Position numbers and translations under genes: made by a program | The notes under the pieces: model-generated | What the model was told of the DNA's origin: nothing | The model's input: the letters and a program-made list of their open reading frames with translations, nothing else | Databases searched by the model: none | Shown here: positions 1 through 55,730 of the stretch, piece by piece | Position numbering within the stretch: position 1 is the first letter of the stretch | Layout of the letters: each line of letters begins with the position of its first letter | Origin: an uncultured Mycoplasmatota bacterium | GTDB taxonomy: Bacteria; Bacillota_I; Bacilli_A; RF39; UBA660 | Direction: 5' to 3' | Assembly (NCBI GenBank): GCA_947643405.1 | Contig: CANRVY010000007.1 | Coordinates: 1-55,730 of the forward strand | Length of the DNA: 55,730 nucleotides

Positions 1-29
1 AACCTTACAAAGTTGTAAGGTTTTTGTAA
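1..29 (+). terminator. Rho-independent terminator of an upstream gene
   Basis: A perfect 10-bp stem (1-10 with 13-22) closed over two bases is followed by a T run. It ends transcription of a gene left of the window and separates it from the ABC transporter operon. Confidence 0.8.
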
Positions 30-89
30 GATAAAAAGAATGACAAAAAGAATATTTTGTTTTATGATGAATGGGAAAGGAGATATATT

Positions 90-857
90 ATGGAACCAAT
101 TTTAAAAATTGACAAAATTGAAAAATATTATGGTAGTAGGTCATCTCTTACCAAAGCAATTGATAATTTGTCTTTCACTGTAGAAAAGAAAGAATTTGTC
201 GCTATTATGGGGGCAAGTGGAAGTGGGAAAACAACACTTCTCAATTGTATTTCGACAATAGACCGAGTAACCAGTGGGCATATTTATGTAGGAGGAGTTG
301 ATATTACAAAATTAAAAGGTTCTGCTTTGAATCAATTTAGAAGAGAAGAATTAGGATTTATTTTTCAAGATTTTAATCTATTAGATACCTTAACAGCTTA
401 TGAAAATATTGCGCTAGCACTTTCCATTCAAAATATAAAAGCAGCTGACATTGATGCGCGGATCAAAAAAGTAGCCGAAGAACTAGATATAAAAAATGTT
501 TTAAATAAATATCCGTATCAAATGAGTGGAGGCCAAAAACAACGAGTAGCATCTGCTAGAGCAATTATTACAAACCCGAAACTTATTTTGGCTGATGAAC
601 CAACAGGAGCATTGGATTCAAAATCTTCAAAAATGTTATTAGAAAGACTAAATCACTTAAATGATGCATTAGATGCAACCATTTTAATGGTTACACATGA
701 TGCCTTTACAGCCAGTTATGCGAAAAGAGTAATCTTTATTAAAGATGGAAAAATTTTTAACGAATTTGAAAGAGGAAACGATTCTAGAAAAGAATTTTTT
801 GATAAAATTATTGATGTAGTAACACTTCTTGGAGGGGACTTAAACGATGCTCTTTAA
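90..857 (+). CDS. ABC transporter ATP-binding protein, BceA/YxdL type
   Basis: ATPase subunit (255 aa) of a peptide-sensing/detoxifying ABC exporter of the Bce/Yxd family. Walker A GASGSGKT is at residues 41-48, followed by the signature SGGQKQR and Walker B with LADEPTGALD. Start chosen at ATG 90 because AAAGGAGA at 76-83 sits 6 bases before it; an upstream in-frame TTG at 57 has no such site. The gene overlaps the permease by 11 bases. In Bacillus the family pairs with a BceRS-like two-component system; none is seen here, so it would lie left of the window. The YxeA gene downstream points to the YxdL branch (order known for B. subtilis yxdLM-yxeA). Confidence 0.9.
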   Translation: MEPILKIDKIEKYYGSRSSLTKAIDNLSFTVEKKEFVAIMGASGSGKTTLLNCISTIDRVTSGHIYVGGVDITKLKGSALNQFRREELGFIFQDFNLLDTLTAYENIALALSIQNIKAADIDARIKKVAEELDIKNVLNKYPYQMSGGQKQRVASARAIITNPKLILADEPTGALDSKSSKMLLERLNHLNDALDATILMVTHDAFTASYAKRVIFIKDGKIFNEFERGNDSRKEFFDKIIDVVTLLGGDLNDAL

Positions 858-2885
858 ATTATCTCTTAAAAATATCAAGAAAAGTTTTAAAGATTATGCC
901 ATCTATTTCTTTACACTTATTTTGGGCGTTGCCATCTTTTATGTATTTAATGCAATCGATAGTCAAACCGTATTATTAGATGTAACAAGAGATACAAGAG
1001 AACTCATTAAACTAATGACGAATATGTTATCTGGAGTCAGTGTTTTTGTATCCCTTATTCTAGGATTTTTAATTATTTATGCTTCTCGATTTTTAATGAA
1101 ACGAAGAAACAAAGAATTTGGAATTTATTTAACTCTGGGAATGAGTAAACGAAAAATTTCCATGATTTTATTTTTTGAAACGTTTATCATTGGATTACTT
1201 TCCTTGATTGTAGGACTTGGAGTGGGGGTTTTGATTTCTCAATTTATGAGTTTGTTAGTAGCCAATATGTTTGAAGCAGATTTAACAGAATTCGCATTTA
1301 CATTTTCAAGTAGTGCTTGTATTAAAACATTGATTTATTTTGGTATTATGTATGTTCTTGTTATGATATTTAATACAATTAATGTAAGTAAATGTAAGCT
1401 CATTGATTTATTACATGGAAGTAAAAAAAGTGAACAAGTAAAACTGAAAAATCCTCTTTTTTGTACGCTTCTATTTATCATAAGCGCTTGTATATTAGGG
1501 TATGCATATTATTTGGTAACTGGTGGATTTGAAACAATGGCAAATGCAACAGATATATTTTTGCCAATTATTTTAGGAACAATCTCTACATTTCTTATAT
1601 TTTGGTCTTTATCAGGTTTGTTACTAACAATTATAACAAGAGTTAAAAAGTTTTATTATAAAGCACTAAATAGTTTTACACTAAGGCAAATCAGTAGCAA
1701 AATTAATACCACTGTATTTTCCATGTCCGTTATTTGCTTGATGCTATTTATTACCATTTGTGTATTATCTTCAGCATTATCAATAAAAAATTCTATGACA
1801 GCTAATTTAAAAACGCTAGTTCCCGTTGATGTTCAGTTTACGAAAACACGTTATTTGAATGAAGAAGCAAATACAACAGCAGATTCTAATATTCCCTTGC
1901 ATGAAACATTAAAGCTTTTAGAGTTTGACATGGAAACGAATTTAAAAGATGTTATAGAAATTGATATTTATGACCTTGGTTTAAATTTTAAAGATACCTT
2001 AGGAAATTATTATGAGGAAGTGTATCGGAAATATCCATTTATGAATTATGATGTCAAAGAAGACTTTATAAAACTCAGTGATTATAATCGTTTGGCCCGT
2101 CTTTATGGCTTGGAAGAATATACTTTAGAAGAACATGAATATATTGTTGTTGCAGATTATAAAGAATTGGTAACAATTCGAAATGAAGCTGTAAAAAGAA
2201 ATATTCCACTTGTAATACAAGATGAAAAATATTATCCAAAATATGAGACGTGCAAAAATGGCTTTCTATTTATGAATAGTACACATTCTAATTCAGGCTT
2301 CTTTATTGTTCCAGATCGTGCTTTAGAGGGACAAAAAATATCAATTAGTATGTTGAATGCCAATTATAAAGCCAATGATGATTTAGAAAAAAAGGAAATT
2401 GAAGAACGGATTACAGTTCAACTAGAAAATCATCCATATATAAAAGAGACAACTTTAAAAACGTATACAAAAATACAATTATATGAAACGAGTGTTGGTT
2501 TGGGGCAATGGTAACTTTTATAGGACTTTATTTAGGTATTATATTTTTAATGAGTAGTGCAGCTATATTGGCATTAAAAGAGTTATCTGAAAGTACAGAT
2601 AACAAAGAACGCTTTAGAATGTTACGAAAAATAGGAGCCGATGAAAAAATGCTTCATCAAGCATTGTTTAGACAAATTGGAATTTTCTTCTTATTTCCAT
2701 TAATTATTGCGATTATCCATTCTATATTTGGCATTTTATTTTGTAATCGCCTTTTATCAGTATTTGGAAATGAAGAACTATTACCATCTATTATCATGAC
2801 TGCTACTTTTATAGTTGCTATCTATGGAGGATATTTTTTACTGACTTATTTCTGTAGTAAAAATATTATTAGAGAAAAGATATGA
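847..2885 (+). pseudogene. FtsX-type ABC permease, BceB/YxdM type, split by a one-base frameshift
   Basis: Permease partner of the preceding ATPase. The first frame (847-2514) encodes 555 residues: TM1, a TM cluster, then the large extracellular domain typical of BceB between TM7 and TM8. A second frame (2508-2885) encodes the last 125 residues, which begin with the conserved VTFIGLYLG block and hold the final three membrane segments. Together they have the normal family length (about 650-680 residues). Adding one G to GGGG at 2502-2505 rejoins the frames and gives a natural GLGAMVTFIGL junction. ATG 2508 overlaps the first stop, so reinitiation is formally possible, but a true mutation or a homopolymer sequencing error is more likely. 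Start ATG 847 has GGAGG at 831-835. Confidence 0.85.
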
Positions 2886-3007
2886 TGATGCGTTTTGATG
2901 ATATTGCTAGAATGATAGAAGATTTTTGGCTTCCTGTTTTAAGCCCTCTTGTACTTTTATTCTTATTATTTTTAGTAATTGCAGAATTTAGAAAGAAAAG
3001 GAAGTGA
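2882..3007 (+). CDS. 41-residue single-span membrane peptide
   Basis: ATG at 2882 overlaps the permease stop (ATGA). The product starts MMMRFDDIARMIEDFW, then has one strongly hydrophobic segment (residues 17-34, LPVLSPLVLLFLLFLVIA) and a basic end (RKKRK), so the C-terminus is predicted to be cytoplasmic. I recognise no family. It sits in frame between the permease and the YxeA gene without intergenic space, which suggests a small accessory subunit of this transporter. A comparably placed small membrane ORF precedes the MacB-type ATPase at 54739. Confidence 0.6.
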   Translation: MMMRFDDIARMIEDFWLPVLSPLVLLFLLFLVIAEFRKKRK

Positions 3008-3012
3008 GAAAA

Positions 3013-3351
3013 GTGATAAGTATGAAGGAAAAATTACCCGTTATTATTGGAACTATTTTATTTATTATTCTTTGTGGGTGTGTATTTTTCTATATGGAAA
3101 GTTATGATAAGATTTATTATACTAGAATTGATAATACAAAAATTGAAAAATTATCAGCAAATGAGTATGAATATAAATTAGTTACTTATGATAAGAATGG
3201 AAAGAAAAAAGAATTGACTTTTAAAACGAGTAGGGAACTAAGAGAAAGTGCTTTCTTGGAACTAGAAGTTAGAATTTTAGGTGTCCATGCTTGGAAAGAA
3301 GTGAAGTATGAAGAATTACCAAGCAAAGTTCAAGAAAAATATACAAAGTAA
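3013..3351 (+). CDS. yxeA: YxeA family (DUF1093) secreted/anchored protein
   Basis: An N-terminal hydrophobic segment (about residues 7-25) anchors or exports a small domain. The block YKLVTYDKNGKKKELTF followed by RELRE and KEVKYEELP matches what I know of YxeA/DUF1093 (an OB-like fold of unknown activity). In B. subtilis yxeA follows yxdLM, and the same order is seen here. Start is uncertain: GTG 3013 is favoured because AGGAAG at 2999-3004 is 8 bases upstream; ATG 3022 or GTG 3004 are alternatives. A terminator follows at 3367. Confidence 0.75.
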   Translation: MISMKEKLPVIIGTILFIILCGCVFFYMESYDKIYYTRIDNTKIEKLSANEYEYKLVTYDKNGKKKELTFKTSRELRESAFLELEVRILGVHAWKEVKYEELPSKVQEKYTK

Positions 3352-3366
3352 AATTGTTCTATTGAT

Positions 3367-3393
3367 AAAACAGATGTGAAAATCTGTTTTTTT
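3367..3393 (+). terminator. Terminator of the YxdLM-YxeA operon
   Basis: Perfect 9-bp stem (3367-3375 with 3382-3390), six-base loop, then T residues. Confidence 0.85.
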
Positions 3394-3481
3394 GAGCAAA
3401 TTTAGAAAAAAGGTAGGATTTTGATGCTGTTATCTAGAATAATAAGAGTGAGCTGGGATCACTTTAATGAAAGATAGGTTG

Positions 3482-3510
3482 TTGACAAAACATAGACTAT
3501 CTAGTATGAT
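3482..3510 (+). promoter_or_regulatory. Sigma-A type promoter of the Rpn-type gene
   Basis: TTGACA at 3482-3487 and TATGAT at 3505-3510 with a 17-bp spacer, 36 bases before the start codon at 3547. The 130 bases between the preceding terminator and this promoter show nothing else. Confidence 0.75.
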
Positions 3511-3546
3511 GTAGTTAAGGTTCTTCCTGATAAGGAGGAATAGATA

Positions 3547-4419
3547 ATGAAAACAGAAGTTCAAAAAAGGAAAGATAAGATTTATGGACTACGATATGAT
3601 ACAAGTTTTAAGAATGTATTTCATAATCATGCTCTTTTAAAACAATTTTTTAGGGATATTTTTCATGAAGAATTAGAAGATATTATTTATATCGATAAAG
3701 AAATTTTGTTAGAAAATAAATATTTATCTTACAGTATTTTTGATTTATTGATAGAGAGAAATCAAGAGTATACTATTTTTGAAATGCAGAACCAAGATTT
3801 AAAAAATATAGAAGCACGTATTACAATGTATTTATCTAGATATTATGCAAGGCAAAATGCTGGAAAGAAATATGAAAAAATAAAACCAATCAAGATGAGA
3901 TTGATATTAAATTATCCATATGGAGAAAAGCAAGTATTAAAAGAATATCAGGCAATGGAAAAACGATTACTAGAACAATTTGGAATTTATTTTGATATCA
4001 AAATATGGAACATAAAAGAAGCATTAAAACAGGAAGGAACATTAGACTATAAATATGCGTTACTTTTTATATTAGATATGGTTTCTAAAAGAAAGGCTAG
4101 AGAAATATTAAAGGAATTAAAAAAGGAAAAAAGATTTGAACAGTTTGTTTACAAAATAGAATTATATAATGCAGATTTAAAAATGTATGAAAAATTAAAA
4201 AGTGAGGAGGCAAAACAAATGAGGTTAGAAGATGTAGCAGAAGCTTATAAAGAGGAAGGCATTGAAATTGGAGAAAAGCGAGGTAAAAAACTAGGAATTA
4301 TGCAAACAGCATTATTGATGCTAAAAAAAGGAGCAGAAATATCATTCATTAAAGAAGTAACAGGATTGACGGAAAAAGAGTTACTAAAACTTCAGAAAGA
4401 ACCGAATATTTTGTCATAA
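3547..4419 (+). CDS. Rpn family recombination-promoting nuclease / PD-(D/E)XK family transposase-like protein
   Basis: 290 aa. The opening YDTSFKNVF and the block FDLLIERNQEYTIFEMQNQ carry the expected nuclease residues D66 and E79-x-Q81 of the PD-(D/E)XK fold as used in the Rpn (YhgA-like) family. The C-terminal 70 residues have the usual charged helix with repeated EEGIEIGEKRG and a short helical tail ending LTEKELLKLQK. Family members in E. coli are DNA endonucleases that promote RecA-independent horizontal transfer; the role here is inferred. Start ATG 3547 has TAAGGAGGAA upstream. It is monocistronic between its own promoter and the convergent terminator at 4450. No flanking terminal repeats were seen, so it is not an intact insertion sequence. 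Confidence 0.85.
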   Translation: MKTEVQKRKDKIYGLRYDTSFKNVFHNHALLKQFFRDIFHEELEDIIYIDKEILLENKYLSYSIFDLLIERNQEYTIFEMQNQDLKNIEARITMYLSRYYARQNAGKKYEKIKPIKMRLILNYPYGEKQVLKEYQAMEKRLLEQFGIYFDIKIWNIKEALKQEGTLDYKYALLFILDMVSKRKAREILKELKKEKRFEQFVYKIELYNADLKMYEKLKSEEAKQMRLEDVAEAYKEEGIEIGEKRGKKLGIMQTALLMLKKGAEISFIKEVTGLTEKELLKLQKEPNILS

Positions 4420-4449
4420 ATCTATAAGATATCAATTTTGTAGACATAA

Positions 4450-4481
4450 AAAATGGTTAACAATTATTTGCTAACCATTTT
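4450..4481. terminator. Bidirectional terminator between convergent genes
   Basis: 10-bp stem (4450-4459 with 4472-4481) with A-rich and T-rich flanks. It serves the Rpn-type gene on + and the ZIP gene on -. Confidence 0.75.
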
Positions 4482-4488
4482 GCGATTT

Positions 4489-5286
4489 TTAACCAAGTGC
4501 AATATCTAAAATCATCATAATAGAAAATCCAATCAAAGTGAATAATGCCATCAAATCTTTTTTATTGTTAGTTTGACTTTCTGGTACTAATTCTTCCACA
4601 ACAACATATATCATAGCACCAGCAGCAAATGCTAATAAAAATGGTAATAGAATCCGTACTTTCATGACCAAAATTGCGCCTATTACACCTGCTATTGGTT
4701 CTACAATTCCACTTAGTTGTCCTAAAAAGAACGCTTTATTTCGGCTCATTCCATCTCGTCTAAGTGGCATGCTTACAGCAGTTCCTTCTGGAAAATTTTG
4801 AAGTCCAATTCCCAAAGCTAATGTCCAAGCTGCAGCAAGTGTAGCCCCTTCTAGTCCGTAAATGACTGACCCAAAAGCAACTCCAACAGCCATTCCTTCT
4901 GGAATATTATGTAGAGTAATAGAAGAAACTAACATAATAGAACGTTTCATGTTAGATTTTTTATTTGGTGATTTTTTTTCATATGTATCGTAGAGTTTGT
5001 CTCCTATAAATAGTAATAACCCTCCACCAAAAAAACCTATAAATACAACAAGCCAAGGAATCAAGTTTAGATTTTCTGACATAGTAATTGCAGGAGCGAT
5101 TAGCGAAAAGAAAGAAGCAGCTATCATAACTCCTGCTGCAAAACCAAGCATGCCATCCATTAAATTCTTATTGATTTGTTTAAAAAAATAAACCAAAGCA
5201 GCTCCAATTGCAGTTACACTCCAAGTAAATAAAGTTGCAAGTAAAGCTTGCCAAATTGGATTTAAAGACAATATATAATCAAACAT
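4489..5286 (-). CDS. ZIP family divalent metal transporter (ZupT/GufA-like)
   Basis: 265 aa, eight predicted membrane segments. The metal-binding helix motifs HNIPEGMAVGVAFG and NFPEGTAVSMPL (TM4 and TM5) are intact and identify the ZIP family, which imports Zn2+ and related divalent metals into the cytoplasm. Start on the minus strand at 5286 is supported by GGAGGG about 8 bases upstream. It is transcribed alone, divergently from the lipoprotein gene at 5432. The Zn/Cd efflux operon at 27519-29983 is the opposite arm of metal homeostasis in this window. Confidence 0.93.
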   Translation of the reverse strand: MFDYILSLNPIWQALLATLFTWSVTAIGAALVYFFKQINKNLMDGMLGFAAGVMIAASFFSLIAPAITMSENLNLIPWLVVFIGFFGGGLLLFIGDKLYDTYEKKSPNKKSNMKRSIMLVSSITLHNIPEGMAVGVAFGSVIYGLEGATLAAAWTLALGIGLQNFPEGTAVSMPLRRDGMSRNKAFFLGQLSGIVEPIAGVIGAILVMKVRILLPFLLAFAAGAMIYVVVEELVPESQTNNKKDLMALFTLIGFSIMMILDIALG

Positions 5287-5431
5287 AAGTAACCCTCCAC
5301 AATATAGGATATTCTAAAATGGGAAATAGGAATGGGCACTGTCAAGCATTAGTCAGATACTAAAAAAAGTTTCAAAAGTTTTTTCTTTTGTGAAGAAACT
5401 ACGTTATAATAAAATTGTAGGAGTGATATCT

Positions 5432-5902
5432 ATGAAAAAAGTAATTCTTTTGTGTAGTTTATTCGTTCTAATTTCAGGTTGTGGCAAGAAAAATGTTTTA
5501 GAAGATGATTATGTAGTGAATACGATTGGGAAATTAAATTGCAATAATGAAGCAGAGTTTTATTATAGTGATGGTGAAAGAACCGTTTATTTGGTTTGCT
5601 TAGAAGAAATTACTTTGATAGATAAAAATGGAGAAATGACACTCCGTGAATTTTTTGAACATTATGATACTGTAGAAGTTCCAATGGACCGCTTCACTTC
5701 TCCTTTATTAATAGAAGAACAATTATTTGATGGGGGAACTAGAATTTATAAAGATAATCCAGAAAAGCAATATACAAATGATGGAATTACAGTGATTAAA
5801 TGTCAAACTATGGAAAAAAATAGAGATTATTATATAGGTCCTAAAGATTTGCAAGCAGAGGATATTAAAAATGGATATTGTGGAAAGGTGGTTGCAGAAT
5901 AA
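5432..5902 (+). CDS. Small predicted lipoprotein of unknown function
   Basis: 156 aa. Signal peptide with lipobox I-S-G-C (Cys17) after MKKVILLCSLFVL, so it is predicted to be lipid-anchored outside the membrane. The rest is acidic and rich in beta-type sequence; I recognise no domain. A TATAAT at 5405-5410 lies so close to the start that an earlier in-frame GTG (5390) would be upstream of the transcript; ATG 5432 with AGGAG at 5419 is therefore the start. The next gene follows with a one-base overlap (TAATG). Confidence 0.7.
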   Translation: MKKVILLCSLFVLISGCGKKNVLEDDYVVNTIGKLNCNNEAEFYYSDGERTVYLVCLEEITLIDKNGEMTLREFFEHYDTVEVPMDRFTSPLLIEEQLFDGGTRIYKDNPEKQYTNDGITVIKCQTMEKNRDYYIGPKDLQAEDIKNGYCGKVVAE

Positions 5903-6105
5903 TGAGAAATTGTTTAAGATGTGAAAAAGAAATGGTAGAAGATTTAGATATTAAAGTAGAAGGTGCAGCTTATGGATTAAAAGTAACAGAACAAGGAATT
6001 CTAAAAGGAAACTTAGGAAAGGTGAAGTGTGCAGTTTGTCCTGATTGTGGATATATGGAGCCATATATTGAAGATCCTTCAAAAATTAAAAATAACACAA
6101 AATAG
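5902..6105 (+). CDS. Small zinc-ribbon protein
   Basis: 67 aa. Cys4 and Cys7 (CLRC) and Cys43/46/49 (KCAVCPDCG) form a likely four-cysteine zinc ribbon; the family is the nucleic-acid-binding-like Zn ribbon proteins, but no function is known. Translationally coupled to the lipoprotein gene (ATG overlaps its TAA); AAAGGTGG at 5884-5891 is the ribosome site. A terminator follows at 6120. Confidence 0.7.
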   Translation: MRNCLRCEKEMVEDLDIKVEGAAYGLKVTEQGILKGNLGKVKCAVCPDCGYMEPYIEDPSKIKNNTK

Positions 6106-6119
6106 ATTGTAGATGAAAG

Positions 6120-6148
6120 TGTAAACAAATTTTAGTTTACATTTTTTT
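6120..6148 (+). terminator. Terminator after the zinc-ribbon gene
   Basis: 7-bp stem (6120-6126 with 6135-6141) followed by seven T residues. Confidence 0.8.
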
Positions 6149-6191
6149 ATTTATAAGGAAAGTGCGTTTTGAACCAAAAGCCATGGTACAT

Positions 6192-6375
6192 ATGAATAAA
6201 CAATTAAAAGGTTCCATCTTTCGTATGTATCCAAACATAGAACAACAAATATTAATAGAAAAAGGTTTTGGAGTAAGTAGATATACTCATAATTATTTCT
6301 TAGACAAAAGTATGAAATGTATATAATGATATCAAAGAATTGCCCAATTTAACAAAAGAATATCCAAGTTTGGAA
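6192..6375 (+). pseudogene. Decayed N-terminus of an IS200/IS605 TnpB (OrfB)
   Basis: ATG 6192 opens MNKQLKGSIFRMYPNIEQQ, then GFGVSRYTHNYFLDK, the characteristic start of TnpB proteins, and hits a stop at 6324. The next frame continues YNDIKELPNLTKEYPSLE, again TnpB-like. The rest of the roughly 370-residue protein, including the RuvC residues and zinc finger, is gone. This is a remnant, not a functional RNA-guided nuclease. Confidence 0.7.
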
Positions 6376-6387
6376 ACAGAAAAGATA

Positions 6388-6556
6388 AAACCAACATTGA
6401 CTTTATTTATTACTGTTCAGAATATATCTGAATTGTATGAAGTATTACATACAGAGAAAAGTAGAAGTTGTAAAGCCACTTCATCAAACATTCTATGGAA
6501 AAGATGAATTTACTATTTTTGATAATCACAGAAATATTTTGACTATTTCAAGTTAG
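6388..6556 (+). pseudogene. Decayed C-terminus of a VOC (glyoxalase/bleomycin-resistance-like) protein
   Basis: Directly after the TnpB relic the sequence reads PTLTLFITVQNISELYEVL in one frame and, after a one-base shift near 6463, VEVVKPLHQTFYGKDEFTI then FDNHRNILTIS and a stop at 6554. The pattern LHQTFYGxxEFxIxDxxxNILT is typical of the last strands of VOC domain proteins. No start and no N-terminal half are present, so it is a fragment. Confidence 0.6.
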
Positions 6557-6586
6557 AAAATAGAATAAAAAAGTACTATTTATAAA

Positions 6587-6617
6587 GTAGAATTTCTTGC
6601 AAGAAATCTGCTTTTTT
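6587..6617 (+). terminator. Terminator upstream of the 6674 gene
   Basis: Imperfect hairpin around TTTCTTGCAAGAAA with flanking pairs, then a T run. It closes the pseudogene stretch 6150-6560, which holds nothing else recognisable. Confidence 0.65.
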
Positions 6618-6618
6618 C

Positions 6619-6647
6619 TTGACTTCACAAGTGCTTTATTTTATACT
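6619..6647 (+). promoter_or_regulatory. Sigma-A type promoter of the 6674-7655 gene pair
   Basis: TTGACT 6619-6624 and TATACT 6642-6647, spacer 17 bp, 26 bases before ATG 6674. Confidence 0.75.
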
Positions 6648-6673
6648 AACTATAATGAGGTAGGAGTGATATG

Positions 6674-6988
6674 ATGGAACAAGAAATTATAAATCAAAAA
6701 CAAGAATTAGAAGCATGGCTTAGCGACCCACATGAATTAGGAGCAAAACCATTTGAAATAAAATATGTAACTCAATTTGAAGATAAAGATGGAATTCATT
6801 GTACCATTTTTAAATTTCAAAAACATTTTTTAGGAAAGTGGTATTTGGGAATTGTAAGTGATTCTGGAACATTTAGTGAAATGAAAGAATTTGATTTAGT
6901 AACTCATTTAGAAGATGCCAAAGAATTATTAGAAATACTTAAAGATTATTGGAAAGAACGAGCAAAAGAATTTAGTGAGCAAGAATAA
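6674..6988 (+). CDS. Conserved hypothetical protein, 104 aa
   Basis: Acidic, soluble, no membrane segment or known motif. ATG 6674 is chosen over ATG 6671 because AGGAG (6662-6666) is then 7 bases away. A helical C-terminus (LEDAKELLEILKDYWKERA) follows a beta-rich middle. It shares a 14-base overlap with the DUF3267-type membrane protein gene, so the two are probably co-expressed. No function can be proposed. Confidence 0.6.
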   Translation: MEQEIINQKQELEAWLSDPHELGAKPFEIKYVTQFEDKDGIHCTIFKFQKHFLGKWYLGIVSDSGTFSEMKEFDLVTHLEDAKELLEILKDYWKERAKEFSEQE

Positions 6989-7655
6989 AAAACAATATTA
7001 TATTTATGAAATGCATTTACCTGTTCTTACAATCTTATCTTTTTTATTACTTTTTTTAGCGATTAGCCCTTGCTTATGGTTAGAAATAAAGATTACGCAT
7101 ACAACTTTAATATGGACCTGTTTGTGGATGATTCCATGGTTAATTTTACACGAATTATTACATAGTTTTGCTTATGTCATTCATGGTGCAAAATTTAAAA
7201 ATATTACTTATGGAATGTGTTTAGAAAAAAGCATTTTATATTGCTTATGTAAAGAGAATATCAGTAAAACAAATATTTTATGCTCTTTGCTTTATCCTTT
7301 TTTGATTATTGGAGTCGGAACCTATATCTTAGGGATACTATTAGGTAATGTAATTTTAATTTTATTATCCATATTAAATATTAGTGGTTGTGTAGGAGAC
7401 TTGGTAATGTTTTTCTTTATTATGAAACTCAAAAATATTGAATTTTCAGAATTTGACAATCCTATTCAATTTGGAATTTATACAGAAGAAAATTTAGAAA
7501 ATAAAAAAGCTTTTGGACTTTGTTTTATTGAAAAAAAAGAGAGCTTAGAGAAAACTAATTTAAAAAAAATCAATATTAGTGTACCTAGTATTTGGATTTT
7601 AGCTATGTTATTTTTATTATTTTGTTTCTCTCTTTTTCAAAATCGCATATACTAA
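6975..7655 (+). CDS. DUF3267-type membrane metalloprotease-like protein
   Basis: 226 aa, about five membrane segments. H59-E60-L-L-H63 lies at the end of the second segment and is followed by SFAYVIHGAKF; later ISGCVGDLVMF supplies the Gly-Asp typical of DUF3267. HExxH and a membrane-embedded site suggest a site-2-protease-like zincin; activity is not shown. GTG 6975 lies inside the preceding gene and gives the full N-terminus; an ATG at 7011 is the alternative. The promoter is shared with the 6674 gene. Confidence 0.75.
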   Translation: MSKNKKQYYIYEMHLPVLTILSFLLLFLAISPCLWLEIKITHTTLIWTCLWMIPWLILHELLHSFAYVIHGAKFKNITYGMCLEKSILYCLCKENISKTNILCSLLYPFLIIGVGTYILGILLGNVILILLSILNISGCVGDLVMFFFIMKLKNIEFSEFDNPIQFGIYTEENLENKKAFGLCFIEKKESLEKTNLKKINISVPSIWILAMLFLLFCFSLFQNRIY

Positions 7656-7692
7656 TATGAAGTTTATCCAACAATATAAAGGTTTTTGTTTG

Positions 7693-7721
7693 TTGACTTC
7701 TATTTGCTTTTTTCATACAAT
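7693..7721 (+). promoter_or_regulatory. Sigma-A type promoter inside an inverted repeat
   Basis: TTGACT 7693-7698, 17-bp spacer, TACAAT 7716-7721, for the gene at 7750. It is framed by 9-bp inverted arms CAACAATAT at 7669-7677 and ATATTGTTG at 7720-7728; the right arm touches the -10 box and could be an operator. Confidence 0.65.
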
Positions 7722-7749
7722 ATTGTTGAACTAGAAAGGCAAATGAAAT

Positions 7750-8418
7750 ATGGAAATCGCAGTAACATACACTTTATATTTTTTTATTTATTCTTTTATT
7801 GGCTGGCTCTTAGAAGTTATTTGCAAACTGATAGAACAGAAAAAGTTTATTAATCGTGGATTTCTAATTGGTCCAATCTGTCCCATTTATGGATATGGTG
7901 TATTAGGAATTGTCCTTTTGATTGGTAAAGACACCAGTGATATATTAGCGATTTTCTTAAAAGCAATTTTTATTTGCTCCTTGCTAGAATATTTTACTTC
8001 TTATTTTATGGAGAAATTATTTCATGCAAGATGGTGGGATTACTCCAAAAAGAAATTTCATATTAATGGTCGCATTTGTTTGGAAACTATGGTTCCATTT
8101 GGTTTATTAGGGTGTATTGTTATTTATTTCGTTCATCCAGTTATCGTAAATTTTGTAAATGCTATTCCAGCTTGGTTACAACTTGTTTTTGCAAGTTTAT
8201 TCATGTTAATTTATATCATTGATAATATGGTTTCCTTTCGAGTTATGAATAAAATTAAAAGTGAAATTAAGAAGCAAACAATGGATAATACAGAGACAAT
8301 ACGAAAGAAAATACTAGAATGGATAGATTCAAATTCGGTTTTATATAAACATATCAAGAATGCCTATCCAAAATTTAAAATTAAAATTGTAGGTGATAGA
8401 AATGGCAAATCTATTTGA
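7750..8418 (+). CDS. Putative ABC transporter permease, PF06541 (CmpB-type) family
   Basis: 222 aa with five or six membrane segments. The opening IYSFIGWLLEVICKLI and RGFLIGPICPIYGYGVLG, then RWWDYSKKKFHINGRICLE, are the hallmarks of PF06541. These proteins are annotated as ABC-type permeases without a clear ATPase partner; the true role is unknown. The gene overlaps the next by 17 bases. A second member of this family is at 18643. Confidence 0.8.
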   Translation: MEIAVTYTLYFFIYSFIGWLLEVICKLIEQKKFINRGFLIGPICPIYGYGVLGIVLLIGKDTSDILAIFLKAIFICSLLEYFTSYFMEKLFHARWWDYSKKKFHINGRICLETMVPFGLLGCIVIYFVHPVIVNFVNAIPAWLQLVFASLFMLIYIIDNMVSFRVMNKIKSEIKKQTMDNTETIRKKILEWIDSNSVLYKHIKNAYPKFKIKIVGDRNGKSI

Positions 8419-9445
8419 TTATGTAAAAAAATATGGAAATGAAAGTTTTTTAGAAAAATCATTTAATGATATTGATAATTTGGTTTTTTCTTCTTTGTCT
8501 TATTTGGATTTTTCTAAAACTGAAATTAATAAAACTTCTTGTACTTTAGAGTATATTGGAAAAGAATATTTATCCAAAAATGACTTTAAAGATGTTAAAA
8601 AACTAGGAATTGCTATGAAAGATGCCTATCAATTATTAGAAATATTGGTTACAAAAAAAAGATACCAAGAAGTTTTATTATCTGATTATGAATATAAAAC
8701 AAATCGAGATACGCAATTTTGCGCACTGACTTTTCAAATTTCTAATAATTTAAAATATATTTGTTTTGAGGGAACAGATGAACAAATTAGTGGTTGGAAA
8801 GAAGATTTGAAATTGGCTTCTACATTTCCAGTCCCAGCCCATATAGAAGCGGTCCGTTATGTCAATGAACATGTTTCATTTTTTGGACCAGATATCATTC
8901 TTGGAGGACACTCTAAAGGTGGAAATCTTGCTTTGGTTGCTGGGATGTATATGAAGTTTTATAAAAGTGGAAAAGTAAAAAAAATCTATAGCAATGATGG
9001 ACCAGGACTTCGAATGAAAGAATTTTCTTCAAAACAATATCAAAGAATTAAAAAAAAGTACATTCATATTGTGCCAAACTCTAGTGTAGTAGGAATGCTT
9101 TTAAAAAGTGATAAGTATCAAGTTGTAAAATCGAGCAAACAAAACATTTTTGGTCATGCCATGTCTACTTGGCAAATAGAAGATGATAAACTAGTTCCTA
9201 GCGAATTATCTTATAAAAGTAAACGGCTTGAAAATAATGTTCATGCTCTACTAGAACTATATAGTGATGAAGAAAAAGCAGAAGTGACAGATTATCTGTT
9301 TGGCGTTATGGAACAAGCAGATATCAAAGAAACATTTGATTTATTGAATTTGAAAAAATTATTAAAAATGAAAAAAAACTTAAAAAAAGTGGATACAAAA
9401 GCCAAAATGATAGCTCGTGAGTTTCTTTTTATGATAGCGGTATAA
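8402..9445 (+). CDS. Mbeg1-like / DUF2974 alpha/beta hydrolase (lipase-like)
   Basis: 347 aa. The nucleophile elbow GHSKGGNLAL places Ser171 as catalytic, with YSNDGPG following, as in the DUF2974 (Mbeg1-like) family of predicted lipases. No signal peptide, so probably cytoplasmic. ATG 8402 is preceded by AGGTGAT at 8391; an upstream GTG (8393) would overlap that site. The start lies inside the PF06541 gene, indicating coupled translation; a substrate in membrane lipid is a guess only. Confidence 0.8.
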   Translation: MANLFDYVKKYGNESFLEKSFNDIDNLVFSSLSYLDFSKTEINKTSCTLEYIGKEYLSKNDFKDVKKLGIAMKDAYQLLEILVTKKRYQEVLLSDYEYKTNRDTQFCALTFQISNNLKYICFEGTDEQISGWKEDLKLASTFPVPAHIEAVRYVNEHVSFFGPDIILGGHSKGGNLALVAGMYMKFYKSGKVKKIYSNDGPGLRMKEFSSKQYQRIKKKYIHIVPNSSVVGMLLKSDKYQVVKSSKQNIFGHAMSTWQIEDDKLVPSELSYKSKRLENNVHALLELYSDEEKAEVTDYLFGVMEQADIKETFDLLNLKKLLKMKKNLKKVDTKAKMIAREFLFMIAV

Positions 9446-9476
9446 AGAATTCAAAAACTATTTGGTTCTTTTTTTG
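9446..9476 (+). terminator. Terminator after the Mbeg1-like gene
   Basis: 9-bp stem with one bulged T (9446-9455 with 9461-9469) followed by a T run. Confidence 0.75.
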
Positions 9477-9509
9477 TTTGTGTTATAATGAATATATGAG
9501 GATGATAAA

Positions 9510-10241
9510 ATGGATTTAATAATGATTTATGACTTTGATGGAACACTCACACCATACGCTATGCCACAGTATAAAGTGCTGAAAGATTGTGGCTATGATG
9601 ATGAAAAAGTAATGGGGATTATTCAGATAATTATGGATAGTAAAAAGATAGGCTTATATGAAGCTTATGTAGAAGCCATCTTTACCATTTTGGAAAGACA
9701 TCATAAAGAAAGAACCATAGATACCATTTGTGATGGAGCCGAGGAAATAATTTATAATCCAGGAGTGATATCTTATTTTGAAAAATTTAAGGATGTAAAT
9801 CATTATGTTGTTACATCTGGATACGAAGATTATGTAAGAAAAACCAAAATATATCCATATTTGAAAGACATTTTTGGAACTAGAATTACAATAGACAACA
9901 GTTATATGATTGACCAATTAATGACAGATGAAAAAAAAGTAGATGCAATAGGGAAAATTGTTCAAACAAATTCTAGTGATTTTCATAATGTTATTTATAT
10001 TGGAGATGGTTTGACAGATTGTTATGCATTTGAATATGTTCATAAAAATGGAGGTATCAGCATATTTGTTGGAGAACTGACAGCACCAATAGAAAAATTG
10101 TGTCAATTAGGAATTATTGATTATTGTTTTGAAAGAAATTTTGAAGTTGGTAGTTCAATAGACAAATATATACAAAGTAGATTAGAAGGGGAAACGTGCT
10201 ATGAAAAAGAATTGGCTAACAGTACTAGTAGCTACACTTAG
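9510..10241 (+). CDS. HAD superfamily hydrolase
   Basis: 243 aa. Motif I YDFDGTLT gives nucleophile Asp8 and acid Asp10; motif IV is YIGDGLTDCYAF. The insert before motif II (YVVTSGYEDY) and overall length fit phosphatases of the phosphoserine-phosphatase-like branch. Substrate unknown. TATAAT at 9484-9489 and GAGGATGA before ATG 9510 mark a short leader. Its last 41 bases overlap the next gene. Confidence 0.82.
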   Translation: MDLIMIYDFDGTLTPYAMPQYKVLKDCGYDDEKVMGIIQIIMDSKKIGLYEAYVEAIFTILERHHKERTIDTICDGAEEIIYNPGVISYFEKFKDVNHYVVTSGYEDYVRKTKIYPYLKDIFGTRITIDNSYMIDQLMTDEKKVDAIGKIVQTNSSDFHNVIYIGDGLTDCYAFEYVHKNGGISIFVGELTAPIEKLCQLGIIDYCFERNFEVGSSIDKYIQSRLEGETCYEKELANSTSSYT

Positions 10242-10614
10242 TATTTTATTATTTGTTGTTTCAATGATGAAAAATGACAATACTAAAAATGCGAAGATGG
10301 AAATTGGAAAATCTTCTATGTATTCAAAAAAAGAAATAGAAAGTGCTATCAAAGTGGTATTTAAAGAATTTCATGATTATCCAGCAACTTTAGAGAAAGT
10401 TTGGTATGAAGAAGATGTAGAAGAAAATAAAAAAATGGCTAAAAATTATGCAGCAGAAGAGGCAATTGTTTTGCACTCAAATTTTAAAACAAATTCAAGT
10501 TCAAAAACATGGGAAAATGGATTTAATCCCAATGCGAATTATTCAGGATGGAGTTGGGTATTGGTTCGAGATAATGGAGGAGATTGGAAACTAAAAACTG
10601 GTGGACAAGGCTAA
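10201..10614 (+). CDS. Secreted or membrane-anchored protein of unknown function
   Basis: 137 aa. MKKNWLTVLVATLSILLFVVSMM is a signal-anchor; the exported domain contains IESAIKVVFKEF and ends SGWSWVLVRDNGGDWKL, reminiscent of small extracellular domains found in many clostridial/Bacilli proteins (DUF4829-like; from memory). ATG 10201 follows GAAGGGG and lies within the HAD gene in another frame, so it is coupled to it. No enzymatic residues are evident. Confidence 0.65.
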   Translation: MKKNWLTVLVATLSILLFVVSMMKNDNTKNAKMEIGKSSMYSKKEIESAIKVVFKEFHDYPATLEKVWYEEDVEENKKMAKNYAAEEAIVLHSNFKTNSSSKTWENGFNPNANYSGWSWVLVRDNGGDWKLKTGGQG

Positions 10615-10640
10615 ATTTTAATAAGAAAAGAGGAATATGT

Positions 10641-11378
10641 ATGTTAGAAGGAAAAGTGGTAATTATTACAGGAGGAACAAGAGGAATCGGTTTAGAAACA
10701 GTAAAAGTGTTTAAAGAAAATAAAGCCGAAGTTATTTTATTTGGTTCTAGAAAAGAGACTGTAGAAGAGGCAATTTCAAAATTAAAAGAAGAAAATATGG
10801 AAGTAAAAGGATATTATCCAAATTTAGATAATCCAGAAGAAATTAATAAAGTAATAGGAGAAATTATAAAGGAATATGGAAAAATCGATGTTTTAATCAA
10901 TAATGCAGGTATTTCTGCAAATAAAAAAATAGAAGATACTACTTCAGAAGAATTTGCGAAAATCATGAATTTGAATGTGAATGCTATATTTAATATGACA
11001 AAAGCAGTAGTTCCATATATGAAACAAAATAATGAGGGCGTTATTTTGAATACTAGTTCTATGGTTAGTATTTATGGGCAACCTTCAGGAGTGGGTTATC
11101 CTGCTAGTAAATTTGCAGTAAATGGATTAACAAAATCACTTTCTAGAGAACTAGCCCCTTTTCATATTAGAGTCAATGCAGTAGCACCTGGAATTACAAA
11201 AACGGATATGGTAGCAGCACTTCCAAAAGAAATGATAGAACCATTAATCAAAACAATCCCTTTAGGAAGAATAGGAGAACCTAGAGATATTGCAAATGCA
11301 TTTTTATTTCTTGCTAGCGATTTAGCGTCTTACATTACTGGTGAAATTTTATCAGTGGATGGAGCAGCGAGATGTTAA
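10641..11378 (+). CDS. Short-chain dehydrogenase/reductase (FabG-like)
   Basis: 245 aa classical SDR. TGGTRGIG at residues 10-17 binds the nucleotide; NNAG 87-90; catalytic Ser140, Tyr153 and Lys157 (YPASK). The sequence after the glycine-rich loop (GSRKE) suggests NADPH. It could be FabG itself or an alcohol/sugar-type SDR; no fatty-acid synthesis genes are adjacent, so I keep it general. ATG 10641 has AGAGGAA upstream. Its stop overlaps the next start by 7 bases. Confidence 0.88.
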   Translation: MLEGKVVIITGGTRGIGLETVKVFKENKAEVILFGSRKETVEEAISKLKEENMEVKGYYPNLDNPEEINKVIGEIIKEYGKIDVLINNAGISANKKIEDTTSEEFAKIMNLNVNAIFNMTKAVVPYMKQNNEGVILNTSSMVSIYGQPSGVGYPASKFAVNGLTKSLSRELAPFHIRVNAVAPGITKTDMVAALPKEMIEPLIKTIPLGRIGEPRDIANAFLFLASDLASYITGEILSVDGAARC

Positions 11379-12481
11379 GTAAACCTTTTTCCTTTAGAAA
11401 AAATGGAAAATTAATGATTGTAAATTCTGTGTTAGAAAATATTGATACATTCACAGAAGAAGAATTAAAAGAGGTTTTAATACGTTTTAAGGATGTTCTT
11501 TATCCTGTGATGACAAGTGTCTATATTCCGAGTGCTTCTATGATGAGAGTTATCAAAGAGTATGCTCCAAATATGAAAGTTCGATTTAAAACAGAAAAGA
11601 GTGGAGGAAACTCGATTGTTCCGATTACAAGTGATGAATTTTTTGCTGGAGAACTTTACTTTAATACCATTCTAGAAGGATTAAATCCTGAGTGGACAGA
11701 GTTACAAAAATACAAATATTTGTATAATTCTTTAGGAATGATGTTATCTTATGACTTGAATATCGCACAAGATAAAGAATTTAATAGTACTCATGAAAAA
11801 TATGCTAGAAATATTTTTACTTCTATTGTTAAAAATTGGGGAATTTGTTCCTCTTTTGCAGCAAGCTATGATTATCTTTGTTATAGAGCAGGTTTAGAAA
11901 GTGAAATTGTATCAGAAGATGAACATGACTATGTGGTGATTACTGTAAATGGATTGGACGACTATTTGACAGACCCAACTTGGGATGCTACTTTTCTTAA
12001 ATTTGGAATGAAAACAAAATATTTTGGAATTTCCAAAGAACAATTTATTAAAAGTGGTCATCATTTAGAGCAAACCGAAATAGAAGATTATCAAATAGAA
12101 GAATTAAGTGATAAAGAGATAGAAGAATTAGATAAAAGCATTGGATATTTGGACCTGTTTGGTGGAATTTATACTGACGAGCATGTTCAAACTATTATGA
12201 ATAATTTAGAAAGTGATTCTCTTTTTTCTAAAATTTCTTTACTGTTAGAAGAAATGAAAGATTTAACTGTTATTGGAAGACCTTCTTTTAGCGATTATGA
12301 AAGCATATTAAATTATATTTTATCAAATAATCCAAAATTCAAAAATCAGGTTCAGGTTTATGATACAGTATTAGAAAATCGGAGTAGAGCTGTTCTTATA
12401 ACAGTGAGAGAACAAAATATAGCAAAACAATATGTTTTAGAAGAAAACTTTCAGTTAAAAGATGTTACTCATCGAATTTGA
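11372..12481 (+). CDS. Transglutaminase-like protein
   Basis: 369 aa. The block WGICSSFAASYDYLCYRAGL provides the nucleophile Cys159, DEHDYVV gives His185 and LTDPTWD gives Asp201, which is the papain-like triad of the transglutaminase-like superfamily. There is no signal peptide, so it is probably cytoplasmic; the N-terminal 150 residues and C-terminal 150 are not recognised. Overlaps the SDR gene by 7 bases, hence same operon. Peptidase and cross-linking roles both occur in this superfamily. Confidence 0.75.
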   Translation: MLSKPFSFRKNGKLMIVNSVLENIDTFTEEELKEVLIRFKDVLYPVMTSVYIPSASMMRVIKEYAPNMKVRFKTEKSGGNSIVPITSDEFFAGELYFNTILEGLNPEWTELQKYKYLYNSLGMMLSYDLNIAQDKEFNSTHEKYARNIFTSIVKNWGICSSFAASYDYLCYRAGLESEIVSEDEHDYVVITVNGLDDYLTDPTWDATFLKFGMKTKYFGISKEQFIKSGHHLEQTEIEDYQIEELSDKEIEELDKSIGYLDLFGGIYTDEHVQTIMNNLESDSLFSKISLLLEEMKDLTVIGRPSFSDYESILNYILSNNPKFKNQVQVYDTVLENRSRAVLITVREQNIAKQYVLEENFQLKDVTHRI

Positions 12482-12523
12482 TTACTTTTTAGATATAATA
12501 ATAAATTGATAGGAGGAATGTGT

Positions 12524-12934
12524 TATGAATAATATTATTTTTGATGCCATGTTTGTAATTGTGCCAATCTTTATTTTGGAACATTTATTTTTATGATTGC
12601 CATTATGTTTAGTCCAAAATTAAGAGGTAAAGTAATGAGTAAACAAATTAAAGCTACAAAATATATGTTAAAAGAAACACAAGACGATTTTACAGAAATG
12701 GGAACTCTTGCAGGTAACATTGGTGCGAAAACAAGAAAACAGATTTTAGATGAGAATGAAGAAGTATTAAAAGATATAGAACTGAGAAGTGCTAATATAG
12801 AAAAAGAAAGCATTAAGGTGAAAATGGGAGCAATCAAAGATGGATTTTCTACCAATACGATTTATTGTAAACATTGTGGTACTTTAATTGATGAAGATTC
12901 TAAGTTTTGCAAAAGTTGTGGGAAAGAACAATAA
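12524..12934 (+). pseudogene. Zinc-ribbon membrane protein, frameshifted
   Basis: ATG 12524 (after AGGAGGAAT) opens a hydrophobic segment MNNIIFDAMFVIVPIFI and then leaves frame; the continuing frame supplies FGTFIFMIAIMFSPKLRGK, a charged helical region and a C-terminal ribbon YCKHCG...FCKSCGKEQ. One missing T in the run near 12570-12574 explains the break. The whole would be about 136 residues: one membrane span, helical stalk, CxxC-CxxC ribbon. An internal ATG at 12593 could still give a product lacking most of the span. Function unknown. Confidence 0.7.
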
Positions 12935-13090
12935 GTATTTAAGAACGAAATGTGGAGGGAAAAATGAATGAAAAACACTAGGTAATGAGCAGCAGTAACG
13001 AAATGTCAAAACTCTTTGCGTAAGTTCCAAATGCTTTTGGTGGAGTTTATAGCTATTATTGCTATATAATGTTTGTGAAAGGAGAAAATT

Positions 13091-13831
13091 ATGAAATTAG
13101 GAGAACACATTTATCATTTAAGGAAACAAAAAGGAATTTCACAAGAACAATTAGCAGAAGAAATAAATGTTACAAGGCAGACAATTTCAAATTGGGAATT
13201 GGATAGTACTTCACCAAATCCTGAACAATTAAAACTGTTATCAAAAACCTTATCTGTTAGTATTGATGAGCTATTAGATAATGATACTATCGTTCAAAAG
13301 ACAAAACCTGTTTTTGGATATGAATACATTAGTAAAACGAAAATCAAAGGAATTCCACTTGTGCATGTCAATTTAGGCTTGGGTCATGGTATCAAAAAAG
13401 CAAAGGGAATAATTGCAATAGGAGATATTGCAAAAGGCGTAATTGCTTTAGGTGGTATAGCGCTTGGCTTATTCTCATTAGGAGGAGTTAGTCTAGGATT
13501 ACTTGCATTAGGTGGGTTAGCACTCGCCTTATTGTTATCGGTTGGCGGCGTATCAATTGGAAGTATTGCACTAGGCGGAATGGCGATAGGCTTCTTTTCT
13601 ATAGGGGGACTTTCCATAGGTCTTTATTCTATTGGAGGCTGCTCTATTGCAAAATATATCGCAGCTGGAGACTATGCTTATGGTCATATTGCAATTGGAA
13701 ATCATGTCAAAGGAACTGTGGAGCTAATAAAAAATGAAGTTACATCATCTGAAATTAGAAATATAATAGTAGAACATTTTCCTAGAACTTGGAATATTAT
13801 TGTTTCTATTTTTTCAAATATTACATTTTAA
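13091..13831 (+). CDS. XRE-family regulator with a C-terminal ten-residue repeat domain
   Basis: 246 aa. Residues 1-62 are a canonical helix-turn-helix (ISQEQLAEEINVTRQTISNWE). Residues 106-212 are about ten tandem repeats with the pattern G-G-x-[AS]-[IL]-G-x-x-[AS]-[IL], glycine and aliphatic rich. Such a pattern could fold as a beta-solenoid like pentapeptide repeats or lie in the membrane as hairpins; this is inference. TATAAT at 13065-13070 gives a short leader. The 157 bases upstream hold only that box. It is followed by a terminator at 13852 and a second XRE gene. Confidence 0.8.
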   Translation: MKLGEHIYHLRKQKGISQEQLAEEINVTRQTISNWELDSTSPNPEQLKLLSKTLSVSIDELLDNDTIVQKTKPVFGYEYISKTKIKGIPLVHVNLGLGHGIKKAKGIIAIGDIAKGVIALGGIALGLFSLGGVSLGLLALGGLALALLLSVGGVSIGSIALGGMAIGFFSIGGLSIGLYSIGGCSIAKYIAAGDYAYGHIAIGNHVKGTVELIKNEVTSSEIRNIIVEHFPRTWNIIVSIFSNITF

Positions 13832-13851
13832 TATTTCACAAATTTATCAAG

Positions 13852-13877
13852 CAAATCATCTATTTGATTTGTTTTTC
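13852..13877 (+). terminator. Terminator between the two XRE genes
   Basis: 7-bp stem (13852-13858 with 13865-13871), six-base loop, then TTTTT. Confidence 0.75.
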
Positions 13878-13909
13878 TTATGATATAATGATACAAAGGA
13901 GTAGGCAAC

Positions 13910-14593
13910 ATGAATCAAGAAAAAATTGGACAATTTATTCGGGATATTCGAAAAAAAGAAAACTTAAGTCAACAAAAGTTTGCCCTTAAATATGGTGTTA
14001 CCTATCAGGCTGTAAGCAAATGGGAAAATGGAAGAAATATTCCTGATATCGCTATTTTAAAACAAATGTGCGAAGAATATCATATGAATTTAGATGATTT
14101 TTTAGAAACAAGAATTCCAAAAAAGAAACCAATTTTTTGGGTTTTTATAGTTCTACTTTTTCTTGTTTTTGTTAGTGCTTTTTTAATTCTTAAGCCGAAA
14201 AAAAATCATTTTGAATTTAAAACTCTATCTTCTAATTGTAACAACTTTAAGCTTTATGGGAGTATGGCTTACAATGACATCAAATCTTCTATTTATATAT
14301 CAAATATTACCTACTGTGGAGAAGATGATAAGGAAAAATATAAAGCAATAGAATGTATTTTATATGAAATTGATGGGAAAGTTCAAAAAGAAGTAATGAG
14401 ATATCGTTCCGCAAAAGAAAATTTAACATTAGCAGAATTTTTAGAGACTGTTGATTTTAATGTTGATAATTATGAGAAAACATGTAAACTTTATCAAGAG
14501 AATAGTTTTTATTTAGAAATAGAAGCAATAAATCAGGAGAAAAAAATGATAACTTACACAATTCCTCTTCAATTAAAAGATAACTGTAAATAG
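13910..14593 (+). CDS. Membrane-bound XRE-family regulator
   Basis: 227 aa. An N-terminal XRE helix-turn-helix (LSQQKFALKYGVTYQAVSKWE) is followed by one membrane span at about residues 75-96 (FWVFIVLLFLVFVSAFLIL) and an extracytoplasmic domain of about 130 residues with paired cysteines. The layout suggests a one-component regulator that senses outside and binds DNA inside. TATAAT at 13884-13889 and AAAGGAGTAG precede ATG 13910. Target unknown; the anchored thioredoxin gene downstream has its own promoter. Confidence 0.8.
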   Translation: MNQEKIGQFIRDIRKKENLSQQKFALKYGVTYQAVSKWENGRNIPDIAILKQMCEEYHMNLDDFLETRIPKKKPIFWVFIVLLFLVFVSAFLILKPKKNHFEFKTLSSNCNNFKLYGSMAYNDIKSSIYISNITYCGEDDKEKYKAIECILYEIDGKVQKEVMRYRSAKENLTLAEFLETVDFNVDNYEKTCKLYQENSFYLEIEAINQEKKMITYTIPLQLKDNCK

Positions 14594-14614
14594 TTCTCAA
14601 CCTCAAGTTGAGAA
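14594..14614 (+). repeat. Perfect inverted repeat after the XRE gene
   Basis: 8-bp arms TTCTCAAC (14594-14601) and GTTGAGAA (14607-14614) with a five-base loop, no T tail. It may be a weak terminator or an operator for the neighbouring XRE protein. Confidence 0.6.
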
Positions 14615-14632
14615 TTGTAACGTTAAATTTTA

Positions 14633-14661
14633 TTGAAAAACAGTTAAAGTTTCTTTATAAT
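14633..14661 (+). promoter_or_regulatory. Sigma-A type promoter of the anchored thioredoxin
   Basis: TTGAAA 14633-14638, 17-bp spacer, TATAAT 14656-14661, with AAGGAGGAA just before ATG 14684. Confidence 0.75.
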
Positions 14662-14683
14662 AAAAATAGAAGGAGGAATTTTT

Positions 14684-15301
14684 ATGAATAAAAAAATGAT
14701 ATTGGCTAGTTGTTTGATGGTAATGCTTATTGGATTAAGTAGCATTCTTCTTTGGAATAAAAACAATGAAAAAGAATCAGAAACAAATAATCAAGACCAA
14801 AAACAATTTGCGTCTGAATATAAAAATGTAACAGAAGATAATGTATTTGTTTATAAAAATGTAGATGAAATTATTAAAATTATGGAACATGGGACAGGAG
14901 TTGTCTATTTAGGTTATCCAGAATGTCCTTGGTGTCAAGCTTATGTGCCATATTTAAATGAAGTAGCAAAAGAAATTGGAATTGAAAAAATTTATTATTG
15001 TAATACCAAAAAAGTAAAAGAAGAAAATATGGATAAATATAAAGAACTAATTTCTTTATTAGATGGACATTTACAATATAATGAAGAAGGGGAACAATGG
15101 ATTTATGTACCGAATGTATCTTTTCATATAGAAGGAAAGATTATTGGTAATGACTATGAAACATCTAAAGATACCCATAACTTAAAAGACCCAAAAGAAT
15201 ATTGGACAGAGGAAGAAGTAAAAAATTTGAAACAAACATTAACTGGTTATATGAAACAAGTAGATACTGCTTTAAGTATGTGCACAGATTGCAATAAATA
15301 A
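14684..15301 (+). CDS. Membrane-anchored thioredoxin-fold protein
   Basis: 205 aa. A signal-anchor (residues 4-24) and a polar linker precede a thioredoxin-like domain with Cys81-Pro-Trp-Cys84 after YLGYPE, and a cis-Pro region VPNVSF. The domain would act outside the membrane in thiol exchange or disulfide formation. It resembles the thioredoxin-like accessory proteins of Firmicutes. Monocistronic with its own promoter. A C-terminal CTDC pair is extra and may form a second redox site. Confidence 0.8.
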   Translation: MNKKMILASCLMVMLIGLSSILLWNKNNEKESETNNQDQKQFASEYKNVTEDNVFVYKNVDEIIKIMEHGTGVVYLGYPECPWCQAYVPYLNEVAKEIGIEKIYYCNTKKVKEENMDKYKELISLLDGHLQYNEEGEQWIYVPNVSFHIEGKIIGNDYETSKDTHNLKDPKEYWTEEEVKNLKQTLTGYMKQVDTALSMCTDCNK

Positions 15302-15340
15302 AGAGTTTTTTAAAATTCTTTTTTTTTTATTAAAAAAATA

Positions 15341-15371
15341 TTGACTTAAAGTTTACTTTAACAATTATAAT
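15341..15371 (+). promoter_or_regulatory. MerR-type promoter/operator of the redox operon
   Basis: TTGACT at 15341-15346 and TATAAT at 15366-15371 are separated by 19 bp, too long for unaided RNA polymerase. A perfect 7-bp dyad TTAAAGT (15346-15352) and ACTTTAA (15355-15361) with a two-base centre lies inside the spacer. This is the geometry and close to the sequence known for MerR-family thiol/aldehyde regulators such as AdhR/NmlR. No MerR gene is in the window. Confidence 0.75.
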
Positions 15372-15396
15372 AAAGAGGATAAAAAAGGAGGATATG

Positions 15397-15993
15397 ATGA
15401 AAAAAGTTATTATATTTATCATTACAATATTAGGAATGGTAGGTGTTACTTATATGGGGATAGAATATCAGAATTCAAAAAAAGAAAGTGACAAAGAAGA
15501 AAAATCAAATATTTATAAACAAGGAAAAGTTGCAATCATTTATTTTTCTGCAACAGGAACAACAAAAACAATAGCTGAATATATAAAGAATACAACCAAT
15601 GGAGAACTCATTGAAATTATACCTAAAGAAAAATATACAAGTGAAGATTTAGATTATGGAAATAATGAATCAAGAGCAAACAGAGAACAAAATAATCGCT
15701 CTTCAAGACCAGAAATAGAAAATAAATTCGATTTATCTTCTTATGACATTATTTATTTAGGATATCCAATTTGGTGGGGAGATGTTCCAAAAATTATTTT
15801 AACATTCTTAGATACTTATGATTTGAGCGGTAAAACTGTTATTCCATTTTGTACTTCTCATTCTTCAGGAATCAGTGGAAGTCTAAGCACATTAAAGAAT
15901 TATAATAAAAATATTAATTGGGTAGATGGAAAAAGATTTGGAGACTCAAGTCAATCAGAAATAGATGATTGGATTAAAGGTTTAAATGATTAG
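15397..15993 (+). CDS. Membrane-anchored flavodoxin
   Basis: 198 aa. Residues 4-22 form a hydrophobic anchor, then a lysine-rich linker, then a flavodoxin domain: FMN phosphate loop SATGTTKTIAEYI (from Ser51), and the isoalloxazine loops YPIWWGDVP and CTSHSSGISGS. It carries FMN and should shuttle electrons. The anchored form suggests action at the membrane face or outside. ATG 15397 is preferred to 15394 because AAGGAGGAT ends at 15392. First gene of the operon under the 19-bp-spacer promoter; the FMN reductase gene follows after 10 bases. Confidence 0.85.
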   Translation: MKKVIIFIITILGMVGVTYMGIEYQNSKKESDKEEKSNIYKQGKVAIIYFSATGTTKTIAEYIKNTTNGELIEIIPKEKYTSEDLDYGNNESRANREQNNRSSRPEIENKFDLSSYDIIYLGYPIWWGDVPKIILTFLDTYDLSGKTVIPFCTSHSSGISGSLSTLKNYNKNINWVDGKRFGDSSQSEIDDWIKGLND

Positions 15994-16003
15994 GAGGTAA
16001 ATT

Positions 16004-16573
16004 ATGAAAGTTTTAGCAATCAATGGGAGTGCAAGAAAAAATGGAAATACAGATATTCTTTTAAAAACTGTACTTGAGGAATTAGAGCGAGTTGGAATAG
16101 ATTCTGAAATTATTTCTCTAGCAGACAAAGATATTGATTCCTGTAAAGCGTGTTTCACTTGTGTAGGAAAAAATAATTGTACTTTTAATAAAGATGTGTT
16201 TCATGAAATCTTTAACAAGATGAAAGAAGCAGATGGAATTATTTTAGGTTCACCTGTTTACTCTGCTAACATTTCATCAAAATTACAAGCACTACTTGAA
16301 AGAGCATCAGTTGTAGCAGATATGAATCCAGGAATATTTACTCACAAAATAGGCGTATCTGTTGTTGCAAGTAGAAGAGGTGGAGCTTTAAACACAGTTG
16401 ATACAATAAATCATTTTTTCTTGAATCATGAAATGTTTGTTGTCGGTTCAACATATTGGAATATGGGATATGGTAAATTACCAGGTGATGTAAATGAAGA
16501 TAAAGAAGCATTAGAAAATATGAAAAACTTAGGTAAAAATATGGCTTATTTATTAGAGAAAATAAATAATTAG
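16004..16573 (+). CDS. NADPH-dependent FMN reductase / iron-sulfur flavoprotein-like
   Basis: 189 aa. NGSARKNGNTDILL is the phosphate-binding loop of the flavodoxin-like FMN reductase fold; GSPVYSANISSKLQALLER is the second flavin loop. Cys47, Cys50, Cys53 and Cys59 form C-x2-C-x2-C-x5-C, the pattern that binds the [4Fe-4S] cluster in archaeal-type iron-sulfur flavoproteins. Likely an electron-transfer flavoenzyme feeding the operon's oxidoreductases. RBS AGGAGG before ATG 16004. Confidence 0.85.
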   Translation: MKVLAINGSARKNGNTDILLKTVLEELERVGIDSEIISLADKDIDSCKACFTCVGKNNCTFNKDVFHEIFNKMKEADGIILGSPVYSANISSKLQALLERASVVADMNPGIFTHKIGVSVVASRRGGALNTVDTINHFFLNHEMFVVGSTYWNMGYGKLPGDVNEDKEALENMKNLGKNMAYLLEKINN

Positions 16574-16587
16574 AAAGAAGGAATCGT

Positions 16588-17578
16588 ATGAGAGAAGAAT
16601 TAAAACTAGTGAATGAATGGGATAAAACATTTCCAAAAAGTGATAAGGTAAATCATTCCAAAATTACTTTTAAAAATAGATATGGATTTTCTTTAGTTGC
16701 AGATATGTATGTGCCAAAAGATAAAGAAGGTAAATTACCAGCAATTGCAGTATGTGGACCATTTGGTACTGTAAAAGAACAATGCTCTGGATTATATGCG
16801 CAAACAATGGCTGAAAAAGGCTATTTAACAATTGCATTTGACCCATCTTTTACAGGAGAATCAAGTGGGCTATCCAAGATATATGGCATCTCCTGATATT
16901 AACACAGAAGATTTCCAAGCCGCAGTAGATTTTTTGGTGACAAATGAATTAGTTGATTCAGACAGAATTGGAATCATTGGAATTTGTGGTTGGGGCGGAA
17001 TGGCATTAAATGTAGCCTCACTTGATACAAGAATTAAAGCTACTATTGCTTCAACTATGTATGATATGACAAGAGTGAACGCAAATGGATATTTTGATTT
17101 AGAAGATAGTGAAGAAAAAAGATATGAAAAGAAAGTATCTATGAATAGACAAAGAATAGAAGATTTTAAAAATAACTCTTATAAAAGAAGTGGAGGATGT
17201 TTAGAGCTTCCAGTACCAGAAGACTCTCCATTCTTTGTAAAAGATTATTCAGAATATTATAAAGGTAGAGCATATCATGAAAGAAGTTTAAATTCAAATG
17301 AAGGATGGAATGTAACTGGTTGCATGTCATTTATGAATGGTCCAATATTAAAGTATTCAAATGAAATAAGAAGTGCCGTTTTAATCATTCATGGTGAAAA
17401 AGCTCATAGCTGTTATTTTGGAAAGGATGCTTATGAATTTATGATGAAAGATAGTAAGTATAGAGATAATAAAGAACTAATGCTAATACCAAATGCTGTA
17501 CACACAGACCTTTATGATAATTTAGAAGTTATTCCATTTGATAAAATGGATAAATTTTTTAAGGATAATTTAAAGTAA
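16588..17578 (+). pseudogene. Alpha/beta hydrolase (dienelactone-hydrolase-like), frameshifted
   Basis: The first frame (16588-16896) covers the N-terminal strand region up to FDPSFTGESSG; the second (to 17578) continues YPRYMASPDINTEDF and the rest. Removing one G from GGG at 16867-16869 restores one reading frame of about 330 codons. The nucleophile elbow GICGWGG has Cys rather than Ser, as in dienelactone hydrolases. The late loop HGEKAHSC and VHTDLY supplies the acid/histidine region. The gene lies between the flavin reductase and the aldo/keto reductase, a combination common in Firmicutes redox operons. Either a real mutation or a sequence error. Confidence 0.8.
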
Positions 17579-17579
17579 C

Positions 17580-18539
17580 ATGAAAAGAAATGTTATTGCT
17601 GGAGCGTTATTGGTAATCGTTATTGTAATTATCGGAGGAATATACTTATTAAAAGGTAGAGCTGGAGATGAAAAAATTTTGAATGAAGAGATAATAGAAG
17701 AATTACAAAATAAATCACATGATTCAAATTTTAATTTTGAAACAAGGAAAGTTTTATTAAATAGTGGTCATGAAATGCCTTTAAATGGAATAGGAACATA
17801 TAGTTTAACGGGAGATACTTGTTATAATGCAATTACAAGTGCCTTAAATTTAGGAGTTCGATTAATTGATACTGCTTATATGTATGGGAATGAAGAAGAA
17901 ATAGGTAGAGCAATAAAAGATTCAAATGTTCCTAGAGAAGAAATCTTTCTTATTACAAAACTTTATCCAAGCCAATTTGATGACCCTGAAAAAGCCATAG
18001 AAGAGGCCTTTCAAAAATTAGATGTGGATTATATTGATATGATGTTACTTCATCATCCTGGAACAAATGATGTAAAAGCTTATAAAGCAATGGAAAAATA
18101 TGTTGAAACGGGCAAGATTCATACCATTGGATTATCAAATTGGTATGAAAAAGAATTAAAAGAATTTCTTCCTAAAGTATCCATTACACCTTCTTTAGTT
18201 CAAAATGAAATACATTCATACTATCAAGAAAATGATGTAATTTTTTATATTCAAAGTTTAGGAATTGTTGTTCAAGGCTGGTATCCATTTGGCGGAAGAG
18301 GATATACAAAGGAACTACTAAATGATGAAGTAATAGTCGAAATTGCTAAAAATCATAATGTATCAGCAGCACAAGTCATTTTAAGATGGAATTTACAAAA
18401 AGGAGTTGTTGTAATTCCTGGTTCAAGTAATCCAAGTCACATAAAAGAAAATACAGAAATTTATCATTTTGAATTAACAGATGAGGAAATGAGTCAAATA
18501 AATGCATTAAACCGTGATGAAAAACATGATTGGTATTAG
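17580..18539 (+). CDS. Membrane-anchored aldo/keto reductase
   Basis: 319 aa. A hydrophobic anchor (residues 5-24) is unusual for this family. The TIM-barrel reductase follows: GIGTYSL, catalytic Asp97 and Tyr102 (DTAYMYGNE), Lys127 (ITKLY), His158 (LLHHP), and the NADPH-binding tail IPGSSNPSHIKEN. It should reduce aldehydes or ketones with NADPH. Starts one base after the hydrolase stop. Whether the barrel faces the cytoplasm or outside cannot be decided from the charges; NADPH use argues for cytoplasmic. Confidence 0.85.
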   Translation: MKRNVIAGALLVIVIVIIGGIYLLKGRAGDEKILNEEIIEELQNKSHDSNFNFETRKVLLNSGHEMPLNGIGTYSLTGDTCYNAITSALNLGVRLIDTAYMYGNEEEIGRAIKDSNVPREEIFLITKLYPSQFDDPEKAIEEAFQKLDVDYIDMMLLHHPGTNDVKAYKAMEKYVETGKIHTIGLSNWYEKELKEFLPKVSITPSLVQNEIHSYYQENDVIFYIQSLGIVVQGWYPFGGRGYTKELLNDEVIVEIAKNHNVSAAQVILRWNLQKGVVVIPGSSNPSHIKENTEIYHFELTDEEMSQINALNRDEKHDWY

Positions 18540-18585
18540 TCCTTTGAATAAAAGGAAAATTTATTATAAAATGAAAAAGTAAAAG

Positions 18586-18614
18586 AAGCAGACTAGAAAT
18601 CGTTTGCTTTTTTT
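18586..18614 (+). terminator. Terminator of the redox operon
   Basis: 8-bp stem with one G-T pair (18586-18593 with 18602-18609) then a run of T. The -10 box TATAAT of the next gene (18617-18622) follows immediately. Confidence 0.8.
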
Positions 18615-18642
18615 TGTATAATATAAAAAAGGAGTAATGAAT

Positions 18643-19281
18643 ATGAAAGAAAAATATCATGAATATATTAAAGAAAATCATTCATTTGATAAAATGACAA
18701 TGATTGGTATATTTTGTCTGATTACTGTAATAGCAGGGGTTTTTGGCTTTGTATATGAATTTATATTCTATTATTTCAATGGTGGAATGAAAGAATTTTA
18801 TTGGAGAGGCGGGAATTTCTTACCTTGGATTAATATCTATGCAATAGGTGCACTAGCAGTATATTTTTTTGCTTACAAATATCGCTCAAAACCATTAAAA
18901 GTATTTTTAATTAGTGTTTTATCATCTGGAATTATAGAACTAATTGGTGGAGTAGGTCTATATGTTTTAGGAGATGGATTTCGCTGTTGGGATTATAATA
19001 CAGAAATTTTGAATTTTGGAAACATTGGTGGATTTGTTTGTCTTAGAAGTGTTCTTTTCTTTGGACTTTCTAGCTTGATGCTCATGTATCTTATTGTTCC
19101 ATTTTGTTTTTATTTAGCTAGGAGGATTCCTAAAAAAGTATTTTTAAGTTTTTCTATTTCTTTATGTGCAATCATTTTAATGGATGAATTTTATAATTTA
19201 TTGATTGCTAGAATATTAGAATTGCCAAGAGCTTCAGATATTTATAAGGGGCTAGGATTTCATTATGTAAATTTTAATTAA
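18643..19281 (+). CDS. Putative ABC transporter permease, PF06541 (CmpB-type) family
   Basis: 212 aa, five predicted membrane segments. GVFGFVYEFIFYY, the central NIYAIGALAV, FRCWDYNTEILNFGNIGGFVCL and the final segment match PF06541, more diverged than the member at 7750. ATG 18643 is chosen over 18637 because AAGGAG (18629-18634) would be too close to the latter. Downstream gene at 19295 follows in 13 bases. Confidence 0.72.
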   Translation: MKEKYHEYIKENHSFDKMTMIGIFCLITVIAGVFGFVYEFIFYYFNGGMKEFYWRGGNFLPWINIYAIGALAVYFFAYKYRSKPLKVFLISVLSSGIIELIGGVGLYVLGDGFRCWDYNTEILNFGNIGGFVCLRSVLFFGLSSLMLMYLIVPFCFYLARRIPKKVFLSFSISLCAIILMDEFYNLLIARILELPRASDIYKGLGFHYVNFN

Positions 19282-19294
19282 GGAGAGATTTTAG

Positions 19295-20134
19295 ATGGCT
19301 GTAAATATTACAATTTCTGATAAGCGCCTCATATCTAAAAAGTATAAAATAGAAGATTTTATTTTTGAAGGTATGGGTTATGGAATAGCAGATGATGCTT
19401 TTCGTTTAAAAGAAGGACAAATAGGAAATGTTACGATTGTTTATTCAAAAGAACACTTAGAAAGAGGAATTGAACTATCTATAGAAAAAAAGAAAGTACA
19501 TTTAAGAATGTCTCTTCCAACAGGGGAAAGTGAAATTGTATTTTTTTATGAATATGTAAAAAAGATTTGTGAGTTATTTCATACAACAATATTTGAAAGA
19601 GAAGGAGAAATTTCTGATTTTGAAAAGATTCCTACTTTTACCGAGTATGATAGAACTGCAAGTAGAAATGCACTTTTAAAAATGGAAGAAGATTTAGAGA
19701 ATGGAACTTATACTTCTTTATCTTTGTTTGCCGTTTATAATCCTATTATGATTGGAAAAAAAGAGCTGTCAGCATTTGCAGGAGATATTCAAAAATTAGG
19801 GAAATTTTTAGAAGAAAAGCAAAGTGTAGATGCTTATTACGGAAGCGCTAATGTATATCAAAAACCAGATGGAACTGTATTTGGGACTTATATACTTACA
19901 GAAGACGTCTTGTCAATTTTTCCTTTGGAAGCAATTTTATTTATAGATGAAAATAAAATAGAAGAGGTATATATATCTTTTGTATTTGAGGAAAAAATGC
20001 AAGGAACAATTACATATCAGGATTTCCTTTCCTCTATCGATAAGAATAATCTTTATGACTGTGGTCATTTTTTTACTTGCTTAAAGAAAAAAGAAATGGA
20101 AGATTTACTGGAGGACTACCAAATAGAAATATAA
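19295..20134 (+). CDS. DUF4299-like hypothetical protein
   Basis: 279 aa, soluble, acidic, alternating strands and helices. The opening (VNITISDKRLISKKYKIEDFI), the KEGQIGNVTIVY region and a middle block with DRTASRNALLKMEEDL recall DUF4299 proteins of Gram-positive bacteria, but this is from memory. No catalytic motif. RBS GGAGAG precedes ATG 19295. Likely co-transcribed with 18643. Confidence 0.6.
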   Translation: MAVNITISDKRLISKKYKIEDFIFEGMGYGIADDAFRLKEGQIGNVTIVYSKEHLERGIELSIEKKKVHLRMSLPTGESEIVFFYEYVKKICELFHTTIFEREGEISDFEKIPTFTEYDRTASRNALLKMEEDLENGTYTSLSLFAVYNPIMIGKKELSAFAGDIQKLGKFLEEKQSVDAYYGSANVYQKPDGTVFGTYILTEDVLSIFPLEAILFIDENKIEEVYISFVFEEKMQGTITYQDFLSSIDKNNLYDCGHFFTCLKKKEMEDLLEDYQIEI

Positions 20135-20233
20135 ATTAGTTGTAGAGGATAAAGAAGCCATTTTTAAATTTTATTATAAAGTAAAAATGAAGTATGTTTT
20201 TAGAATGTTTTGTAGCTTAAACAACACAATCTC

Positions 20234-20253
20234 TTGTTTTTTACAAAAAACAA
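20234..20253. repeat. Short A/T hairpin downstream of the DUF4299-like gene
   Basis: Arms TTGTTTTTT (20234-20242) and AAAAAACAA (20245-20253) pair completely. It could attenuate read-through in the 184-base gap before 20318; nothing else is seen there but the promoter. Confidence 0.4.
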
Positions 20254-20261
20254 CATAGATA

Positions 20262-20290
20262 TTGAATGAAAAAAGAAATTGTGTTATAAT
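20262..20290 (+). promoter_or_regulatory. Sigma-A type promoter of the TM2-domain gene
   Basis: TTGAAT 20262-20267, 17-bp spacer, TATAAT 20285-20290, then AAGGAGTGA before ATG 20318. Confidence 0.75.
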
Positions 20291-20317
20291 GTGTATGTAA
20301 AAAAAGGAGTGAGAGAA

Positions 20318-20659
20318 ATGGCAAAGTTTTGTCAAAATTGTGGTACTGAAATCAAAGATGGAGCAGATATTTGCTTAAATTGTGGAAAACAAGTATCAAA
20401 AGGAAATAACAATAATAATGGTCAAGGAGGCGGAAAATCAAAAATCGCTGCAGGATTATTAGGAATTTTCTTAGGTTCATTTGGAGTACATAACTTTTAT
20501 TTAGGTTATACTGGAAAAGCAGTTGCTCAATTATTGATAACAGTTCTTACTTGTGGAATTGGAGCAGCAATTTCAAGCATCTGGGGATTAATTGAAGGAA
20601 TTTTAATTTTAACTGGAAGTATCGACAAAGATGCTAATGGAAATTATTTAGAAAACTAA
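20318..20659 (+). CDS. Zinc-ribbon TM2-domain membrane protein
   Basis: 113 aa. A ribbon CQNCG...CLNCG at residues 5-26, a Gly/Asn linker, then a TM2 domain (IAAGLLGIFLGSFGVHNFYLGYT and a second span ending in ILTGSI). TM2 proteins are small double-span membrane proteins of unclear role. ATG 20318 is fixed by the SD; an in-frame ATG at 20279 lies upstream of the promoter's start site. Flanked by its own terminator. Confidence 0.85.
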   Translation: MAKFCQNCGTEIKDGADICLNCGKQVSKGNNNNNGQGGGKSKIAAGLLGIFLGSFGVHNFYLGYTGKAVAQLLITVLTCGIGAAISSIWGLIEGILILTGSIDKDANGNYLEN

Positions 20660-20679
20660 AAGTCTTAATAGACTTTTTT
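20658..20679 (+). terminator. Terminator after the TM2-domain gene
   Basis: 7-bp stem (20658-20664 with 20671-20677) with a T tail, immediately upstream of the next start codon at 20684. Confidence 0.7.
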
Positions 20680-20683
20680 CGTT

Positions 20684-21049
20684 ATGAATAGAATTTTTAA
20701 AAGTTTTTTATTTGTCATAGAATTTGTGATGGGCTATCTAATATTATCAGGAAAATTTCTTGTGAATTGTATGATAAAACAGATATTACATATTTCCTGT
20801 CCAGCTTGTGGTTTTACTAGAGCTTTTAGAGCAATTATAAATGGAAATATATTAGAAGCCATTCAATATAATTTATTATCTATACCAGTTTTTTTATTCC
20901 TTCTTATTGTAAACTGCTATCTTATTTATGATATTGTAAAAGATAAAAAAAAGACAGATTTATTTTTTGAAAGATTAGGGAAGTTTACGATTCCAATTAT
21001 AGTTATTTTATTCGTGAATATGATTATTAATAATATCAGAGGAATATAA
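20684..21049 (+). CDS. DUF2752 membrane protein
   Basis: 121 aa. ISCPACGFTRAFRAIINGNILEAIQYNLLS is the signature of DUF2752 (CPxCGxTRA), flanked by three hydrophobic segments. Function unknown. There is no Shine-Dalgarno site: the ATG falls 5 bases after the preceding terminator's stem, so expression depends on read-through and an unusual initiation. A 211-base gap follows with only weak long-loop hairpins and a TATACT box at 21235. Confidence 0.7.
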   Translation: MNRIFKSFLFVIEFVMGYLILSGKFLVNCMIKQILHISCPACGFTRAFRAIINGNILEAIQYNLLSIPVFLFLLIVNCYLIYDIVKDKKKTDLFFERLGKFTIPIIVILFVNMIINNIRGI

Positions 21050-21259
21050 ATAGGAAGGTGGATTTATATTAGTTATTTTTATCCACGAAAAAGATTTGCA
21101 ATAGAAAAATAAAACATCAATCGAAGTGTTAGGAGAACTTTTCTTTAGTCAGGATGTTTTCTAATTCTTGATATTGAATACAAAAATTATGGAAAGAAAT
21201 AGGTTTATGAATAACATATTTCTTTTTTCTATGTTATACTATTAGTAGGAAGTGATATT

Positions 21260-21604
21260 ATGGCAAAGTTTTGTAGTAATTGTGGTAATGAGTTAAAAGA
21301 AGGCGCTTATGCTTGTTTGAATTGCGGAAAAAGAGTCGAAAATCTTAAATCAGCACCAAAAGATTTGGATAAAAATTTAGTAATCGCAATTGTAGTAGGA
21401 GTAGTTGGAGTTGCTCTCATTATGTTCTTTTGGTTCTTTATTGCAATTGTTGATGAATTGGAAGAATCTGAAAATTTTGTAAGTCATTCAGCTAGAAAAT
21501 CATGTTGTCTTGGTGCAGGTGGGAAATGGTCGAATGATAGATGCGTTTCTGGATATTGGTTTGATGATGATTATTATGATAGTTGTGTTGAAAATAGTTT
21601 TTAA
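21260..21604 (+). CDS. Zinc-ribbon single-span membrane protein with Cys-rich tail
   Basis: 114 aa. Ribbon CSNCG...CLNCG at residues 5-26, one membrane span at about 44-68 (LVIAIVVGVVGVALIMFFWFF), and an exported tail with CC, C and C that may form disulfides. The N-terminal ribbon closely matches the one of the TM2 protein at 20318, so the two probably share ancestry of that module. Function unknown. Confidence 0.7.
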   Translation: MAKFCSNCGNELKEGAYACLNCGKRVENLKSAPKDLDKNLVIAIVVGVVGVALIMFFWFFIAIVDELEESENFVSHSARKSCCLGAGGKWSNDRCVSGYWFDDDYYDSCVENSF

Positions 21605-21609
21605 TAAGG

Positions 21610-21636
21610 AAATCTAAAATTGTTTAGATTTTTTCT
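21610..21636 (+). terminator. Terminator after the 21260 gene
   Basis: Perfect 9-bp stem (21610-21618 with 21623-21631), four-base loop, T tail. Confidence 0.85.
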
Positions 21637-21637
21637 T

Positions 21638-21671
21638 TTGTAACTTAGTTGTAACTTTGCCTATGTATACT
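21638..21671 (+). promoter_or_regulatory. Promoter with tandem 11-bp-period direct repeats
   Basis: TTGTAACTT occurs at 21638-21646 and 21649-21657, an 11-base period, followed by TATACT at 21666-21671 without a normal -35 box. OmpR/PhoB-family regulators bind such direct repeats; the regulator encoded at 24878 is the obvious candidate. Confidence 0.6.
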
Positions 21672-21690
21672 AAAACTAAGAGGTGTTGAT

Positions 21691-22362
21691 ATGGAAATAT
21701 TGAAAGTCGAAAATTTAACGAAAATTTATGGAAAAGAAGAAAATGAAGTGATTGCTTTGGACCATGTTTCTTTTTCTATAGAAAAAGGGGAGTTTGTTGC
21801 AATAGTAGGAGCCAGTGGAAGCGGCAAATCAACACTGCTTCATTTAATTGGAGGAGTAGATAGGCCAACTAGTGGTCGTGTATATATAGAGGGAAAAGAT
21901 ATTTATGATTCTGATGATGACAAATTAGCTATTTTTAGAAGAAGGCAAGTAGGATTAATTTATCAATTTTATAATTTAATTCCTATATTAAATGTAGAAG
22001 AAAATATTACTTTACCATTAGATTTAGACAATCATAAAATAGAAAAGGAAAAATTAGAAGAATTATTAAAACTATTGGGACTAGAAAATAGAAAAAAACA
22101 TTTACCAAACGAATTATCGGGTGGACAACAACAAAGAACTAGTATTGGAAGAGCTTTAATTACAAATCCTGCTCTTATTTTAGCAGATGAGCCAACAGGA
22201 AACTTGGATAGTAAAACAAGTGATGAAATTGTCCATTTACTCAAAAAAGCAAATAAGGAATATAAGCAAACCATTATTATGATTACTCATAACTTAGAAA
22301 TCGCATCCTGTGCAGATAGAATTATCAAACTAGAAGATGGAAAAGTAATTGAGGTGAAATAA
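21691..22362 (+). CDS. ABC transporter ATP-binding protein, MacB type
   Basis: 223 aa. Walker A GASGSGKS near residue 43, signature LSGGQQQR, Walker B LILADEPTGNLD and the H-loop MITHN. This is the ATPase of a MacB/LolD-like mechanotransmission exporter paired with the FtsX-type permease that follows (stop TAA shares its last base with the next ATG). It is close to the ATPase at 54739. Regulated, by inference, by the two-component system downstream. Confidence 0.92.
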   Translation: MEILKVENLTKIYGKEENEVIALDHVSFSIEKGEFVAIVGASGSGKSTLLHLIGGVDRPTSGRVYIEGKDIYDSDDDKLAIFRRRQVGLIYQFYNLIPILNVEENITLPLDLDNHKIEKEKLEELLKLLGLENRKKHLPNELSGGQQQRTSIGRALITNPALILADEPTGNLDSKTSDEIVHLLKKANKEYKQTIIMITHNLEIASCADRIIKLEDGKVIEVK

Positions 22363-24830
22363 TGAGAGCAGTAAAGAGAATTGTCTTTAAAAATTTAAAG
22401 TTGAATAAAAAAAGAACTTTTGGAACCATTCTTGGAATTACTCTTTCTACAATGCTTATTTGTACAGTTTTAATTTTATTTTTTAGCTTTTATCATATTA
22501 TCATTGCTAGTAATACAAATTCTTTCGGATATTATCATATGAAAGTTGGTTCTATACATAAAGACGAGCTTGAAACTTTAAAATTGAATCGTGATATTAA
22601 AGAAGTATATCCTGTTTTTTCTATAGGAGTTAGTGAATTAGAAACCAATAAAAAAGAGATTAAAAAAGTTTTAATATTATCTATGGATGAAGATGTATCA
22701 AAACATCTAGGCTATAAATTGTTAGACGGAAAATATCCAGAGACTGAAAATGAAATAGTTTTTTCCACTCATTGCATAAAAGATACTTTATATAACATTG
22801 GAGATACAATTACCTTGAATATTAATATGTCTGATTTTAAATCAGAAGAAATTTCGAAGGCTGTTCAAAAAACATATAAGATTGTTGGAATCGCAGAGTA
22901 TGGCGAAGGTAGACCTTATGCATTAGTTGGAGATGCTAAAGACTATATGGCTATGGATGCCTATATTGTGTTAAAAGATTCTCGAAATTATAAAGAAGTA
23001 TTGCCAGAAATTGAAAATAAATATTGTAATTCATTTTGCCAACAGAATGAATTTATATTACAAATGGAAAGCTTCGATTTTGAAAATCCAAATATAAAAA
23101 TAGTTTTTGGAATAGGATCTGCCATTTTGTTTATTGTATTGTTAATGAGTATTTTCAGTATTAGAAATGCCTTTATGATTTCTATTACTGAACAGATGAA
23201 GTTGTATGGAATGTTACGAAGTGTTGGTGCAACAAAAAGACAATTAAAGAAAAGTGTTATATTAGAAGGTTTATTATTAAGCATAATAGGTATACCTGTT
23301 GGAATTATGTTTGGAATTTTGTTAATTTATCTTTTATTTTTTTGTGTGAATATTATTGTTGGAGAATATTATTTTGAGAATATGAAATATTTGGAAGTTT
23401 ATTTATCAATTTATCCAATCTTAATAGCTTCTCTTTTAAGTATCATCAATATTTACTTTTCTTCTAGTAGTGCAGTTCGAAAAGTAAAAAAGATAGTTCC
23501 TATTGAAGTATTAAAAAATAGTGGTGGAATTACTTCAAAAAATATAAAAGTACCAAAATGGATTAGAAAATATATGAAAATAGGAGGAACAATTGCATAC
23601 AAAAATTTAAAAAGAAGTAAGAAAAAATATCGTGCTACAATAGTTTCTCTTATTATTTGTGTGTTTTCTTTTATCTTAGCAAATTCCCTAATTGAAGGAG
23701 CTTTAGAAAGTGCAAGGAAAAGATTTCATATAAAAGATTATAATATTTTTGTCCAAAATATTCATTTATTAAACCAGGAAGAATTAAAACAATTAGAAAA
23801 TTTAAACGATATTCATACTAGCTATAAAGCTTATTATAGTGGATATCTATATCATTCTGAAAATAAGTCTGATGGATATTTAGAAATTTATGATTTAAGT
23901 AAAATAAAAAGTAATCCATATTTTTCAATCATACAAGATGGAGAATGTGATCCAGATAATCAAGGTTATATACATTGTACTAGTGGTCATGCTAATTTAC
24001 TTATTGTAGCACTTGATAATAAAACTTATCAACGCTATTTAAAAGAACTAAAATTAGATGCTCATAAAATGAAAAAGAAAGGAATTTTAATAGATTTACT
24101 TCCAAGTTGTGAGCAAATAGAAAGTAGTCAATGCGAAAGAGATTATGTTTATCAAGAAAACGATATTATAGAAGGTATTTATCATGGAGAAAAAATGTCA
24201 TTTGAAGTTGCAAAAGTAACTTCTACGATTCCACTAGGTGTTACAACACATGAAAGAAGTTCAAAACTTATAGTCGCACTTTCCGATTACCCAGATATGA
24301 ATTTGAAACTTCATTCTATTGGAATAGATGCTAAAAATCCTTATCAGACCTATGAAGATATTATGAAAATAAATGAAAAACTTGATGTATATAACTATGC
24401 CAAAGAGCAAAGAAGAGAACTTTCCTTTTTCTATCTTCTACAATTACTTTTATACTGCTTTTTATTTCTGATAGGAGGAATCGCAGTCATTAATATTTTC
24501 AATACAATTACTTCTAATGTTCGTTTACGTCAAAATGAATTTGCAATTTTAAAAAGTATTGGTATGACACAAAAAGAATTCCATCAAATGATTGTTTTAG
24601 AGGCCATATTTTATTCTGTAAAATCGCTTATAATTGGGATCGGTTTTGGAATATTAGGAAGTTTTATGGTTAGTAATTATATTCTTCATGAAAAATTTCA
24701 AATTCCTTATTCATCAATTTTAATTTCTATCATATTTATATTTTTATTTGTACTTTTAGTCATGCATTATTCTCTTTCTAAAATTGGAAAACAAAATATT
24801 ATTGAAACGATTAGAAATGAAAATATATAA
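22362..24830 (+). CDS. FtsX-family ABC permease, MacB-like
   Basis: 822 aa. One N-terminal span, an extracellular domain (about 50-240), an FtsX block with three spans (about 245-375), another span and extracellular domain (about 430-690), and a final FtsX block (LKSIGMTQKEFHQM). Two FtsX repeats, as in Firmicutes exporters of antimicrobial peptides or lipoprotein-associated substrates. Substrate unknown. A terminator separates it from the regulator genes. Confidence 0.9.
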   Translation: MRAVKRIVFKNLKLNKKRTFGTILGITLSTMLICTVLILFFSFYHIIIASNTNSFGYYHMKVGSIHKDELETLKLNRDIKEVYPVFSIGVSELETNKKEIKKVLILSMDEDVSKHLGYKLLDGKYPETENEIVFSTHCIKDTLYNIGDTITLNINMSDFKSEEISKAVQKTYKIVGIAEYGEGRPYALVGDAKDYMAMDAYIVLKDSRNYKEVLPEIENKYCNSFCQQNEFILQMESFDFENPNIKIVFGIGSAILFIVLLMSIFSIRNAFMISITEQMKLYGMLRSVGATKRQLKKSVILEGLLLSIIGIPVGIMFGILLIYLLFFCVNIIVGEYYFENMKYLEVYLSIYPILIASLLSIINIYFSSSSAVRKVKKIVPIEVLKNSGGITSKNIKVPKWIRKYMKIGGTIAYKNLKRSKKKYRATIVSLIICVFSFILANSLIEGALESARKRFHIKDYNIFVQNIHLLNQEELKQLENLNDIHTSYKAYYSGYLYHSENKSDGYLEIYDLSKIKSNPYFSIIQDGECDPDNQGYIHCTSGHANLLIVALDNKTYQRYLKELKLDAHKMKKKGILIDLLPSCEQIESSQCERDYVYQENDIIEGIYHGEKMSFEVAKVTSTIPLGVTTHERSSKLIVALSDYPDMNLKLHSIGIDAKNPYQTYEDIMKINEKLDVYNYAKEQRRELSFFYLLQLLLYCFLFLIGGIAVINIFNTITSNVRLRQNEFAILKSIGMTQKEFHQMIVLEAIFYSVKSLIIGIGFGILGSFMVSNYILHEKFQIPYSSILISIIFIFLFVLLVMHYSLSKIGKQNIIETIRNENI

Positions 24831-24848
24831 AGGCTTTTTGCCTTTTTA
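24829..24848 (+). terminator. Terminator between transporter and regulators
   Basis: 6-bp stem AAAGGC/GCCTTT with a T5 loop and T tail, overlapping the permease stop. TATACT at 24852-24857 then starts the regulator transcript. Confidence 0.7.
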
Positions 24849-24877
24849 TGTTATACTAAAGAAAAGGAGTAAACGGT

Positions 24878-25537
24878 ATGAGGATTTTGCTAGTTGAAGA
24901 TAATGAAACGATTATCAAAGGATTAGAGTATGCTTTTTTAGAAAATGGTTATGAATTATATGTAGAAAAGACAGTAAAGCAAGCTAAGAATTTTTTAGAA
25001 AAAGAAAATGTAGACCTTATTATATTAGATATTTTATTACCTGATGGAAATGGTTTTTCTCTTTATCAAAATACCATTCATCAAAAAAACATTCCTACTT
25101 TATTTTTAACTGCCAAGGATGAAGAAGAAAATATTGTAAAAGGTTTAACTATAGGCGCAGAAGATTATGTGACCAAACCTTTTTCAGTAAAAGAATTATT
25201 AGCACGTAGTTCTAAAATTTTAAGTCGAAGAAGGAATGATAGTGAAATAAAAGTGAAAGATATTATTTTTGATATAGAAAAAATGGTTGTTTATAAAAAC
25301 CATCAACCAATAGATTTTACTAGTTTAGAATTAAAACTCTTACATCTTTTATTTTTGAATATCGGAAGAGTTGTTTCTAGAAATATGATATTAGATAGTA
25401 TTTGGCAGTGGACTGGAAATGAAGTAGATGACCATACTATAACAGTCTATTTAAAACGAATTAGGGAAAAACTAGGAAGCAATATTGTTATAACAGTAAA
25501 AGGAATTGGATATAGGATTGATAGAGATGGAAAATAA
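24878..25537 (+). CDS. OmpR-family response regulator
   Basis: 219 aa. Receiver domain with acidic pocket E7-D8, phospho-acceptor Asp51 (LILDILLPDGNG), Thr in LTAKD and Lys in TKPF; winged-helix DNA-binding domain from about 127 (DDHTITVYLKRIREKLG). With the kinase overlapping its 3' end it forms a two-component system that likely controls the MacB-like exporter upstream. RBS AAGGAG before ATG 24878. Confidence 0.93.
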   Translation: MRILLVEDNETIIKGLEYAFLENGYELYVEKTVKQAKNFLEKENVDLIILDILLPDGNGFSLYQNTIHQKNIPTLFLTAKDEEENIVKGLTIGAEDYVTKPFSVKELLARSSKILSRRRNDSEIKVKDIIFDIEKMVVYKNHQPIDFTSLELKLLHLLFLNIGRVVSRNMILDSIWQWTGNEVDDHTITVYLKRIREKLGSNIVITVKGIGYRIDRDGK

Positions 25538-26735
25538 AGTATTATTAAAAGAATATTTGAAAAAGACAGGTTTAATTTTAATAGTATTTCTAATCTTATT
25601 TTTGCTGATTCAAAAAAGAATGTATCAAATGTATAGAACTCATACCAATCAGAAAATAAGCGCTATTTTAGAAAAAGTGGTAGAACAATATCCAAATATT
25701 TCTAGAAATGAATTAATAAAACTATTAAATAGTAAAGATGTAAAAAGTTCGTTTGCGCATGATTATGGAATTGATGTAAGTAGAGAATCCTATTTACTTG
25801 AAAATGATAGACAATTCTTATGGAATATATTATTAAATGTTTTATTCTTTTTTATCTTGATAGGGGTTTTAGGAAAATTATTTTTTGATTATCAGAAAAA
25901 GAAAAGTAGAGATTTACAATCAATTATAAAGTTGATAGAACAAATCAATCAAAAAAACTATGAACTTGATATTGATACAATATCGGAAGATGAACTTTCC
26001 ATTTTAAAAAATGAAATTTATAAAACAACACTACTTTTAAAAGAAGAAGCAGAAATTTCGAAAAAAGATAAATTAGAACTTAAAAAATCTTTATCTGATA
26101 TTTCCCATCAATTAAAAACTCCATTAACCTCTATTTTGATTATGCTAGATGATATGATTGATAATCCTAATATGGAAAGTAAAATTAGAAATGAGTTTAT
26201 TCATGATATAAAAAGAGAAGTCATGAATATCAAATTTTTAGTTGGAACAATTCTTAAATTAGCGCAACTAGATTCTAATACTATAGAATTTAAGAAAGAA
26301 CCCGTTTTGATAGAAAAAATATTAGGAGAGGCAAAAGAAAATGTGCAGCCCTTATGCGATTTAAAAAACGTTTCTATAAAAATACATTCTAATAAAAAAA
26401 GTAAAATTATTTGTGATTTTAGATGGCAAGTAGAAGCTATTACCAATATTTTAAAAAATAGTGTAGAACATTCTTTTTTGAATGAAAAAATAGTCATAAA
26501 GGTTATTGATAGTCCTCTTTATATTAGAATACAAATAGAGAATATTGGAAAGCCTATTGATAGAGAAGATTTATCACATCTTTTTGAACGCTTTTATAAA
26601 GGGAAGAATTCCAAAGAAGATAGTATTGGAATTGGACTTTCTCTTTCTAAGAAAATTATAGAAAGTGCTAATGGAACAATTTATGTAATTTCTAATAATG
26701 AAAGGACGGAATTTCAAGTTACATATTTTTTATAA
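25527..26735 (+). CDS. Sensor histidine kinase
   Basis: 402 aa. Two spans (about 15-29 and 98-120) frame a 68-residue extracellular sensor; then a dimerisation helix with SDISHQLKTPL (His194), an N box (NILKNSVEHS), and GIGLSLSKKII of the ATP lid. The small sensor domain suits stimulus recognition together with the ABC permease. ATG 25527 lies inside the regulator gene (11-base overlap). Confidence 0.92.
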   Translation: MENKVLLKEYLKKTGLILIVFLILFLLIQKRMYQMYRTHTNQKISAILEKVVEQYPNISRNELIKLLNSKDVKSSFAHDYGIDVSRESYLLENDRQFLWNILLNVLFFFILIGVLGKLFFDYQKKKSRDLQSIIKLIEQINQKNYELDIDTISEDELSILKNEIYKTTLLLKEEAEISKKDKLELKKSLSDISHQLKTPLTSILIMLDDMIDNPNMESKIRNEFIHDIKREVMNIKFLVGTILKLAQLDSNTIEFKKEPVLIEKILGEAKENVQPLCDLKNVSIKIHSNKKSKIICDFRWQVEAITNILKNSVEHSFLNEKIVIKVIDSPLYIRIQIENIGKPIDREDLSHLFERFYKGKNSKEDSIGIGLSLSKKIIESANGTIYVISNNERTEFQVTYFL

Positions 26736-26833
26736 AAATTATTGGCTTTAGTGTGTAGCATGATAGATTGTTATATTGAAAATTGTTTATTTTTATGATA
26801 ACTTAGTAATAGAAAATGAAAGGAACAAATATT

Positions 26834-27391
26834 ATGAGAAAAAGTATTAAAACCACTGAAGCAATATTTCCAATGCCTGTACTAATGATTGCAACCTATA
26901 ATGAAGATGGAAGTGTGAATGTAATGAATGCAGCATGGGGAATGATGCTAGAAAGAAATCAAGTAATACTTAATTTAACAGAAACACATAAGACTGTTAA
27001 AAATATAAAGATGCGAAAAGCATTTACTGTATCAATTGCTGATAGTAATCATGTTGTTGAAGCAGATTATTTTGGAATCGTATCAGGAAATAATACGCCT
27101 AATAAATTTGAAAATAGTGGATTGACAGCAGTAAAATCTGAAAATGTTGATGCTCCAATTATAAATGAATTTCCAATTTGTTTAGAATGTGAATTTATAG
27201 AATATGGGGATTGCGGAGTAATTGGAAAAGTTGTAAATGTGACAGCGTTAGAAAGTGTAATGAATGGAGATAATGTAGACATATCTTTAGTAAATGCAAT
27301 TGCTTTTGATCCTTATACTCATGGATATTATAAGGTAACAGAAAGAGTTGGAAATGCCTTTCAAGATGGAATGCAATTAAAAAATAGATAG
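26834..27391 (+). CDS. Flavin reductase family protein
   Basis: 185 aa FMN-binding split-barrel. PMPVLMIATYNEDGSVNVMNAAWG and VILNLTETHKTVKNI match the FMN-dependent flavin reductase-like family (DIM6/NTAB). Acts in the cytoplasm reducing flavin or an unknown substrate. ATG 26834 has AAAGGAAC 8 bases upstream; the in-frame ATG at 26816 precedes that site. Candidate promoter TTGAAA with TAACTT (17 bp) lies near 26777-26805. Confidence 0.82.
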   Translation: MRKSIKTTEAIFPMPVLMIATYNEDGSVNVMNAAWGMMLERNQVILNLTETHKTVKNIKMRKAFTVSIADSNHVVEADYFGIVSGNNTPNKFENSGLTAVKSENVDAPIINEFPICLECEFIEYGDCGVIGKVVNVTALESVMNGDNVDISLVNAIAFDPYTHGYYKVTERVGNAFQDGMQLKNR

Positions 27392-27397
27392 GTTAGG

Positions 27398-27426
27398 AAG
27401 ATAATTTTAAGTTATCTTTTTTTTTA
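27398..27426 (+). terminator. Terminator after the flavin reductase
   Basis: 7-bp stem (27398-27404 with 27412-27418), seven-base loop, long T run. Confidence 0.8.
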
Positions 27427-27432
27427 AAACTC

Positions 27433-27488
27433 TTGACAAATGAATAAGTATTCAACTATAATTATGATAGTTGAGTAATGATTCAACT
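27433..27488 (+). promoter_or_regulatory. Promoter and ArsR/CadC-type operators of the metal efflux operon
   Basis: TTGACA 27433-27438 and TATAAT 27457-27462 (18-bp spacer). The spacer holds the palindrome TGAATA-AG-TATTCA (27441-27454), and AGTTGAGT/ATTCAACT (27469-27488) lies just downstream; TCAACTAT and ATAGTTGA also pair across the -10. Overlap with the promoter fits repression by the CadC-like protein encoded next, relieved by metal. Confidence 0.75.
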
Positions 27489-27518
27489 AAATGCATATAT
27501 TATTATGGGAGGTAATTT

Positions 27519-27881
27519 ATGTCTAGAAATGAATTTTCTTGTGATTGCAATGTTATTCATCAAGATGCAGTAGAGGAAGTATTACAGAAAATGCCAAATG
27601 AGGATATTTTTAATAGATTAGCTGATTTGTTTAAATTGATAGGTGATACAACAAGATGTAGAATTTTATTTGCTTTAGACCAAAAGGAAATGTGCGTTTG
27701 TGATTTAGCGAATGTTCTTGATATGACAAAATCTTCTATATCCCATCAGCTTGCCGTTTTGAGAAGAAGTGGAGTTGTTAGATGTAGAAAAAGTGGAAAA
27801 GAAGTATATTATACTTTAGATGATGATCACATTGTAAAGTTATTTGAAATTGGTTTAGAACATATTAACCATAAAGGTTAG
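27519..27881 (+). CDS. cadC: ArsR/SmtB-family metal-sensing repressor (CadC-like)
   Basis: 120 aa. Helix-turn-helix LANVLDMTKSSISHQLAVLRR. Two metal sites can be read: N-terminal Cys8/Cys10 with Cys59/Cys61 (CVCDL), as in CadC, and the alpha-5 site Asp102-x-His104 with His115-x2-His118, spaced as in Zn sensors. Expected to release the operators at 27441-27488 on binding Cd/Pb/Zn. First gene of the operon with HMA protein and P-type ATPase. RBS GGGAGG. Confidence 0.9.
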   Translation: MSRNEFSCDCNVIHQDAVEEVLQKMPNEDIFNRLADLFKLIGDTTRCRILFALDQKEMCVCDLANVLDMTKSSISHQLAVLRRSGVVRCRKSGKEVYYTLDDDHIVKLFEIGLEHINHKG

Positions 27882-27899
27882 AGAAAGAAGGTATGAAAA

Positions 27900-28124
27900 A
27901 TGAAAAAATACAAATTTAAAATTAACGGTTTGGATTGTGCAAATTGTGCAATTCAATTAGAAGAGGCATTACAAAAAATTGAAGTAATAGAAAATGTGAA
28001 TATTAATTTTATGATTCAAAAATTGACTTTTGAATGTATGGAAGAAGATAAAGAAGAAGCTCTAGAAAAAATCAAAAAAATCATAAAAAAAGAAGAACCA
28101 GATGTAAAATTAGAGGAGATGTAA
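27900..28124 (+). CDS. Heavy-metal-associated (HMA) domain protein
   Basis: 74 aa, a single HMA fold with GLDCANCAIQLEEAL (Cys13, Cys16). It lies directly before the P-type ATPase gene, which itself lacks an N-terminal HMA domain, so it probably supplies that module in trans as a soluble metallochaperone. The acidic tail (KEEPDVKLEEM) is notable. ATG 27900; five bases separate it from the ATPase. Confidence 0.88.
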   Translation: MKKYKFKINGLDCANCAIQLEEALQKIEVIENVNINFMIQKLTFECMEEDKEEALEKIKKIIKKEEPDVKLEEM

Positions 28125-28129
28125 TTATT

Positions 28130-29983
28130 ATGAGTTCTAAAATGAAAAAGCAATTGGTTAAAATTGTAATCTCTTTTTTTCTTGTAATTATATCATTGTT
28201 ATTTCCTTTCGATGTAGCATTTTTAAACAATATAATTTATATAATTGCTTATGTTATTGTAGGATATGATATTGTATTAAAAGCAATAAAAAATATTTTT
28301 AAAGGAAAAATATTTGATGAAAATTTCTTAATGGCGATTGCTACAATTGGAGCATTTTGTATAGGAGAATTGGAAGAAGCGGTAGCTGTTATGCTTTTCT
28401 ATCAAGTTGGTGAGTTATTTCAGCATTATGCAATTGATAAGTCCAGAAAATCAATAGCAAGTTTAATGGATATAAGACCAGATTATGCGAATGTATATCG
28501 TGAAGAAGAAATAGAGCGAGTTGATCCTGATGAAGTAAATATAGGAGAAATTATACTAGTGAAACCTGGAGAAAAAATACCTTTAGATGGAATAGTAATT
28601 GAAGGGGAATCAATGCTTAATACCAGTGCGTTAACTGGAGAAGCGGTCCCAAGAAAAGTAACAGTAAAAGAAGAAGTATTAAGTGGATGTATTAATAATG
28701 ATGGGATTTTAAAGATCAAAGTAAGTAAAAAATTTGAAGAATCTACTGTTAGTAAAATTTTAGATTTGGTAGAAAATGCTAGTAGTAGAAAGTCAAAATC
28801 TGAAAATTTTATTAGTAAATTTGCAAAAGTCTATACTCCTGTTGTTGTTATAATAGCGACCTTTTTAGCTATAATCCCACCCTTAATTATCAATGGAGCT
28901 GTATTTACAGACTGGTTATATCGTGCGTTATCGTTTTTGGTTGTTTCGTGTCCATGCGCATTGGTTATTTCCATTCCGTTATCTTTTTTTGGAGGAATTG
29001 GGGCAGCTTCTAAAATAGGAGTTTTGATAAAAGGCAGTAATTATCTAGAAGCTCTTGCTAGTACTGAAATCGTTGCATGTGATAAAACCGGAACTTTAAC
29101 AGAAGGAATATTTAAAGTACAAAAAATCGAGGCTGTTGGATATTCAGATCAAGACTTATTAAGATATGCTGCTTATGCTGAAATTTATTCTAATCATCCA
29201 ATTTCACTTTCCTTAAAGCAAGCATATAACAAAGAAATCAATGAAAAATTAGTTACTAAAACGCAAGAAATTTCTGGGAAAGGAGTTTTAGCGCAAGTAG
29301 ATGGGAAAAAGGTTTTTGTTGGAAATGAAAAATTGATGAGAGAATATAATATCTCATTTCCAAAGAGTGAAGAGATTGGAACAATTATATATGTTGCGAT
29401 TAATGATGAATTTGCTGGGACGATACTGATCGCTGATAAAATAAAAGAAGATTCTTATAAAGCGATTCAATTATTAAAAAATAATGAGATTATGAAAGTA
29501 GTTATGTTAACAGGAGACCATGAGAATATTAGTAAAAATGTATCAGACACTCTTAATTTAGATGAATATCATGCTGAATTATTGCCAGCAGATAAAGTAT
29601 CTTGGGTGGAAAAATTGATGACAAGTAAATCATCAAATGGAAAAATGATATTTGTTGGAGATGGCATTAATGATGCCCCAGTGTTAGCGTTAGCTGATAT
29701 AGGTGTTGCGATGGGAGGACTTGGTAGTGATGCAGCGATAGAAGCAGCAGATGTTGTGATTATGACGGATGAACCGTCAAAAATTGCAGATTCTATTCAA
29801 ATTTCAAAAAAAACAATGAGAATTGTAAGACAAAATATTGTATTAGCGATTGGAATAAAAATAGGGGTGTTAATATTAAGCGCATTTGGACTTGCAAGTA
29901 TGTGGGCAGCTGTTTTTGCGGATGTTGGAGTATCCATTATAGCAATCATAAATGCTTTAAGAATTTTAAATTATCACAGTTAA
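28130..29983 (+). CDS. cadA: P1B-type heavy-metal translocating ATPase (Cd/Zn/Pb, CadA/ZntA-like)
   Basis: 617 aa. Transport motif Cys274-Pro-Cys276 in SCPCALVISIPL, phosphorylation site Asp318 (DKTGTLT), actuator TGEAVP, HP locus (SNHPIS), and GDGINDAPVL. The motif and the CadC-like repressor point to Zn2+/Cd2+/Pb2+ export across the plasma membrane. No HMA domain on the chain; the first residues begin directly with a membrane helix. RBS GAGGAGAT. The operon appears to end here without a clear hairpin. Confidence 0.92.
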   Translation: MSSKMKKQLVKIVISFFLVIISLLFPFDVAFLNNIIYIIAYVIVGYDIVLKAIKNIFKGKIFDENFLMAIATIGAFCIGELEEAVAVMLFYQVGELFQHYAIDKSRKSIASLMDIRPDYANVYREEEIERVDPDEVNIGEIILVKPGEKIPLDGIVIEGESMLNTSALTGEAVPRKVTVKEEVLSGCINNDGILKIKVSKKFEESTVSKILDLVENASSRKSKSENFISKFAKVYTPVVVIIATFLAIIPPLIINGAVFTDWLYRALSFLVVSCPCALVISIPLSFFGGIGAASKIGVLIKGSNYLEALASTEIVACDKTGTLTEGIFKVQKIEAVGYSDQDLLRYAAYAEIYSNHPISLSLKQAYNKEINEKLVTKTQEISGKGVLAQVDGKKVFVGNEKLMREYNISFPKSEEIGTIIYVAINDEFAGTILIADKIKEDSYKAIQLLKNNEIMKVVMLTGDHENISKNVSDTLNLDEYHAELLPADKVSWVEKLMTSKSSNGKMIFVGDGINDAPVLALADIGVAMGGLGSDAAIEAADVVIMTDEPSKIADSIQISKKTMRIVRQNIVLAIGIKIGVLILSAFGLASMWAAVFADVGVSIIAIINALRILNYHS

Positions 29984-30115
29984 TATTTTTCTGAAGAGCC
30001 TTTTTTCTTTTTATATAATAGGAAAGTCATACTAAAATTTTTTAAAGTTATCGGCAGAACATTTGCTCTATCGTATAATAGATATACATGAGATGATGAA
30101 ATAGGATAATCCATA

Positions 30116-30240
30116 GAGCTTATAAATTTAAAGTATACTTAGATATAGAGCAAACAGAACTCATCCACAAAACATTCGGCTGTAATAGATGTATCTATAA
30201 TTATTATCTATCTGATATAATATTGAATGTAGGTAGGATA
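30116..30240 (+). pseudogene. Second decayed TnpB (IS200/IS605 OrfB) N-terminus
   Basis: In the 430-base gap after the ATPase gene one frame reads RAYKFKVYLDIEQTELIHK then TFGCNRCIYNYYLSD, the TnpB N-terminal signature, with no in-frame start and soon broken. The remaining 170 bases to 30411 have no recognisable coding sequence; a right-end remnant of the element is possible but not shown. Confidence 0.7.
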
Positions 30241-30411
30241 AAAACAGTAATTTGTAGTTTAGTAAACCTTAGGTATGTGTAATATTTTTATGTTAAATAG
30301 TGGATGCTGTAGATAATCAAGAAATATTAAAAGACATTGTATTAAGCACTTGTAAGGGCTTATCAATAAAGATGTAGTTTAAATTACAATTTGAAAGGAA
30401 TATAAAGAATT

Positions 30412-30831
30412 ATGAATTTGAAAAAAATAGAAAAATTTATTGATAAACAAGAAGTTAGTTTTATAAGTTCTATTGATAGGGAAAATTATCCTAATGTAAA
30501 AGCAATGTTAAAACCAAGAAAAAGAATAGGACTAAAGGAATTTTATTTTTCTACCAATACTTCATCTATGAGAGTTAATCAATATAAAAATAACTCAAAT
30601 GCTAGTATTTACTTTTATCATAAGGGATTAATTAAATATGTTGGTGTTATGTTAAAAGGGAAAATGGAAATTTTAACAGATCAAGAAACAAAAAGTATGA
30701 TTTGGAAAAAAGGTGATACAATGTTTTATAAAAAAGGGGTAACAGATCCAGATTATTGCGTTTTAAAATTTACTGCTATAAATGGAAGATATTATTGTGA
30801 CTTAGAAACAGAAAATTTCGAAATTGAATGA
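30412..30831 (+). CDS. Pyridoxamine 5'-phosphate oxidase family protein
   Basis: 139 aa split-barrel flavin-binding type. SFISSIDRENYPNVKAMLKPRKR and the middle FSTNTSSMRVNQYKNN match the PNPOx-like family; the C-terminal part has FYKKGVTDPDYCVLKF. General flavin or F420-type reductase role; not the vitamin B6 enzyme proper. RBS AAAGGAAT before ATG 30412. Confidence 0.82.
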   Translation: MNLKKIEKFIDKQEVSFISSIDRENYPNVKAMLKPRKRIGLKEFYFSTNTSSMRVNQYKNNSNASIYFYHKGLIKYVGVMLKGKMEILTDQETKSMIWKKGDTMFYKKGVTDPDYCVLKFTAINGRYYCDLETENFEIE

Positions 30832-30883
30832 TAGTTAAGCTAGAATTAAAAAGATGTGATGGAACTTATGAAACACTAGAAAA

Positions 30884-31087
30884 ATGCCATATTGTGGGAA
30901 GCAAGAATTTATTAAAGGAGTACAGACGCATCAAGCTTCAGTTTGCCCAACGATTTTATCTGTAAATTTTCAATTCCAATATTTATATCATATAATATGC
31001 CTTAATTGCGGGGCTGCAGTAAAGTCTTATGTAAAAAATCTTAATAAAATCGCAACAAAAATAATAGGTTATAATTTGAAGACTTGA
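30884..31087 (+). CDS. Small zinc-ribbon-like protein, possibly a decayed gene
   Basis: 67 aa. MPYCGKQEF and LYHIICLNCGAAVKSYVKN give two knuckles (only one is a full CxxC) like small ribbon proteins of Firmicutes. The first cysteine of CxxC is replaced by the start Met, there is no ribosome site, and the upstream frame is interrupted by a stop at 30878, so the 5' end may be lost. It could be a pseudogene. Confidence 0.45.
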   Translation: MPYCGKQEFIKGVQTHQASVCPTILSVNFQFQYLYHIICLNCGAAVKSYVKNLNKIATKIIGYNLKT

Positions 31088-31164
31088 AAAAAGAAGATTA
31101 AAATATTGTAAAACATGTCAATTTATGATAGAATGATAATGTCTTTTGTAAAGGACATTATTAT

Positions 31165-31241
31165 GGTCTGTTGGTGAAGTGGCTTAACACACCACCCTCT
31201 CAAGGTGGCATACGTGGGTTCGAATCCCATACAGACTACCA
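31165..31241 (+). tRNA. tRNA-Glu (CTC anticodon)
   Basis: 77 bases with encoded CCA end. Acceptor stem 7 pairs (first is G-T), anticodon stem CCACC/GGTGG with loop CTCTCAA (anticodon CTC), T arm GTGGG-TTCGAAT-CCCAT. Body closely resembles Firmicutes tRNA-Glu. The CTC isoacceptor reads GAG, a rarer codon in this AT-rich genome. Confidence 0.92.
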
Positions 31242-31251
31242 AATAAATAAT

Positions 31252-31275
31252 AAACTCGAGAAATACTCGAGTTTT
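31252..31275 (+). terminator. Terminator after tRNA-Glu
   Basis: Perfect 9-bp stem (31252-31260 with 31266-31274), five-base loop, T residues. Confidence 0.85.
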
Positions 31276-31303
31276 ATAATATTTAAAAAGCAGGGGAAGA
31301 AAG

Positions 31304-32257
31304 ATGAATAAAGATCTAATTAATTTTTTAAAATGGCAATTACTTGCAAGATTACCACATGGTAGTATTTATGAGAGAGTAAAAGAAGGAATGAAAAATA
31401 TAGAATTAACAAAAGAAGATCCATTTTATTATATTTATTGGTTAGATTTAAATAGAAGTCATTTAAAGAAATACGTATTGGGAACTTTTAAAACGCAAAA
31501 TGCTGATTATATTCCTTTTATTCGTTTTTTAGATCAAAATTATAGATGTGGTAAATTTTATGAGATGAAGACCTCTTTTGGAACAATTCAAATACCAAGA
31601 CCTAAATTAGAAGATTATAAATGCTTTAAAGCAGAATTTCTAGATATTGTTATGCCTTATTTAGTAGATGCGCCGCTACCTTTTTTGGAAGGCCCATATG
31701 AATATCAGGATGTTACTTTAGAAACAGGAGATGTTGTACTAGATTTAGGAGCTAATTATGGATTATTTTCTAGTGTTGCACTTGCCAAAGGCTGTGAAGT
31801 TTATGCATTTGAACCAACGCCTCAAGTAAAAACAGACTATTTAGATATGTTGGCTCAAAGAAATTTGAATTTAAAAGTAGTAGAAGAAGCAATTTCTAAT
31901 ACTGTTGGAACAGCTTTGTTTGAAACAAATTCGGTCGCATCTTGTAACAAAATAGTAGTAGCGGATACCAAAACTCCAACAGTGTTAGTAAAAACAACAA
32001 CAATTGATGATTTTGTGAGTACTAAAAATTTACATTGTATTGATTTTATCAAAGCTGATATAGAAGGAGTAGAACGACTTATGTTAGAAGGCGCAAAAAG
32101 AACGATTCAAGAATTCGCACCTAAATTATCTATTTGTTACTATCATAAAATAGATGATTTGAAAGTACTTCGCAGAATGATATTGGAAGCGAATCCAAAT
32201 TATGACATTAAAGTGCAATATCGAAAAATTTATGTAAAAGATAGAAGGAAAAAGTAA
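31304..32257 (+). CDS. FkbM family methyltransferase
   Basis: 317 aa. SAM motif I DVVLDLGANYGLFSSVA, acidic end of strand 2 VYAFEPTP, then DFIKADIEGVERLMLEGAK, all typical of FkbM-type O-methyltransferases. The 110-residue N-terminal extension is unrecognised. Substrates for the family include macrolides and glycan sugars; none is indicated here. RBS GGGGAAG. The prolyl-tRNA deacylase gene follows after 2 bases, suggesting an operon. Confidence 0.85.
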   Translation: MNKDLINFLKWQLLARLPHGSIYERVKEGMKNIELTKEDPFYYIYWLDLNRSHLKKYVLGTFKTQNADYIPFIRFLDQNYRCGKFYEMKTSFGTIQIPRPKLEDYKCFKAEFLDIVMPYLVDAPLPFLEGPYEYQDVTLETGDVVLDLGANYGLFSSVALAKGCEVYAFEPTPQVKTDYLDMLAQRNLNLKVVEEAISNTVGTALFETNSVASCNKIVVADTKTPTVLVKTTTIDDFVSTKNLHCIDFIKADIEGVERLMLEGAKRTIQEFAPKLSICYYHKIDDLKVLRRMILEANPNYDIKVQYRKIYVKDRRKK

Positions 32258-32259
32258 GT

Positions 32260-32730
32260 ATGAAAGAAGTTTATAACGAATTGGAAAAATTTAAAATTCC
32301 TTATGAAAAGGTAGATCATGAAGCAGTTTTTACTGTAGAGCAATCTCAAAAGATAAAAGAGAAAATTGATGGAATTGGGTGCAAAAATTTATTTTTAAAA
32401 GATTCAAAGAACAATTATTATTTAATTGTCTTAGAAGATCAACATCAAATCTCATTGAAAGAAATAGCACAGAAAATTAATTCCAAACGGTTGAGCTTTG
32501 CTTCAAAAGAGGAATTAGAAAAAATACTTGGATTATATCCAGGAGCAGTTACCCCATTTGGAATTTTAAACGATTTTGAAAACAAATGTATCATTGTGAT
32601 TGAAGAATCTTTAAAAAATCAGAAATTATTATTTCACCCCAATACAAATACAGCAACAATATCGATTGCATATTTGGATTTAATAGCATTTATTGAGTTA
32701 AAAAAACATGAATATAAAATCATAAAATAA
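32260..32730 (+). CDS. YbaK/PrdX-type aminoacyl-tRNA deacylase
   Basis: 156 aa. The pattern GIGCKNLFLKDSKNNYYL (catalytic Lys region), GLYPGAVTPFGILND and FHPNTNTATISI fits the PrdX/ProXp-ala branch of the YbaK fold, which clears mischarged Ala-tRNA(Pro). Free-standing and cytoplasmic. A terminator follows at 32730. Confidence 0.87.
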   Translation: MKEVYNELEKFKIPYEKVDHEAVFTVEQSQKIKEKIDGIGCKNLFLKDSKNNYYLIVLEDQHQISLKEIAQKINSKRLSFASKEELEKILGLYPGAVTPFGILNDFENKCIIVIEESLKNQKLLFHPNTNTATISIAYLDLIAFIELKKHEYKIIK

Positions 32731-32772
32731 AAGATGAAAATAAAGAATATTTCTGTTGTTTCATCTTTTTTT
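32730..32772 (+). terminator. Terminator after the deacylase gene
   Basis: 10-bp stem AAAGATGAAA (32730-32739) with TTTCATCTTT (32759-32768), long loop, T tail. TATACT at 32777-32782 begins the next transcript. Confidence 0.75.
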
Positions 32773-32798
32773 ATGCTATACTTTTAATGGTGATAAAA

Positions 32799-33947
32799 GT
32801 GATATATTTAGATTATTCTGCAACAACTCCAGTAGAGGAACAAGTATTAGAAAGTTATATAAAAGTTTGTAAAAATTTTATTGGAAACCCTAATTCATTG
32901 CATCGTTTAGGAATAGAAGCAAATGAATTGATAGGGGATGCAACCAATCAAATTGCGTCTCTTTTGAAAGTAAAACCAAGTGAAATTATTTATACAAGCG
33001 GTTCTTCCGAATCTAACAATACAGCCATAAAAGGAATCGCACTCAAATATCAAAATCGAGGAAAACATATTATTACAACTGAATTAGAGCATTCCTCTGT
33101 AATTGCTCCTTTAAAATATCTAACGAATCTTGGATTTGAAGTAGATTTTGTAAAACTAAATGAAAAAGGTGAAATAGATTTAGAACATTTAAAATCTTTA
33201 CTTAGAGATGATACAATTTTGGTAACTATAGCTTCTGTTAGCAGTGAATTAGGAATTATTCAACCAATAGAAGAGATTGGAAAATTACTAAAATCGTATC
33301 CAAAATGTTTTTTTCACGTAGATATGACACAAAGTATTGGCAAAATTGATATATCGTTTGAAAATGTGGACTTAATTAGTTTCTCTGCACATAAATTTTA
33401 TGGAATGAAAGGAATTGGGTGCCTAATAAAAAAAGAAGGAATTTCATTTGAACCATTGATTCATGGTGGAAAGAGTACAACCATTTATAGAAGTGGAACT
33501 CCAGCTTTACCACTTATTGTTTCCCTAGCCAAAGCTCTTCGTTTAGCGCTTACGAATTTAAAAGAAAAAGAAGAAGGGATAAAACAGCTCAATTCTTATT
33601 TGAGAGAGGAATTAAAACAAATAAATGGGATTCATATCAATAGCAGTGACAATTCTATTCCTCATATTTTAAATTTTAGTGTTCCAGGAATAAAACCAGA
33701 AACTTTACAACATGCATTAGAAGAAAAGAATATTTTCATTTCTACCCAAACCGCATGTTCTAAAGGAGGAAGTGCTTCTGCAGCAGTGATGGCGGTTACT
33801 CATAATGATAATTATGCTGCAAGTAGTTTACGTGTTAGCATTTCACATAAAACAACAAAACAAGAGCTTTCCTTTTTTATAGATGTATTAAAAGAAATAT
33901 TAGAAAGGTTGGCATTTACCAATGAACGAAGTGAAAAAAATAGATGA
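32799..33947 (+). CDS. Cysteine desulfurase family protein (NifS/IscS-like)
   Basis: 382 aa PLP enzyme. YLDYSATTPV at the start, PLP Lys199 (SAHKFYGMKG), active Cys320 in TACSKGGSASAA. It transfers sulfur from cysteine to acceptors for Fe-S clusters or tRNA thiolation. GTG 32799 with GGTGAT upstream is chosen: the in-frame ATG 32787 lies 5 bases after the -10 box and cannot be in the transcript with a ribosome site. It overlaps the pentapeptide gene by 26 bases and heads a cluster with thioredoxin and CcdA-like genes. Confidence 0.87.
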   Translation: MIYLDYSATTPVEEQVLESYIKVCKNFIGNPNSLHRLGIEANELIGDATNQIASLLKVKPSEIIYTSGSSESNNTAIKGIALKYQNRGKHIITTELEHSSVIAPLKYLTNLGFEVDFVKLNEKGEIDLEHLKSLLRDDTILVTIASVSSELGIIQPIEEIGKLLKSYPKCFFHVDMTQSIGKIDISFENVDLISFSAHKFYGMKGIGCLIKKEGISFEPLIHGGKSTTIYRSGTPALPLIVSLAKALRLALTNLKEKEEGIKQLNSYLREELKQINGIHINSSDNSIPHILNFSVPGIKPETLQHALEEKNIFISTQTACSKGGSASAAVMAVTHNDNYAASSLRVSISHKTTKQELSFFIDVLKEILERLAFTNERSEKNR

Positions 33948-34524
33948 GTTGAAAGACTTAGAATGTGTTTCTTGTTGTAATTTAAAAGAAGAAACAATTA
34001 CATCTTTTGATCACTATATTGAATTTCAAAATTGTACATTTGAAAAGATAATATTTGATGGAAATTTTGAAGGAATCCGATTTCAAAATGTAAAGTTTAA
34101 AGAATGCTGTTTCTCAAATTCTAATTTTTATGGCTCTAGTTTTATTAACGTGATTTTTGAAAGTTGTAATTTAATAGGAATTGATATGAGTGGAAGTACT
34201 TGTATTGATGTATCAATTCTTAGTTCTAAATCAAATTATAGCAATTTTAATGATAGTATCATGAAGCATGTGAAACTAATGGAGAGTGATTTTAGTGAAG
34301 CTAGCTTATCAAGAGTAAAATTAGAGCAAGTAATATTAAAAAATAATCGATTTATCAAAGCAGATTTTCATAATACATCTTTAAAAAGTATAGATTTTAG
34401 AACCAATGAAATGGAAGGGATTTTCGTAAATTTAGCGGATTTAAAAGGCGCAATTGTAACTCCGAATCAAGCAGTTTGTTTTTTCCCTCTTTTGGGTCTT
34501 ACAATTAAGGAGGAAAATGAATGA
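33922..34524 (+). CDS. Pentapeptide-repeat protein
   Basis: 200 aa. Repeats of the form [AS]-x-F-x-x with Phe/Leu centres run from about residue 35 to 170 (CTFEKIIFDGNFEGIRF, SDFSEASLSRVKL, ADLKGA), a right-handed quadrilateral beta-helix. The closing AIVTPNQAVCFFPLLGLTI is the usual C-cap of Qnr/McbG-like proteins, which protect gyrase; that activity is not implied here by anything but fold. Eight cysteines are unusually many. ATG 33922 lies inside the desulfurase gene; ends ATGA with the thioredoxin gene. Confidence 0.83.
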   Translation: MNEVKKIDELKDLECVSCCNLKEETITSFDHYIEFQNCTFEKIIFDGNFEGIRFQNVKFKECCFSNSNFYGSSFINVIFESCNLIGIDMSGSTCIDVSILSSKSNYSNFNDSIMKHVKLMESDFSEASLSRVKLEQVILKNNRFIKADFHNTSLKSIDFRTNEMEGIFVNLADLKGAIVTPNQAVCFFPLLGLTIKEENE

Positions 34525-34784
34525 GAGTCATTGTAATTAGTGCGATTTGGTGTAGTAGTTGTTTGGTTATGAAAAAAGTATGGACCAAAGTCAAACAAGA
34601 ATTTCCAGATTTAGAATGGGTAGAATATGATTTGGATTTTGATCAAGAAGCTTCCCTTTATCAAGACTTAGAAAAACTTCCTGTTCTTATTTTTGAAAAA
34701 AATGGTTTGGAATGTTCTAGATTGATTGGAGAAAAGTCAGTAGAGGAGGTTATATCTTGGGTAAACGAAAATACAAGTATATAG
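34521..34784 (+). CDS. Thioredoxin-like protein
   Basis: 87 aa, short cytoplasmic thioredoxin fold with Cys11-Ser-Ser-Cys14 and the cis-proline LEKLPVLIF. The next gene encodes a CcdA-type membrane relay, so this is a likely cytoplasmic electron donor to it (inference). Start overlaps the pentapeptide gene (ATGA) and its 3' end overlaps the fusion gene by 28 bases. Confidence 0.82.
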   Translation: MRVIVISAIWCSSCLVMKKVWTKVKQEFPDLEWVEYDLDFDQEASLYQDLEKLPVLIFEKNGLECSRLIGEKSVEEVISWVNENTSI

Positions 34785-35983
34785 GGTCTTTCTGGATATT
34801 TGCTTTTTTAATGGCTCTTTATTTTCTATTCCCAACTCCAAGTAAGGCATTAGAAAACGTGAAATTATATTTATTTTATTCGAATAGTTGTCCTCATTGT
34901 AAGGCTGAAAAAGAATTTTTAACTCGTATTCAAAGTAAGTATTCTAATTTAGAAATTGAAATGTTAGAAGTAACAGAGATTCCCGAAAATTCAGATTTGT
35001 TAGAGAAAGTAAAAAAAGCTTTAAAAACAGAGAATAACTATGTTCCGTATACAGTGATTGGGAAAATAGGGCTGACAGGTTATAATGATAATATTGCTAG
35101 ACAAATTGAGCATTTTATAGAAAAATATTCTAATGAAGAAAGCGTAGATATTGTAAAAGCGATTCGAAATGGAGAATCTATTTCTGAAGAAGAAAATCAA
35201 AATGAATTTTTGGAAGAAAAAGAGGAAGATATTCCAATTACAATTCCATTTTTAGGAGAAATTAATCCTAAGCAAATCTCTCTTCCTTTACTGGCTGCTT
35301 TTATTGGCTTTATTGATGGATTTAATCCTTGTGCTATGTGGGTATTATTATTTTTGATTAGTATGTTAATTGGAATGAAAGACCGTAAAAAAATGTGGAT
35401 TTTAGGGCTGACCTTTTTATTTACTTCAGCATTTATCTATTTGCTATTTATGGTTTCTTGGCTAAAAATAGTTCTTTCGATTACTTCTATTATGTGGATT
35501 CAAAAATTAATTGCCTTATTTGCGTTCATTGCAGGAGTATGGAATCTTTGGAGTTTTTATAAAGCTAAAGAAGATGGCTGTACAGTTGTGAAAGATGCAC
35601 AAAGAAAAAAAACGTTATTTCGAATAAAAAAAATTACTTCAGAACAAAAGTTTTTATTGGCTTTTATTGGTATTATTGCTCTTGCAATTTCAGTAAATTT
35701 AGTAGAACTTGCTTGCTCAGCAGGATTGCCTCTTATTTTTACGCAAATATTAGCGCTCAATCATTTAACTACTGCAGAATATATAGCTTACATTCTATTT
35801 TATATTTTTTTCTTTTTAATTGATGATTTATTGGTATTTTTTATTGCTATGACTACAATGAAAGTAACTGGAATTTCAAACAAATATGCGAAATATTCTC
35901 ATTTAATTGGAGGAAGTATTATGATATTCATTGGTATACTTTTATTTTTAAAACCAGAATGGTTAATGCTAGAGTTTTTATAA
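34757..35983 (+). CDS. Thioredoxin-like/CcdA-type fusion: transmembrane thiol relay
   Basis: 408 aa. Signal/anchor (9-26), an extracytoplasmic thioredoxin-like domain with Cys45-Pro-His-Cys48, an acidic linker, then six or more spans with Cys192 (DGFNPCAMWVL) and Cys320 (VNLVELACSAGLPL) placed like the two membrane cysteines of CcdA/DsbD. It should carry reducing power from cytoplasmic thioredoxin to extracytoplasmic thiols. TTG 34757 is the start because GAGGAGGT (34743-34750) sits 6 bases ahead; no ATG fits. The order differs from DsbD, with the thioredoxin domain first. Confidence 0.83.
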   Translation: MGKRKYKYIGSFWIFAFLMALYFLFPTPSKALENVKLYLFYSNSCPHCKAEKEFLTRIQSKYSNLEIEMLEVTEIPENSDLLEKVKKALKTENNYVPYTVIGKIGLTGYNDNIARQIEHFIEKYSNEESVDIVKAIRNGESISEEENQNEFLEEKEEDIPITIPFLGEINPKQISLPLLAAFIGFIDGFNPCAMWVLLFLISMLIGMKDRKKMWILGLTFLFTSAFIYLLFMVSWLKIVLSITSIMWIQKLIALFAFIAGVWNLWSFYKAKEDGCTVVKDAQRKKTLFRIKKITSEQKFLLAFIGIIALAISVNLVELACSAGLPLIFTQILALNHLTTAEYIAYILFYIFFFLIDDLLVFFIAMTTMKVTGISNKYAKYSHLIGGSIMIFIGILLFLKPEWLMLEFL

Positions 35984-35996
35984 AGACTCTTTTTTT
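35972..35996 (+). terminator. Terminator overlapping the fusion gene's stop codon
   Basis: 7-bp stem with one G-T pair (35972-35978 with 35983-35989) then T7; the stop TAA is inside the loop region. Confidence 0.7.
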
Positions 35997-36043
35997 CTTT
36001 TGGTAGAAATGTTATAATAAATGAAGTAGGAGGTTTTATTCGC

Positions 36044-36601
36044 ATGAAAATAGTACAAATAACAGAAGTAAGAGCTCGTGCATTACAAGCTGAGTTACAA
36101 GAATTGGAGCAAAAAATAGCAGAAGCAAAGAACGAACATGGGAGGGCAGCACGAGAAGAAGGGGGACTTTTCAAAAATTTCGCTAGTCATACAGCTTCTC
36201 AAGATATTGCGCGCTGGACTGCGGACAAAGCAAGGATTGAAGAACTGTTAAATCGTGCTGAGATAGTAAAAATAAATGTAGAGTCAGATGAGGATACCGT
36301 TGAAATAGGAGATGTAGTGAAAGTAAAAATAGCATATGAAGGAGAAGACCCTGAAGAATTAAAGTTCCAAATTGATGGGCTTCGTCACATTTCAGAAGTT
36401 GTAAATGTAACATTTGAATCCCCTATGGGAAATGCATTGCGTGGCAAAAAAGTTGGAGAACCTTTCTCGTTAAAAAGATCTTTAGGGAGTCCAACAGAAG
36501 CAGATGGAACTATTTTGGGTATTGTAAAAGCCAAAGATTTAGAAACCAAAATTGGAGAAACAGAGTTTAAAAAACCATATACATTAAAAATGCATTCTTA
36601 G
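36044..36601 (+). CDS. GreA/GreB-family transcript cleavage factor-like protein
   Basis: 185 aa. N-terminal coiled coil (10-75) and a C-terminal FKBP-like domain with VEIGDVVKVK and SPMGNALRGKKVGEPF, the GreA/GreB signature. The coiled-coil tip reads REEGGLFKNF instead of the usual DLSENAEY, although two acids are kept, so cleavage activity is uncertain; it may be a Gre-like modulator of RNA polymerase secondary channel. Own promoter (TATAAT 36013-36018) and RBS AGGAGG. Confidence 0.8.
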   Translation: MKIVQITEVRARALQAELQELEQKIAEAKNEHGRAAREEGGLFKNFASHTASQDIARWTADKARIEELLNRAEIVKINVESDEDTVEIGDVVKVKIAYEGEDPEELKFQIDGLRHISEVVNVTFESPMGNALRGKKVGEPFSLKRSLGSPTEADGTILGIVKAKDLETKIGETEFKKPYTLKMHS

Positions 36602-36618
36602 GAATGTTTTTTTTTTTA
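36593..36618 (+). terminator. Terminator overlapping the Gre-like gene's end
   Basis: 5-bp core stem CATTC/GAATG with TTAG loop, an A-rich left flank and a T10 tail. The stop codon TAG lies in the loop. Confidence 0.65.
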
Positions 36619-36648
36619 TTTCATATATTGTCATAGGAGGTTAGTTTT

Positions 36649-37860
36649 ATGAAGAAGTTAAAACCGTTTATTTTCCCACTTATTTTAATTGGTTCTGTTT
36701 TAATAGGATCGTTAATTGGTGTCATTTTTAAGGAAGATGCAACAGTTTTAAAACCATTTGGAGAAGTATTTTTAAATTTAATGTATACACTTGTAGTGCC
36801 ACTTGTCTTTTTTACGATTTCATCATCCATTGCGAATATGGTAAATATGAAAAGACTGGGGCATATTTTAAAATATTTATTTATAACATTTTTATTTACA
36901 AGTTTTGTAGCAGCGGTTTTAATGCTAATCGTGTCCTTGATTATTGATCCAGTAGGAAGTGCAAGCATTCCTTTTGTATCTGAAGGTCAAGAAGCTGTTA
37001 ACATTGGTAGTAAAATTGTAGAGATGATAACTGTTACTGATTTTGCTTCATTGCTTTCAAAAGATCATATGTTGCCATTAATTATTTTTTCTATTATATT
37101 TGGAATTAGTATTAGTTTACTTGGAAAAGAAGGAAAGAAAATTGCGACAGGATTAGAAACATTATCAAAAATTATGATGAAATTTATTCGTATCATTATG
37201 TATTATGCTCCAATCGGATTAGGTGCTTATTTTGCTTCTTTGGTTGGAGAATTCGGACCGAATCTACTCGGTAGTTATGCAAGAAGTATGGCTTTATATT
37301 ATGGAATGTGTATTTTGTATTTCTTTATTGTGTATACCGCTTATTCTTATTTTTCACATAAAAAGAAGGGGATTAAAGCCTTTTATAAAAATGCCTTTGC
37401 ACCTGCTCTTACCTCTTTGGCTACTCAATCATCATTAGCAAGTCTTCCCTCTAATTTAGAAGCGGCAGAACATATGGGAGTCCCAAAGGATGTTAGAGAA
37501 ATTTGTATGCCAATAGGTGCTACGATGCACATGGAAGGATCTAGCATGGCAGCTATTTTAAAAATTGTATTTTTATTTGGAATATTTGGAGTACCATTTA
37601 CTGGAATTGATACATATTTGATCGCTCTTTTGATTGCTGTATTAAGTGGGGTTGTAATGTCTGGAATTCCAGGTGGGGGTCTCATTGGAGAAATGTTGAT
37701 TGTAAGTCTTTATAATTTTCCAGCGAGTGCTTTTCCAATTATTGCAACAATAGCATGGTTGGTAGATCCACCAGCTACCTGCTTAAATGTAACTGGTGAC
37801 ATTACTTCTTCTATGTTAGTTACTAGAATGGTAGATGGAAAAGACTGGTTAAAAGATTAA
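36649..37860 (+). CDS. Dicarboxylate/amino acid:cation symporter (DAACS family)
   Basis: 403 aa, eight spans plus two re-entrant loops. SLATQSSLASLPS is the serine-rich HP1 motif, GATMHMEGSSMAA the unwound TM7 region, SGIPGGGLIGEM the HP2 region and DPPATCLNVTGD the TM8 substrate site. Imports glutamate/aspartate or C4-dicarboxylates with Na+ or H+. RBS TAGGAGG. Monocistronic. Confidence 0.92.
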   Translation: MKKLKPFIFPLILIGSVLIGSLIGVIFKEDATVLKPFGEVFLNLMYTLVVPLVFFTISSSIANMVNMKRLGHILKYLFITFLFTSFVAAVLMLIVSLIIDPVGSASIPFVSEGQEAVNIGSKIVEMITVTDFASLLSKDHMLPLIIFSIIFGISISLLGKEGKKIATGLETLSKIMMKFIRIIMYYAPIGLGAYFASLVGEFGPNLLGSYARSMALYYGMCILYFFIVYTAYSYFSHKKKGIKAFYKNAFAPALTSLATQSSLASLPSNLEAAEHMGVPKDVREICMPIGATMHMEGSSMAAILKIVFLFGIFGVPFTGIDTYLIALLIAVLSGVVMSGIPGGGLIGEMLIVSLYNFPASAFPIIATIAWLVDPPATCLNVTGDITSSMLVTRMVDGKDWLKD

Positions 37861-37919
37861 TTTGCCAAACCTTTTAGAATGTGCTATAATGGCAAACGGC
37901 GTGTCTAAAAGGGGGACCT

Positions 37920-38522
37920 ATGAAAGAAAAAGCATTAATATCATTAGATGGATATTATAAAGGTTATAAAAAAAATGAAGTAAAACAATCCGAGATTATT
38001 GGAATTTTAGATCTTGATACAGGAATTTTTAAAGGAATAGAAATTCCATATGATGATTGTAGTGCAGAAAACTATGTAGACTTAGTGGCTTATATTTGTC
38101 AAGCTTATAAAGCATCAAAAAGTTTTTCATTAATAGCTGGCTATTATGATGGAAAAACTTTGGAGTATCGTGGATTATTATCTGATAAGAGTATTGCGTT
38201 TGGCTATTTTGATTTAGATAAAGAAGAAGAACGATTGAAAGGAAGAGAAAAAGAATACTTAAATGGAAAATTTACGAGAAGTTTTAAAAGACCAGTAAAT
38301 CGATATGATGCAATTATATGTCTACCACAACTTTTACATTTTGAAGGTAATACAGAAATTACTAAGTGTTTTACTTACCTATATGAACTTATAGAAGTTA
38401 TATTAATGAAAGCGAATAATAATTCTGGTTGGCGTGGAATTCAAATTTCAGCTGAAAGTATAGCTCCAAGAACAGCGAAAAAAACTTATATGATAACTCC
38501 TTCTATAGGTGAAGTAAAATAG
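37920..38522 (+). CDS. Hypothetical protein, 200 aa, related to its neighbour
   Basis: Soluble. Begins KALISLDGYYKGYKKNE and IIGILDLDTGIFKGIEIP, which aligns by eye with the gene at 38597 (LIVLNGFDYDY, LLGLLDQTTGMFEGVVV). Both seem to be one alpha/beta domain of unknown role. C-terminal region here is longer (RGIQISAESIAPRTAKK). TATAAT at 37884-37889 and GGGGGAC precede ATG 37920. No catalytic motif. Confidence 0.65.
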   Translation: MKEKALISLDGYYKGYKKNEVKQSEIIGILDLDTGIFKGIEIPYDDCSAENYVDLVAYICQAYKASKSFSLIAGYYDGKTLEYRGLLSDKSIAFGYFDLDKEEERLKGREKEYLNGKFTRSFKRPVNRYDAIICLPQLLHFEGNTEITKCFTYLYELIEVILMKANNNSGWRGIQISAESIAPRTAKKTYMITPSIGEVK

Positions 38523-38527
38523 AAAAG

Positions 38528-38550
38528 GGAAGTGTAACACTTTCTTTTTT
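38528..38550 (+). terminator. Terminator between the tandem paralogues
   Basis: 7-bp stem (38528-38534 with 38538-38544), three-base loop, T tail. Confidence 0.65.
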
Positions 38551-38596
38551 GTCCTAAAATTAGACACCTTAATAAGCAAAGAGAGGAATGATAAAC

Positions 38597-39106
38597 ATGA
38601 AAAAGCAACTTATAGTATTAAATGGATTTGATTATGATTATTGCGAAGAAATAAAACTTTATAGATTATTGGGACTATTAGATCAAACAACTGGAATGTT
38701 TGAGGGAGTAGTGGTTGTAACAGATGCCTTAGAAACTTTAGAGAAAACCAAAGAAAAGGTTCGTTCGCTGGATCTTATGTCAGCCAAAGTAGTAATTGGA
38801 GTTATTGGAGAAAAAATAAATTATTCTACCTTAGATATGTCAAATGGAACAGTGAGTCATACTGTTTTAAAGCCATTAGAAAATCGTTCTTTTTATGGAC
38901 ATGAGCAGCAAGAAGAATTATTTGTGGGAAGAATCAGTACTTGGTTTAAAAGTGCATCTCCAATACAAGCAGTAGAAGATTTTGAACTAAAAGCAGCTGT
39001 AGGAAATATAATATCTTGTCACCAAAGAAATTTCCTTTGGAAAAAATTACAGGCTAATGTAATGGCAGAAAAAGAAGCACCAAAAGTGAAAGCTCTCACT
39101 GATTAA
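38597..39106 (+). CDS. Hypothetical protein, 169 aa, related to its neighbour
   Basis: Soluble; shares the opening pattern LD..TG.F.G with the gene at 37920. Contains KVVIGVIGEKINYSTLDMSNG and a helical C-terminus. No recognised family. ATG 38597 is chosen because GAGAGG is too close to ATG 38588. A separate terminator lies between the two, so they are a duplicated pair rather than an operon. Confidence 0.62.
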   Translation: MKKQLIVLNGFDYDYCEEIKLYRLLGLLDQTTGMFEGVVVVTDALETLEKTKEKVRSLDLMSAKVVIGVIGEKINYSTLDMSNGTVSHTVLKPLENRSFYGHEQQEELFVGRISTWFKSASPIQAVEDFELKAAVGNIISCHQRNFLWKKLQANVMAEKEAPKVKALTD

Positions 39107-39181
39107 AGGTCGCTTTTTTTTATTCCAGATTGACGAACAAATGTATTCTATGCTATACTTTTTATAGTAGAAGGTGAAAAT

Positions 39182-41617
39182 ATGATCTCATTAGAAAAAT
39201 TAAAGCAAGAAAATAGTATTATCATTACGCCATCTAATTATAAGATGGTACTTTTAAAAGAATTGTCAAAAGAATCAAGTTTTTATCATATTCAATTTTT
39301 AACTTTATCTGAACTAAGAAAGCTTTTATTTTATGAATATCGTAAAGATGCTTTATATAAACTTTGTAATCAATTTTATCTAATTCCAGAAAATGGAGCT
39401 ATTCTATTAGATGCAATGTATAGTATCACAAAAGAGGAGCAAGATCCTGATTTATTTCAAAAAAAGGAATGGTTAAAAGAACAAGGATTAATAGTGGAAC
39501 ATCCTGCTTTTTTAGAACAGTTAAAAAGATCACATGTATTTGTTTATGGTTATGAAGATTATGAGATGAAACCTTTTCTTTTTCTTTTGAACATTTATAC
39601 CAAAGTAGAGTATTTAAAAGAGATAACTCCAACTTTTCTTCCAAAAGTGACAGAATATGAAACATTAGAAAAAGAAGTAGTAGGAACTGCTGAAAAGATT
39701 TCTTGCTTATTAAAGGAAGGAATTTCAGCTGATCATATTTTTTTGGGAGCCTTGAATAATGATTATAAAAGTGTTTTATCAAAAATCTTTTATCAATTTG
39801 GTATTCCTTTAGAATTTTATGATTCACATACTTTATATGAATATCAAATGGTTCAAGATTTTTTAAAGATGATCCCGTATGAATCGTCTTTAAAATCTTT
39901 GCCAGCTTTACTTTTTGAATTGGAAAATAAATATCCGAAAGCAAATCCTTTTTATGCTGAGATCTATGAAATGCTCGCTTCTATTTTTAATAAATATTAT
40001 GACGAATCAAAAACCTTCTTAGACATAAAAGAGATCTTGATTTATGATTTAAAAAGAACAAGTATAAAGAAAGAAAGTTACTATAATGTGGTAAAAGAAG
40101 TTGACTTCTTATCAACTGCTTTTCAAAAAGACGATTATATTTTCTTGATGGGAGTCAATTTAGGAGAATTTCCAATGATTTATGAGGATACTGATTATTT
40201 TAGTGATGATCAGAAAATGCTTTTAGCGCTTTCAACATCTTTAGAAAAAACAATAGGAGAAGAACAAAAAGTTGTACGAAAAATAGAAGCGCTTCCCCAT
40301 ATATTTTTGAGTTTCAAAAAAAAGAGTCCTTTTAAGGAATATTTAAAATCAACTTTTTTAGAGTTATATGAGATAGAAAAAGGAGAATATCATTATACCA
40401 ATCAGAATTATAATACCTATCTTTTAAATTCTTCTTTAGATGAATTTATCAATTTTAATCATAAGACAGTGGACTTGATCAACAGATATGGCCTTGAAAC
40501 AATCCATTATGGAGAATATGACAACCAATTTACAGGAATTCATAAATCCCTATTTGAAAAATATGTTCCTTATGTTGTTTTATCTTATACAAGTATGCAG
40601 AAATTTTTCGAATGCCCATTTAAATACTATATTGGCTCAATTTTGAAAGTTGTTCCACCATTTATAGAAAGTACTAGTTTGATTGTTGGAAATTTATTTC
40701 ATTCAATTTTGGAAAAATATTATAAGAAAGAAAATGATTTGGACGATATTATCAAAGAAGAACTAGAGCAAATAGAAATGTTTCCAATAGAAAAAAGAAA
40801 CTTTTATTTGCAAAAATATGAATTAGAAATTAGAAAACTTATTAAAATCATGGATACTCAGCTTGCTCATTCAGAGTTTAAACCAACTTTTTTTGAGGAA
40901 ACGATTGAATGGACTGAGGGAAAAAACATCACATTTAAAATATTTGGAAAAATTGATAAAATTTTAACGGTTGATGATGGAGAAAACTCTTATGTCATTG
41001 TAGTTGATTATAAAACTGGATTTGCAACTAGTGATTTATCTAAAGTGATTTATGGAATGAACATGCAATTATTAATTTATTTATATTTGATTTCAAAAGA
41101 AAAGAAGTTTCAAAATTATAAATTAGGGGGGGCCTATATTGAATCCATTGCAGCTGTTCTTCCTAATTATGTAGAAGGAAAAACTTTAGAAGATTTACTA
41201 TTTGAGCAAAGTAAGCTAGATGGTATTAGTTTGAAGCGAACTGAATTTATAAGTAGACTAGATACACATTATAAAATTTCTAGTTATATTAAGGGTGTGA
41301 GAGTAAAAAAAGATGGAGATTTTTATGCATCAAATCGTTTGCTAGAAGAAGAAACGTTAAAAGAATTGTTAAAGATTGTAGAAAAGAATATTAGTAAAGT
41401 AGAAAACGCAGTAGAAAATGCTGATTTTCCTATTGCACCTAAAAAATTCTCAAGTGAATTTAAGGAACAAATTAGTAGTTGTAGTTATTGTTCCTATCGA
41501 GATATCTGTTATTTAAAACCCAAAAATGTAGTTCGATTAAAAGAATATAAAGATTTAGAGTTTTTAGGAGGTGAAAAGAATGATACCAATAAAGCCAGCA
41601 AATGCGACATGGACTGA
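39182..41617 (+). CDS. addB: ATP-dependent nuclease subunit B-like (AddB/RexB), short form
   Basis: 811 aa. C-terminal PD-(D/E)XK nuclease (VIVVDYKTG) with the iron-sulfur staple: Cys478 (FFECPFKYY) and Cys767, Cys770, Cys776 (CSYCSYRDIC), as in AddB. The N-terminus begins MISLEKLKQENSIIITPS and lacks the Walker A loop seen in B. subtilis AddB (about 1160 residues), so the helicase-like part is reduced. Partner of AddA, whose start overlaps its end. Role: double-strand end processing for RecA repair. Confidence 0.87.
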   Translation: MISLEKLKQENSIIITPSNYKMVLLKELSKESSFYHIQFLTLSELRKLLFYEYRKDALYKLCNQFYLIPENGAILLDAMYSITKEEQDPDLFQKKEWLKEQGLIVEHPAFLEQLKRSHVFVYGYEDYEMKPFLFLLNIYTKVEYLKEITPTFLPKVTEYETLEKEVVGTAEKISCLLKEGISADHIFLGALNNDYKSVLSKIFYQFGIPLEFYDSHTLYEYQMVQDFLKMIPYESSLKSLPALLFELENKYPKANPFYAEIYEMLASIFNKYYDESKTFLDIKEILIYDLKRTSIKKESYYNVVKEVDFLSTAFQKDDYIFLMGVNLGEFPMIYEDTDYFSDDQKMLLALSTSLEKTIGEEQKVVRKIEALPHIFLSFKKKSPFKEYLKSTFLELYEIEKGEYHYTNQNYNTYLLNSSLDEFINFNHKTVDLINRYGLETIHYGEYDNQFTGIHKSLFEKYVPYVVLSYTSMQKFFECPFKYYIGSILKVVPPFIESTSLIVGNLFHSILEKYYKKENDLDDIIKEELEQIEMFPIEKRNFYLQKYELEIRKLIKIMDTQLAHSEFKPTFFEETIEWTEGKNITFKIFGKIDKILTVDDGENSYVIVVDYKTGFATSDLSKVIYGMNMQLLIYLYLISKEKKFQNYKLGGAYIESIAAVLPNYVEGKTLEDLLFEQSKLDGISLKRTEFISRLDTHYKISSYIKGVRVKKDGDFYASNRLLEEETLKELLKIVEKNISKVENAVENADFPIAPKKFSSEFKEQISSCSYCSYRDICYLKPKNVVRLKEYKDLEFLGGEKNDTNKASKCDMD

Positions 41618-44600
41618 TGAACAATGGGAAGCTATTTATAAAGATGGCAATAATATTATTGTAAGTGCAGGAGCAGGAAGTGGGAAAACGGCTGTTTTAA
41701 CAGAGCGAATTATAGAAAAACTAAAGAGAGGTGTTTCAATTTCATCTTTGGTTGTTTTGACATTTACAAAGGCTGCAGCGTTTGAAATGAAGACTAGAGT
41801 AAGAAAGAAAATAAAAAAAGAAATAGAAAATGGAAATAAAAGTCTTGAAAAAGAATTAGAAAAAATTGACAGTGCAGCTATTACAACATTTGATAGTTAT
41901 AGCCTATCACTTGTGAAAAAATATCATTATTTATTAGGAATAAAAAAGGATATTGGAATTGCTGATAATATTGTGTTAGGAATGAAGAAAAAAGAACTCA
42001 TTGATGATGTATTTCACAATTTTTATCAAAGAAAAGATTTGGGCTTTTTAAAATTGTTAGATACATTTACAATAAAAGACGATGACAAGATGAAAAGCAT
42101 ATGTTTAAAATTGAATGATTCCTTAGAATCGATTGCTCATAAAAAAGAATATTTAGATACTTATTTAGAAAAATATTACGAAGAATCTTTTATTGAAGAA
42201 AAAGTGAAACAATACGAAAAGATTTTAGGAAATGAAAAAGAGGAAATTTTAAGTTTGTTGGTTGATTTAAAAAGCAATGTGAATCATCCTGTTGGAATAG
42301 AATTCGTTTTGCGTGTAGGGGAGGTTTTAGAACCACTATATGCATGTGCGAGTTATGATGACTATAAAGTGATATCCACGATTTCACTTCCCTCATTTAC
42401 AAGAAGTAAAAAAATAGAGGAACAAGAACTTTTAAAAATGAAAGAAATTTACGATTCATTAAAAGAGCACTTTATTCGATTAAAAGAACTTTGTATCTAT
42501 GAAGATAGAGTTTCTTTAAAAAGTTCTATTTATGATACAAGAGAAACGGTAGAAACTTTGATTTCTATTTTGAAAGAGTTTGATAAAGAATTATTTGATT
42601 ATAAGAAAAAAGAAAGTTTGTATGAATTTTCGGATATTGGAAGACTTGCTATTACATTATTAGAAGAGCATCCTTTTATAGCCAATCAAATAAAAGAGAA
42701 TACGAATGAAATTATGATTGATGAATATCAGGATACAAATGATATTGGCGATTATTTTATTTCTTTAATTGCGGATCATAATGTGTATATGGTTGGTGAC
42801 ATCAAACAATCAATCTACCGATTTAGAAATGCAAATCCAAGTATTTTTATGGATAAATATAGTAGTTATAGTATTCATCAAAATGGTGAAAAAATAGATT
42901 TAAATAAAAATTTTCGCTCTAGAAAAGAAGTCTTAGAAGACATTAACTTTTTGTTTGAAAAATTTATGGATCACGAAATTGGTGGCGCGGATTATAAATC
43001 AGGCCATGCAATGGTATTTGGAAATGAAGAGTATGAAAAAGGCGGAAAAACAGTTCAAAACTATCACTTTGAAATATTAGATTATCAGTATAAGGAAATG
43101 GAATATGCAAGAACTTATAGACCAGAAGAAATAGAAGCTTTTATTATTGCGAATGATATTCAAAAAAAAGTAGAGAGTCACTACCAAGTTTATGATAAAG
43201 ATAACCACGAATTAAGAAATATTGCTTATAATGATTTCTCCATTCTTTTAGATCGCAAAACTTCATTTGATTTATATAAGAAAATATTTACTTATTTAGG
43301 AATTCCTTTGTTGATACATAAAGATGAAGATTTTGTTTATTCAGATGAGATCTTTGTAATAGAAAATATGATGAAATGGATTTATTCTATATTGGATTTT
43401 AATTATGCGAAGGATCATTTACAATATTCGGTGATGAGTGTATCTAGATCATTTGTTGCAGATATAAAAGATGAAGAATTATTTGAATTTTTTATGACAC
43501 ATAAAGATAACTTTCAAGAGTCCTTAAACCTGAATTCATCTCCTGTTTATGAATTACATCAAAAAATGCAGCTATTGGCAGAATATTCAAAAACACATAC
43601 TTTATCAGAACTGTTGAACCAAATTTATCAAGAGTTTGATATGTATCAGGCTATATTGAAATTGCAAAACATTGAGTTTCTTAGTATAAAATTAGATTAC
43701 TTATTAGATGTTTCTAGAAATTTAGAGAAAATGGGGTATCAAATATTTGATTTTATTTATTATTTAGAAGAAGCAATAAAAGGAGAAACTGACATTACCT
43801 TTAGTAGAAATCAAGAAGCAGACAGTAATTCAGTTAATTTAATGACAATTCATAAGTCTAAAGGATTAGAGTATCATATTTGTTACTATGCAGGATTAGG
43901 GAAAAAGTTTTCTAAGGCTGATTTAAAAGATCGATTTTTATTTGATCAGAAATTTGGATTTATTGTTCCTCATTTTGATGAAGGAATCAGAGAAAATTTC
44001 TATAAAGAATTGTTAAAAGAAGAATGGAATAAGGAAGATATTTCAGAGCGAATTCGAGTTTTTTATGTAGCACTTTCACGAGCAAAAGAAAAAATGATTT
44101 TTGTAACAAATTTGAGTGATAAGGAAACAACTAGTTTTAATGATTTTGTTGATTCAAAAACACGTTTAAAATATAAATGCTTTTATGATATTTTATTATC
44201 TATCAAATCGAAATTGAAGCCATATATAATTCCTTGTTCATTAGATAATCTTTTATTGACGAAAAAGTACGAGCAATTAAAAGAGACAAATTATGAATCA
44301 CTATTAGAAAAATCCAATCAAAAAAGTAATTATATTAATTTAAGTATTCAGAAAAAGAAATTAGAAGAGAAGACTTTCTCAAAAAGCTATCATATTGTAG
44401 ATGAGAAGGAGCAAGATAGATTAGATCTTGGAATTAGATTGCATGAATGTCTTCAATATGTAGACTATAATCATATTGAAGAAAGTTTAGAAAAAATGGA
44501 ATTGTCTAATTTTGAATATCAAAAATTAAAAGCATTTTTTAAAGCCGATTTTTGGTCTAAATTAAAATCTCCTATTTTTTATCAAGAATTAGAAATTATA

Positions 44601-44816
44601 GATATGGATAGTGATATAGAGTTTCATGGTATAATTGACTTGTTGATCGAAGATCAAGATATATGTTACATTATTGATTATAAACTAAAGAATATTGAGA
44701 AGGTATCTTATCAAGAACAAGTAAAAGGATATAGGAAAGTAGTAGAAAAAAGGCTAGGAAAAAAAGTGAAAGGAATTTTATATTCTTTGCTTGATGAGAC
44801 ATATAAAGAGGTATAA
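41580..44816 (+). CDS. addA: ATP-dependent helicase/nuclease subunit A (AddA/RexA)
   Basis: 1078 aa. UvrD-type helicase: Walker A SAGAGSGKT (residues 29-37), motif Ia TFTKAAAFEM, motif II IDEYQDTN, motif III GDIKQSIYRFR, motif V NLMTIHKSKGLEY, motif VI RIRVFYVALSRAKEK. C-terminal nuclease with GIIDLLIE and YIIDYKLKN. Forms AddAB with the upstream product, resecting breaks. ATG 41580 is favoured over GTG 41571 because AGGAGGTG (41566-41573) overlaps the GTG. Ends in a strong terminator. Confidence 0.93.
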   Translation: MIPIKPANATWTDEQWEAIYKDGNNIIVSAGAGSGKTAVLTERIIEKLKRGVSISSLVVLTFTKAAAFEMKTRVRKKIKKEIENGNKSLEKELEKIDSAAITTFDSYSLSLVKKYHYLLGIKKDIGIADNIVLGMKKKELIDDVFHNFYQRKDLGFLKLLDTFTIKDDDKMKSICLKLNDSLESIAHKKEYLDTYLEKYYEESFIEEKVKQYEKILGNEKEEILSLLVDLKSNVNHPVGIEFVLRVGEVLEPLYACASYDDYKVISTISLPSFTRSKKIEEQELLKMKEIYDSLKEHFIRLKELCIYEDRVSLKSSIYDTRETVETLISILKEFDKELFDYKKKESLYEFSDIGRLAITLLEEHPFIANQIKENTNEIMIDEYQDTNDIGDYFISLIADHNVYMVGDIKQSIYRFRNANPSIFMDKYSSYSIHQNGEKIDLNKNFRSRKEVLEDINFLFEKFMDHEIGGADYKSGHAMVFGNEEYEKGGKTVQNYHFEILDYQYKEMEYARTYRPEEIEAFIIANDIQKKVESHYQVYDKDNHELRNIAYNDFSILLDRKTSFDLYKKIFTYLGIPLLIHKDEDFVYSDEIFVIENMMKWIYSILDFNYAKDHLQYSVMSVSRSFVADIKDEELFEFFMTHKDNFQESLNLNSSPVYELHQKMQLLAEYSKTHTLSELLNQIYQEFDMYQAILKLQNIEFLSIKLDYLLDVSRNLEKMGYQIFDFIYYLEEAIKGETDITFSRNQEADSNSVNLMTIHKSKGLEYHICYYAGLGKKFSKADLKDRFLFDQKFGFIVPHFDEGIRENFYKELLKEEWNKEDISERIRVFYVALSRAKEKMIFVTNLSDKETTSFNDFVDSKTRLKYKCFYDILLSIKSKLKPYIIPCSLDNLLLTKKYEQLKETNYESLLEKSNQKSNYINLSIQKKKLEEKTFSKSYHIVDEKEQDRLDLGIRLHECLQYVDYNHIEESLEKMELSNFEYQKLKAFFKADFWSKLKSPIFYQELEIIDMDSDIEFHGIIDLLIEDQDICYIIDYKLKNIEKVSYQEQVKGYRKVVEKRLGKKVKGILYSLLDETYKEV

Positions 44817-44818
44817 AA

Positions 44819-44852
44819 AAACAAATGTATATTTTAAAACATTTGTTTTTTT
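44819..44852 (+). terminator. Terminator of addBA
   Basis: Perfect 9-bp stem (44819-44827 with 44840-44848) with T tail; its symmetry lets it stop leftward transcription too, including from the minus-strand promoter at 44907-44934. Confidence 0.85.
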
Positions 44853-44881
44853 ATTGAATTAAGAACTCAAAGTAGAATACT

Positions 44882-44911
44882 TTGAGATTTATCTCTGACA
44901 CGTTATATAAT
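44882..44911 (+). promoter_or_regulatory. Candidate rightward promoter of the AAA+/VWA-like pair
   Basis: TTGAGA 44882-44887, 18-bp spacer, TATAAT 44906-44911. The -35 lies in the left palindrome. Transcript would have a leader of about 125 bases containing the right palindrome. Confidence 0.55.
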
Positions 44912-44934
44912 ACCATTTTTTACCAATTTGTCAA
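44907..44934 (-). promoter_or_regulatory. Candidate leftward promoter within the inverted-repeat segment
   Basis: On the minus strand TTGACA (44934-44929), a 16-bp spacer and TATTAT (44912-44907), pointing away from the AAA+ gene into the addA terminator. If the segment flipped, this promoter would face the AAA+ gene with a leader of about 50 bases. Confidence 0.5.
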
Positions 44935-45045
44935 ACTAAATTTTTTTAAAGTCTATTTTAGTCTATTCTCGTTTTTTATTATTTGCTTTCTCAAAAATAA
45001 TTATTCTTCGCAAAGTATTCTACTTTGAGAAGAGTGGGGGATATT

Positions 45046-46785
45046 ATGGAATATAGTGAAAAAACAGGAAAATGGTTTATTGTATATAAAGGTACGGATA
45101 TTAATCTGAATGATATTGTTAATGCTCTTAGAAACATTTGTCCACAGTCTTATACTGTAAGATCAAAAACAGGGAATAATTTAATTTTTTCTAAAATAGT
45201 TTATGCTGATTATGAAGATGATCGAGATCCGCATTGGGAAGGTGATACTGGAATTCTCACTGTTAATGGATATGTTCAATCAGAAATTAAAAAAGCTGTT
45301 GGCGTTTATTCGAAGTATCATATTAATGACGAAGATAAATATCAACGTCTTACCAATTATATGTATCGTGAATATAAAACAGGTTTTTTTGAGAAACTAA
45401 AATCCTATATGCATTTTTGTTCTGCTGTTTGGGATAGAGAAGCGAATTCACTGATTGCTGGTGTTTCAGAACCAATAAATGAATTTACACATTTATATTA
45501 TGGTTATACAAGAAGAAATTCTGAAGTTATGTTTTCTAATAATGCAGGATTATTGAAACAATTTTGTGATGAAGTAAAGGAAATGGACAGTAATACTTAT
45601 ATGAAAGATGGGAAGCTTTTTACCTTGGAGGGGGAAGAAGTAAAAAAAGATACAACACTTATTAAAAATACTAGAGAGAATGCAAACTTTTTAATAGAAG
45701 GGTTAAATTCATTGCTGATACAGGTTACAAATGAATCAGTTAGAACAAAAATTGAAGAAAATGTAGAAGCTTATTTGTTATCACAAGATCCTAAAAAAAA
45801 GATAAGTGATTATGTTTTTAATGAATTGGATAAGGAACTTAAGACTCAGATTTTACAAATCATAAAACAAACTATAGAAGAATATAGTGTGGAGCATGAA
45901 ATCACGACACAATTAAATGAACTCTTTGATGAAAAACTAAGTGATTATGCCAGTCATATAACGGTTCCAATCACTCATATTATTAAGTTAAATGATGTTA
46001 TTTTGGGACAAACTAAGGGCGGATTTTATCATGAAAAATTTGAGCAGATATTAACGCAAATCCAATTAGATGAACCAATTATGCTAATTGGACCAGCAGG
46101 AAGTGGAAAGAATGTTGCGATATCTCAAGTAGCAGATGCTTTAGGTTTACATATGTATTATACCAATAATGCATCTAATGAATTTAAATTGACTGGTTTT
46201 ATTGATGCTGGAGGGAATTACCGAGATACTGAATTTTATAAAGCATTTAAAAATGGTGGTGTTTTTTTCCTAGATGAAATTGATAATTCTGATCCATCTG
46301 CACTCATTGTAATCAATTCTGCACTTGCAAATGGATATATGGCATTTCCGCATGAAACAATTGATAGACATCCAGACTTTAGAATTATAGCAGCAGCAAA
46401 TACTTGGGGAAAGGGAGCAGATTTACAATATGTTGGAAGAAATGCATTAGATGGTGCCACTTTAGATCGGTTTGATAATATCTTCTTTGATTATGATCAA
46501 AAATTAGAACAAGCGCTATATCCAAATGATGAAGTCTTACAATTTATGTGGTCATTTAGGAATGCAGTTTATCAATCTAAAGTTCCTCATATCGTTTCAA
46601 CTCGTGGAATTGGAAAAGTATATAAAAAAGAAATTAATGGTATTCCTGCGTCTTATATTTTAACTTCTAATGTTATCAAAAATCTTGGTCAAGATGATAT
46701 TAATGTGATCATTGGAAATATGCAAGATATTTGTTCTGATAACAAATTTTATGAAGGTATTAAACAGTTGAGGCTTAGTAGATAG
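45046..46785 (+). CDS. MoxR/CbbQ-type AAA+ ATPase with novel N-terminal region
   Basis: 579 aa. Residues 1-300 are unrecognised, with a charged helical stretch at about 225-310 likely to be coiled coil. The AAA+ core follows: Walker A GPAGSGKN (349-356), Walker B FFLDEID (Asp410, Glu411), sensor AAANTWGKG, then GRNALDGATLDRF with the arginine finger, as in MoxR/CbbQ/GvpN-type AAA_5 proteins. These remodel a partner, often a VWA protein, and the next gene fits that. ATG 45046 has GTGGGGGAT upstream; an in-frame start at 45025 would lie in the palindrome. Candidate conflict/defence module. Confidence 0.8.
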   Translation: MEYSEKTGKWFIVYKGTDINLNDIVNALRNICPQSYTVRSKTGNNLIFSKIVYADYEDDRDPHWEGDTGILTVNGYVQSEIKKAVGVYSKYHINDEDKYQRLTNYMYREYKTGFFEKLKSYMHFCSAVWDREANSLIAGVSEPINEFTHLYYGYTRRNSEVMFSNNAGLLKQFCDEVKEMDSNTYMKDGKLFTLEGEEVKKDTTLIKNTRENANFLIEGLNSLLIQVTNESVRTKIEENVEAYLLSQDPKKKISDYVFNELDKELKTQILQIIKQTIEEYSVEHEITTQLNELFDEKLSDYASHITVPITHIIKLNDVILGQTKGGFYHEKFEQILTQIQLDEPIMLIGPAGSGKNVAISQVADALGLHMYYTNNASNEFKLTGFIDAGGNYRDTEFYKAFKNGGVFFLDEIDNSDPSALIVINSALANGYMAFPHETIDRHPDFRIIAAANTWGKGADLQYVGRNALDGATLDRFDNIFFDYDQKLEQALYPNDEVLQFMWSFRNAVYQSKVPHIVSTRGIGKVYKKEINGIPASYILTSNVIKNLGQDDINVIIGNMQDICSDNKFYEGIKQLRLSR

Positions 46786-46822
46786 TATGTATAGATATTA
46801 TAAAAAGGGTGAATTAGATGTT

Positions 46823-47674
46823 ATGGAATATTCATTTGGTTCTTTGATTGAATTTATTGAATATTTAGATCATACACCAACCAATTCTAGCATTTGGGGA
46901 TATAGAGATTTGGAAAGTGAAACAGGGAATTTTGATTTTTGTCAAACTAGATCTTTAAAGGAAGCCAAAGAATTTTGTAAGTATGGATATCATGAAAATT
47001 TTGATAAGCTAGTTGAATTAAAAACCTCTTTAGAAAAATATATTAAATTATCTAGAAAAAGAAGTCAGCAATATAATTTTTATGTCGGTTATGCTCCAGA
47101 TGTAAAAGCATATTTAGAAGGAAATCCTCTTTCTATGTTGAACAAGCAAAATCCCAAAAGAAGACACATTGACATATATTATAATTCTGCTATTTTAGGT
47201 TATGTTTCAACTGGTCAGATTTATAATCGAGGAGCAATTACATTATGTCTTGCTGAAATTTTAGAAAATATGGGGTTTACTGTTGGACTAAACCTCTTTA
47301 CGATGTCTGAAAAAAATGGACAAATTCATTACGCAAAATTTCATGTGAAACATCCCGGAGAAAGATTAAATATACAAAAATTATACTTTCCTTTATGTAA
47401 TCCTTCATTTTTAAGGCGACTTGTCTTTCGATTAAGAGAACAAACTCCAGATATTAAAGCTTCTTGGACAAAGGGATATGGTTCTACTTCTGATGATTAT
47501 ACAATTCGAAGAATCATTGATTTAAAAGATAATGATATTGTCATTTGTCAGCCAAGTGAAATGAATGTACAAGGACATGATATTGTAGATGATGCCAATG
47601 CTATGTTTCATTATATAGATCGATTTACAAGTGATGAAATAGAGCTTGCCCATGTGAAACGCTTACAAAGATAA
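46823..47674 (+). CDS. VWA-like partner protein (DUF7192-like)
   Basis: 283 aa. The core (about 75-240) begins NFYVGYAPDVKAYLEGNP and RRHIDIYYNSAILGYVS, then NRGAITLCLAEILENMGFTVGL, and ends DIVICQPSEMN. The strand-helix order resembles a VWA fold whose metal site (DxSxS) is degenerate; phage-type partners of MoxR-like ATPases (DUF7192, from memory) look similar. ATG 46823 has GGTGA 10 bases upstream; ATG 46787, one base after the ATPase stop, gives 12 more residues and is possible through coupling. Co-transcribed with the ATPase; strong terminator follows. Confidence 0.65.
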   Translation: MEYSFGSLIEFIEYLDHTPTNSSIWGYRDLESETGNFDFCQTRSLKEAKEFCKYGYHENFDKLVELKTSLEKYIKLSRKRSQQYNFYVGYAPDVKAYLEGNPLSMLNKQNPKRRHIDIYYNSAILGYVSTGQIYNRGAITLCLAEILENMGFTVGLNLFTMSEKNGQIHYAKFHVKHPGERLNIQKLYFPLCNPSFLRRLVFRLREQTPDIKASWTKGYGSTSDDYTIRRIIDLKDNDIVICQPSEMNVQGHDIVDDANAMFHYIDRFTSDEIELAHVKRLQR

Positions 47675-47706
47675 AAAACTATTGTATTTAATTACAATAG
47701 TTTTTT
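47673..47706. terminator. Bidirectional terminator between the VWA-like gene and glmS
   Basis: 14-bp perfect stem (47673-47686 with 47693-47706), six-base loop, A6 and T6 at its ends, serving both convergent genes. Confidence 0.9.
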
Positions 47707-47713
47707 GATGAAT

Positions 47714-49507
47714 TTATTCTACTGTTACTGATTTTGCTAAATTTTTAGGTTTATCAATATCACAACCTCTTAAAAGAGCAATTTCATAAGCAAGCAGTTG
47801 AAATGGAATAATATTTAAAATAGGTTGAAATAAAGGCTCTGTAGAAGGAACTATAATGAAATCATCACAATAATCACATTCTTCAAGCTTTTGATTTGTA
47901 ACTACGATAGAATATGCTCCTCTAGCTTTTACTTCTTTGATATTGCTGATAGTTTTTTCTTGAATAGAAGTATCAGTGACCAAAGATAAAACTGGTGTTT
48001 TTTCTTCAATTAATGAAATGGTTCCGTGTTTTAATTCTCCAGCAGCATATGCTTCACTATGAATGTATGAAATCTCTTTTAGTTTTAAAGAAGCTTCCAT
48101 GCAAATAGCGTAATCAATACTTCTTCCTAAAAAGAATATATCATTATGCTTATAAATTTTAGAAGCAATGTCTTTGGTTTTTAAATTTTCCAATAACTTT
48201 TTAATTTTTAATGGAAGTTTTTGAAAAGCACTTAATAATGGAATGATTTCTTCCATATTAGAACTTTGCTCTAATTTCAACTTTAGAGTAATGAGAGAAA
48301 AGAGAGTTAGCTGGGCCAAATAAGCCTTTGTAGTTGCAACCGCTATTTCAGAGCCAGCTTTTAAAGGTAGTATATATTTGGCTTCTCTTGCAATTGTACT
48401 AGTAATAACATTTACTAGAGCAAGGGTATCAATGTGATCTTTATTTGCTTTTCTAAGAGATGCTAAGGTATCAGCGGTTTCTCCAGATTGCGAAACAACA
48501 ATCACTAAAGTTTTTTTATCATAAAACACTTTTTTATACCGATACTCACTAGCGATTTCAACTTCAACAGGAATACTAGCGTATGTTTCTATCATCCATT
48601 TACCAACTAATCCAGTATGATAGGCACTTCCGCAAGCGACAATTTGAATTTTCTTGTACTTGGAAAAGTTAGGCAATTTTTTGAATTCCATCTCAGGATC
48701 TTTTAAAAAAGGGTTTATGATATTATAAATGACATCGGGCTGTTCATAAATCTCTTTTAACATGTAATGAGCATATCCATTTTTGCCATTGTTACAATTT
48801 TCAATATTGAGCGTTTTCCAAATAGGACGAGTATCTTTTTCTTCTATTAAAGTTACTTTATTTTTTTCTAATTTTACAATGCTTCCTTCATTTAAATAGC
48901 AAATTTCTTTTGTATAAGAACTAATTGCCATAGGATCAGAAGCCAAAAACAATTCTTCTTCTGTTTTCCCTAAAACCAGAGGACTTTCCTTTTTCATTGC
49001 ATATAAAGTGTCTGGTTCTAAATCATTGAAAATGGCAAAAGCATAAGAACCTTTTAATTTTTCTTTCGCTTTTTTTAAAGCTTTGATCATATTTTTAGAA
49101 CTTTTTAAAGCATCATCTATAAAAGCAGCAGCTACTTCTGTATCTGTTTCTGTTTGAAATTGATATCCCTTTTTTTCTAACATTTGTTTTAATTCTATGT
49201 AATTTTCTATAATTCCATTATGAACAAGGGTAATATTTCCGCTTTGATGAGGATGGGAATTGGTTGTGCAAGCTTTTCCGTGGGTTGCCCATCTTGTATG
49301 TCCAATTCCCAGTACTGTATTTTCTAATTTTACTTTTTTTTCTAACTGTTCTAATCTTCCAACAGATTTTATAACTTTAATTTTATTATTTTTTTGATAT
49401 GCAATTCCAGCGGAATCATATCCTCTATATTCTAAGGCTTTTAAACCTGTAATTAAAATAGATATCGTTTTTTCTTGTTTGCCTAGATATCCAACTATTC
49501 CACACAT
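47714..49507 (-). CDS. glmS: Glutamine-fructose-6-phosphate aminotransferase
   Basis: 597 aa. MCGIVGYLG with nucleophile Cys2, an N-terminal glutaminase (GHTRWATHG, HNGIIENY, ETDTEV) and two SIS sugar-isomerase domains (VACGSAYHTG, VSQSGETADT, GRSIDYAICMEASLKLKEISY), ending AKSVTVE. Makes glucosamine-6-phosphate for cell wall. Start at 49507 because the Cys must be residue 2; AAGAAGGAT is the ribosome site. Controlled by the ribozyme upstream. Confidence 0.96.
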   Translation of the reverse strand: MCGIVGYLGKQEKTISILITGLKALEYRGYDSAGIAYQKNNKIKVIKSVGRLEQLEKKVKLENTVLGIGHTRWATHGKACTTNSHPHQSGNITLVHNGIIENYIELKQMLEKKGYQFQTETDTEVAAAFIDDALKSSKNMIKALKKAKEKLKGSYAFAIFNDLEPDTLYAMKKESPLVLGKTEEELFLASDPMAISSYTKEICYLNEGSIVKLEKNKVTLIEEKDTRPIWKTLNIENCNNGKNGYAHYMLKEIYEQPDVIYNIINPFLKDPEMEFKKLPNFSKYKKIQIVACGSAYHTGLVGKWMIETYASIPVEVEIASEYRYKKVFYDKKTLVIVVSQSGETADTLASLRKANKDHIDTLALVNVITSTIAREAKYILPLKAGSEIAVATTKAYLAQLTLFSLITLKLKLEQSSNMEEIIPLLSAFQKLPLKIKKLLENLKTKDIASKIYKHNDIFFLGRSIDYAICMEASLKLKEISYIHSEAYAAGELKHGTISLIEEKTPVLSLVTDTSIQEKTISNIKEVKARGAYSIVVTNQKLEECDYCDDFIIVPSTEPLFQPILNIIPFQLLAYEIALLRGCDIDKPKNLAKSVTVE

Positions 49508-49534
49508 AATTATCCTTCTTTCCATGATTAAAAA

Positions 49535-49685
49535 AAGTGTTGGAATGTTGTTTTGTTACAATCTTGATTTTGCTTTTTCACAATCATTCTTTCGAATACA
49601 CAAATCCGTAACAGTACCCGCCGAATCTTTCGATACTCTGTTAACCTCGTCAACTAACAATAGTCCAGGCGCTAAGTGAAGATTT
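49535..49685 (-). ncRNA. glmS ribozyme (glucosamine-6-phosphate-activated riboswitch)
   Basis: In the minus-strand leader of glmS: the self-cleavage site A-GCGCC (between 49673 and 49672), GTTGACGAGGT, ATCGAAAGATTCGGCGGGT, then a downstream domain, all in the order of the glmS ribozyme core. Binding of glucosamine-6-phosphate triggers cleavage and mRNA decay. The boundaries, especially the 3' end, are approximate. Confidence 0.92.
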
Positions 49686-49712
49686 ACTCCTTTCAAGTCT
49701 TTACTTTATTAC

Positions 49713-49741
49713 ATTATATGAAAAATTTTTTGTTTTGGCAA
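49713..49741 (-). promoter_or_regulatory. glmS promoter
   Basis: Minus strand TTGCCA (49741-49736), 17-bp spacer, TATAAT (49718-49713), about 40 bases before the ribozyme cleavage site. Confidence 0.8.
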
Positions 49742-49757
49742 TTATCCTTAACAAAAT

Positions 49758-49785
49758 TTGACAAAAAATAGGAATGTGCTAAAAT
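49758..49785 (+). promoter_or_regulatory. Promoter of paralogue 1
   Basis: TTGACA 49758-49763, 16-bp spacer, TAAAAT 49780-49785 with an extended TG motif (TGC before TAAAAT). Its whole body nearly matches the promoter at 50395. Confidence 0.7.
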
Positions 49786-49810
49786 AAAAGAACAAAAAAT
49801 GGGGAAGTTT

Positions 49811-50380
49811 ATGGAATTAAATAAATTTAATATAGAAAAATTGATTACTTGGAGCAATGCTCGGATGAGTAAGAGTGAAAAACGCCAAGCAAAAGTTTCT
49901 CTGACTTTTGGTGCTTTAGCGCTGATTGCAGCTTTGGCATCTCCATTTGAAGCTTTTTTATTGGGAGTTGCTACGGTTTCAGTAGCAAAACCTGTCATAT
50001 CTTATATGAAAAATGCGAAAAAACGCATTTTTGCCAAACATCAATTAAAAAGAGTTACAAAGGAATTAGAAAAAAGAGGAATTCATACAACGAAATTAAA
50101 GTTACAAAAAGCAACAACTTTTGTAACATATGTAGAGAAAAAAGAGTACCCATTACAGACTGCGACTGCTTATACTACGTTTTTTAAAGACAGAAGTGAA
50201 CAAATAGTTGCCCTTAGGCAATTAAGAAGTGAAGCATTAAGTGGAACTTATAGTTATTTTGATTGTATTTCTGATTCTATAAAAGAAGCACAATGTAAAT
50301 GTGTTGAAAGACAAGAAACGGAAATCATTGAAGGACAAGAAAAAGTAAAAAAATTACTATTAGAAATCAAAGAAGGATAA
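49811..50380 (+). CDS. Two-span membrane protein of unknown function, paralogue 1
   Basis: 189 aa. An amphipathic start (ELNKFNIEKLITWSNARMSKSEKR), a hydrophobic hairpin (about 29-60), then a long cytoplasmic helical region with FFKDRSEQIVALRQLRSEAL. It is paralogous to the next gene (shared LNxxNI.., FKDRxE..LxQxRSE). Unknown family. ATG 49811 with GGGGAAG upstream; ATG 49799 is too close to the promoter to carry a ribosome site. Confidence 0.65.
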   Translation: MELNKFNIEKLITWSNARMSKSEKRQAKVSLTFGALALIAALASPFEAFLLGVATVSVAKPVISYMKNAKKRIFAKHQLKRVTKELEKRGIHTTKLKLQKATTFVTYVEKKEYPLQTATAYTTFFKDRSEQIVALRQLRSEALSGTYSYFDCISDSIKEAQCKCVERQETEIIEGQEKVKKLLLEIKEG

Positions 50381-50394
50381 AAATCTTTTTCAAG

Positions 50395-50421
50395 TTGACC
50401 AAAATAGGAGTGTGTTAAAAT
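50395..50421 (+). promoter_or_regulatory. Promoter of paralogue 2
   Basis: TTGACC 50395-50400, 15-bp spacer, TAAAAT 50416-50421, with the shared core AAAATAGGAGTGTGT. Confidence 0.6.
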
Positions 50422-50449
50422 AAGCGGGTTAAAGAGGAGGATTTTATAT

Positions 50450-51022
50450 ATGAATTTAAATAGTATTAATATTCAGCAAATTATTTTAATGAGTAGAATG
50501 AAATTAAGTTTTAAAGATTTGTTGATTCGTAATTTATCTATTTTTACATTTTCTATTTGTGCAGCAAGTTTGTTTTTTTCTCATGTATTACATCAAAATT
50601 TACCTTGGACTGCTTGGATTGGCGCAAGTGGTTGTTTAGCCATAAAAACATTAGGAGAAATCGCTGCTTACAAAAAAATGAAGTATCAGGCAAATAAAGA
50701 ATTAACAGCTTTGGCAAAATATTTGAATCAGGAAGGAATTGATGTAAGTCGCATAAGTTTAAAAAAATCCATAGTAGCAGAGAAAGTGCCAAGTCAAGTT
50801 ATTCATGACTATGGAATTAGTGCGATTAAAGAGAATGTAGCAGTTTTTAAAGATAGAAAAGAAAACTTAATGGCTTTAAAACAAGTGCGTTCAGAGCTTG
50901 TACAACAGTTTAGAGAACCAACGAGTGAAGATATAATAGATGGAAATTATGTTGAAATTGTAAGTGATTCAAAACAAGTTGAAAAGATATTGGCAAAAAT
51001 GAGAATGAGGCGAAATATCTAA
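50450..51022 (+). CDS. Two-span membrane protein of unknown function, paralogue 2
   Basis: 190 aa. Same layout as paralogue 1: amphipathic start (NLNSINIQQIILMSRMKLSFKDLL), two spans (about 28-64), then a helical cytoplasmic region with VFKDRKENLMALKQVRSELVQ. No recognised domain. RBS AGAGGAGG before ATG 50450. A duplication of gene plus promoter best explains the pair. Confidence 0.65.
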   Translation: MNLNSINIQQIILMSRMKLSFKDLLIRNLSIFTFSICAASLFFSHVLHQNLPWTAWIGASGCLAIKTLGEIAAYKKMKYQANKELTALAKYLNQEGIDVSRISLKKSIVAEKVPSQVIHDYGISAIKENVAVFKDRKENLMALKQVRSELVQQFREPTSEDIIDGNYVEIVSDSKQVEKILAKMRMRRNI

Positions 51023-51091
51023 ATCTGCAAAACAATTATATTTGAATAGGAAAGGTCTGAAATGAAATAATTCTATTTTATTAGAAAATAT

Positions 51092-51140
51092 AAAAAAGAC
51101 TGTAAGAAACTAGTTATCAGGTTTCATTACAATCTTTTTT
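51092..51140. terminator. Long bidirectional terminator
   Basis: About 19 paired bases with one mismatch and one bulge (51092-51110 with 51121-51140), ten-base loop, A and T ends, between convergent genes. Confidence 0.85.
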
Positions 51141-52370
51141 TTATATTATTTTTTTTTGGACAATACTAGCAGCTTCTACTTGTTCTGTTTGTTTTATTAA
51201 CATTGCTTTAGCTTCTTCTAATATAGATCTTTGTCTTAGACTATCCATATCTGTAGTTTTAAGCATTTCTTCTAAAGCGCTTTGTTCTTCAGTAGATAAT
51301 ATATCATCTAGATTCCATTTTTTATCTGTTTGTAATGGAGGATTACTAGGATCTGAAGTTATTGTTTTTTGTCTGCTTTCCATATCACTGGATACTTTTT
51401 GTATTTGAACTACAGCAGTTTTTTTCAAGTCAAATGGTGGTTTTCTAGATAACTTCAATTTTTTCTTTCGTATTAAAAACGATACAATCTTGTTTTTACA
51501 AGCTAATTGTTCAAATTTCCTTAATTTTTCTATATCTGTGCAACTAGATTTAAACCAATTATATAATTTCATCTGTATTTGTACTGATTTAACCAAAGTA
51601 ATTGGTGATAGCGGTGGAGCCATTTTAAATTGGTCCATCTCTATAATCAAATTTGTAATTTCTTCTTTTGAAGCATACTGCTCAAAATGTTCTATGAAAC
51701 CTGGCAAATTACAACCAAAATATAAGTGACTCATCTCTTTAGGATTTTTAAAGAAAAATTCTAGCATTTCAGCGAATTTAACTAATTCTTTATAAGATGT
51801 CGCTTTCTTCTTTTTATGATAAAGTCTTGTTGCTAATAATTCAGTATATCCTTCGGTCAGTCCTGTTCCAACAATTGTAAGGCCTTTTTTTTGAGCAAAT
51901 CCTGACAAAGTTATATCAGACTTTTCATCATAAACAGTAGATGCAGCGTGCAAAAATTCATGACCAAACGCTTCCTTTAAAGCAAATGTTAAGCGATTTT
52001 TCTCAGGCTCATATCTTCCGCTTATCCCTCTAGGCAATAATAGAAAGTCTCTTTTTATATCCAAAGTTGCTATATTATTAGATATGATTTTTAAATCATC
52101 TTCTAAAACATGATAACGTAATTCTAAAACATAAGGCTTTAATACTTGCTTTTTTCTAAAATCAATCAGTTTTTTATCTAAGAATCCAGTTTTACTAAAA
52201 ACGAAATTCTTATCTGCAATAATTTTTCCATCATATGGAGACAAACGATGAAGTTGGATAGGTTTGAGTATACTAGAGTAAGCAACTTCTATAAACCATA
52301 TATTTCCTATCACAAATGCATATTTGGATATAAGATCTATAATAGATTGTATTAATAATTCAGCTCCCAT
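51141..52370 (-). CDS. Predicted zinc metallopeptidase-like protein
   Basis: 409 aa. An N-terminal hydrophobic stretch (about 5-33) may anchor it. H137-E138-F-L-H141 in FGHEFLHAAS and a downstream glutamate in TEGYTELLATRLY (Glu173 or Glu177) form a gluzincin-like HExxH + E site. Middle and C-terminal parts are helical; the end is charged and low in complexity. Family not recognised. Start 52370 is set by the promoter (TATAAT 52401-52396): an earlier in-frame ATG at 52436 lies upstream of it. Convergent with paralogue 2. Confidence 0.7.
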   Translation of the reverse strand: MGAELLIQSIIDLISKYAFVIGNIWFIEVAYSSILKPIQLHRLSPYDGKIIADKNFVFSKTGFLDKKLIDFRKKQVLKPYVLELRYHVLEDDLKIISNNIATLDIKRDFLLLPRGISGRYEPEKNRLTFALKEAFGHEFLHAASTVYDEKSDITLSGFAQKKGLTIVGTGLTEGYTELLATRLYHKKKKATSYKELVKFAEMLEFFFKNPKEMSHLYFGCNLPGFIEHFEQYASKEEITNLIIEMDQFKMAPPLSPITLVKSVQIQMKLYNWFKSSCTDIEKLRKFEQLACKNKIVSFLIRKKKLKLSRKPPFDLKKTAVVQIQKVSSDMESRQKTITSDPSNPPLQTDKKWNLDDILSTEEQSALEEMLKTTDMDSLRQRSILEEAKAMLIKQTEQVEAASIVQKKII

Positions 52371-52395
52371 AACTTCCACTCTCTTTTCTCGATTA

Positions 52396-52425
52396 ATTAT
52401 AACATGGGACAAACTATGATTGCAA
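52396..52425 (-). promoter_or_regulatory. Promoter of the zincin-like gene
   Basis: Minus strand TTGCAA (52425-52420), 18-bp spacer, TATAAT (52401-52396); it decides the start of the gene. Confidence 0.7.
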
Positions 52426-52542
52426 CTTAATTTCAAAATTATTAATCCAAGGTAGAGATGAAATAATTTATATATATTTTTTTTCTTACTTTTTATTCAC
52501 TTTATTTTAGAAGAAATATAGTATAATGAATTTGGTGATATT

Positions 52543-53223
52543 ATGGCAAAAATTTTAATTGTAGAAGATGAAGAAACGATTCGTGTGGGATTAAAATATT
52601 ATTTAGAAGCAGAAAGTTTTAAAATTAAAGAAGCTACTTGTTCTAAAGAAGCAATTGAATTTGTAACAAAAGAATCTTTTGATATGATACTATTAGATAT
52701 TAATTTACCAGATGAAGATGGATATCAAACTTTTCAAAGAATTAAGAAAATAAAGGATATTCCGATTATTTTTCTAACTGCTAACGATATGGAGATATCA
52801 ATTGTAAGAGGACTTGATATGGGAGCAGATGACTATATCACAAAACCATTTAAGGCAAGAGAACTTGTCTCTAGAATTAAAAATGTTCTTAGAAGAAGTA
52901 CAAGAGGAAATGATTCAATCATCACTATTAGAGATGTCAAAATTGATATGAAGCAAGCTAAAGTTTTTAAAAATGGTGTTGATGTTATGTTAACGGCTCT
53001 GGAATATAAAATTTTATTAATTCTAGCTTTGAATCCAAATGTAGTTTTTTCTAGAGAAAAGATTTTAGCGGATATTTGGGATGTAAATGAGGCATATGTC
53101 AATGATAATACTTTGACTGTTTACGTAAAGAGAATAAGAGAGAAAATTGAGGATAATCCAAATGAACCTAAAATTATTGAAACGGTTAGGGGTGTTGGAT
53201 ATAAAGTTGGTGAAACATGTTAA
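52543..53223 (+). CDS. OmpR-family response regulator
   Basis: 226 aa. Receiver with E8-D9, phospho-acceptor Asp52 (LLDINLPDEDG) and TKPF; winged helix with VNDNTLTVYVKRIREKIE and ETVRGVGYKVG. With the overlapping kinase gene it is the second two-component system beside a MacB-like exporter in this window. TATAAT at 52522-52527, GGTGAT before ATG 52543. Confidence 0.93.
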   Translation: MAKILIVEDEETIRVGLKYYLEAESFKIKEATCSKEAIEFVTKESFDMILLDINLPDEDGYQTFQRIKKIKDIPIIFLTANDMEISIVRGLDMGADDYITKPFKARELVSRIKNVLRRSTRGNDSIITIRDVKIDMKQAKVFKNGVDVMLTALEYKILLILALNPNVVFSREKILADIWDVNEAYVNDNTLTVYVKRIREKIEDNPNEPKIIETVRGVGYKVGETC

Positions 53224-54443
53224 AAAATAAAGAAATGAAGCGACTTGTTTTTTGGGAACTTATTTTATTTGGAATTGCATTAATTATTGGTTTTCTATTT
53301 TATCAATTTATAGATTTTAAATATAAAAAGGAATTTGTAAAAAACAATGGCTATATGATATCAGCTCTTTTAAATACTCATCCCGAATTAGAAGATGAGG
53401 TTATTACTTCTATTTTATCAGGAAAAGGAGATTTTGAAGAAGGAAAACAAATTTTAGAAAAATATGGGTTAGATGAGAAGGGTTCTTTGAATTATTTAGA
53501 GCACTTTCATCATTTGCAAACAGAAATTATAGTGTTCACTTTTTTGGTTATAACTGGAATTTTTTTCTTACTCTCTTTTTCTTATTGGGTCTTTTTAAAA
53601 AGGCAGCATCAGAATTTAAATTCTCTTAGCGAATATATGGATCATGTTTTAAATGGAAAATATAATTTAGATATAAAAGATTATGAAGAGGGTAATATTA
53701 GTACTCTAAAAAATGATGTTTATAAGTTAACAGTGAAATTAAAAGAAGGAAGGGATCAATCCCTACAGGATAAAAAGGAACTAGAACAGGTCTTATCTGA
53801 TATTTCTCATCAAATTAGAACGCCTTTAACAAGTATGTATGTAATTAATGATTTATTAGGAAAAGATGACATAGATTCAAAAGCCAAACAAAAATTTCTA
53901 GAAAAAAATAGATTACAATTAGAACGAATAGAATGGCTTGTCACAACACTTTTAAAAATGTCTAGATTAGATAGTGGAAGTGTTCAGCTAAAACTAGAAA
54001 AATCTAGTATAAAAAAAGTAATTGAAGAATCTTTAGAACCTCTTCAAATTCCAATAGAATTAAAAAATATAATGGTCAATTTTGATTTAAAGAAAGATAT
54101 AAAAGTTTTATTGGATCCTCATTGGACTGTTGAAGTGTTTGTGAATGTGCTTAAAAATGCATATGAACATACCAATGGAGGAGGCTCAATTACAATCGAA
54201 GTTTCAGACAACCCTCTTTATACAGAAGTATCTATTCATGATACAGGCAGTGGTATTAAAAAAGAAGAATTGCCTCATATATTTGAACGTTTCTATACAG
54301 GAAGCAGAAACAAAGAATCCATCGGAGTCGGATTAAATATGGCAAAAAAAGTGATGGAAAAACAGCACGGGGAGATACACGCAACTTCAGTGGAGGGAGA
54401 AGGAACAACCTTTTTTATTAAATTTTATAAGAATATGATTTAG
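53217..54443 (+). CDS. Sensor histidine kinase
   Basis: 408 aa. Spans at about 11-32 and 104-126 with a 70-residue extracellular sensor; HAMP-like linker; SDISHQIRTPLTS with His198; N box VFVNVLKNAYEHTN; G boxes DTGSGI and GVGLNMAKKVM. Same architecture as the kinase at 25527. ATG 53217 overlaps the regulator's stop by 7 bases with GGTGAA upstream. Confidence 0.92.
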   Translation: MLKNKEMKRLVFWELILFGIALIIGFLFYQFIDFKYKKEFVKNNGYMISALLNTHPELEDEVITSILSGKGDFEEGKQILEKYGLDEKGSLNYLEHFHHLQTEIIVFTFLVITGIFFLLSFSYWVFLKRQHQNLNSLSEYMDHVLNGKYNLDIKDYEEGNISTLKNDVYKLTVKLKEGRDQSLQDKKELEQVLSDISHQIRTPLTSMYVINDLLGKDDIDSKAKQKFLEKNRLQLERIEWLVTTLLKMSRLDSGSVQLKLEKSSIKKVIEESLEPLQIPIELKNIMVNFDLKKDIKVLLDPHWTVEVFVNVLKNAYEHTNGGGSITIEVSDNPLYTEVSIHDTGSGIKKEELPHIFERFYTGSRNKESIGVGLNMAKKVMEKQHGEIHATSVEGEGTTFFIKFYKNMI

Positions 54444-54466
54444 ATAGAATTTTCTATCTTTTTTTC
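54442..54466 (+). terminator. Terminator after the kinase gene
   Basis: 8-bp stem (54442-54449 with 54452-54459) with T tail, overlapping the stop codon; the transporter genes downstream are therefore a separate unit. Confidence 0.75.
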
Positions 54467-54513
54467 TGGTAATAAGAATAACAGCTTTTGATAACAAGCA
54501 AAGTGACGAAACT

Positions 54514-54541
54514 GTCACGATAATAGTCACAGTAAAGTCAT
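54514..54541 (+). promoter_or_regulatory. Tandem GTCA repeats upstream of the second exporter
   Basis: GTCAC at 54514-54518 and 54526-54530 and GTCAT at 54537-54541, periods 12 and 11, each followed by an A/T-rich TAA. A possible OmpR-family operator for the regulator at 52543; GTGAC at 54503 pairs with the first copy as an inverted repeat. The following -10 is unclear (TAGAAT 54552-54557). Confidence 0.5.
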
Positions 54542-54582
54542 AATTATTAGATAGAATGATATTGTGTTAAGGAGGGATTTAG

Positions 54583-54723
54583 ATGAAAGAAATTATTAGC
54601 TATATACTTCCAGTTATTATAGTATTTGGCTTGATTGGAATTATAGAAAGTGCTATGCTATTTGAGAAGGCTGAGGAGGAAGTTTCATCCTTATATCCAA
54701 AAAAAATTACATGCAAAAAATAA
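54583..54723 (+). CDS. 46-residue single-span membrane peptide
   Basis: ATG 54583 after AAGGAGGG. Sequence starts MKEIISYILPVIIVFGLIG (one span, about residues 4-22) and ends in an acidic then basic tail (FEKAEEEVSS, KKITCKK). First gene of the second MacB-like exporter operon, 15 bases before the ATPase. It parallels the small membrane ORF at 2882 beside the Yxd-type exporter, though without sequence likeness. Accessory subunit is inferred. Confidence 0.6.
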   Translation: MKEIISYILPVIIVFGLIGIIESAMLFEKAEEEVSSLYPKKITCKK

Positions 54724-54738
54724 GAAAGGAAATTTGTT

Positions 54739-55422
54739 ATGGAAATATTAAAAGTAGAAAATTTATGTAAGACATATGGAAAAGGAGAAACTTTAGTGAA
54801 AGCTTTAGATCATGTTAGTTTCTCTGTAGAAAAAGGAGAATTTGTTGCGATTGTAGGATCTAGCGGGAGTGGGAAAAGTACTTTATTACATATTCTAGGT
54901 GGAGTTGATAGACCAACTAGTGGGAAGATATATGTAGAAGGAGAAGATGTTTATAAATTAAATGAAACAAACTTGGCAGTTTTTAGAAGAAGACAAGTAG
55001 GGCTCATTTATCAATTTTATAATTTGATTCCAATTTTAAATGTAACAGAAAATATGACATTGCCAATTTTATTAGACAATAAAAAAGTAGATCAAAGTTA
55101 TTTGAATGAATTAGTAGAAACATTAGGATTAAAAAATAGAGTAGGACATCTTCCAAATGAATTATCAGGTGGACAACAACAAAGAGTATCCATTGGAAGA
55201 GCTTTAATGAATCACCCAGCACTACTTTTAGCAGATGAACCAACAGGAAACTTGGATAGTAAAGCATCAAAAGAAATTGTTGAATTATTAAAGTTATCTA
55301 ATAAAAAATATAAACAGACGATTATTATGATTACACATGATTATAATCTTGCTTTAAATGCAAATAGAATCATTACCATTGATGATGGAAAAATCATAAG
55401 TGATGAGAAGGTGCAATCATGA
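54739..55422 (+). CDS. ABC transporter ATP-binding protein, MacB type
   Basis: 227 aa. Walker A GSSGSGKS, signature LSGGQQQR, Walker B LLLADEPTGNLD, H-loop MITHD. Nearly the same as the ATPase at 21691 through most of its length (for example RRRQVGLIYQFYNLIPILNV in both), so the two exporters are paralogues. Overlaps the permease start by ATGA. Confidence 0.93.
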   Translation: MEILKVENLCKTYGKGETLVKALDHVSFSVEKGEFVAIVGSSGSGKSTLLHILGGVDRPTSGKIYVEGEDVYKLNETNLAVFRRRQVGLIYQFYNLIPILNVTENMTLPILLDNKKVDQSYLNELVETLGLKNRVGHLPNELSGGQQQRVSIGRALMNHPALLLADEPTGNLDSKASKEIVELLKLSNKKYKQTIIMITHDYNLALNANRIITIDDGKIISDEKVQS

Positions 55423-55730
55423 AAATACTAAACGAACTTACCATTAAACATTTAAAAATGAATAAAAAAAGAACGATTGTAACCATTATTGGAATTATTT
55501 TATCAACCGCTTTGATGGTAGGGATAGGACTTTTATTTTCTACAATTCAAGACAATGCAATTCGTACTACAAAAGAAGAAAATGGAGATTATCATGCTCT
55601 TTTATATGGTTTAAATAATAAGAAATTAGATGTCCTTGCAAATAATCATCATGTAGACAACTATTTTTATGAAGCTCCAGTAGGATTTAGTGAATTTTCA
55701 GATAGTAAAATGGATAATAAAAAATACTTT
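55419..55730 (+). CDS. FtsX-family ABC permease, MacB-like (partial, cut by window end)
   Basis: The first 104 codons: MKILNELTIKHLKMNKKRT, a span (about 21-43), then the start of the extracellular domain (ENGDYHALLYGLNNKKLDVL), matching the layout of the permease at 22362. The rest lies beyond the window. Confidence 0.9.
   Translation, partial: MKILNELTIKHLKMNKKRTIVTIIGIILSTALMVGIGLLFSTIQDNAIRTTKEENGDYHALLYGLNNKKLDVLANNHHVDNYFYEAPVGFSEFSDSKMDNKKYF

Follow-up and report, generated by a model that had tools for sequence, protein, structure and literature searches.

The locus studied here, within a 55,730-nucleotide stretch of DNA (the window, on contig C7 of genome G000), raised the question of whether a short segment in front of genes for an AAA+ ATPase and a VWA-like partner is a promoter that can be inverted or a promoter controlled by two looped operators. 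We conclude that this segment (44866-45029) is very probably a site-specific invertible promoter, and we infer its flipping, the identity of the enzyme and the effect on expression from the anatomy of the segment, the matching of the cores in its arms, linkage to a recombinase gene and the orientation of related segments between genomes. Genome G000 (1.55 Mb, 57 contigs) was compared with relatives that are gut Bacilli MAGs, and all genome-wide counts were obtained by pattern searches for the palindrome and for its paired form.

Arms and interior of the segment

The left arm (44866..44886, forward strand) has the form CTCAAAGT-AGAAT-ACTTTGAG (whole arm, CTCAAAGTAGAATACTTTGAG), and the right arm (45009..45029, reverse strand; CGCAAAGTATTCTACTTTGAG) is an inverted copy of it with one mismatch in 21 positions and the same 5-bp core. 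The arms are 122 bp apart, making a segment of 164 bases in total, and each encloses the palindrome CAAAGTA-N3-TACTTTG, which occurs in its perfect form in the window at these two sites only. When the window was resampled 20 times with a first-order Markov model, no inverted repeats of 21 nt with at most one mismatch arose over a similar range, compared with one in the real window, namely the arms themselves.

The interior between the arms (44887..45008), which would be the inverted portion, is assembled in what we refer to as the OFF orientation. It contains a strong promoter on the reverse strand, directed away from the gene, with a TTGACA -35 element (44929..44934) and an extended TATTAT -10 element (44907..44912, with TGG in front) at 16-bp spacing. 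The segment also has a weak gene-directed TTGAGA-18-TATAAT sequence on the forward strand (44882..44911; TTGAGA at 44882 and TATAAT at 44906), which shares positions both with the arm and with the leftward -10 element read on the opposite strand. By eye, the spacing of this pair is unconserved in orthologues, at 17 to 19, or the pair is absent altogether. As judged from its sequence, the rightward pair is a by-product of the arm plus the reversed -10 element.

On the addA side, a terminator-like bidirectional hairpin (44813..44854) lies between that gene and the left arm and would block transcripts produced in the OFF orientation from reaching addA. On the other side, the right arm is followed by a ribosome-binding site, GTGGGGG (45034..45040, forward strand), and by the first switch-controlled gene, which encodes an AAA+ ATPase of the AAA_5, MoxR/CobS/NorQ-like type (45046..46785, forward strand; ATG at 45046), and then by the gene for its partner, a DUF7192 protein with a VWA-like fold (46787..47674, forward strand). 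Short inverted repeats thus surround a promoter directly before a gene, as in known invertons. The arms, spacing, palindromes and both promoter-like sequences reported in the preliminary description were all confirmed, as was the placing of the segment between the addA terminator and the ribosome site of the AAA+ gene. The proposal that inversion would aim the stronger leftward promoter at the gene also held when computed from the sequence, as the -10 element would move to 44983-44988 and be directed at the gene, with a 5' leader of ~51 nt.

Upstream of the -35 element there is in addition a direct repeat, AGTCT-N5-AGTCT (44950..44964), whose copies are one helical turn apart, and GACT words resembling it were seen by eye upstream of the -35 element in other switches. 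This repeat is a possible activator or accessory site.

Related switches and the cores of their arms

Exactly four arm pairs were found in the genome, in the window on C7 and at C23:38-199, C3:52200-52364 and C3:53589-53761, and each of the four segments holds a TTGACA...TATTAT/TAGAAT promoter. The promoters are OFF in the window and at the genes p284 and p381, and ON at C23. The genes behind the other three switches are a gene for a 348-aa protein (C23), p381, and p284 together with an Amidoligase_2 gene, the latter two switches being at the locus of a recombinase gene. A model of the 348-aa protein, whose family is unassigned, was all-helical and too weak for a structure search (pLDDT 72.5, pTM 0.54). 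At 0-1 mismatch, no single palindromes were found at other promoters in the genome beyond the switch arms and one hairpin. That hairpin, CAAAGTATACTGCTTTG, is an arm-like sequence at the end of the switch-controlled p381 gene (G000:C3:52389-52405) and is followed by a T-run, resembling a copy of an arm that has the form of a terminator. The exact CTCAAAGTA-N3-TACTTTGAG site was not found in IMG/VR viral contigs.

Arms across eight genomes all fit CTCAAAGT-N5-ACTTTGAG, that is, an 8-5-8 arrangement. At least 10 different 5-bp cores were present (AGAAT, AAGAT, AAAAT, AAAAG, AATAT, TTTTC, GTTTC, ATGAA, AATCT, ACATT and AAATC among them), and the core varies by locus yet is the same, in inverted sense, in both arms of a pair. 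When all arm pairs at 130-160 bp were taken, with the core ignored in their selection, the cores matched exactly in 17 of 19 pairs, compared with a mean of 2.2 and a maximum of 9 in 10,000 permutations. Of the two unmatched pairs, one joins an orphan arm, an extra one present in L059, to the neighboring switch, and the other (L012) looks like chance. The rule extends to the switch of the AAA+ gene itself, with cores of AGAAT in G000, AATAT in G001 and ATGAA in L059, each matched within its pair. Because recombining sites need matching cores and repressor operators do not, the identity within pairs favors recombination. Moreover, since the cores differ between species and are identical within pairs, the two arms would keep each other identical.

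Segments were also compared for their orientation. The C23 segment is ON in G000, G001 and G002 and OFF in G005 (C19), where the terminator and left arm are the same as in G000 and G001 and the interior is inverted (62/77 positions identical to G000 when inverted, versus 29/46 in direct sense; 64/77 identical to G001 when inverted); the flipped copy could stem from a close relative present in the bin, as G005 has an estimated contamination of ~5% and its contig with the C23 gene is 99% identical to G000. Within G000, the interior of the AAA+ segment is homologous to that of the C23 segment, and the two lie in opposite sense relative to their genes (91/126, inverted). In addition, 5 of 18 switches had a contig end within or adjoining them, relative to 0.53 expected (~10-fold, P ~1e-4), in a test that was post hoc and made on MAG assemblies, and contig G005:C43 starts exactly where an arm does. 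Mixed orientations in the reads would produce such breaks.

Gene-directed promoters with one arm or none were found at the homologues of the AAA+ gene (L063) and of the C23 gene (L176) in G003 and at p284 in G410. Based on their sequences, these promoters look like switches that have become fixed ON.

Candidate recombinase and alternative explanations

Three genes for tyrosine recombinases (PF00589) were identified in the genome, two of them weakly matched by the third. This third gene encodes a protein of 359 aa (G000:C3:53775-54851) and is at the C3 locus, where one switch separates it from p381 and the second separates p381 from p284. The gene is intact, and its translation shows the catalytic residues R...K...HxxR...H...Y. 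Its closest solved relative is the integrase of Tn1549 (6en0, E 1.3e-19), and the 8-5-8 arms conform to the half-sites around 5-7 bp that are used by enzymes of the Tn916/Tn1549 type.

Among 60 relatives, orthologues of the C3 recombinase (76-83% identical) were found only in G001, G002, G003 and G005, in the same or nearly the same surroundings, and a 57% identical relative was found in G008. Switch pairs are present in the genomes with an orthologue. The recombinase gene adjoins two switches in G000, G001, G002 and G005 and one in G003, and the relative in G008 has two switches beside it. In another species (L059/G410), a 72% identical orthologue directly adjoins the AAA+ switch itself on its upstream side, which is the strongest tie between the C3 enzyme and the segment in the window. 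No close orthologue was found in the relatives that carry operators in place of a switch. The cognate recombinase is thus present and linked to the sites, with one exception, G409, in which a switch-like pair (L112:471-620, ON orientation) occurs without a close orthologue and would be either a locked relic or the target of a different enzyme.

Based on these data, the C3 tyrosine recombinase is the most likely driver of the switch, an assignment that we consider probable. It would bind the 8-bp half-sites CTCAAAGT and ACTTTGAG of each 21-bp arm, and strand exchange across the 5-bp core AGAAT would invert the 122-bp interior. As assembled, the strong promoter with the extended -10 element is directed away from the AAA+ gene and the operon would be OFF; after inversion, transcription would start ~51 nt ahead of the AAA+/DUF7192 operon, which would be ON. 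The same enzyme probably drives the other three switches in the genome. As each locus has its own, private, core, flipping at each would be independent, with no exchange between loci.

The findings above bear in different ways on the proposal that the two palindromes, near the promoter and in the leader, respectively, are both bound by a repressor dimer, which represses by looping the DNA, so that nothing inverts. Each arm is itself palindromic, the arm spacing is regular (135-155 bp), and in relatives that lack the switch the same promoter is indeed covered by palindromic operators in pairs, all of which would suit such looping. However, those operator pairs have by eye no common core (e.g., GTTATTAAC-ATATT-GACAATAAC with GTTATTAAC-ACAAC-GTTAATAAC), unlike the arms here; in addition, the strong promoter is directed away from the gene, the C23 segment is present in both orientations between genomes, and it is a recombinase, not a repressor, that is linked to the sites. 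The preliminary description had reasoned that many single palindromes at other promoters would favor operators, and the genome has no such scattered copies. We consider looping highly improbable. In contrast, the invertible promoter gained strong support from the comparisons that the preliminary description had proposed, as these revealed the opposite C23 orthologue in G005, four switches in the genome, and a dedicated tyrosine recombinase adjoining two of them.

Two further explanations accept the arms as recombination sites. The segment could be inverted by another enzyme, such as XerC/D or a serine recombinase, as the genome has 11 PF00239 (serine recombinase) matches besides the two other PF00589 genes and the arm pair in G409 has no close orthologue of the C3 enzyme. 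Serine invertases have sites with a 2-bp centre, and the odd symmetry of 8-5-8 arms is that of tyrosine recombinases of the Tn1549 type. A serine invertase is unlikely because the arm symmetry is odd and linkage to the switches is lacking, whereas such linkage exists for the C3 enzyme in six genomes apart from L059, and in L059 it is to the switch of the window itself; a different recombinase of any kind is thus an unlikely driver. The other explanation is that of a former switch locked OFF, in which the arms were kept and recombination was lost. The four examples of the AAA+ switch that were examined (G000, G001, G005 and L059) share the OFF orientation, and locked derivatives exist at other loci. 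We regard this explanation as quite unlikely, as the arms and core have been kept exactly in pairs even though the core differs between species, and an intact recombinase is present.

An invertible promoter of this type is already known from other bacteria, and it is the layout of shared arms with private cores, together with the targets, that is less usual. The RecV switches of Clostridioides difficile (cwpV, flg and cmr) similarly have one tyrosine recombinase for several short switches, which are scattered, lie in promoters or leaders and are bordered by inverted repeats of ~20 bp (PMC5903667, PMC9286219). Most C. difficile inverted repeats are unrelated to one another (PMC5903667), whereas here there is one consensus in which the core alone varies, and the targets also differ, being here the AAA+/VWA-like pair, an amidoligase and uncharacterized genes. 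Mpi of Bacteroides fragilis is likewise a master invertase for many promoters, with at least 13 regions according to the account cited in PMC5903667, but it is a serine recombinase with seven polysaccharide loci among its targets, while the switches here have a tyrosine recombinase and intracellular-looking targets. In the Tn1549 Int site, a crossover region of 5 bp lies between two AT-rich repeats of 11 bp, and the Tn1549/Tn916 integrases use AT-rich inverted half-sites around a crossover region of 5-7 bp (PMC5871717), a layout similar to that of the arms here. Those integrases mobilize a transposon with little homology, whereas the C3 gene has as its neighbors short chromosomal switches whose cores match exactly; no transposon genes were seen adjoining it. 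No description of this switch set and its targets was found in the literature, in a search that reached few subscription papers.

The switch-controlled genes and a link to NAD metabolism

The preliminary description had named the genes behind the switch an AAA+/VWA-like pair, and this naming proved apt. The first is AAA_5 by Pfam, and it has the Walker motifs GPAGSGKN and VFFLDEID of a MoxR-type ATPase. An AlphaFold2 model of the DUF7192 protein (pLDDT 78.9) had the NorD VWA domain as its top match both in Foldseek (E 3.9e-3) and in VIA-align (Z 8.3, 185 aligned, rmsd 6.0), a match that is moderate. The MIDAS motif DxSxS was not found in DUF7192, and as the first core strand reads HIDIYYNS the protein is VWA-like rather than a canonical MIDAS protein. 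Because an AAA_5 protein is paired with a NorD-VWA-like fold, a mode of action like that of a MoxR/VWA chaperone is probable for the two proteins. The order of an AAA_5 ATPase followed by a VWA-like protein is that of NorQ/NorD, RavA/ViaA and the MoxR-vWA pairs of jumbo phages, from which the DUF7192 pair differs in its lack of a visible MIDAS and in its link, in relatives, to the control of NAD biosynthesis. Homologues of the AAA+ protein on viral contigs are 43-46% identical over part of the protein only, and the gene is thus not evidently a prophage gene.

In several relatives without the switch, the AAA+/DUF7192 pair is under a fixed promoter with paired GTTATTAAYATAATGWTAATAAC operators. 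These operators recur at operons for a nicotinamidase-like isochorismatase, nicotinate phosphoribosyltransferase, NAD synthase, a NadD-like cytidylyltransferase, an ADP-ribosylglycohydrolase and CinA, and in L068 a NAD synthase gene is directly after that of DUF7192. The common operators and this adjoining gene tie the pair to NAD metabolism in the switch-less relatives, and this is the first functional clue for the pair that could be found. As far as could be found, the GTTATTAAYATAATGWTAATAAC-linked set is an undescribed NAD regulon. In the two switch-lineage genomes searched, G410 and G412, the operator was not above background.

The system offers a very probable case of multi-locus promoter inversion in an uncultured family of gut Bacilli in which the enzyme, the 8-5-8 private-core site rule and the targets can all be read from sequence. 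Whereas such switches usually act on surface structures, the targets here are the MoxR/VWA-like pair and the amidoligase operon, with a sigma factor added in relatives, which suggests that chaperone-like or stress functions are being hedged. We speculate that in these bacteria a genus-level regulon for bet-hedging is run by one Tn1549-type recombinase, that the private core serves as an address for each promoter so that loci flip independently and never cross over, and that in this lineage the NAD-linked AAA+/VWA-like chaperone pair was moved from the operator control seen in its relatives to random on/off switching; this joint reading is tentative and somewhat less likely than not.

Other genes were observed behind the switches. 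A sigma-70-like factor of 509 aa (L110:4912-6441) and a 459-aa relative (L122:1682-3061) are directly behind switches in G008 and G003, and are possibly phase-variable sigma factors. In G003 (L111:3457-7019), a switch is followed by a GNAT acetyltransferase gene together with genes for a 398-aa protein and an ABC exporter. In its C-terminal portion, p381 (L036:3422-4567) bears a weak resemblance to the Thoeris inhibitor Tad4 (E 5.5e-5, which falls short of the curated cut-off), and PADLOC defence profiles gave no convincing match to the switch-controlled proteins.

Paired GTTATTAAYATAATGWTAATAAC operators, linking the AAA+/DUF7192 pair to NAD-biosynthesis operons, were seen in L060, L064, L066-L068, L072, L074 and L159-L166. 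At L163:11491-12597, a PRPP-synthetase-like gene is in one operon, with a GTTATTAAYATAATGWTAATAAC operator, together with the NadD-like, ADP-ribosylglycohydrolase and CinA genes, and it may belong to ADP-ribose recycling.
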